A stretch of 38,684 bases of DNA from Minisyncoccota bacterium (lineage in GTDB: Bacteria; Patescibacteriota; Minisyncoccia; Phycocordibacterales; JACOZG01), in the NCBI GenBank assembly GCA_020057185.1, contig JAGVGK010000007.1:1-38684 (forward strand), given 5' to 3'. Shown one piece after another: positions 1 through 38,684 of this stretch (within the stretch, counting starts at the first letter, position 1; every line of letters starts with the position of its first letter). Both the position numbers and the translations under genes were made by a program. Under the pieces are notes generated by a model. That model did no database searches. It was not told the DNA's origin and worked only from the letters and a program-made list of their open reading frames with translations.

Positions 1-23
1 CCAGTTTTTATTTTCATATAATT

Positions 24-395
24 TTATACGATTTCCGGAGCAAGCGAAGCGATCTTTTGAAATCCGCGTTCGGCAATCTCTCGCGGAATCGGCCCGAAGA
101 TTCGACCGCCAATCGGTTCCAATTTTTCCTTTTCAATAATCACCACCGCGTTCTCATCAAAGCGGAGATACGAACCATCAGCTCGACGGAAGGGCTGGCG
201 TTGGCGAACGACAATCGCCCGTACCACATCCTTCTTCTTCACCGCCTTCTTAGGTTCAGCGGTTTGGATCGACATTACGATGATATCACCAATTCGAGCA
301 TAGCGTCGGCGCGACCCGCCAAGCACCTTGAACACCCGACCGAGCTTGGCACCAGTATTATCAGCGATTTTAACAATGGTTCGAGGTTGAATCAT
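24..395 (-). CDS. rplN: 50S ribosomal protein uL14
   Basis: MIQPRTIVKIADNTGAKLGRVFKVLGG...; characteristic uL14 sequence and operon position. Confidence 0.97.
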   Translation of the reverse strand: MIQPRTIVKIADNTGAKLGRVFKVLGGSRRRYARIGDIIVMSIQTAEPKKAVKKKDVVRAIVVRQRQPFRRADGSYLRFDENAVVIIEKEKLEPIGGRIFGPIPREIAERGFQKIASLAPEIV

Positions 396-631
396 ATAAC
401 GATAAAAGATTTTCGGCGGGACATCGGGCGAGTCTCTCTAATTTGAACCTTAGCGCCCAGCTGACACTTGCCCGTCTCATCGTGAGCGAGATAGCGTTTG
501 TGCCGGCGAAGATATTTGCCGTAAACAGGATGCTTAACTTGCCGTTCCACTTCGACCACGACGGTTTTATTCATCTTGGTAGAAACGATCACACCGGCGA
601 GAGTTCGAGGATGAGTAAGATTAGAAATCAT
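392..631 (-). CDS. rpsQ: 30S ribosomal protein uS17
   Basis: RTLAGVIVSTKMNKTVVVEVERQVKHPVYGKYLRRHKRYLAHDE; overlaps rplN by 4 bp. Confidence 0.96.
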   Translation of the reverse strand: MISNLTHPRTLAGVIVSTKMNKTVVVEVERQVKHPVYGKYLRRHKRYLAHDETGKCQLGAKVQIRETRPMSRRKSFIVI

Positions 632-640
632 AAAATTAAA

Positions 641-1060
641 TTATTCTCGGCTAACAATCATCGTCTTGAGCGGTAACTTCGACCCGGCCTTACGCAACAC
701 ATTACGCGCGCTCGCTTCCGAAAGACCGTCAACTTCAAAGAGCACCCGCCCGGGCCAAACTTGAAATTCGTAACCTTGCGGATCGCCTTTGCCTTTACCC
801 ATCCCGACTTCTGCCGGCTTCGCCGTGAAGGGCATATCGGGAAAAATTCTAATCCAGAATTTGCCCGTCTTCTTCATCTCACGAGCGATCACTTTGCGCG
901 CCGACTCAATTTGGTTAGAGCGCACGCGTCCGGGGGTCTCGGCCTTCAGCCCATGCGAACCGAAAACGACCGCCAACCCCCGCGTCTCGAAACGCAGACG
1001 CTTGGGATTGCGTCTCATGGTATGCCATTTTCGGAATTTAACTTTTTTAGGGAAAAGCAT
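641..1060 (-). CDS. rplP: 50S ribosomal protein uL16
   Basis: MLFPKKVKFRKWHTMRRN...; ORF given to 1138 but the internal ATG at 1060 matches the family N-terminus. Confidence 0.95.
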   Translation of the reverse strand: MLFPKKVKFRKWHTMRRNPKRLRFETRGLAVVFGSHGLKAETPGRVRSNQIESARKVIAREMKKTGKFWIRIFPDMPFTAKPAEVGMGKGKGDPQGYEFQVWPGRVLFEVDGLSEASARNVLRKAGSKLPLKTMIVSRE

Positions 1061-1079
1061 GGAAGTTAATTTAAGTTTT

Positions 1080-1769
1080 TCATTTTGCGTTTTGCGTTTC
1101 AAAGATGTCCCCGCGGTAAATCCAAACCTTAATCCCAATCACGCCGTAGGCAAGATACGCTTTCTCTTTAGCAAAGTCAATGTCGGCGCGGAGAGTTTGT
1201 AAAGGTAAGCGACCTTTCTTAACCGTCTCGGTCCGCGCAATATCCGACCCGCCGAGCCGACCGGCCACCGTCACTTTTATTCCCAACACCAATTTACTCG
1301 CCATCGCTTTTTCAATCACTTGTTTGACGACGCGTTTGAAAGGCAGACGCTTCTCGAGTCCTTCCGCCACTACCGCGGCCGCGAGCGCGGCGTGCGTCTC
1401 GGGATGTTTAACTTCTTCGATGTCAAGTTTAAAATCTTTGGGAATATCAGCTTTAATCCCCCGAAGAAGTTTCAAGAGATCGTCTTTGAGTTTGACCGCG
1501 CCTTCGCCATTCCGACCGATAATCAGACCGGGGCGCGCTGTCTTCACAATAATCCGATAAACCGTTCCGCCCCGTTCGATCTCCACGCGATCGACAAAAA
1601 AACCACGCAACCGTTTCTCCAAATACTCGCGGAGTGAGATGTCGGCTTTAAGATATTGCTGATATTGACCCGGCCCACCTGGTCGGCGACGAGGCAAAGC
1701 AAACCAGCGAGACTGCCAGCCTCGGATGGTCGCTAAACGATGAGAATATGGATGGACGCTGTGGCTCAT
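1080..1769 (-). CDS. rpsC: 30S ribosomal protein uS3
   Basis: MSHSVHPYSHRLATIRGWQSRWFA... with KH-domain sequence PGLIIGRNGEGAVKL. Confidence 0.96.
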   Translation of the reverse strand: MSHSVHPYSHRLATIRGWQSRWFALPRRRPGGPGQYQQYLKADISLREYLEKRLRGFFVDRVEIERGGTVYRIIVKTARPGLIIGRNGEGAVKLKDDLLKLLRGIKADIPKDFKLDIEEVKHPETHAALAAAVVAEGLEKRLPFKRVVKQVIEKAMASKLVLGIKVTVAGRLGGSDIARTETVKKGRLPLQTLRADIDFAKEKAYLAYGVIGIKVWIYRGDIFETQNAK

Positions 1770-1771
1770 AT

Positions 1772-2119
1772 TTATGTTTTAAGTTTTTCGTTTTTAGTTT
1801 TAAGTTTGACTGTGACATGGCTGGTTTTGCGTTTGATGGGGAAAGCTCGACCATGTGCGCCGGGTCGAGAGCGCTTGAAAACCATTCCCTTCCCCACCGC
1901 AATTTCTTTGATATAAAGATCTTCGCGCTTCAGCCCGGGCTCCTTATTAAGAGCGTTGGCAATCGCCGACTGAATCAAGTTGGCAATCGGCAACGACGCG
2001 CGTTTGGGCAAGAAACGGAGATGAATAATCGCCTCCTCCACGGACTTGCCCCGCACTAAGTCAATCACTAGACGAACTTTGCGGGGAGCTTGATGATAAT
2101 TTTGCAGTGAAGCGCGCAT
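1772..2119 (-). CDS. rplV: 50S ribosomal protein uL22
   Basis: NYHQAPRKVRLVIDLVRGKSVEEAI...; operon position. Confidence 0.95.
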   Translation of the reverse strand: MRASLQNYHQAPRKVRLVIDLVRGKSVEEAIIHLRFLPKRASLPIANLIQSAIANALNKEPGLKREDLYIKEIAVGKGMVFKRSRPGAHGRAFPIKRKTSHVTVKLKTKNEKLKT

Positions 2120-2126
2120 AAATTTA

Positions 2127-2498
2127 TTACGGCTTCTTAGCAGCAGGCGCTGACGCCGAAGCAGTAGCCGTTGGCGTTGCCGTGGTCGCCTTAGCAGCCG
2201 CGATTTCGGCCTCCTTCTTCTTCTGTTCTAATTCCTTTTGCATTTTACCACCGTGGCGAACGAACTTGCGGGTCGGCGAGAATTCCCCGAGCCGGTGACC
2301 GACCATTTCCTCGCTCACCAAAACTTCAAGGTGATCCTTGCCATTATGAACACCGAAGGTGAAGCCAACCATCTCGGGACTAATCTGACTCCGGCGCGCC
2401 CATGTCTTAACCACCCCCGCTTGCGCCGGTTTCTTCCCATTGATTTTCTTCAATAATTTCGGGTCCACATAGGGACCCTTTTTTAGCGAACGGGTCAT
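2127..2498 (-). CDS. rpsS: 30S ribosomal protein uS19 with Ala/Thr-rich C-terminal extension
   Basis: [19 protein letters not shown]...; likely start is the second ATG of the listed ORF; low-complexity tail [24 protein letters not shown]. Confidence 0.95.
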
Positions 2499-2527
2499 TG
2501 TAAACAAACAAGGCGACACCCTGAACT

Positions 2528-2544
2528 CAAAGGTGTCACCTTTG
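2528..2544. repeat. Short perfect palindrome caaaggtg-t-cacctttg
   Basis: 8-bp arms with a 1-nt centre, in the rpsS-rplB intergenic insert. Confidence 0.7.
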
Positions 2545-2600
2545 ATCTGTATGCCAGAGATGTTAGCAGATAAGCCCTCCGCCTGTCAAACAAAAATCAT

Positions 2601-2740
2601 TTAATCAGAGTGGGGCAAAATGTTCACAATAATATAAGTATCGCCGTCTATCTGAAAATAAAACCGAAAATGATCATCGACGGGTGTCTTATATCGGTAA
2701 GCAAATAGGTGAGTTGTTTATAAAACTTTTCTTCAACCAC
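2601..2740 (-). pseudogene. Remnant of RelE/ParE-type toxin (frameshifted, internal deletion)
   Basis: Two minus frames give VEEKFYKQLTYLLTDIRHPS and VDDHFRFYFQIDGDTYIIVNILPHSD*, resembling the two ends of a RelE/ParE-like toxin without the middle. Confidence 0.6.
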
Positions 2741-2967
2741 CGCTGATCACACAAAAAAACGATCCCCTCCGCGGCCGTGGCAAAAGGACCATGAATTTTA
2801 CCTTCGCGGTATTCCTTCATAGCAATTGCCAATTCGCGATCAATTTTCGGATCGTGTTCAATGGTTTCCTTGACCGAATCAGACACCAATTGTTCGTAAT
2901 CACGGCGCGGGAGCACGATTAAATCATCTTGACCAATTAAAGATTTAGGAATGGTTAGAGTTTGCAT
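2689..2967 (-). CDS. Antitoxin-like protein (partner of the toxin remnant), C-terminus altered
   Basis: MQTLTIPKSLIGQDDLIVLPRRDYEQLVSDS...KEYREGKIHGPFATAAEGIV; antitoxin-like composition; C-terminus runs into the toxin remnant. Confidence 0.55.
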   Translation of the reverse strand: MQTLTIPKSLIGQDDLIVLPRRDYEQLVSDSVKETIEHDPKIDRELAIAMKEYREGKIHGPFATAAEGIVFLCDQRWLKKSFINNSPICLPI

Positions 2968-3000
2968 CCCTATCATCTTAACACAAAAGATGATCCTCGA

Positions 3001-3834
3001 CTACTTCTTCTTCGTTCGGCGAGTGACAACGAAACGGTTGGAATATTTCTTGGCGCGACGGGTTTTGCGACCGCCGGTCACTTTGCCCCACATCGTCTTC
3101 GGGCGTTTCGTGCCACGACCTTGACGACCTTCGCCACCGCCATAGGGATGATCCACTGGGTTCATCGCCGAACCACGCACAGTCGGCCGAATTCCGAGCC
3201 AACGCGAGCGACCAGCTTTACCAAGATTGACTAATTTTTGCTCTTCATTAGAAACCAAACCGATTGACGCCCACGCCAGTTCATTGATCTGCCGAATCTC
3301 GCTCGAGGGCAAACGGACACTCGTGTAACCCGCATCATTAGATAAGACTTGCGCGAAATTGCCCGCCGAGCGCACGAGTTTGGCGCCACCGCGCGGTTGG
3401 AGTTCGAGATTGTAGATAAAAGTACCAACCGGAATTTTCTTGAGTGGTAACCGATTGCCGGGCGTCAATGGAGCATCTTCCGACACGATGAAAGGATCAC
3501 CGACTTTGACCGTACCGGGCAGAAGGACATAACGGCGAACACCATCACGATAGAGCACGAGTCCGATGAAACCAGAACGATTGGGATCGTATTCGATCGT
3601 CTCGATTCGCGCTTCAATGCCAACTTTGTCGTAAACAAAATCAATCTCGCGAAACCGCCGTTTATGCCCACCACCCTTGTGGCGGACAGTAATTCGGCCG
3701 AAATTATTCCGACCGACGGCGCGCTTGCGTCCATAAGTCAAAGATTTCTTCGGCCGATCGGTCGTCAAAAGCTCCCGATAGGGAAGGGTGGTCATCTGGC
3801 GCCGCGAGGGGCTGGTAGGATTATATGATTTCAT
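3001..3834 (-). CDS. rplB: 50S ribosomal protein uL2
   Basis: KSYNPTSPSRRQMTTLPYRELLTTDRPKKSLTYGRKRAVGRNNFGRITVRHKGGGHKRRFR... GSAMNPVDHPYGGGEGRQGRG. Confidence 0.98.
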   Translation of the reverse strand: MKSYNPTSPSRRQMTTLPYRELLTTDRPKKSLTYGRKRAVGRNNFGRITVRHKGGGHKRRFREIDFVYDKVGIEARIETIEYDPNRSGFIGLVLYRDGVRRYVLLPGTVKVGDPFIVSEDAPLTPGNRLPLKKIPVGTFIYNLELQPRGGAKLVRSAGNFAQVLSNDAGYTSVRLPSSEIRQINELAWASIGLVSNEEQKLVNLGKAGRSRWLGIRPTVRGSAMNPVDHPYGGGEGRQGRGTKRPKTMWGKVTGGRKTRRAKKYSNRFVVTRRTKKK

Positions 3835-4142
3835 AATTCGATTTTATCACCCGGTTTCAAATAAACCAACGCTTTCTTAAATCCGCTTTGAGAGCCCGTC
3901 TTGCCTCGAGCGAAAAACCTTCGATCCTTGACGACATTCATATTAATTTTAGTCGGCGTCACTTTATACTGCTCAATAATCGCCCGCCGTACCATCAGCT
4001 TATTGGCACTAGGTTTGACGACAAAAGTGTACACCGGCTGATTCATTGAAACTCCCGCCGTTGATTTCTCCGTCACCAGCGGTCGGCGGAGAATAAGTGA
4101 ATTTTTATCTAATTTTTTTTCAGTTGGGGTTGGTTTAGACAT
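3831..4142 (-). CDS. rplW: 50S ribosomal protein uL23
   Basis: LILRRPLVTEKST...YTFVVKPSANKLMVRRAIIEQYKVTPTKINMNVVKDR. Confidence 0.95.
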   Translation of the reverse strand: MSKPTPTEKKLDKNSLILRRPLVTEKSTAGVSMNQPVYTFVVKPSANKLMVRRAIIEQYKVTPTKINMNVVKDRRFFARGKTGSQSGFKKALVYLKPGDKIEL

Positions 4143-4146
4143 ATTA

Positions 4147-4836
4147 TTATTTTGACTTTGACATTGACGTTGACGCCACCGCTCGGCCAGCGAGCGAAGC
4201 GACGCTAGCTTCCGGATCGGTTAGCACCAGATATTGATAAGTAAGCACATCGAGTGGATTAAGATTGCGCACTTCATCAATGCTCACCGATTTGATATTC
4301 CGAAAACTTTTTGTTACCGCCTTGCTCGAATGCGGACCAGCGATCAACGCTCGTCGACCGCGCGCGTAGAGCAGAGCCGGGATCTTGATCGCCGTCGCCA
4401 AATTCTTCAACATCGCCATCGCTAATTTGGTTTTGGGTTGGTCAATGTCCAACCGATCGAGGAAAATAAGTTCGCCGTCGCGATATTTCGCCGAGAGTGC
4501 CGTGTATAAAGCTCGGATTTTCATTTTCTTATTGATTTTCTGACCATACACGCGCTCGGCGACTGGACCATGGGTCACGCCACCCTTCCGCCAAATCGGT
4601 GAGCGGGTTGAACCATGTCGAGCGCGACCGGTCCCCTTCTGTCGCCAGGGTTTCTTCCCGCCGCCACTTACTTCACCGCGATCTTTGGCATGGGCTAAAC
4701 TTAATCGCTTCCCTTCTTGCATTCCCACCATCACTTGATGAACCAAATCGGGATTCCACGATACACCAAACACGGCCTTGGGTAATTTTACCGAGCCAAC
4801 CGTTTCTCCTTTTTGATTGTAGACTATGGATTCCAT
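4147..4836 (-). CDS. rplD: 50S ribosomal protein uL4
   Basis: GEVSGGGKKPWRQKGTGRARHGSTRSPIWRKGGVTHGP motif. Confidence 0.97.
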   Translation of the reverse strand: MESIVYNQKGETVGSVKLPKAVFGVSWNPDLVHQVMVGMQEGKRLSLAHAKDRGEVSGGGKKPWRQKGTGRARHGSTRSPIWRKGGVTHGPVAERVYGQKINKKMKIRALYTALSAKYRDGELIFLDRLDIDQPKTKLAMAMLKNLATAIKIPALLYARGRRALIAGPHSSKAVTKSFRNIKSVSIDEVRNLNPLDVLTYQYLVLTDPEASVASLAGRAVASTSMSKSK

Positions 4837-5291
4837 TATAGCTTCCTTAATTCAATTTTCGTCCCGCGACGGCCGGGAATCGCCCCGCTAACAATCACTT
4901 CTTTTTTAGCTTCATCGACGGCGAGGATCATTAGGTTGCCGACTGTCACTCGATCACCACCCATGCGACCAGCCATGCGAATTCCCTTCGCTACTCGCCC
5001 ACCGGCGCGACCACCGCCACCGCCAATCGCGCCCGGTTCGCGCTCGGAATGTTTCTGACCGTGGCTCCGTGGTCCGCCGTGGAAACCGTGCCGTTTGACC
5101 ACCCCCTGGAAACCTCGGCCTTTCGAAATCCCGCTCACCGCGACCCGATCGCCCACCACTAACTCCGACATGTTGGAAGTCGGACTTCCACTTGGAAGTC
5201 CGACTTCCAACTTCACGACCGTCGCTCCACGAACGACACCCTTGTCGTCAAAAATTTGCGTCATTGTTTTTTTTGCACCAATAATCTTCAT
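4836..5291 (-). CDS. rplC: 50S ribosomal protein uL3, unusually short (151 aa)
   Basis: VAVSGISKGRGFQGVVKRHGFHGGPRSHGQKHSEREPGAIG; region between VVKL and VVGDRVAVSG is replaced by a palindrome-encoded EVGLPSGSPTSN. Confidence 0.93.
   Translation of the reverse strand: MKIIGAKKTMTQIFDDKGVVRGATVVKLEVGLPSGSPTSNMSELVVGDRVAVSGISKGRGFQGVVKRHGFHGGPRSHGQKHSEREPGAIGGGGGRAGGRVAKGIRMAGRMGGDRVTVGNLMILAVDEAKKEVIVSGAIPGRRGTKIELRKL
5172..5211. repeat. Perfect palindrome (19-bp arms, 2-nt loop) inside rplC
   Basis: gttggaagtcggacttcca ct tggaagtccgacttccaac. Confidence 0.95.
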
Positions 5292-5327
5292 GTTATTTTG
5301 AGTTTTTTGTTTTTAGTTTTGCGTTCT

Positions 5328-5690
5328 TCAGATCATCTTCACATCAATATTCACCCCCGACGGCAAATTAAGCGTCGTTAAATGTTCAATAATCTTGGGC
5401 GATGGATTTTGAATATCAATCAACCGTTTATGGATTCGCATCTCGAATTGCTCCCGCGCGTTCTTGTGGACAAAAGCGCCTCGATTGACGGTGTATTTCT
5501 TGATCTCCGTTGGCAGAGGAATCGGCCCTTCAACGATACCATCGTAACGCAGAGCCGTGTCTACAATCTGTTTGACTGATGCGTCAAGAATCTTGTGTTC
5601 GTAGGCCGCAACGCGAATCCGAATCTTTTGAATCTGATCCGTCACTTCGGGCTTCTTTTTTTTCTTATCAATCTTCACTGCCGTGGCCAT
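5328..5690 (-). CDS. rpsJ: 30S ribosomal protein uS10
   Basis: IRIRVAAYEHKILDASVKQIVDTALRYDGIVEGPIPLPTEIKKYTVNRGAFVHKNAREQFEMRIHKRLIDI. Confidence 0.97.
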   Translation of the reverse strand: MATAVKIDKKKKKPEVTDQIQKIRIRVAAYEHKILDASVKQIVDTALRYDGIVEGPIPLPTEIKKYTVNRGAFVHKNAREQFEMRIHKRLIDIQNPSPKIIEHLTTLNLPSGVNIDVKMI

Positions 5691-5699
5691 AATGGTTGA

Positions 5700-6893
<1,194 letters not shown>

Positions 6894-6980
6894 AATTTTT
6901 GATAACTAACTTAATAATGTTGTCTATCCTAACAGAAGCGAATTATTAGTCAAGCGTTCCGTATGTTATTATCCTAACCA

Positions 6981-7493
6981 ATGATCCTCGCCACCCACGC
7001 CATTACTGGAGTCGCGCTTGCGACGATAATGCCTGATCGGCCGTTCATGGCTTTCACGACTGGCGTCGTTAGTCATTTCCTGCTCGATGCCATTCCGCAT
7101 TGGGATTATGACTTGCGCTCCAAACGAGAAGATGAAAATAATCCGCTTAATAACGATATGATTATCGGGCGCGATTTCTGGTTCGATTTAATCAAACTCG
7201 GCGCGGACACTTTTCTTGGTCTCGGTTTGGGCTGGATTTTCTTCCAATCTTTTTTCCTCGACCACGGCTCGCTAGGTCTTCTCACTTTCACCGCCGGCGC
7301 CATTGGCGGCCTACTTCCCGACGCCCTTCAATTCGCTTATTTCAAACTTCGTTCCCCGTCGCTCACCGCGATCCAACGCTTCCACTATTGGATCCACGCC
7401 GATCATGAGAAAAAGCTTGAACCGGCGATTGGCGTAATCTCTCAAGCTTTCCTCGTTGCGGTAATTATCTCTGCCGTAAAATTTATTTTGTGA
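6981..7493 (+). CDS. Putative integral membrane protein (metal-dependent hydrolase-like)
   Basis: MILATHAITGVALATIMPDRP...HFLLDAIPHWDYD; hydrophobic segments and His/Asp motifs. Confidence 0.6.
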   Translation: MILATHAITGVALATIMPDRPFMAFTTGVVSHFLLDAIPHWDYDLRSKREDENNPLNNDMIIGRDFWFDLIKLGADTFLGLGLGWIFFQSFFLDHGSLGLLTFTAGAIGGLLPDALQFAYFKLRSPSLTAIQRFHYWIHADHEKKLEPAIGVISQAFLVAVIISAVKFIL

Positions 7494-7513
7494 ACTGGAA
7501 GGTGGAGAAAAGG

Positions 7514-7967
7514 TTATTCGTTATAAGCAGTCGCGGCAATATCGAATGTCTCGTTACTTTTATCACAAACATTAGTGTCAAGTACACAAATTGACAACCA
7601 GTAACGGCCTAAATCTAAGTTATCATTGACTACCCATGAAATACGAACCAGTGCCAGGAACATTATTTGCAATAGTTATAATGCGACTAATATCCTGAGG
7701 GTAAATCTCCCCACCCTCGTCACGACAAGACTGATTGGCCGAATAAGTTACCAAAGAAATAGCAACCAGACCATTATCACCAACTCGCCATTTAATTGTT
7801 CGGGTTGATCCAATGGTCCATTTTTCCCCACCATTTGGCGAAATTAGCTGAAGTTTTTGGGATTTCTGACTCCAGAGATACGCCCCGCCGGCGAGAATGA
7901 TTAAAATGACGATGATTAATCCCGCGCTCCCGAAACCGCGTTTGGTATTTGGCATGATTTTCTTCAT
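7514..7967 (-). pseudogene. Secreted/anchored protein with SPNGGEKW-type domain, frameshifted near 7640
   Basis: ORF 7623..7967 has N-terminal TM plus LISPNGGEKWTIGSTRTIKWRVG; a shifted frame continues as SWVVNDNLDLGRYWLSICVLDTNVCDKSNETFDIAATAYNE*. Confidence 0.65.
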
Positions 7968-7971
7968 ATAA

Positions 7972-8217
7972 TTAATTTATCGATGACGCTGTCACGGCTT
8001 GGAAATTAAGCATCACTGGCAGTTGTTTCTTTTTTAATTTCAAGCCAAATTGTCGCGGAAAATGTTTAGAAGCGTCTAGAACTTCTAGCCCGATAATTTT
8101 ACCCTTTTGCCCGTAGTCGAGAATAATCCCGGGCGACACTTCATCACTCTCATGATAACGCTCCTCGTTGAAACGAAGATAGAGAGCATCTATTTTTTTA
8201 TCGTAATGGAATTTCAT
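7972..8217 (-). CDS. DUF2283-like protein
   Basis: MKFHYDKKIDALYLRFNE...GIILDYGQKGKIIGLEVLDASKHF. Confidence 0.8.
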   Translation of the reverse strand: MKFHYDKKIDALYLRFNEERYHESDEVSPGIILDYGQKGKIIGLEVLDASKHFPRQFGLKLKKKQLPVMLNFQAVTASSIN

Positions 8218-8465
8218 AAATACTTTTTAATTTTTGAGGTATAGAAAGCGGTTACAATCTCCCTAACTAATAAAGTTTCTTCGTAAATAACAATGAGTAA
8301 ATACTCCTTTCCTTTTCGCTCTTTTATTTTCAGTGTCTGAAACCGACCGTTAGGTTGTCGAGTAACGTTGTCCGGTTCCCCTATCGCTTCTAAAACCTCT
8401 CGTTCAGAAATTTTCCGCTCTATCAACTGCCACCTAGCGTGCGAACTGAAAACAGTCTTAACCAT
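8214..8465 (-). CDS. DUF4258-like protein
   Basis: FSSHARWQLIERKISEREVLEAIGEPDNVTRQPNGRFQTLKIKERKGKEYLLIVIYEE; 4-bp overlap with the DUF2283 ORF. Confidence 0.75.
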   Translation of the reverse strand: MVKTVFSSHARWQLIERKISEREVLEAIGEPDNVTRQPNGRFQTLKIKERKGKEYLLIVIYEETLLVREIVTAFYTSKIKKYL

Positions 8466-8595
8466 AACAGATTGCTTTCATCCTAACATCCTTTACCTCC
8501 AGCGACAAGCTGACCTAGATTTTTATCTATTGTCTCGCCTCGATGATTTTTTGGGCCCTAAATCCGCCAGCGGATCGGGCGTAAAATAATTGAAC

Positions 8596-10788
8596 TTATT
8601 GTCTGGATTCAATTATTTTATTAGCCACGGCTTGCGGCACGGCGAGATAACTGTCGAATTCCATCGTGAAGGTGCCCCGTCCTTCGGTCATCGAGCGGAG
8701 TTGGGTAACATAACCAAACATCTCGGCCAGCGGGACTTTGGCGCGGACGACCTTGAGGTGTCCGCGATCTTCCATATTTTCAATCTGCCCCCGTCGACCG
8801 GAGAGATTGCCGGTGATGTCGCCCATCCACTTCTCGGGCACCACCACTTCTACCTTCATCACCGGTTCAAGAATCACCGGCCCGGCGCGCTTGGCCGCGT
8901 CTTGGAGAGCCATCGAGCCGGCGAGTTTGAACGCGAGCTCCGACGAATCCACTTCGTGATAAGAACCATAAAAAAGTTCGCACGAAAGATTGACGATCTG
9001 GTAACCCGCCAGAATCCCGCGATCGAGACCTTCGCGCACCCCCTTTTCCACCGCCGGAATATATTCTTGCGGAATCACTCCGCCCTTAATGCTATTAATA
9101 AATTCGAAATCCGCTTCGCGCGTGACATTTTTCGGTAACTTTTTCTTCTCTGAACCCTCGGGCAATGGCGCCATCGGTTTAACCCGTAACTTAACATGTC
9201 CATATTGTCCCTTCCCACCGGACTGCTTGATGTACTTGTGTTCGGCTTCGGCTTCTTTGGTAATCGTTTCGCGATAAGCCACTTGCGGTTGACCGACATT
9301 CGCCCCGACACTAAACTCCCGCTTCATCCGATCGACAATAATCTCAAGATGAAGCTCGCCCATACCGGAAATAATTGTCTCGGCCGTCTCGGGATCGGAT
9401 TTAATTCGAAAAGTTGGGTCTTCGTCAGACAATTTTTTCAGCGCCATCCCCATTTTTTCCTGATCCGCCTTCGTCTTCGGTTCAATTCGCAAAGAGACCA
9501 CCGGCTCGGGGAAAATAATCCGCTCAAGAATAATCGGATTTTTCTCATCACAGAGCGTGTCCGAAGTGGTTGTATCTTTCAACCCGACCAGCGCGGCAAT
9601 TTCACCGGCGTAAACTTTCTTTACTTCCTCGCGTTGATTAGCGTGCATCCGCAGAATCCGACCAACTCGTTCGCGTTCATTCTTGGTCGCGTTATAAATA
9701 TAAGAACCCGCTTCGAGCGTGCCCGAATAAACGCGGAAGTAAGTGAGTTGACCGACATACGGATCAGTTTGCAATTTGAAAGCGAGCGCGGCGAAAGGCG
9801 CATCGTCGGCTGGCGGGCGCGTGATCTCGTCACCGGTGGCTGGATCAATGCCTTTGACTGGCGGGATGTCGAGTGGCGACGGCAAATAATCCACCACGGC
9901 ATCGAGCACTAATTGCACGCCTTTATTCCGCAACGCTGAACCGCAGAAAACCGGCACAATCGTCCCGGCGATCACCGCCCGCCGCAGAATCACTTTCAGT
10001 CGTTCTACCGGCACGGTCTTCCCCTCCAGATATTCATTCATCGCCAGGTCATCTTCACCGACAATCTTCTCCACCAACTCGTGATGATATTTCTCGGCGG
10101 TCGCTTGGAGTGCCTCCGGAATTGGCACCACCTTCACCTCTTTTCCCAACTCGCCCTCGAAGTGATAGCCGGTCATCGTTAGCAAATCAATCACGCCGAT
10201 ATGGTTCGATTCTTCGCCAATCGGTATTTGGAGACGCACCGCTTTTTTCGTCAGTCGTTCTAAAATTGTTTTATAGCAGAATTCAAAACTTGCCCCGATC
10301 CGATCCATTTTATTAATAAAACAAATTCGCGGGACATGATATTTATCAGCTTGGCGCCAAACCGTTTCGGACTGCGGTTCCACACCGGCGACACCGTCGA
10401 AAACGACGACCCCACCATCGAGCACCTTCAGCGAGCGTTCCACTTCTACCGTGAAGTCCACGTGACCGGGTGTGTCAATAATGTTGATGCGCACCCCCTT
10501 GGACAACAAGGACTTACCTTGAGAATCTGAATCTAAAGGTGAGTCCTTGCTGGCATGAGCATAAGTGGGAATCCAAAAAGCCGTCGTCGCGGCGGCGGTA
10601 ATCGTAATCCCGCGCTCGCGTTCTTGTTCCATCCAGTCCATCGTCGCTTCGCCCTCATGCACCTCACCGATTTTATGCGAGACGCCAGTGTAATAGAGCA
10701 CGCGTTCACTCACCGTCGTCTTGCCCGCATCAATGTGAGCAATAATGCCGATGTTTCGAACCCGATTAAGCGGATAGTCGCGATCCAT
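8596..10788 (-). CDS. fusA: Elongation factor G
   Basis: [27 protein letters not shown]... 730 aa, full-length EF-G with an extra loop before [13 protein letters not shown]. Confidence 0.98.
10507..10549. repeat. Inverted repeat (14-bp arms, 1 mismatch) in frame inside fusA
   Basis: caaggacttacctt ... aaggtgagtccttg. Confidence 0.85.
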
Positions 10789-10797
10789 AAAAAAGAA

Positions 10798-11298
10798 CTA
10801 TCGAAGAGTTGGGATTGTCGGCCGAGTATTAGTCCGCGCGAAGTGAGCGAAGGCGCGGTTGGCTTCAGCCATCTTGTGTACATTCTCTTTCTTCTTCACC
10901 GCTTCACCATCGTTCTTGCTTGCCAAAATTAATTGATCGGCGAGACGGCGTGCCATCGGCGCCCCCTTCTTGGATCGCGCCGCTTCGAGCAACCAGCGGA
11001 GAGACAAAGCGAGACGGCGCTTGGGCGTGACTTCGTGCGGAATCTGATAGTTCGCTCCGCCGACTCGACGTGAGCGAAGCTCGGTGTGTGGTCCCGCATT
11101 CTTAAGCGCTTCTTCGAAAACTTCCAACGGCTCTTGTTTAGTTTCTTCCTTAATATGATCAAAAGCGTCATAGGCAATTTGCGTCGCCGTCGCCTTCTGA
11201 CCGCGGTGCATTAAATAATTAATCATCTTCCCAATCTTGAGCGATTGATATCGTTCATCGGGACCTGAAACTTGAGCGTTAGTTACTTTTCGTCTCAT
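10798..11298 (-). CDS. rpsG: 30S ribosomal protein uS7
   Basis: GKMINYLMHRGQKATATQIAYDAFDHI... VGGANYQIPHEVTPKRRLALSLRWLLEAARSK. Confidence 0.97.
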   Translation of the reverse strand: MRRKVTNAQVSGPDERYQSLKIGKMINYLMHRGQKATATQIAYDAFDHIKEETKQEPLEVFEEALKNAGPHTELRSRRVGGANYQIPHEVTPKRRLALSLRWLLEAARSKKGAPMARRLADQLILASKNDGEAVKKKENVHKMAEANRAFAHFARTNTRPTIPTLR

Positions 11299-11300
11299 GA

Positions 11301-11720
11301 TTATTTCGCCGCTTTCGGTCGCTTCATCCCGTAGAGTGACCGACTCTGACGTCGACTCTCCACGCCGGAGGCGTCCAACTTACCGCGGATAATATGATAA
11401 CGGACGCCGGGCAAATCTTTCACCCGACCACCACGCACGAGCACGACCGAGTGCTCCTGCAAATTGTGACCGATGCCGGGAATGTAGGCGGTCACTTCCA
11501 TCCCGTTCGTGAGCCGAACGCGGGCAATTTTCCGAATCGCCGAGTTCGGCTTCTTCGGCGTCGTCGTCTTAACCTGCACGCACACTCCCCGCTTGAAGGG
11601 CGACGGGTAGAAAATCGGCTGGTTCTTGAGCACATTGAAACCGCGCGCCATGGCGACCGAGCGCGTCTTCCGCCGTTGCTGTTGGCGTGACCGTTTAATT
11701 AATTGATTGATTGTCGGCAT
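11301..11720 (-). CDS. rpsL: 30S ribosomal protein uS12
   Basis: [14 protein letters not shown]... [70 protein letters not shown]. Confidence 0.98.
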
Positions 11721-11937
11721 GGTTTAAACATTTAAACACTTGAACCACCACTCTAATATATTAGCGCGAAGTCTGCAAGTGAGATAAATTTAATAAAGCA
11801 CACCGCCATTTTCCAAAAACAAAAACTCAACACCAATATATCCTAAAAGAACCACCAGATAAATAGACCTACACAAATTACTTGACCTACCATCGCATAT
11901 AAAATAGACATGGAACAAAGGGATTTTAAAAACATGC

Positions 11938-12111
11938 TCATATTTGATTTAATGCAGAACCAAGTCTATCTGACTTAACCCAATGGCGAGTGAATAGATC
12001 CACCAATCCTGTTGCCAAAACAGAAGATGGAATCCACAGATACGCTTGATTTAACAGAACCCCCGACAGTAGAGTAAGCCCTGATATTACTATTGCCGAA
12101 TTTATTCGCAT
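11938..12111 (-). CDS. Small hydrophobic hypothetical protein
   Basis: MRINSAIVISGLTLLSGVLLNQAYLWIPSSVLATGLVDLFTRHW; internal ATG chosen because the upstream part of the ORF lies in the REP-like repeat. Confidence 0.35.
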   Translation of the reverse strand: MRINSAIVISGLTLLSGVLLNQAYLWIPSSVLATGLVDLFTRHWVKSDRLGSALNQI

Positions 12112-12174
12112 GTAATTTCTTTTTGCATAACTCAAACATAACAAAAAAATAAATAATTGTCTAACCAAATCACG

Positions 12175-12205
12175 GGGAGGCAACGCCTCCCGCAATTAGC
12201 CATTA
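12175..12205. repeat. REP-like hairpin repeat, copy 1 (downstream of RAYT)
   Basis: gggaggcaacgcctcccgcaattagccatta; identical to 12887-12917. Confidence 0.9.
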
Positions 12206-12858
12206 TATTTCATCCAATCAACCACAAATTCTTCGAAATTAATATCGTTAGTAAAATAATCGGGGAAAGCGCTAGGATTTAGAATCGTTTTTTCTTGACG
12301 TTGGCGACCGAGGTAATCGTGATAACTTGAGTAAGTGTAATCGTCTAAAAAAGTTTTAGCAGTAGCAACATTTTGCACTATTTTATCAGGCCAACCGTCA
12401 GGATTAGAAATCTTAACTGGATTAAGATGAATATACGCGTAGAGATATTGTAAATACGGATCATTGTCGACATGGGTTGCTTGAAAAGGTCCCTCAAATA
12501 ATTTCCCCGTTCGTTTATGTTTCAAATTAAAATACGAAGAATAGCCAGTTAGAAGCTTCTGCATAAAAGTTGTGATTCCCCCTTCTTTCTTTTCTCTCAC
12601 TAACAAATGGAAATGGTTCGGCATCAAACAATAAGCCCCAATATCAACTAGAGTTTCCGAACGCTTCTGTTCCCAAACCTCACTAGACCATTGATGCAAA
12701 TCACTTAAATGGATTGGTCCAGAAGAATTGGCCGCATAAAGTAAACAGATAAATCTCTGGTAGTCGCTATCAGTGAGGAAAATTTTGCGCTTATCGTTTC
12801 CTCGACTGTATAAGTGATAAAACTCGTTGATTCCAAAAACAACTTTTCTTACCGACAT
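12196..12858 (-). mobile_element. REP-associated tyrosine transposase (RAYT, Y1/IS200-like)
   Basis: INEFYHLYSRGNDKRKIFLTDSDYQRF...YCLMPNHFHLLVREKKEGGITTFMQKLLTGYSSYFNLKHKRTGKLFEGPFQATHVDNDPYLQYLYAYIHLNPVK. Confidence 0.93.
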
Positions 12859-12886
12859 ATGTTTAATCTTATCACAAACAGTCTGC

Positions 12887-12917
12887 GGGAGGCAACGCCT
12901 CCCGCAATTAGCCATTA
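12887..12917. repeat. REP-like hairpin repeat, copy 2 (upstream of RAYT)
   Basis: gggaggcaacgcctcccgcaattagccatta; same orientation as copy 1. Confidence 0.9.
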
Positions 12918-13523
12918 AATCGGCAAACCAGTGCTAAGGTGGAAGAGGAAGGAGATGATGGGCAGGAGAAGCGGGGCGATGAGGGTGATGACGAGAAGGA
13001 CGAAGAAGAGTTGATAGCGGGTGAGCACTTCTTCGATCGCGCGGTAGCGGTAAGGGATGAGGGCAAACAAGATTTTCGAACCGTCGAGGGGCGGGATGGG
13101 AATGAGATTGAAAAGGGCGAGACCGAGATTGATAATCACAATCAACGCCGTGAGTTGGAAAAAAGCGATTGGCATCGCACCCATGGTTAGTCGAATGATG
13201 ATTGAAAAAATGCCGGCTAAGAAAAGATTAGAAACAGGTCCCGCCACCGCCACCATCGCCGGCCCCCAACGGCCGGCTTGTAAATTGTAGGGGTTATACG
13301 GTACCGGTTTCGCCCAGCCGAAAAGAATTGGCGAGTGGGTAATAAACAAAAGTAGGGGCAGAAAAACCGAACCCAGCGGATCAAGATGCGGTAGTGGATT
13401 GAGCGTCAAGCGACCAGCGAGCTTCGCCGTCGGATCGCCAAGCGCGTAAGCCGCCCAACCATGCGCCACTTCATGAACGACAACGGACAAGATCAGAACT
13501 AAAATAGTGAAAACGGTAGTCAT
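12915..13523 (-). CDS. Site-2 protease family (M50) membrane metalloprotease
   Basis: VVHEVAHGWAAYALGDPTAKLAGRLTLNPLPHLDPLGS (HExxH-type motif) and FNLIPIPPLDGSKI. Confidence 0.9.
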   Translation of the reverse strand: MTTVFTILVLILSVVVHEVAHGWAAYALGDPTAKLAGRLTLNPLPHLDPLGSVFLPLLLFITHSPILFGWAKPVPYNPYNLQAGRWGPAMVAVAGPVSNLFLAGIFSIIIRLTMGAMPIAFFQLTALIVIINLGLALFNLIPIPPLDGSKILFALIPYRYRAIEEVLTRYQLFFVLLVITLIAPLLLPIISFLFHLSTGLPI

Positions 13524-13569
13524 GATTGCTGTATTAGACGCTCTATGTTAGCATAATCTCACATCAATT

Positions 13570-13785
13570 ATGAAACAGTGTTATATCTGTGCCAAAGGGA
13601 GTCGGATGGCGGGCGGTTATTCCAATCGCGTCCGCGCCACCAAATTCAATCCGACCGGCATGGTGCGGAAATATCCTAATCTCCAATGGGCCCGCCTCGT
13701 CGGCGGGCAGGCCAGTTTACCAAGAGGTGGGCGGGTTAAACTTTGCACTCGTTGTCTTAAGAAAAGCCGGCATCTCATCGGGTAA
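13570..13785 (+). CDS. rpmB: 50S ribosomal protein bL28
   Basis: MKQCYICAKGSRMAGGYSNRVRATKFNPTGMVRKYPNLQWAR...RVKLCTRCLKKS. Confidence 0.88.
   Translation: MKQCYICAKGSRMAGGYSNRVRATKFNPTGMVRKYPNLQWARLVGGQASLPRGGRVKLCTRCLKKSRHLIG
13690..13708. repeat. GC-rich hairpin in frame inside rpmB
   Basis: gcccgcc tcgtc ggcgggc. Confidence 0.8.
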
Positions 13786-13790
13786 AATAA

Positions 13791-13838
13791 AACCCTGTCG
13801 GTCTGATCTGCACGGATCATAATATAACCAACAGGGTT
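13791..13838 (-). terminator. Putative intrinsic terminator for the HAD gene
   Basis: Arms aaccctgtcggt / accaacagggtt (11/12 pairing); on the minus strand followed by ttttatttta. Confidence 0.6.
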
Positions 13839-13859
13839 CTGGGTGTGTCTTGGAGGTGA

Positions 13860-14501
13860 TTACGCACGAGCTAGGCCAACTAACAACTTGCCGAGCGCGT
13901 GATGACTCGGCACACAATACTTCGCACCGGCTTTAGTTAGAACCCCCCTCATCATCGAGCTCTCATCGGTGTAGCCGATCGGCGTCACACCCGCTTCGTG
14001 AGCATGTTCCATATCCGATGGCATATCTCCGACATAGATAGCCTCCGCTGGACAAATACCCCAAAGGGAGCAAAAAGAGGAAATTGCTTCGGCTTTGTCC
14101 GGGGTTTCCCCAATCACCGCCTCGAAATGGCGTTGGATTCCTCCTTCCTCTAACTGTCTTTCAATTCTCGATTGATCGCCAGCACTAATTATAATAACCG
14201 GCAGTTTGGATTTTCGCCGAATCCGTTCGAGCATCGGCGGAACCGTCGAGAACATTTCGGCTTTGTCCGGCGCGTGGCGGAGAGTTTCTCTAATCACCTC
14301 CGAAGGAAAATCAAAACCGTAAGATTCAAACCATTGATCGCCCGGCAGACGAAAGGATTTGAGAAAGTTGGGAAAAGTGGGCGGATTTTTCACCCTGAAC
14401 GAATGATGTTCGGAACAAAGACCCCAAATCGCCTCATAGATAAGGCTAACACTATTAATTATCACGCCATCAAGATCGAATATCACTAACTTGGTCGGCA
14501 T
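13860..14501 (-). CDS. HAD-superfamily hydrolase (phosphoglycolate phosphatase-like)
   Basis: MPTKLVIFDLDGVIINSV...VIIISAGDQSRIERQLEEGGIQRHFEAVIG...AIYVGDMPSDMEHAHEAG; RBS-like aggaggtg upstream. Confidence 0.9.
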   Translation of the reverse strand: MPTKLVIFDLDGVIINSVSLIYEAIWGLCSEHHSFRVKNPPTFPNFLKSFRLPGDQWFESYGFDFPSEVIRETLRHAPDKAEMFSTVPPMLERIRRKSKLPVIIISAGDQSRIERQLEEGGIQRHFEAVIGETPDKAEAISSFCSLWGICPAEAIYVGDMPSDMEHAHEAGVTPIGYTDESSMMRGVLTKAGAKYCVPSHHALGKLLVGLARA

Positions 14502-14570
14502 ACGAACTCACCTCCTTGTAAAAGAACTGCTGATTTCAAAAAGAACACTCGTCGGAGTTTAGCATATTAT

Positions 14571-15428
14571 TCAGTTGTGAGTAAGGGTCGCGCCATCACT
14601 CTTAAAAACGATCGTGCCGGAAGCGTCGGTGCGAAAAATGGTCGCGCCAAGTTTGGCAAAAAGATCAAGGACTTCCTGGTGCGGGTGACCGTAGCGATTA
14701 TTTTTCCCGACGGAAATAATCGCGTACTCCGGCTTAACAATCGCCGTATATTCTGGCGCGGACGAAGTCCGCGAACCGTGGTGACCGGCTTTTAAAACAT
14801 CCGATTGAAGTTTTTCTCCATCGAGCGTGATTAAATATTTTTCAATTTTAATCGGCGAATCGCCCGTGAGGAGGAAAGACGACTCGCCGTAGACGAGTCG
14901 CGCCACAATCGAGGCGGTGTTCGTCTCCCAACCGGTCGGATCTTGATCGGGGAAAAGAATGTCGAGCGCCACATTATTATCGAGCCGGAGACGCATCCCC
15001 CGCCGGGCGAGTTCGTGCAAGCGTGTCCCGTCGTTTGCCCGCTTTTCGAATTCCTGATAAATATTTGTCTCCGATCCAACGCCGGGTTCGAGCACCGCGC
15101 CGACATTGAACCGATCAAGGACAAAAGGCAGACCGCCGATGTGATCAGCGTCGGAATGTGTCGCAATCACGACATCCAACGAGTGATCATAGAACGGCAT
15201 CACCGCGCCGAGCGCGCGAAGAATTTGCCGACCAGAACCGCCGTCAACGAGCACCTGATTGCCATTCGGCGCTTCAATATAAATCGCGTCGCCTTGACCA
15301 ACATCGAGAAAAGCCACTGTCAAAATCCCCTTCGGTGTCTCACTCCAGACCACATACCAAGTGAAGGCATTCGCCAAAAGCAGAACCACTGGCAAAACAA
15401 AGATAAAATGCTGGCGAATTTTAATCAT
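14571..15428 (-). CDS. ComEC-type metallo-beta-lactamase domain protein (separate ORF)
   Basis: ILTVAFLDVGQGDAIYIEAPNGNQVLVDGG...VIATHSDADHIGG...LLTGDSPIKIE. Confidence 0.9.
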   Translation of the reverse strand: MIKIRQHFIFVLPVVLLLANAFTWYVVWSETPKGILTVAFLDVGQGDAIYIEAPNGNQVLVDGGSGRQILRALGAVMPFYDHSLDVVIATHSDADHIGGLPFVLDRFNVGAVLEPGVGSETNIYQEFEKRANDGTRLHELARRGMRLRLDNNVALDILFPDQDPTGWETNTASIVARLVYGESSFLLTGDSPIKIEKYLITLDGEKLQSDVLKAGHHGSRTSSAPEYTAIVKPEYAIISVGKNNRYGHPHQEVLDLFAKLGATIFRTDASGTIVFKSDGATLTHN

Positions 15429-16924
15429 AATTTCAATTGCGTGCGGCGCCAAAGCCAAAAATAGCCGGTATAAATGAGGAGAACTAAAATAAATGGGAAA
15501 GTGCTAAGCGAGAGTCCAGCACCGGGAAGAGCGGTGGCCGTGGAAGCAACGGTCAGAATATAAGTGGCCAGAAGATAACCAAGTGGCGCGACAAGATAAG
15601 TTAAAGGTGAAAAAATTAAACCGGCTAAACCAATTATCGCCGTGAGGAGCATTGTGAATGGAACGAACGGCACAACCAAAATGTTAGTCACTAAAGCATA
15701 AATCGGCACTTGCCCCATCACCCAAAGAAGCCACGGCAAGACGGCGAGTTGGGCGGCAATGGTCGTCGTAATTGTACCACGAAGTCCGAGGGTCGCGGGA
15801 ACGAAATTGAACCACCGTTCGATCAGTGGCGCGCCATAAATCAAACCGGCTGTCGCGAGACAAGAGAGTTGGAAGCCGATGTCATTAACTAAAATTAAAG
15901 GATTGATAATCACCATCACGATCATCGCCGTGACCAGCGCGCGACCGGCGTCATAACTTCGGCCAGTCAAACGCGCGAGAATAACGATAATCGCCATCAC
16001 CGCGGCGCGGATCACTGACGCGCCCCCGCCAACCATTAACGCGAAAAAAATAATCGCGAGTACCGCCAAACTAAGTGCGAGCGTGCGCCGAAGGCGCAGA
16101 GCGGTAAAAAGCCAAGCGATGCCGACGCCGATAATTGTCAGATTGTAACCGGAGAGAACAACGAGATGGATTAGGCCGGCGCGCCGAAACCGTTCCTGCC
16201 AAACTTCTCCCAGCGAACGTTTGCCACCGACCACGAGACCACCTAAAAGCGACGCCTGTGGTTCGGGTAGTGCTTGACCGAGTTGATTTAGAAAGGCGGT
16301 TTTGAACGCGAAAAGTGATCCCACTAATTTTACGCCACGATTCTCATTTAAGAATTCAATTTGGGGTTGGTACATAATCGCGCCGATACCGCGAGCGTGG
16401 AGATAAGCTGGATAATCAAATATTCGTCCCGCCTTGCCGTCGGGCAGGCCCATATCAGTCTCGAAAGTTTTCGGTGCTTCCGGTTTTCCAATTACTCGCA
16501 ATCGATCACCATAATGATAAATTGGGAAAAGAGGAACGATAAGAAGTAACTGACCGTCGCTCCCGTCGGGGCGGAAAGTGAGCCGAGTGTCGCGATCGCG
16601 CTCGTCGGGTTCATCGGTCACTGTTCCCTCGGCAGAGACCATTTGTTTTTCTAAACTTGAATGTGGTAATCTCACTTCATACGATTGCTCGGTTAAACCG
16701 GTCGAGATAAAACCGAGGGTAAATGCGAGCAAGCCAGCGCTGATTGATAAAAATATTTTCCGGCGATTAGGCGAAACAACACTCCAGAGACCAAAGACGC
16801 CGGCGAGAAGAAGGGACAAATACCAAATCGAGCCTAAAATATTTCCGGCGAGCGAAGCGAGCAATACGCCGGCGAAAAAACCAAGGACGAGCGGGCGGAG
16901 AAGTGGCGCGAGAAAGTTATACAC
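15425..16924 (-). CDS. comEC: ComEC/Rec2 competence membrane domain protein
   Basis: Multi-TM protein with HLVVLSGYNLTIIG and GGGASVIRAAVMAIIVILARLTGRSYDAGRAL; ends with ATGA-type overlap with the MBL ORF. Confidence 0.88.
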   Translation of the reverse strand: MYNFLAPLLRPLVLGFFAGVLLASLAGNILGSIWYLSLLLAGVFGLWSVVSPNRRKIFLSISAGLLAFTLGFISTGLTEQSYEVRLPHSSLEKQMVSAEGTVTDEPDERDRDTRLTFRPDGSDGQLLLIVPLFPIYHYGDRLRVIGKPEAPKTFETDMGLPDGKAGRIFDYPAYLHARGIGAIMYQPQIEFLNENRGVKLVGSLFAFKTAFLNQLGQALPEPQASLLGGLVVGGKRSLGEVWQERFRRAGLIHLVVLSGYNLTIIGVGIAWLFTALRLRRTLALSLAVLAIIFFALMVGGGASVIRAAVMAIIVILARLTGRSYDAGRALVTAMIVMVIINPLILVNDIGFQLSCLATAGLIYGAPLIERWFNFVPATLGLRGTITTTIAAQLAVLPWLLWVMGQVPIYALVTNILVVPFVPFTMLLTAIIGLAGLIFSPLTYLVAPLGYLLATYILTVASTATALPGAGLSLSTFPFILVLLIYTGYFWLWRRTQLKL

Positions 16925-16964
16925 AGTGTTGTATTTTTAATAATCTTACCTATAATAAATCGGT

Positions 16965-17549
16965 ATGCAATTAGTCGCCTCAAAAATGTTTCTCACCAAA
17001 GGCGTCGGCGTCCATAAAGACAAGCTCGCTTCATTCGAGCTCGCGTTACGGGATGCGGGCGTAGAACATTGTAATCTCGTGCTCATCTCGAGTATCTTTC
17101 CTCCCGGCTGTAAAAAAATTAGCAAAGAAGAAGGCGTAAAATTACTGAAGCCCGGACAAATTGTTTTTTCGGCTTATGATCGCAATGCCACCAGCGAACC
17201 GAATCGCCTCATTGCCGCGTCGGTTGGGGTCGCTATCCCCGCCGACCCGACTCAACATGGCTATCTCTCGGAACATAATTCTTTCGGCGAGAGCGATCAA
17301 AAAGCTGGTGACTACGCTGAAGATCTCGCCGCTTCTATGCTCGCCACCACTTTAGGCATTGAGTTTGATCCCAATCAAGCCTGGGACGAACGAGAACAAC
17401 TTTATAAAATAAGTGGCAAAATTGTCCGCGCCACTAATGTGACGCAATCGGCGATCGGCAATAAAGACGGTTTTTGGACGACCGTCTTCGCCGCCGCCGT
17501 CTTCTGCGATTACACCTCGCTTACGACTAATAACGGAACTACAATTTAA
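16965..17549 (+). CDS. Pyruvoyl-dependent arginine decarboxylase
   Basis: [43 protein letters not shown]... GxxxSS region and [34 protein letters not shown]. Confidence 0.9.
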
Positions 17550-17995
17550 AACAGTGCCTGCTTCGGCTTCTTTTCCCCTTCATCCATGGCTTGGTTGGCG
17601 AGTTGGTCGGCGTGGTGATTCTGTTCGCGTGGGATGTGGGTGAAAATAAGGTGAGGAAAAGTAGCGACGCGGGCGTTCCAAATTTTCATAAAAAGAGGTT
17701 GCAGTGTTTTTTCTATAATCTGGTATTTGCCTGAAAGTTGTTTAGCCACTAGTTCACTATCGAGGCGAAACTCGATTGCGCTCGCTCCCGCTCGCGCCTT
17801 CCCCACCGCTTTTTTAATTATCTCAAGACCAAGAATCACCGCTTGATATTCGGCTTCGTTATTCGTCATCACCCCAAGCGCGCGATGAGCTTCGCGTAAA
17901 ACTTTTCCCAACCCGTCCGTCACTACCGCGCCGGCGCCAGCCGAACCTGGATTCCCCCGCGATCCCCCATCGGTATAAATAATAAACTTTTCCAT
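17546..17995 (-). CDS. Ribonuclease HI-like protein
   Basis: [22 protein letters not shown]...[20 protein letters not shown]...[17 protein letters not shown]...[17 protein letters not shown]. Confidence 0.92.
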
Positions 17996-18002
17996 TTCCT
18001 AT

Positions 18003-21000
18003 TTATCCCGCGCGTGCTTGTAAGAGAACAAGCAATTGTTGGAGTAATTTAAGTAGAAGTTGTTTGAGTTGAAGAATGAGCGCCTGCCGAGCGGCGGGAG
18101 TTAGGGGTGGTTGAAGCGCGGTTTGAGAACTCGCGATTGGTGTGATGGTGACAGTCACCGGCCGAGCGTAGTTGCCAGACCGATCGTAGGCGTAGAGCGT
18201 GTAATAATAAAGTTGACCGCTGATGAGATTGGCATCGGTGAACGAAGGACCAAGACCGTCGTAAGCCACTTGGGCTTGAGAGAGATAACGAGGATTGCCG
18301 GGCGCGGTAATGGTCGGTAAAGGAACAATGCTTCGCAAAATCAGCACCCGAACAAAATCCGAATTGGCGGGATTCTTCCATGTGAGAATAATTCGAGCTT
18401 CAGAACTAGTGGCGATCGTAACACTGGTGGGGAAACTAGGCGGAGTACGATCATGGGAAGTTGAACCCCCACCACCACCCGGTGCCTCTGGTGATTCGGC
18501 GGTTGTGGTGGCTGAAACAAGATTAGAAAGAGGCGAGATACTCCCCGTCGCCAACAAACTCTTGATCGCCACTTGATAAGTCTTACCCGGCGAGAGATCA
18601 ACGAGAGTGTAGGTTTCAGCCGTGCCGGGAAGTGCCGGCGTTGGTTCACCGGAAGCTTGAGCGACCGCGGTTGAATCCCAATTCTCGTCTGTAATTTGAT
18701 CGCGAGAATAACGAAGGTCGTAAGCAGCGACTGCCTCCGATGACCGATTCGTGGAATTATGAGGTGCGGCCCAAGTGAGTGTCGCTGACTTCTCGGCGGT
18801 GGATACAGTCCGCAAGTTGACGATTGATTCAGGTCGGATCGGGGTAGGATCAGGACCGGGAATAATAGGAGTAATTGGTTCAATGGGCGCGGGGCCGAGT
18901 GGCGTATCGTTTGGAATAAATTGAATCGCGTCAATTTTTCCAGAGGTCGTATCGAATCGGATCGTGCCTCGTTGATACTTCCTGATCCACACCTTGCCTT
19001 CTTTATGAGGAGATTCTAAAGGCATTCCTAAAGTAAAATTATAAATTGCATAATCTCTCATTGGCAGTTGATATTCTGCTCTATTAATATAAACATGAGT
19101 TTCATCATTTGCCACTAAATGCAACCACAGCCAGACATCTTCCACAAAATCGCTGTCTGAATCTAGTCTCGGGTCAACTGAAACTACATGAATCAATTCC
19201 TTCCCATGGCTTTTTAATTTGTTAGTCCAATTAAGATAAAATTCGACATTTCCGGAATATCCATCTTTATAAAAATAATTTTCATTCATCATCATATCAA
19301 AAACAGAATATTTCCCTTGCCGATCGATCTCATTTAACAAGACCAACCCTACCTGCGGACCATCCCTGAAATTATTAAGAATGATTCCACTGTTATATCT
19401 CCCTAACCTATCCGGTCTTATTTTTACTTCATTAAGAATCTCAATCATGTGATTTGCCCATATTTTCATCTGTTCTTCCTTTGTTCCAGGAGAAACATAA
19501 TGCAAGGTGTTAGTTGTATTAAAAAATTCCAGGTCCTCTCCCCCGATATCGTCCATAAACAAAGTCGGGGTATTGAAAAGACTTTGCCTCATTAAAGAAT
19601 ACCTTACGGCGTACTCTCGGACCGCCGGCGTATTGAAATTAAAGAAAAATCTTGTTGGCCAGTTATCTTTCCAATAACTTAAAGGATAGACAATGGTCTT
19701 TCCATTTTGATAATCGGCCAGTGAGCTATCTGGTGTGGGATTATTATTACTATCTAAAATGACCTCTCCATTGGCATCTAACATCACCCCGTACTTCAAA
19801 TCGGGTTCATTGGGAAACATTTCTTCATGGATTTTTTCAATATCTATTTTTTGGATCTTGTCTTGAGAGATTAAAGTCGTTCCGGGAGGAAATAGAGCAT
19901 TCAATTCTGAAGGGTTCATCATCACCGCAAACGAAGATAACGCCGTCACTTTGTCTATTTCTGCATGTCCAAGAATAGTCGTAAATGAAATGTAACTATA
20001 AATCTTCAAATCTTTGTAAGGACTTACTCCGATTATAAAATCAACTTTCCCTTTAGGCAGTGGTTCAGCACTGTCATCTTTATAAAATCTAACTTCATAA
20101 AACTTAAGATTTTCTGAAAATTCGTTACCTTCTGGCGGTTCCGGAATGGTAACCAACAAATTATTTGACAAAGCGGAAACATTACCAGCCGCGTCTTGGC
20201 TTTTGATCGCCACATAATAAGTGCCGGGGGCTAAGTTGGAAAGAAGATAAATTTCCACGGTCCCTGGGGCGCGAGGCGTTGGTTCGTCGGTCACTTCTGT
20301 CGCCCGCGACCAACTACTATCGGTGATCGGATCGCGAGCGTAACGAATGTCGTAAGAAGTCACCATGCCCGAGGTTGGATCACTGCTGTCTTCATAAGGC
20401 GCGCGCCAGTTCAAACCCGCTTGACCGTTCGGATAGGTGCCAGTGAGTTTCAGGTCGGTGATGGTTTGGGGTGGGGTGGAGTCGGAGGGTAGTGGGAGTG
20501 GCTCCACTGGCGCTATTTCGGCTGGTATCAGGGGCGCCGGGCATGCCGGCAAACGGAAAACACGATCGGGGGCAGACAAGAGTTCATTGGCGCGAGTGAC
20601 ATCAGTTTGATCGAAAACCTCGTCGCGGTTGACGTCAGTTTTCCAGAGTGGTTGAGTCGCGCCTTCGGTCGTGCCAACCCAACTATTAAGCCGACCGATA
20701 TCTGCCGAAGTGGCAAACCCATTCTGATCCACATCGCCGGGCAAGAAGCCGAGACAGACGGAGGAGTTGGTAGGTTTGTGAGTAACGGTAAATCGTTCGC
20801 CGGGAATAATCCGACGCGATAAAATCACGAAGGGTTTAGCGGGACTGCCACTGATTCTGGAAATCGCAAGATCATCGGGCGAAGTTTGGGTGGTTGCCAC
20901 CGTCACACTGTAATTACTGGCATTATCCCAATCGCTTCCGAGATCAGCGGAAAACGAGAGAGTTGCCGTGCCAATTCTGGTGTTGTTTGCATCCCGCGCG

Positions 21001-21191
21001 TCCACAGCCTTGTCGGGCGGATCGGACGAGAGAAGGGTGGGGGGAGGCGAGAGTGGGGTGGCGACAAGAAATGGAGTAGGCACCACGATCGGAACTAATT
21101 GTTGATTAAGAAAAGTGAATCCAACAATCACCACGAGACCGAGGATAAAAATTAATTGTGGCAGGCGAATTTTATCAGTCATAATTCTCAC
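18003..21191 (-). CDS. Large secreted protein: dockerin-like, fibronectin type III repeats, central glycosidase-like (GHL-type) domain
   Basis: N-terminal TM; GDVDQNGFATSADIGRLNSWVG...TDVNRDEVFDQTDVTRANELL (dockerin-like); repeated TITDLKLT...YDIRYARDPITDSSWS...LAPGTYYVAIKS (FN3); LFMDDIGGEDLEFF in central domain. Confidence 0.75.
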   Translation of the reverse strand: MRIMTDKIRLPQLIFILGLVVIVGFTFLNQQLVPIVVPTPFLVATPLSPPPTLLSSDPPDKAVDARDANNTRIGTATLSFSADLGSDWDNASNYSVTVATTQTSPDDLAISRISGSPAKPFVILSRRIIPGERFTVTHKPTNSSVCLGFLPGDVDQNGFATSADIGRLNSWVGTTEGATQPLWKTDVNRDEVFDQTDVTRANELLSAPDRVFRLPACPAPLIPAEIAPVEPLPLPSDSTPPQTITDLKLTGTYPNGQAGLNWRAPYEDSSDPTSGMVTSYDIRYARDPITDSSWSRATEVTDEPTPRAPGTVEIYLLSNLAPGTYYVAIKSQDAAGNVSALSNNLLVTIPEPPEGNEFSENLKFYEVRFYKDDSAEPLPKGKVDFIIGVSPYKDLKIYSYISFTTILGHAEIDKVTALSSFAVMMNPSELNALFPPGTTLISQDKIQKIDIEKIHEEMFPNEPDLKYGVMLDANGEVILDSNNNPTPDSSLADYQNGKTIVYPLSYWKDNWPTRFFFNFNTPAVREYAVRYSLMRQSLFNTPTLFMDDIGGEDLEFFNTTNTLHYVSPGTKEEQMKIWANHMIEILNEVKIRPDRLGRYNSGIILNNFRDGPQVGLVLLNEIDRQGKYSVFDMMMNENYFYKDGYSGNVEFYLNWTNKLKSHGKELIHVVSVDPRLDSDSDFVEDVWLWLHLVANDETHVYINRAEYQLPMRDYAIYNFTLGMPLESPHKEGKVWIRKYQRGTIRFDTTSGKIDAIQFIPNDTPLGPAPIEPITPIIPGPDPTPIRPESIVNLRTVSTAEKSATLTWAAPHNSTNRSSEAVAAYDLRYSRDQITDENWDSTAVAQASGEPTPALPGTAETYTLVDLSPGKTYQVAIKSLLATGSISPLSNLVSATTTAESPEAPGGGGGSTSHDRTPPSFPTSVTIATSSEARIILTWKNPANSDFVRVLILRSIVPLPTITAPGNPRYLSQAQVAYDGLGPSFTDANLISGQLYYYTLYAYDRSGNYARPVTVTITPIASSQTALQPPLTPAARQALILQLKQLLLKLLQQLLVLLQARAG

Positions 21192-21197
21192 TGATTA

Positions 21198-22988
21198 TTA
21201 TACACCAGAATCAGTTAAGCGACAGTCAATAATCCGCAGACGGAGTTCGGCGCGACCGCGGAAATAAGATTGTTCGAGCGTCGCGACGAGATCAATCGGT
21301 TGGCCAGAAATTAAAACTGAACCAAAATGGACCGGCGTCATAAAAAAACCAATCGCTCGCCGAGAAATCTCGCCGTCAGTGAGTGTCAGCTCTAAATGAG
21401 TCCGATCTTTGCCAAATAATTTCGCCGTGACCGACGGGATATTTCGAAAAAGAAAAATTGGTTTGGGATTCTCAAGACCAAAAGGGCCGAGTCGATCAAG
21501 TAGTCGAGCCGTATCCATCGCCACCGCGGTCAGCGGGAGTTCGGTGTCCCAAATTAATTCTTCTTCAGTCGTCTCGATCCCCAACTCCCGATAAGCTGTC
21601 GTTAATCGTTCCGACAACTCACCCGCTCGACTGGCGACAAGCGAAAAACCGCCCGCATTGATATGACCGCCAAAATTGATGAAAAAATCAGCCCCACCGG
21701 CCGAGCGCATCAACTCGACCACATTAACCGAACCAGTGGCGCGGCAAGAACCTTTGATCTCGCCGTGACCATTCTTGGACCAGAGAAAAACCGGCCGGTG
21801 ATATTTTTCCACCAGACGACTGGCGGCAAGCCCTAAAACGCCAAGCGACCACGATGGATCACCGCAAACCAACACACTGTCCGGCGTATCATTCGCCGCG
21901 ACCAACGCTTCGACCGCGAGAAGCACTGCGTTCACGGATGCTCGTCGAGCGTGATTATTGCCTTCCAAAATGTCGGCCAGTGTCTCGGCCTCGGTCAGAT
22001 CAGTGGTGGTAAGCAAACGATAAGCCTGCGAACCATGCGCCATGCGACTAGCGGAATTTAATCTTGGCCCAATGAGAAAAGCAATATCATCCACCGTAAT
22101 CATCGGTTGATGAAGTTTGAGCGCGCGACAAAGAGCGACTAGCCCGAGTCGAGGTGATTTCCGAAGCACCATCAAACCGAAATGAACCAGCGCGCGATTC
22201 TCACCAGTCAGTGGCACCATATCGGCGACCGTGGCGATGACGACGAGATCAAGCAACCACTTTTCCCAGCCTTCACTGACTGAAGCAACTGAAAAATTTT
22301 CGTCGGCGTCGGAGCCCGCCAGCAGGTGGGTAAAGCCGCGAAAATTCTTCAGTTGCGTAAGTAGCGCCTGTACTAACTTGAACGCCACACCGGCACCACA
22401 CAACATTTTGTATGGATACTGATCATCCAATCTTTTAGGATTAAGAATGGCGAAAGCCGGCGGGAGTATTTCGGGTACCGTGTGATGGTCAGTGACAATA
22501 ACCTCGAGGCCCAGCGAGTTGGCAAGCGTGATCTCGAGCTGATTGCTCACCCCACAATCAACAGTGATGATAAGTGAAGCGCCGGTTTGGGCAAAAGCGG
22601 TAATCGCTTCCGAATTAAGCCCGTAGGCCTCTTCGTGTCGATCGGGAATATAAACTTCGTAATTCGAATAATTAATTTTATTAAAAAAAGAAGCCAACAC
22701 GACGGCGCCAGGAATCCCGTCGGCGTCGTAGTCGCCGAAAATAATAATTTTCTCACCCGCTTCGACCGCCCGTTTAATCCGCTCAACTGCGCGAGCCATA
22801 TCGCGCATCAAGAAGGGATCATGGAGATCGCGTTCGTAATCTGGGGTGAGAAAAGAACGCGCGGATAACTCGTCAACAAAACCGCGCTGATGAAGAAACG
22901 GTCGAAGCAGTTCGGGAAAATTAGCGAGCGCCGTATGGGCGCTCGGGGGTATTGCTTCACGCTTCCGCCAATTTCTCATCGACTTCAT
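21198..22988 (-). CDS. recJ: Single-stranded-DNA-specific exonuclease RecJ
   Basis: [21 protein letters not shown]...[30 protein letters not shown]...[23 protein letters not shown]...[13 protein letters not shown]. Confidence 0.95.
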
Positions 22989-23020
22989 TATCTGATAATT
23001 TTAGCATATACTTAACAATT

Positions 23021-23392
23021 ATGACTGACTGCATTTTTTGTAAAATAGTAGCCAAAGAAATTCCGGCGGAAATTGTCTATGAGGACGATAACTTCCTCGC
23101 CTTTCTCGACATCAATCCTCGTTCGCCGGGACATTGTCAAGTAATTCCCAAGCAACACTTCCGCTGGGTTTGGAATGTACCAAATGTCGGCGAATATTTT
23201 GAAGTAGCGAAAAAAATTGCCCTCGCGCAACAAAAATCTTTTAACCAAGAAGCAATCTGGTCGAGAATTATGGGTGATGAAATTACTCACGCTCATATTT
23301 GGATATTTCCACACGCCGAAACTATCGGTGATAAAAATGATTTCGCCGGCAACGCTGAAAAAATAAAAAACGCCCTCGCGCACCTTAAGTAG
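23021..23392 (+). CDS. HIT family protein
   Basis: [46 protein letters not shown]...[10 protein letters not shown]; internal ATG at 23021 used. Confidence 0.93.
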
Positions 23393-23406
23393 GCAAACGA
23401 GGGCGT
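23370..23406 (-). terminator. Putative intrinsic terminator for the 23428-24051 gene
   Basis: Minus strand: acgccctcg / cgagggcgt arms followed by TTTTTTATTTTTT; overlaps the 3' end of the HIT gene. Confidence 0.75.
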
Positions 23407-23427
23407 GAATCTGAAAACGCAATGCAT

Positions 23428-24051
23428 CTAAGCAGCTGGTAAGAATAAACAGTAGCTTACTGATGCATGGGGAGACTCCGCCTCGATGCAGAACAAGGCG
23501 TCATCAGGACCATCACAAATAGTGACCTCCCAAGGGATGATGCCACCACCAATAGTAATGCAATGACCGCCTATAGTACCAGCAACCTGACCTGAATCAG
23601 ATTCATCAGTAGCACCATAGAACTGGAGTACTTGGGCATTTGTCATAGGTGTCGCCGGCAAAACAACATTGTCACCGGCAACTACAAGAAAAAGTGTATT
23701 CTCCGCATTGCCAACAGGTATCACCTTAAAACGGTGAACACCACGTTCTTTGGTGGCGAAGTATTCTCTCGCCGAATGCACCAGTTGTGCACAAACCCCG
23801 TCAACACAACCTTCTGTTGGTATTACAGAAGGTTGTCCTACCACCAGTGGTGGTGTATCGGGTAGATGTTGAGCCACCACAGCTTCGAGCATAGCATCCA
23901 TCTGATCAGAAAAGTCCAGACGTGATGTGCTCGCCCGCACGGGGCTTTTTTGTGGATCGTTGGCACGCTGCCCTAGTGCCGGAATCAGATACAACGCTCC
24001 CATCACCAGCACAAACACCGATCCAACCATCCAACTCTTCAAACTTTTCAT
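23428..24051 (-). CDS. Hypothetical secreted protein
   Basis: N-terminal signal-like segment MKSLKSWMVGSVFVLVMGALYLIPALG; no recognised family. Confidence 0.6.
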   Translation of the reverse strand: MKSLKSWMVGSVFVLVMGALYLIPALGQRANDPQKSPVRASTSRLDFSDQMDAMLEAVVAQHLPDTPPLVVGQPSVIPTEGCVDGVCAQLVHSAREYFATKERGVHRFKVIPVGNAENTLFLVVAGDNVVLPATPMTNAQVLQFYGATDESDSGQVAGTIGGHCITIGGGIIPWEVTICDGPDDALFCIEAESPHASVSYCLFLPAA

Positions 24052-24186
24052 AACACATTCTCCAGTTTGTCTCTTGGGTGACGAAAGAACGGTGACACAC
24101 CGATTCTTTATTTCTGCGTTTACATACAGATGTCAAAGAACCAAGTTAACAACTAGTTTCATCCTATCCTCCCCTATCCTTCATTG

Positions 24187-25353
24187 TCAACTTGACAATT
24201 TGGGTAAAAATGGACTGGTTTTTAACGCCTCAAGGCCGGGTAAGGTGCCAGTGGCAAGGAAGTCGAGCATCGCGCCACCACCGGTTGAAACGAAATCAAA
24301 TTGATCGAGAATATTGAGGACGCGAATTGAAGCGACGGTATCTCCTCCGCCAACAATTGACTCGGCATTACTAGCAGAAATAAATTTCGCCACCGCCTCG
24401 GTACTGCCGTGGAAACCATGCTCGAAATTACCAAGCGGACCGTTCCAGAGAATAAATTTCGCTGATCTGATAATTGGTAAAAGTTTTTCAATCGAGATCA
24501 AGCCGACATCGAGAATATTGTCGGTGGCGACTAAAGTGTCGGGAGTCTTAATAAAAATTCGTTCGCCATTCTTGACACGGACATCGGCGGGTAAAATAAT
24601 TTTCGGATGGTAGAGAAAGGGACGAGCCACGGTGGTTTCTTTATCCACTAGCGATTCGCCGAGTTCGTAACCAAGTTCTTTGAAAAAAGCGTGCGCTAAC
24701 GCGCCGTAGATGACAATTTTATCGGCCATCGTGATAAAGCGCTCAATCAACGGGAGTTTCGTCTCGAACTTCGCGCCACCGAGAATGATTAAAAATGGAT
24801 GAGGCGGTGTGAAGGCGCGCCCTAAATTCTCCACCTCTTTAGCAAACCGTAAACCCGCCACAGCCGGCAGATAGCGCGGAAGACCCACAATCGAAGTATG
24901 CGTCCGATGCGAGGAAGCGAAAGCGTCGTTGACATAAAGATCGGCGCTGTCGGCTAAAGCGCGCGCCAGCGCGTCGTCATTTGTTTCCTCGCCGGCCTCA
25001 CGGCGAATATTTTCCAAGAGCAGAACGCCACCTTCGGGTAAATCAGCTAGCATCGATTTTAGCTTCGCCACAATTGGACAAAAACGAACGGGAAAAAGTT
25101 TTTCTAAAAAGTGAGCGACGGGCAGTAAAGTTTCTTCCGGCTTCCGTCCGAGATGGCTGACGATGGCAAGGCGCGCGCCTTGGGCGCGCAGATATTCAAT
25201 CGTCGGCAAACTACTAACGATTCGGAAATCATCAGTGACTACTCCCCGCTCGATAGGCACATTGAGATCGAGTCGCAGAAGCACGCGCCGACCCCGCAAC
25301 TCGGCCGGCGGGAGGTGAGTGAGCAAGCGAAGATTAAGCGGTGAATCAGGCAT
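24187..25353 (-). CDS. pgk: Phosphoglycerate kinase
   Basis: RRVLLRLDLNVPIERGVVTDDFRI...AIVSHLGRKPEE...LLLENIRREAGEE...WNGPLGNFE...VGGGDTVA. Confidence 0.96.
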   Translation of the reverse strand: MPDSPLNLRLLTHLPPAELRGRRVLLRLDLNVPIERGVVTDDFRIVSSLPTIEYLRAQGARLAIVSHLGRKPEETLLPVAHFLEKLFPVRFCPIVAKLKSMLADLPEGGVLLLENIRREAGEETNDDALARALADSADLYVNDAFASSHRTHTSIVGLPRYLPAVAGLRFAKEVENLGRAFTPPHPFLIILGGAKFETKLPLIERFITMADKIVIYGALAHAFFKELGYELGESLVDKETTVARPFLYHPKIILPADVRVKNGERIFIKTPDTLVATDNILDVGLISIEKLLPIIRSAKFILWNGPLGNFEHGFHGSTEAVAKFISASNAESIVGGGDTVASIRVLNILDQFDFVSTGGGAMLDFLATGTLPGLEALKTSPFLPKLSS

Positions 25354-26098
25354 GGTCAACAATTTTTATAATTTCGCGCCAGTGATCGGCGCGCAATGAT
25401 TCATGACCGACCAGGAGACCGTTGGCTTCACCTTCCTTAATGAATGAAACAGCGTTCTTGGGATTAACCGAGCCACCATAAAGAATCGGCAACTCGAGCG
25501 CCATCGTTCGACCGCACCAATGACTCAAAACTTTTCGGATAAAAATTGATTGTTCGAGAAAACCAGCTGGCGTGTCGGCTTGTTTAGCGTCGACGCCAAT
25601 TGCCCAAATTGGTTCGTAGGCAATAATCAATCCTTTCGCCATCGGGCGCGGTAAACGGTAAACCGCTTTCTCCAGTTGCTCGCGCAGATGTTTGAGATAA
25701 TGCCCGTGTTCATCGCGCGCCCGCTCGCCGACGCAAAGAATTACGCGCAAGCCCTGACTTAAGGCAATTTTTATTTTTTGATTAATAATTTCATCAGTTT
25801 CTCCAAGTGCGCGTCGTTCCGAGTGTCCAATAATCGCGTAGGTAACACCAGAATATTTCATCATTGGCGCGGAGATAGAACCGGTGTACGCGCCCCGAAG
25901 TTCGGTGGAAATATCTTGCGCGCCGAGCGCGATCTTTCGTGTCGGTTTTAGTAATGCCAAAAAAACAGCCGGGGGACAAATCACAACATTAGTATGGCGC
26001 AAATTGCCCGCCACTAATTTAGTCGCCGTCACCAACGCCCGCGCCTCACTGGGCGTATCCGGATTCATTTTCCAATTAGCGACAATTAGACGGTGCAT
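25346..26098 (-). CDS. tpiA: Triosephosphate isomerase
   Basis: LIVANWKMNPDTPSEARAL...YAIIGHSERRALGETDEII...IIAYEPIWAIG...LPILYGGSVNPKNA. Confidence 0.96.
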   Translation of the reverse strand: MHRLIVANWKMNPDTPSEARALVTATKLVAGNLRHTNVVICPPAVFLALLKPTRKIALGAQDISTELRGAYTGSISAPMMKYSGVTYAIIGHSERRALGETDEIINQKIKIALSQGLRVILCVGERARDEHGHYLKHLREQLEKAVYRLPRPMAKGLIIAYEPIWAIGVDAKQADTPAGFLEQSIFIRKVLSHWCGRTMALELPILYGGSVNPKNAVSFIKEGEANGLLVGHESLRADHWREIIKIVDHA

Positions 26099-26110
26099 AA
26101 CAATCTACTA

Positions 26111-26135
26111 TATAATAGCAGATATGGGAAAAAAT
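26111..26135 (+). repeat. 25-bp direct repeat, left copy (TATAAT plus ATG region), truncated MGKN gene start
   Basis: tataatagcagatatgggaaaaaat; 24/25 identical to 29490-29514. Confidence 0.9.
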
Positions 26136-26141
26136 GTACTT

Positions 26142-26596
26142 TTATTTCCTATTCAACCAATAATAATTCTTTAATTCTTTGCTAAGATTGTACCCATCGT
26201 AATGAGAAATCATTCCTAGATATGAGCATACCGAAGCTTTTAGACTTTCTTCGGAGATAAGTCTTTTTTGATAATCTGCAAATCTCTGTTTCAGCTTCCT
26301 AAACATTCTTCTTTTTGTCCGTGACCGCAAAATGCGATGATGGGGTAATATCACATAACCTAAGAAATCAACCCCTTGCCTTAATTTCCTAATTTCTACT
26401 TTCTGGGGATGCAATTTTAATTTCAATTTCTGACACAGGAATAATTGGATTGGTGGGAGTAGATTATTTAAATAATTTTTGTCTTCTGCTACAATTATGA
26501 AATCATCGGTATACCGAGCGTAGTTTTTAATTTTTAATTCATGCTTAACAAACTGATCAAACTCATTCATATAAACATTGGCAAAAAGTTGAGAAG

Positions 26597-26615
<19 letters not shown>
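26142..26615 (-). pseudogene. DGR reverse transcriptase, C-terminal part (YTDD motif); out of frame with the N-terminal part
   Basis: MPIGNLTSQLFANVYMNEFDQFVKHELKIKNYARYTDDFIIVAEDK; IGNLTSQ and YxDD typical of DGR RTs. Confidence 0.93.
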
Positions 26616-27215
<600 letters not shown>

Positions 27216-27217
<2 letters not shown>

Positions 27218-27566
27218 GAATGAACTAGACATTCCGATCCTAAAAACATCCTTTGACCTTTATAAAACCTTTCATGAATATCGGAAGGTCGTGCCCAAGA
27301 ACGACCGCTTCACCATCTACGAGCGCAGTGAGAACCTGATCCTTGATGTAGTCGAATTGTTGATTGAAGCGGGGTATGTGGCGAGGAATAATAAAGTAAC
27401 CATACTTGAACATGCGAGCGTAAAACTTAACACCCTGCGTCTCTTAATCCGCCTGATGAAAGAGAGTTCCACTTTTGATACCAAAAAGTATGTGACCCTG
27501 CAAACGATTATCGACGAAATCGGTCGACAACTTGGTGGTTGGATTCGCTCGAGTGGTCTCAAGTAA
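27216..27566 (+). CDS. avd: DGR accessory variability determinant (Avd-like four-helix bundle protein)
   Basis: LPILKxSxDLYKxxHEYRK-like N-terminus, ASVKLNTLRLLIRL and IDEIGRQLGGWIRS C-terminus typical of Avd/four-helix-bundle (S23-like) proteins. Confidence 0.9.
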
Positions 27567-27569
27567 AGG

Positions 27570-27593
27570 AAAAGGCACCCTACGGCACCTTTT
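27570..27593 (-). terminator. Hairpin between avd and TR, terminator-like on the minus strand
   Basis: Minus RNA AAAAGGUGCC GUAG GGUGCCUUUU then CCUUU; 10-bp stem including two G-U pairs. Confidence 0.55.
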
Positions 27594-27610
27594 CTGATGA
27601 CCAGATACTT

Positions 27611-27742
27611 CGAGAGAAAACCGGACACCGAACCGTAGTTCTCGTTCGCGTTAGCGACAGGGTTCGTGTCGAGCTTGACCTTGCTGTCGTCGAAGTTGAA
27701 GTACAGAGCGCGGCCGAAGCGACCGTCCGAATCCGGATTTTT
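27611..27742 (-). repeat. DGR template repeat (TR)
   Basis: 132 bp aligned to 28123-28254 without gaps; 13 mismatches, all at T on plus (A on the minus/template-coding strand). Confidence 0.97.
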
Positions 27743-28007
27743 GCTTTTGTCTGTCCGTTCACTGAAGCTTGAAAGTTATCCTTATTGGCAATAAGGCACA
27801 ATTTCACTTCTGTATTTTATCTGGCGGCATCTCAAAGATATAAAGAGAGATCCCCTTAAACAAAAGCAAGCAGTATCTCCTCATCTCGGCACACTTCTCC
27901 AAACCTTAGTCGAGAGAACTCTGGCCGTTTCTCGCGAAGAGAAAGAGTTCGGCGACGGCAGTCCTTGAACGACCGTGCATTAGCCTAGACTCAAACTAAA
28001 TTGTAGC

Positions 28008-28048
28008 AAAAAAAAATCGCGGTTACCCACACCTGTGGATAACCGCGA
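28008..28048 (-). terminator. Intrinsic terminator / hairpin downstream of the DGR target gene
   Basis: Arms tcgcggttacccaca / tgtggataaccgcga (14/15), 2-nt loop; minus strand followed by T9. Confidence 0.85.
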
Positions 28049-28119
28049 AAAAATTTGCGAAGGCAAGAATCAAAAGGAAACAATCCAAAAGATTCAAGCC
28101 TCCAAGATTCAAGGGATCA

Positions 28120-29055
28120 CTACGAGAGAAAACCGGACACCGAACCGTAGAGCTCGTACGCGTCAGCGACAGGGCACGTGTCGAGCTCGACCTCGCTGTC
28201 GTCGAAGTAGAAGCACAGAGCGCGGCCGAAGCGACCGTCCGAATCCGGATCGTCAAACTCATCACCAGCGCAATCAATCCAGAGATCATCAAAGTGCATC
28301 AGTCGTTCCGGATGGGTCAGAATCATAATCCCAACTGCGAAAGCACCAAGACCGAACTCACTACCCGCGTCAGCCATCACCTCGATCGCCCGACGAACCG
28401 AACGACCACGATGACGAAGGCCGAACTGGGCAGAGATGATTAAGATATCCGGATCGCCTTGGATCACCGAGAGATCGGTAAAGGACTTCTGGGCACGAGC
28501 TGACTGACGAAGCTGTTTGTCGTTGAGTTGGCCTTCACGGTAGTTTACAAACCGGCCGTGTCGGGTCTGCTTGATAGTGTCAAGCACCTTCTGAAGAGCG
28601 GTGCTGTAGGTCGGGCCAAAAATCGGCAAACCACCAGTTTTCCAAATGTTCAGAAGAGCGAACCAACCTTCAGCCCCCTTCGGCAGTTCGACTTTACCGC
28701 ACTCGATTTTGGCGAGCAGTTCTTGATTACAGAAACCGATGCCGGGAAAGAGGACACATAGTTGATTACACTGCTCGGTGAGTCCCTTCGGCCGGTAGCC
28801 GGAGAGATAGCCGTAGTTCGATGGTACTTCCTCGTTGGCAAACTGATTCGTGACCGAAAGTTCACCAATTCTCCCACACACAAACTGTCGTACAGACTCC
28901 GTAAATTCGGGATTCCCCTTGAGACGCTCGGCACCGTTTTTAGTAAGACCGGCGATTGCCTGTTGGACGACTTCTGAATCCCCAACATCACTGATCATGC
29001 GGGTAATTTGCTTCACCTGACCGGGGGTTACTTTCGCTTGAGTAAGTGTCTTCAT
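28120..29055 (-). CDS. DGR target (variable) protein, 311 aa
   Basis: RBS aaggag at 29065-29070 with 9-nt spacing to ATG at 29055; C-terminus GRFGRALCFYFDDSEVELDTCPVADAYELYGSVSGFLS is encoded by VR. Confidence 0.93.
   Translation of the reverse strand: MKTLTQAKVTPGQVKQITRMISDVGDSEVVQQAIAGLTKNGAERLKGNPEFTESVRQFVCGRIGELSVTNQFANEEVPSNYGYLSGYRPKGLTEQCNQLCVLFPGIGFCNQELLAKIECGKVELPKGAEGWFALLNIWKTGGLPIFGPTYSTALQKVLDTIKQTRHGRFVNYREGQLNDKQLRQSARAQKSFTDLSVIQGDPDILIISAQFGLRHRGRSVRRAIEVMADAGSEFGLGAFAVGIMILTHPERLMHFDDLWIDCAGDEFDDPDSDGRFGRALCFYFDDSEVELDTCPVADAYELYGSVSGFLS
28123..28254 (-). repeat. DGR variable repeat (VR)
   Basis: 3' end of the target gene; A-specific differences to TR. Confidence 0.97.
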
Positions 29056-29118
29056 AGACATTAGCTCCTTCGCTTTGGATTCTACCGGAAACGCTCCGAT
29101 TAGCGGACTCATCTCAAC

Positions 29119-29169
29119 ACGAGACGAGCTATTTAAGGCCGTGTTTGAGCCACAAATAGCTAATCTCGT
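29119..29169 (-). promoter_or_regulatory. Inverted repeat in the target gene leader
   Basis: acgagacgagctattt (29119-29134) / aaatagctaatctcgt (29154-29169), 14/16 complementary; competing pairing ctcaacac / gtgtttgag. Confidence 0.7.
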
Positions 29170-29205
29170 GCGTAGTGATTCTATTTCAAAGAACAAAACT
29201 ACTAC

Positions 29206-29235
29206 ATTATATGCATAGTTAGATTAATCTGTCAA
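29206..29235 (-). promoter_or_regulatory. Sigma70-type consensus promoter for the DGR target gene
   Basis: Minus strand TTGACA - 18 nt - TATAAT. Confidence 0.8.
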
Positions 29236-29481
29236 TAGGCCGTTAGCGCGCATTCCCCCATCAGCGGCCATCATTTTCAAACCGTTACATTTTGTAACGG
29301 TTTCATTAGAACCTTCATCAATCAGACGTTTTTTCAAAACCCGCCAATAAACCTGCGGATTATCACTGTTCGTCAAAGCGGTAATAACATCAACCACGGC
29401 GAAATACCACTTCTCTTGCTTTTCGTCCCACTGACGGCGAATTTTCTGCCCCTCAAAAATCGCTAACTTTTTTGATTTCAT
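29224..29481 (-). pseudogene. Truncated BRO-N-like (phage antirepressor type) protein
   Basis: LAIFEGQKIRRQWDEKQEKWYFAVVDVITALTNSDNPQVYWRVLKKRLIDEGSNETVTKCNGLKMMAADGGMR then abrupt end. Confidence 0.75.
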
Positions 29482-29489
29482 ATATGTAG

Positions 29490-29514
29490 TATAATAGCAG
29501 ATATGGGGAAAAAT
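29490..29514 (+). repeat. 25-bp direct repeat, right copy (promoter and start of the 29503 gene)
   Basis: tataatagcagatatggggaaaaat. Confidence 0.9.
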
Positions 29515-30420
29515 ATTATTGTCTTGGGTGGATTGGCGGTCATCGGCGTGATTATTTTGATCATTTCATTCTCTGGTGATCAAAAAGAAGCCAACTCTCC
29601 CGCCATTCCCGTTAATACCGAGACGCCCAGCGCGCCTGTCGTGGCGGCGACAAAAAATTCATTGACTTGGGGGAATCTCGGTCCCGGTTCTTATCCCCAA
29701 ACCGTAGCGCCAAAAAGTTCTAGAACCAAATCCTTAAGTATCGGCGGGCAAGGTCAAGCGGTTTTGAAGATCACCACTCGCGATCTGAAAATCAAAGTCG
29801 AGCTGAAAAATGAAGATCACCAGCTCGTCACCAACAGCTCAACGGTTAAACAGACAATCATTAAACAACCAAATGGTGAGACTGCTTTTATTTTTGAAAT
29901 CAAGAGTATGCCAACCGCCGGCGTCAAGAATTGGCAAGTGATTGTCAACAATCCGAATCCCAACACGCCGATTGACTATAATCTGACTGTATCCGAAACA
30001 CCGCCGATCTCGGCCGATTCAACGACTGGAAATGAGACCGACGGGCAAGCGAATTTGTCTCTCACTCTCGAAGAGACCGTGGCGCTTAATGTGACCGTGC
30101 CCGTCATTGATGCCACGGTCGTTGCCACCATTACCGACCCTAATGGACAAACCACCACGATTACCTTAACCGAGGATCCAAACGTGCCGGGCACTTATAC
30201 CGGCACCTTCGATGATGTGGACACGCCGGGCATTTATCAAATAACTTATATCATCACCGGCGAGAATTCCGAGGGTGAACCCTTCGACCAAGTAGTGACG
30301 GATCAATTCACGGTGCCTGACCCGAATACCAACAATACGCCGACTGATCCCAATCCCACTTATCAATCAACTAAAAAGTTTGACATCAATCAAGCGGACG
30401 AAATTCGGCCGGTGTATTAA
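29503..30420 (+). CDS. Hypothetical secreted/anchored protein with Ig-like extracellular region
   Basis: MGKNIIVLGGLAVIGVIILIISF TM segment, then Thr/Pro-rich beta-type sequence (VPVIDATVVATITDPNGQTTTITLTEDPNVPGTYTGTF). Confidence 0.65.
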   Translation: MGKNIIVLGGLAVIGVIILIISFSGDQKEANSPAIPVNTETPSAPVVAATKNSLTWGNLGPGSYPQTVAPKSSRTKSLSIGGQGQAVLKITTRDLKIKVELKNEDHQLVTNSSTVKQTIIKQPNGETAFIFEIKSMPTAGVKNWQVIVNNPNPNTPIDYNLTVSETPPISADSTTGNETDGQANLSLTLEETVALNVTVPVIDATVVATITDPNGQTTTITLTEDPNVPGTYTGTFDDVDTPGIYQITYIITGENSEGEPFDQVVTDQFTVPDPNTNNTPTDPNPTYQSTKKFDINQADEIRPVY

Positions 30421-31955
30421 AGTTCCCGCCAAGAGATAGTGGAATACTGATCGGAAGTAAGCGGGAAGGATGGTGGTGGACCATAGAGAAGATTACCGTC
30501 GTAAGTGATGTTTCGTGTGATGTAGCCGGTGCCGTCGGTGTAGGCAAAACCGTAACGAAGATTGGTGGCAATCATACCGAATAAATTAATCGTCGGGCGG
30601 GTGTGGTAAGGCGAACAACGACTACTCCCGCCACTCGACGGCCAGTTGGCATTGGGCCGATAGTAGTAGCGTCCGACTCGACCGTTCTTCGCTAACAAAG
30701 CGGCATCAATCGTCAAAGTGGAATTGCTGACCATTCCCACATTTAAATTATTTTGAGCGATCAGAGCAATGACATCCTGACCGTCATAGGTGGTATAACG
30801 AATATCTTTATTAATAATAATACTGGTATTGGTGCTAGCGCTATCCGGGAATTTCCCCGAAGCGATGGTCAAGCGCGCCGTTTGAATTTGACCTTCAATC
30901 CAAACATTATCTTCTAGGAAGATCAGCCCGTTAGACGGAAAAGCATAGTTACCGAGTAAACTCTGGTTATTAATACTCCAAGTACTCCAACCGGATTGAC
31001 TAAGATAATTAGTGCAACCAGAGGGCGCGGCCACCAGCGAAGTGACTTTAAAAAGATCAAAGGTGTCATTGGTTTTGAGCACCAAATTATAACCTAAGGC
31101 CCCGGAACCAGCGAAACACAATTTACCATTAACAATATCTGGAGTACACAACCCGCTCGCCGGTAAAGTGTCAGCCCGAATATCAGCTAAATCCGTGGTC
31201 AAACCAGCAAAATTAACTGCCGGCACGGGGAACTGTCGACCAATTAAGAAAACATCCGAACGGCTAGGAACTGGCGTTGTGGGTGGCGCTTCTTGGGGTC
31301 GGAAACTGCAATTAACTCCGGGATCGGAAGGCGAACAATTAGTGCTGTTATCACCTGGTAAATTGCGATGGGTGTGAACAGCAAATTCATTATTGCCCAA
31401 ATGGTCAGCATCATCGTAATCACTTTTGGCACTCGTCACAATATTATGAGCTAAGCCGTCGAAGCGGATGCCATCATTGGAATGAATTGGCCCAAAAACT
31501 TCCGTCCCTTTACCAAAGCGCATTGCCGAATTAGCGACAAAAGCATATTTAGCCAGTGACGGAATGGCGAGTTTCGCTTCAATCTTGCGTGAGATACTCG
31601 CGTCTTCCGATATCTTCCCCTCGGAAATAACAGTGACAATGGTTGAACCAATAATGGGCGGGGTGATGGTTAAAGTAAAAGAACCAATGACTTCACTATC
31701 TTTATCTTTATAGGGATGAACATAGGGTCCGGGGGCACCAGTGCCATCTTGGAAATCTTGTGGCGCGTGAGCGAGATGCCAGCGATAATATTCCACTCCG
31801 GCTTCAGCAATCTGGAAAGCTTTTTCCCGCCAGACAAAGAGCCGCGCCGACTTGATATTAATTTGCGCGAAACTAACTAACCCGCCGATGAGAATAATCC
31901 CGATCGCGCCGAAGACGAGAGCTTGAATAATGAGTGCACCAGATTGTTTTGGCAT
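30417..31955 (-). CDS. PilX-like pilus assembly protein
   Basis: MPKQSGALIIQALVFGAIGIILIGGLVSFAQINIKSARLFVWREKAFQIAEAGVEYYRW; pilus gene neighbourhood. Confidence 0.7.
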   Translation of the reverse strand: MPKQSGALIIQALVFGAIGIILIGGLVSFAQINIKSARLFVWREKAFQIAEAGVEYYRWHLAHAPQDFQDGTGAPGPYVHPYKDKDSEVIGSFTLTITPPIIGSTIVTVISEGKISEDASISRKIEAKLAIPSLAKYAFVANSAMRFGKGTEVFGPIHSNDGIRFDGLAHNIVTSAKSDYDDADHLGNNEFAVHTHRNLPGDNSTNCSPSDPGVNCSFRPQEAPPTTPVPSRSDVFLIGRQFPVPAVNFAGLTTDLADIRADTLPASGLCTPDIVNGKLCFAGSGALGYNLVLKTNDTFDLFKVTSLVAAPSGCTNYLSQSGWSTWSINNQSLLGNYAFPSNGLIFLEDNVWIEGQIQTARLTIASGKFPDSASTNTSIIINKDIRYTTYDGQDVIALIAQNNLNVGMVSNSTLTIDAALLAKNGRVGRYYYRPNANWPSSGGSSRCSPYHTRPTINLFGMIATNLRYGFAYTDGTGYITRNITYDGNLLYGPPPSFPLTSDQYSTISWREL

Positions 31956-31957
31956 AA

Positions 31958-32551
31958 TCAATATTTTAGACTGCGAATTGAGACTTGGCTACCGAGCGTG
32001 AGCGGGGCGGGGGGCTTATTCGGATCAGCATCAACCGTCAAGGTTATTTTAATCAAGCGCACGAGTGGAATATTAATTGGTTCGGCGAGCGCCGTTTGAG
32101 TCCCGGCATAGTTCTGATCGTAATAGGCGAAGATTTCTTGATTGGGATTGGCGATGGAATGAACCAGCGTGGTCAAAGTTTCCGAACCAACGACATAAGT
32201 CAGCGGATTACCGGTGGGCTTAATCAGACCGCGCATTAAAGAAGTGCCGATTAAAAAATAGCGAATTTGCTCGCGTCGACCATCGCCGTTCACATCACTA
32301 AAAAAAGTTAAACTGTTTTTAGTCGCGGTGCCGATTTGATAGGCGCCAGTATCAGATTGAGCGGCGCCACGAATTTCGGCAACCATCTTTTTCAAGGCAG
32401 TGCGCATCTCACTGTCGGCATTTAAACTATTGCTGATAAAAGTGTTTTGCGAAAAAAGACTAATTTGGAAATTAACTAAAACTAAAATGATTAGGCTGAA
32501 AATGCCTAAGGTGACCAGAATTTCGATTAAGCTAAAACCATGTTTTTCCAT
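31958..32551 (-). CDS. Prepilin-type N-terminal methylation domain protein
   Basis: MEKHGFSLIEILVTLGIFSLIILVLVNFQ. Confidence 0.88.
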   Translation of the reverse strand: MEKHGFSLIEILVTLGIFSLIILVLVNFQISLFSQNTFISNSLNADSEMRTALKKMVAEIRGAAQSDTGAYQIGTATKNSLTFFSDVNGDGRREQIRYFLIGTSLMRGLIKPTGNPLTYVVGSETLTTLVHSIANPNQEIFAYYDQNYAGTQTALAEPINIPLVRLIKITLTVDADPNKPPAPLTLGSQVSIRSLKY

Positions 32552-32558
32552 TTTAATT

Positions 32559-34394
32559 TTAGGGCGTCAAGATAACTTCTAGTGTTTGCCAACCGGAAGT
32601 AATTTGGACATTGTCATTATTATAGGGTTGATAACCAGTTTTGGTGATCTCAAGAGAATAAGTGCCCGTCGCCAAACCATTAAAAAAAACTTGACCATAG
32701 GGCAAACACTCGGAACCAAAGGTGATTGAGATATCGGAGATACTTGGCGTAAAAGCTTGATCGGCGGTAGTTAAAAATAATTTATAACGCACATACCGTT
32801 TATTATTGTTGACAGAATTAAGGTTGGTATCGGCTAAAGTATAATAAGTGTCCGGTGTGCCGTCGGGACCGAGATAAGTGAAAGTGGCCGGTAAAGATGA
32901 GGTGGCGGCAATCTGAAATTTCACACTGTCCGAGCCGGTTTCCAACGGCTGATTGATCGGCGACCAACTCAAATTATAATAACTAGCTTGGCTCCCGCCG
33001 GTGTCAAAAATCGATGATTCTAGCCAACCAGGAGTTTGATAATTGCCAATTTGTTTCAATTTAACTTCACCGGCTTGAGTAGCATAATCAACATTGTTGT
33101 TAGAATCAGACGCAAAAAACTTAGTCGGATCAGTGTACTCAACCTGACCGGCGCCACCACTCCAATCAGTCTGTCGAAGAAAGCCGCGATCAGTGATTAA
33201 ACTTTGGTCAAAACCAGTTTTCGATAAAGCCACATTAACCCCCGACAAGGGCAAACCCATTCCCCCGTCTTTAACAATCACCAACAGGGCCTTAGGATTT
33301 AACGGGGCCATCACCAGCGCCACATTCTGTGTCGCCCCGGGCGATAAAGCGATTGGCAAAAGCGGAATCGTGCCGGCCAAATCATAACTCGCGGACGACG
33401 GGGTAAATGTATAACTATCCCACTCCAAATTAGAAATGGTTTTCTCCCCAGCGCTATTGGTGGTGAAATTATTATCGTACTTGAGCATGGTCGGCGAAGT
33501 TCCGATTGTTTTCGCACCCTTCAAATTGAAGGTGAGATTGGGCACTGGCGCGCAAAGGTTGGTGATACTTTTTACCTCAAATTGACTTACTTGATCAATC
33601 GCGAAACTAATTTGGGTCACCTGCCCGACCGCCACCGTCGAATGAGGTGGTAAAGGATTGGGGTTGACCTCGGGATCAATTAAATAAGTTTGGGCACTGG
33701 AATAACCGGTTTTAGCCACACTGATTTCGTAAGCGAAATTGCCCGGCGGGACATCCACCAATTGTAACTCGCCATTAGCATTGGTCACATCATCGATAAT
33801 AATGTCGGGATTCACTTGGCTATTGAGAATATGAACATTAGCCTGTGGCACGGGATCACCGTTAGCATCAAAAACATCAATAAACAAAGCACCGTTACCA
33901 GAAGTCGTCTCGAGATTCTTGGGCGCAATCGTGGTCGTCACTTCAAACGGCGTGAAATCACGGCAAGTCGCGCAAGCGACCAACACCTCCACCAATTTAT
34001 TATCCGCCGGGGATGAATCATTGGGGTTACCGCCAATCACACCGTCAAACGGATCATCAATATTACGCACCGTGGTCGTAATTTGGAAATCAATTCCGGA
34101 CGCTGTAATCGTTTGCAGGTGGGGAATAAGACCGCTTGGCAAACCACTGATAATTCCCACACTGTCATAAGGTAAATTATGCGCAACCTCTAATTGCTGA
34201 TTAGCAACTAGGGCCGCGAGCCCCTTAAGACGAGCGGCTTGAGTTAAGTGAAGAATACTTAAATAAGCCTGATACAAACTGATGGCAATGACCAGAAAAA
34301 TAAACACTCCAACCAAAGTTTCAACTAAAGTGAAGCCATGAGCAGCTTCGTTATCTTGTAGCTTCGTTAGCTTATTAGTTTTTAATTTAATCAT
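32559..34394 (-). CDS. Large prepilin-like protein with carboxypeptidase-regulatory-like repeats
   Basis: AAHGFTLVETLVGVFIFLVIAISLYQAYL; then VFDANGDPVPQANVHILNSQ...TNANGELQLVDVPPGNFAYEISVAKTGY type repeats. Confidence 0.8.
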   Translation of the reverse strand: MIKLKTNKLTKLQDNEAAHGFTLVETLVGVFIFLVIAISLYQAYLSILHLTQAARLKGLAALVANQQLEVAHNLPYDSVGIISGLPSGLIPHLQTITASGIDFQITTTVRNIDDPFDGVIGGNPNDSSPADNKLVEVLVACATCRDFTPFEVTTTIAPKNLETTSGNGALFIDVFDANGDPVPQANVHILNSQVNPDIIIDDVTNANGELQLVDVPPGNFAYEISVAKTGYSSAQTYLIDPEVNPNPLPPHSTVAVGQVTQISFAIDQVSQFEVKSITNLCAPVPNLTFNLKGAKTIGTSPTMLKYDNNFTTNSAGEKTISNLEWDSYTFTPSSASYDLAGTIPLLPIALSPGATQNVALVMAPLNPKALLVIVKDGGMGLPLSGVNVALSKTGFDQSLITDRGFLRQTDWSGGAGQVEYTDPTKFFASDSNNNVDYATQAGEVKLKQIGNYQTPGWLESSIFDTGGSQASYYNLSWSPINQPLETGSDSVKFQIAATSSLPATFTYLGPDGTPDTYYTLADTNLNSVNNNKRYVRYKLFLTTADQAFTPSISDISITFGSECLPYGQVFFNGLATGTYSLEITKTGYQPYNNDNVQITSGWQTLEVILTP

Positions 34395-35599
34395 AGCGCA
34401 TCACTTAGAGAATAAATCGGGCCGATCATCGAGACGGCAAAGAAACCCACCGCGATACCAATCAGCACCATCAATAAAGGCTCGATAATCGTGGAAAGAT
34501 TTTTGGTCGCCTGTGACACGTCGTCTTCATAAAACAGCGCGCCTTTCAAAAGCAGTTCAGAGAGTTTGCCCGTCTCTTCACCCACTTCAATCATCTCGCC
34601 GACCAAGACTGGATAAAGTTTCTCATTCTGTTTGAAAACGGTCGATAGAGGTTTCCCTTTCTCCACTGCTTCGGCCCCTTCGGCTAAGATCGCTTGATAA
34701 TAGTGATTTTGAATAACCCGACCAGTGATGTGAAGCGCCTCCACCATCCCGACGCCGGACGAGAGCAAGGACGAGAGGGTTCGCATCGTCACCGCGCCAT
34801 TGACCTTGTGGACGACTGGGTGAATAAGCGGTAAATGAATCGCCAAATAATCTTTGACTAACCCGCCACGCGCCGAGCGGAAAAAGGCGATGACCGTGCC
34901 GACCAACACCAGCAAGCCACCGATCGCCCAGAAAGTATGTTGGGAAAGGAAATCACTGGTGGCGATAACAATGCGCGTGGAGAGTGGGAGTTCCGCGCCC
35001 ATTTCTCGGAAGATGGCGGTCAGATTCGGCACCAAGAAAATCATCATCAGAATACCAATAATGATAATCACCGCCACAATAATCATCGGATAAATCATGG
35101 CGCCACGAACCTTGCGTCGCAGATCATAACTCCTTGTTAATTGATCGGCGACCACTTGAAGCGCTTGGGGTAATTTGCCCGACTCCTCACCGGCCAAAAC
35201 CATCGCCGTAAAAACGGGCGGGAAAACTTCCGGATAAATCGAGAGCGCCGTGGCGAGACTATCCCCCCCGCTTAGGCGCATCGCTAATCCCTTGATCACC
35301 GCCTTGAACCGTTTATTTTTCGTCTGTCTCTCCATCACGGTGAAGGCGCGCGAGAGCGAGAGACCAGCCGAGACCATCGCGCTTAGATTGCCGGCAAAAA
35401 TAATTTTGTCATGCATCTTCACCGATCCGTTGAAGAATTGCCGCAGGGCCACCACCGTGCTATCTACCACCGGTTGAGCCGAAATAATCGTCTGTCCTTC
35501 GGCGCGCATCTCGCGCGCCAGCGCGAAACGGTCGGTCGCCTCGCGCTCACCGGCAATCTCCTTTCCCTCTTTATCTCGCGCTTGATATTTGAATTTCAT
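34391..35599 (-). CDS. pilC: Type II secretion / type IV pilus inner membrane protein (PilC/GspF)
   Basis: KFKYQARDKEGKEIAGEREATDRFALAREMRAEG... SGKLPQALQVVADQLTRSYDLRRKVRGAMIYPMIIV. Confidence 0.92.
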   Translation of the reverse strand: MKFKYQARDKEGKEIAGEREATDRFALAREMRAEGQTIISAQPVVDSTVVALRQFFNGSVKMHDKIIFAGNLSAMVSAGLSLSRAFTVMERQTKNKRFKAVIKGLAMRLSGGDSLATALSIYPEVFPPVFTAMVLAGEESGKLPQALQVVADQLTRSYDLRRKVRGAMIYPMIIVAVIIIIGILMMIFLVPNLTAIFREMGAELPLSTRIVIATSDFLSQHTFWAIGGLLVLVGTVIAFFRSARGGLVKDYLAIHLPLIHPVVHKVNGAVTMRTLSSLLSSGVGMVEALHITGRVIQNHYYQAILAEGAEAVEKGKPLSTVFKQNEKLYPVLVGEMIEVGEETGKLSELLLKGALFYEDDVSQATKNLSTIIEPLLMVLIGIAVGFFAVSMIGPIYSLSDAL

Positions 35600-35601
35600 A
35601 T

Positions 35602-37347
35602 TTATTCCGACACCACGCGGAAAATTTCTTCGATACTCGTAATCCCGCGCGCCGCTTTATAAATGCCATCCTCGAGCATCGTCATCATCCCCTCCTTCTT
35701 CGCTTCAAGCTCAAGCTTCGCCGCCGTCTCGCCCTTCATCACCATTTCTTTCAGCGCCGAGGACAGGGGCATAATTTCGTGAATGCCAATTCGATGAGCG
35801 TAACCATCGGCGGATTCGGGCGTGATTGATGGATGAAAGAATGGGATCTTCGACCAGTCGTCACCTTCTTTGACGATATTTTCTGCCACCAGCGCCGCCA
35901 ACACTTTCTCGGTGTCCACTCGACTCTTGAGTTCTTTCAGTTCGGCATCCGTTATTTCATATTTCTCCTTCACCGAACAAAGTTGACGCACCAATCGCTG
36001 ACTCACGACTACGCGAATTGTGGAAACGAGCAAAAATGGTTCCACGCCCATATCGAGCAAACGCGGGATCGCTGTTGCCGCCGAATTGGTGTGAAGTGTC
36101 GAGAGGACAAGGTGCCCGGTCAAGGCGGCATTGATCGCCAAGTTGGCGGTCTCTTGATCGCGAATTTCGCCGACCATAATAATATCCGGATCTTGACGCA
36201 TTAATGAGCGAAGGCCAGCCGCGAAAGTGAGTCCAATCTCCGGCTTAACTTGCGTCTGATTAATTCTCGGCACTTGATATTCAATTGGATCTTCAATCGT
36301 GGAAATATTAACATCCGGCTTATTGAGAATATCAAGAATCGTGTAGAGCGTCGTTGATTTGCCCGAACCGGTCGGACCAGTGACTAAAATAATTCCGGTT
36401 TTGCCGCGAATCCCTTCATGAATTCGTTCCAACCCCACACCGTGGAAACCTAATTGCTCAAGCGTGAAGCCAGCAATCGCGTCGGGCAGTAAACGCATCA
36501 CAATCTTCTCGCCGTAAAAAGTCGGGAGAATCGAAACTCGGAAGGAGATGCCCTGCCCGCCCGAATTAATTTTAAACCGACCATCTTGGGGCAACCGTTT
36601 CTCGTCCAAGCGTAAATTAGACAGAATCTTGATGCGGGCGGTGAGTCCCGCCGCCGCATTCTTGGGTAGAATCATCGCGTCATGAAGCACGCCGTCAATC
36701 CGGTAACGAATAACCAACTCTTTATCATACGGTTCGATGTGAATATCCGACGCTTGCTGGAGAATAGCGTGGAGGAGCAAAGTGTCCACAATCTTGATGA
36801 CGGGAATATCTTCAGCTAGCTTTTTCAAATCACTTTCGCCTGGCTCGGTCGGCTCACTCGTCGTGGCGATGAGCCGAGATTCTTTTTCAATAATATCACC
36901 AAACTCAGCTTTTAAACTTTTCTGATATTGCAACAAAATACTCTTGATTGATTCGTTGTCAGTCAATCTCGGCAAGATTTTCAACCCCACACCTTTCTTG
37001 ATAAATTCAATCGCCTCGAGATCTTCGGGATCAAGCATCGCCACTTCGAGATTCTCGCCCTGCTTCTTAAACGCCACGATGTTGTGCTTCCGCGCAATCG
37101 GCTCGGGAATAGTAAAGAGGATGTCTCGTTCAATTTTCGCTCCCTTTAGATTAACGAACGGGATGCCGAGGAGATACGCTTTGACTCGGCGGAAATCATC
37201 TTCACTAATTTTGCCACTGCCCAGAATCGCGTCCTCGAGCGAACCGCCTTTCGCTCTCGCCTCTTCGGCGAGCAAGTCGAATTCGGTCGGTGAAATTAGA
37301 TCGGTTTCAAGAATAAATTTCCGCAGTTTATCCGGATCAATCCACAT
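35602..37347 (-). CDS. pilB: Type IV pilus assembly ATPase (PilB/GspE)
   Basis: ASDIHIEPYDKELVIRYRIDGVLHD...GIILVTGPTGSGKSTTLYTILDILN...LRQDPDIIMVGEIRDQETANLAINAALTGHLVLSTLHTN. Confidence 0.96.
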   Translation of the reverse strand: MWIDPDKLRKFILETDLISPTEFDLLAEEARAKGGSLEDAILGSGKISEDDFRRVKAYLLGIPFVNLKGAKIERDILFTIPEPIARKHNIVAFKKQGENLEVAMLDPEDLEAIEFIKKGVGLKILPRLTDNESIKSILLQYQKSLKAEFGDIIEKESRLIATTSEPTEPGESDLKKLAEDIPVIKIVDTLLLHAILQQASDIHIEPYDKELVIRYRIDGVLHDAMILPKNAAAGLTARIKILSNLRLDEKRLPQDGRFKINSGGQGISFRVSILPTFYGEKIVMRLLPDAIAGFTLEQLGFHGVGLERIHEGIRGKTGIILVTGPTGSGKSTTLYTILDILNKPDVNISTIEDPIEYQVPRINQTQVKPEIGLTFAAGLRSLMRQDPDIIMVGEIRDQETANLAINAALTGHLVLSTLHTNSAATAIPRLLDMGVEPFLLVSTIRVVVSQRLVRQLCSVKEKYEITDAELKELKSRVDTEKVLAALVAENIVKEGDDWSKIPFFHPSITPESADGYAHRIGIHEIMPLSSALKEMVMKGETAAKLELEAKKEGMMTMLEDGIYKAARGITSIEEIFRVVSE

Positions 37348-37374
37348 GCTAATAGTATAGCACTGTCAGCGACT

Positions 37375-38502
37375 TTATTTTATAATCTGCCGATAATTAT
37401 CTTTAGTCACCAGTTGAATCGAACTACTCGGATACAATTCCCCAAATAAAGCCGGGGGGGTGTATCGGTGGTCACTCCATTTACATTCAAAACCAGTTAA
37501 GCGCCCACCGGCTTCTTCTAAATAATCAATCTCGGCCCCCGCATAGGAACGCCAAAAATAATTATTGACCGAACGACGAAGGTTGGAATTGTATTTTACT
37601 TTTTCAACAATACAGAAATTTTCCCAGAGCGCGCCAACATCGCTTCGAGTATCGAGTGGATTGTAATTACGGATGACACTATTCCTAATTCCCAAATCGT
37701 AGAAATAAACTTTAAACTTTTTAGCAATTTCCTTGCGCGGGTTGCGCGAGAGGGCACCGAGTCGAAAGGTCACGAAAGATTGCTCCAGCAGATCCAAGTA
37801 ACGAGCCACGGTGGGTAAACTCGTCCCGAGCAGTCGTGCTAATTCGTTAAGCGACACTTCCGACCCGACTTGCAGGGCCAGGGCTTTCACTAGATCAGTC
37901 ACGATTCGCGGCTTGCGCACATTCTCAAGTTGCAGAATATCTTTATAGAGATAAGTGCTCGCGACCATATCCAGCTCCTCGATCATCTCTTTTTCCGTTT
38001 TCCCAATCACCGACGGATAGTGGCCAAACCGCAGACTAGTTTCTAAGCGCCCATCGAGTTCGGCCGGACTATGCGCCTGCTCGAGTTCAGAGAGTGACAG
38101 CGGGAGCAAGAGATATTGTCTCACCCGACCAGTCATTGGTTCAGAAATTTTTTGAGCGAGGTCGAAACTCGAAGAACCAGTGGCGATGATTTGGACATTC
38201 GAAAATTCGTCAGCCATAATCTTCAGGGTCTGACCAATGTTGGAAATTGTTTGAGCTTCATCGAGAACGATCACTCGCTTGTCAGTGCCGATAATATCGC
38301 GAATTTTTTGCGCCGAGGTCGTCGTTAATTTCTCACGATTTTCCTGGAGTTCGCAATTTATGTATTGACCATCGGGATGATACTTTAACAATTCTTTCGA
38401 CAAAAAAGTTTTGCCCGCTCGGCGCGGACCGTAAATGATTATCACCTTGCCCTTGAAAAGGTTCTCTTCAATATCCGCTTCAATTGCTCGCTTAAAGTTC
38501 AT
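37375..38502 (-). CDS. AAA ATPase with DUF4143-type C-terminus
   Basis: GKVIIIYGPRRAGKTFLSKELLKYHPDG...RVIVLDEAQTISNIGQTLKIMADEF...IIATGSSSFDLAQKISEPMTGR...LWENFCIVEKV...FECKW. Confidence 0.92.
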   Translation of the reverse strand: MNFKRAIEADIEENLFKGKVIIIYGPRRAGKTFLSKELLKYHPDGQYINCELQENREKLTTTSAQKIRDIIGTDKRVIVLDEAQTISNIGQTLKIMADEFSNVQIIATGSSSFDLAQKISEPMTGRVRQYLLLPLSLSELEQAHSPAELDGRLETSLRFGHYPSVIGKTEKEMIEELDMVASTYLYKDILQLENVRKPRIVTDLVKALALQVGSEVSLNELARLLGTSLPTVARYLDLLEQSFVTFRLGALSRNPRKEIAKKFKVYFYDLGIRNSVIRNYNPLDTRSDVGALWENFCIVEKVKYNSNLRRSVNNYFWRSYAGAEIDYLEEAGGRLTGFECKWSDHRYTPPALFGELYPSSSIQLVTKDNYRQIIK

Positions 38503-38611
38503 ATTTTAGACCTAATTTTAGAACCATACTTCACATATTAGCACCAATTTTACCAACTACAAGTGGATAACAAATTGTCACCAAATGAGGTTTAATGCTC
38601 CTTTTGGGTGC

Positions 38612-38684
38612 TTAGAGTCCGAGGTAGCCTTTGATGATTTTAGTCCGACGATTTTTGTTTAAACCGCGATGAATATTGATGTGC
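38612..38684 (-). CDS. Possible C-terminal end of a CDS continuing beyond the window
   Basis: Open minus frame ...HINIHRGLNKNRRTKIIKGYLGL* to the window edge; too short to identify. Confidence 0.25.
   Translation of the reverse strand, partial: HINIHRGLNKNRRTKIIKGYLGL

Follow-up and report, generated by a model that had tools for sequence, protein, structure and literature searches.

A frame-shifting repeat in avd or RT as a probable switch of diversity-generating retroelements in Patescibacteria

Of 198 unique Patescibacteria cassettes of diversity-generating retroelements (DGRs), which were collected from overlapping samples, 172 carried a frame-shifting simple sequence repeat, either towards the 5' end of avd or within the RT gene. 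The tract was located in the avd 5' part or at the avd/RT junction in 154 cassettes, in RT in 18 (a set of which part was selected, in a phylum search, for an interrupted-looking RT, so that its size is no prevalence estimate), in neither gene in 26, and in both genes in none (Fisher p=7e-14). Since either gene but never both had a tract, selection seems to favour a single switch per cassette. It is very likely that slipped-strand phase variation at this one tract, in avd or in RT, gates the Patescibacteria DGR. It is also likely that the arrangement is Patescibacteria-wide, with one slipped-strand switch per cassette, the mutator mostly OFF and turned ON randomly in few cells, and two diversity generators working in series. 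The 26 cassettes without any tract count against such a switch.

The window, i.e. the whole stretch of DNA that was analysed (38,684 nucleotides), is contig C28 of a 783-kb genome in 46 contigs, which is 98.8% complete and has Patescibacteria/CPR as close named relatives. The features of its cassette are listed in Table 1. Judged by the presence of a TR/VR pair, RT and Avd, the locus is a chromosomal DGR of the Patescibacteria type. The product of the avd ORF is, according to profile searches, an Avd-type accessory protein. It matched PF22296 with 62.7 bits (cut-off 40) and NF033474 with 78 bits (E=5.9e-22), 2 bits short of the equivalog cut-off of 80. It was 67% identical to two relatives (L126, L127), and the solved Avd chains 4dwl and 8ub7 were matched weakly. 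Over 135 bp, TR and VR differed at 13 of the 30 TR adenines and at no other base, which indicates past DGR activity. The target gene, whose variable domain would be expected to have a C-type-lectin fold, had no sequence match in Pfam, NCBIfam or PDB, and no Rfam match was obtained within the cassette. The target stop codon TAG (28120-28122, in VR) sits on a mutable TR adenine, TR 27608-27610 being AAG; the following codon is TGA, so that mutagenesis would toggle a single C-terminal residue.

Table 1. Features of the DGR cassette in the window.
Feature	Position	Strand	Remarks
RT 3' part	26142..26615	-	RVT_1 38 bits; from GMPIGNLTSQ, with YTDD motif; other frame than 5' part
RT 5' part	26597..27217 (alternative start 27232)	-	RVT_1 34.7 bits; reaches hmm position 184
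(CT)15 / (GA)15 simple sequence repeat	26638..26667	-	RT loop before GxPxGNLTSQ
CATG	27215..27218	.	read from sequence; shared by avd ATG 27216-27218 (+) and one RT ATG 27217-27215 (-)
avd (DGR accessory protein, 116 aa)	27216..27566	+	clean in-frame ATG; strand opposite to RT, TR and target
Terminator-like hairpin	27569..27594	-	directly 3' of TR, by avd 3' end; 11-bp stem, -16.3 kcal/mol on TR strand
TR (template repeat)	27607..27741	-	TR/VR comparison
Intrinsic terminator past target gene	28017..28048	-	14-bp stem, then nine T
VR (variable repeat)	28119..28253	-	at target gene 3' end
DGR target gene	28120..29061	-	ORF, contains VR; likely start ATG 29061 after AAGGAG; longest ORF from TTG 29196
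Target-gene promoter, sigma-70-type	29206..29235	-	TTGACA-18-TATAAT, 12/12

The window RT was encoded by two overlapping ORFs (26597-27232 and 26142-26615) which are out of register around (CT)15. The 5' part was 54-59% identical to the intact RTs L127-L133, collinear and gap-free, and the 3' part 53-59% identical and collinear with the same relatives. By this homology, a single RT is divided over the ORFs 27217/27232-26597 and 26615-26142, both halves being intact apart from the break at the repeat. According to a pattern search, by which all genome-wide repeat counts were obtained, this is the only (CT/GA) tract of at least seven units in the whole 783-kb genome. A tract at the same loop site was present in the RT of 17 other cassettes, and all in-RT tracts were located at about aa 177-198, in one fixed loop. 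Four cassettes (L226, L229, L236, L240) carried in-frame, palindrome-like insertions at the loop site which is occupied by (GA)n elsewhere; these enlarge the loop and encode peptides such as VIPAQAGIQSPLDPRFHGDD.

In the even sample of the order, a junction tract was found in 63 of 84 cassettes, an in-RT tract in 5 and neither in 16. Junction tracts were mostly G7-14, with the poly-G on the RT strand. Two marks by which phase variation is recognised were found. First, the tracts lie inside an ORF and their unit is not a multiple of three, as is the case for (GA)15 in the window RT; the repeat units in the cassettes were 1, 2, 4 or 5 nt long, and no trinucleotide repeats were detected in the order sample and the further cassettes that were searched. 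Second, tracts are enriched at DGRs over background: poly-G of at least 8 occurred 66 times in 12.9 kb of avd/RT junctions versus 3 times in the other 794 kb of these loci. In the window genome, 3 of the 10 poly-G tracts of at least 8 and the only (CT) tract of at least seven lie in its four DGRs, the three sister DGRs (C12, C15 and C44), which look complete, having poly-G of 8, 9 and 11 at the avd/RT junction. In 24 RT loci from distant phages, no poly-G of at least 8 occurred within or beside RT; the two tracts of this kind that were present were both in L114 and far from RT. Two further G9 tracts inside ORFs of the window genome (C41:780-788, L221; C16:17296-17304, L219) are possible additional contingency loci.

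Poly-G was replaced at the junction by (GT)16, (TTGG)10, (TTCG)9, (TGGC)6, (CT)n, (GA)n, (CTGA)8, (ATTG)7 or a 5-mer x8. The draft metagenome assemblies represent one genome per species, so that comparisons are between species: relatives with RTs of 85% identity carried (TTGG)10 versus G9, those with 83% identity (TTGG)10 versus (TTCG)9, and those with 89% identity G13 versus G9. Such swaps would be the behaviour expected of a selected slippage site. The repeat types also bear on a reading at the RNA level, by which polymerase slippage or ribosomal frameshifting would supply a small, constant amount of in-frame Avd or RT and the DGR would always be on at a low level. In its favour, slippage is plausible on poly-G/C runs, and the avd frames are preserved although the majority of assembled alleles are out of frame. 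This reading is unlikely, as (TTGG)10, (TTCG)9, (CTGA)8, (ATTG)7, the 5-mer x8 and (GT)16 are mutable as DNA but are not known to make polymerase or ribosome slip, and as tract length and unit differ between close relatives.

The position of the tract decided which gene was out of frame. With avd core boundaries defined by hmm, an in-frame avd ATG was present in 40 of 154 cassettes with a junction tract, in all 18 with an in-RT tract and in 24 of 26 without a tract. Conversely, the RT was split in 3/150, 13/17 and 1/24 of these classes, respectively; L136, L231, L237 and L260 have the RT in frame despite an in-RT tract. An ATG on the avd strand, upstream of the junction tract and with its frame open into the tract, was found in 78 of 78 loci, compared with 45.9 expected from shuffles. 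It is most often positioned opposite an RT His codon, and this codon was CAT in 86 of 87 cases versus a CAT:CAC ratio of 1351:914 (60% CAT) elsewhere in the RTs, the strongest wobble bias among all RT columns. The open upstream ATG and the CAT bias argue that avd normally starts inside the RT gene and reads through the tract; it would then continue into its core only at some tract lengths. The repeat tract, together with the conserved ATG before it, made it unnecessary to explain the seemingly startless avd genes by a non-standard code or by alternative start codons, and both ideas were dropped. With one ATG per locus (n=132), the avd frame offset was 0 in 20, 1 in 56 and 2 in 56 loci, and one count put the in-frame states at 28/132, below one third (p=0.003). 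Most assembled alleles would accordingly be OFF, above the two thirds expected at random, which would call for OFF-biased selection or another explanation.

Pseudogene decay or miscounted assembly could also yield an out-of-frame avd or RT. The tract counts were taken from draft metagenome assemblies, MAGs may miscount long homopolymers, and the window RT is itself frame-broken. This explanation is highly improbable: the breaks coincide with the repeat while the remainder of each frame is intact, the 13/13 adenine mismatches point to past activity, and neither the mutual exclusivity of the tracts nor the conserved ATG would be expected under decay. A different function of the tract, as an RT leader or promoter element (Shine-Dalgarno-like poly-G or promoter spacing) with the avd frame effect as a by-product, is quite unlikely. 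In 57 of 78 loci the tract is in the RT leader, being followed by an in-frame RT ATG, but 15 of the 78 have no ATG, GTG or TTG start for RT after the tract, other repeat types replace poly-G, and the 18 in-RT tracts are far inside the coding region. The substitute repeats and the in-RT tracts ruled out poly-G as a Shine-Dalgarno sequence of RT. The tract may have a second, transcriptional effect on RT beside the frame effect.

In the proposed slippage switch (phase variation), replication slippage at the tract would shift whatever part of Avd or RT lies downstream into or out of frame, so that each cell lineage would stochastically turn hypermutation ON or OFF. Retrohoming in a reconstituted system of phage BPP-1 depends on Avd as well as RT (PMC12875486). 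If both are needed here as well, slippage at either tract would switch the whole DGR. We infer variation of tract length within populations, an inactive DGR whenever Avd or RT is out of frame, and an OFF state of the window as assembled. The window cassette would thus be OFF as assembled, and its three sister cassettes would be controlled through avd. A phase-variable mutator would answer how DGRs avoid endlessly rewriting a good target in a very DGR-rich group, and it would account for the broken- or startless-looking avd and RT genes in Patescibacteria genomes. Tract length is a readout that can be scored from existing metagenomic reads.

The cassettes resemble the Bordetella phage BPP-1 DGR (mtd-avd-TR-brt) in having RT, Avd, TR, a VR at the target 3' end and adenine-specific TR/VR differences. 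Unlike BPP-1, in which avd is co-oriented and 5' of TR (PMC12875486), they have avd inverted between TR and RT, a hairpin after TR and a frame-shifting repeat in avd or RT. Host group, chromosomal location and targets without recognisable domains agree with the Patescibacteria-only clade 2 of Roux et al. 2021 (PMC8144416), the placement being made by host group; the words 'avd', 'orientation' and 'opposite' are absent from the main text of that paper. The tracts are comparable to the simple sequence repeats of contingency genes in Neisseria, Campylobacter and Haemophilus (PMC11868660, PMC6321876, PMC2651432), which are likewise located near the start or in the coding region, have units not divisible by three and set an ON or OFF frame. 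Poly-G, dinucleotide and tetranucleotide tracts are common to both. Known contingency genes mostly control surface structures and DNA modification, whereas here the controlled gene would be a mutator for targeted hypermutation. DGRs and contingency loci are each known; their combination was not found in the open literature searched, in which no paper tied DGRs to phase variation.

The preliminary description had placed the RT and avd start codons head-to-head within one CATG and avd on the plus strand, inverted relative to TR, RT and target (all minus). The sequence at 27215-27218 and the feature coordinates bore this out; the break of the window RT into two frames had gone unnoticed there. 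The RT ATG at 27217 is the start common to close relatives. A second in-frame ATG at 27232-27230 (-; MSSSFMRVYD...) is another possible start; located just after AGGATCGGA, it would extend the overlap with avd to 17 nt. The inversion, which had been regarded as exceptional, proved to be universal: avd was opposite to RT in 198 of 198 cassettes from all sources combined, and, in the even sample of the order (197 genomes), in all 84 cassettes for which both genes were available. The three other DGRs of the window genome (contigs C12, C15 and C44, i.e. L002-L004) and seven IMG/VR contigs (L095-L101) were arranged likewise. Among 80 RT relatives from GTDB genomes, belonging to Parcubacteria and other Patescibacteria where the group is named, avd was located beside 79 and on the other strand every time. 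The TR was on the RT strand just past the avd 3' end, typically 4-30 nt from the avd stop codon. The order of target with VR and TR on one strand, followed by avd inverted and head-to-head with RT, is the standard layout of the group, and an assembly-induced inversion of avd, which had been considered earlier, was ruled out by it. Co-oriented avd genes were found in the more distant phage DGRs L102, L103, L105 and L106. The survey of homologous DGRs thus established the inversion as constant, but not the CATG overlap of the starts. The exact overlap recurred in L127, L130, L131 and L097/L098, whereas other relatives had different offsets; it is therefore incidental and not a conserved feature. 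A weak fifth Avd-like match in the window genome (C1:19122) was left out of the counts, as RVT_1 found no RT on contig C1. A second DGR in a Patescibacterium (L065:7860-9690) had the canonical co-oriented layout avd-TR-RT; its avd ATG was preceded, at a distance of about 12 nt, by a G10 run, and its RT matched the profile in two pieces.

It had further been claimed that a transcript from TR into RT must cross avd in antisense. The 3' flank of TR was terminator-like in 116 of 137 cassettes as scored by per-sequence folding, and its hairpin and T-rich run gave a mean folding z of -3.5 over the 137 cassettes versus -0.1 for a control stretch inside avd. Since this conserved hairpin comes directly after TR, the antisense problem largely dissolves; antisense transcription through avd is probably avoided, and read-through as a necessity was dropped on the basis of the hairpins in the window and the 116 cassettes. 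The simplest reading would be separate transcription units for target, TR-RNA and RT (all minus) and for avd (plus). That the inverted avd is itself the special feature, acting via antisense transcription between TR-RT and avd, is very unlikely. The position of avd, between TR and RT but on the opposite strand, would suit such a role, as would the nucleotide constraint on its last codons (N112 AAC in 67/68, K110 AAA in 78/85). The layout is universal in the clade, however, and the codons are covered by the T-rich tail of the TR hairpin, which explains their constraint. With divergent starts packed so tightly, regulatory signals are forced to lie within coding sequence. RT codon 9 (ATC in 98 of 135), which on the opposite strand closely precedes the avd ATG, showed unusual wobble conservation and may be part of an avd promoter. 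Unusual codon conservation was also observed at codon 176 of the RT alignment (AGT in 109).
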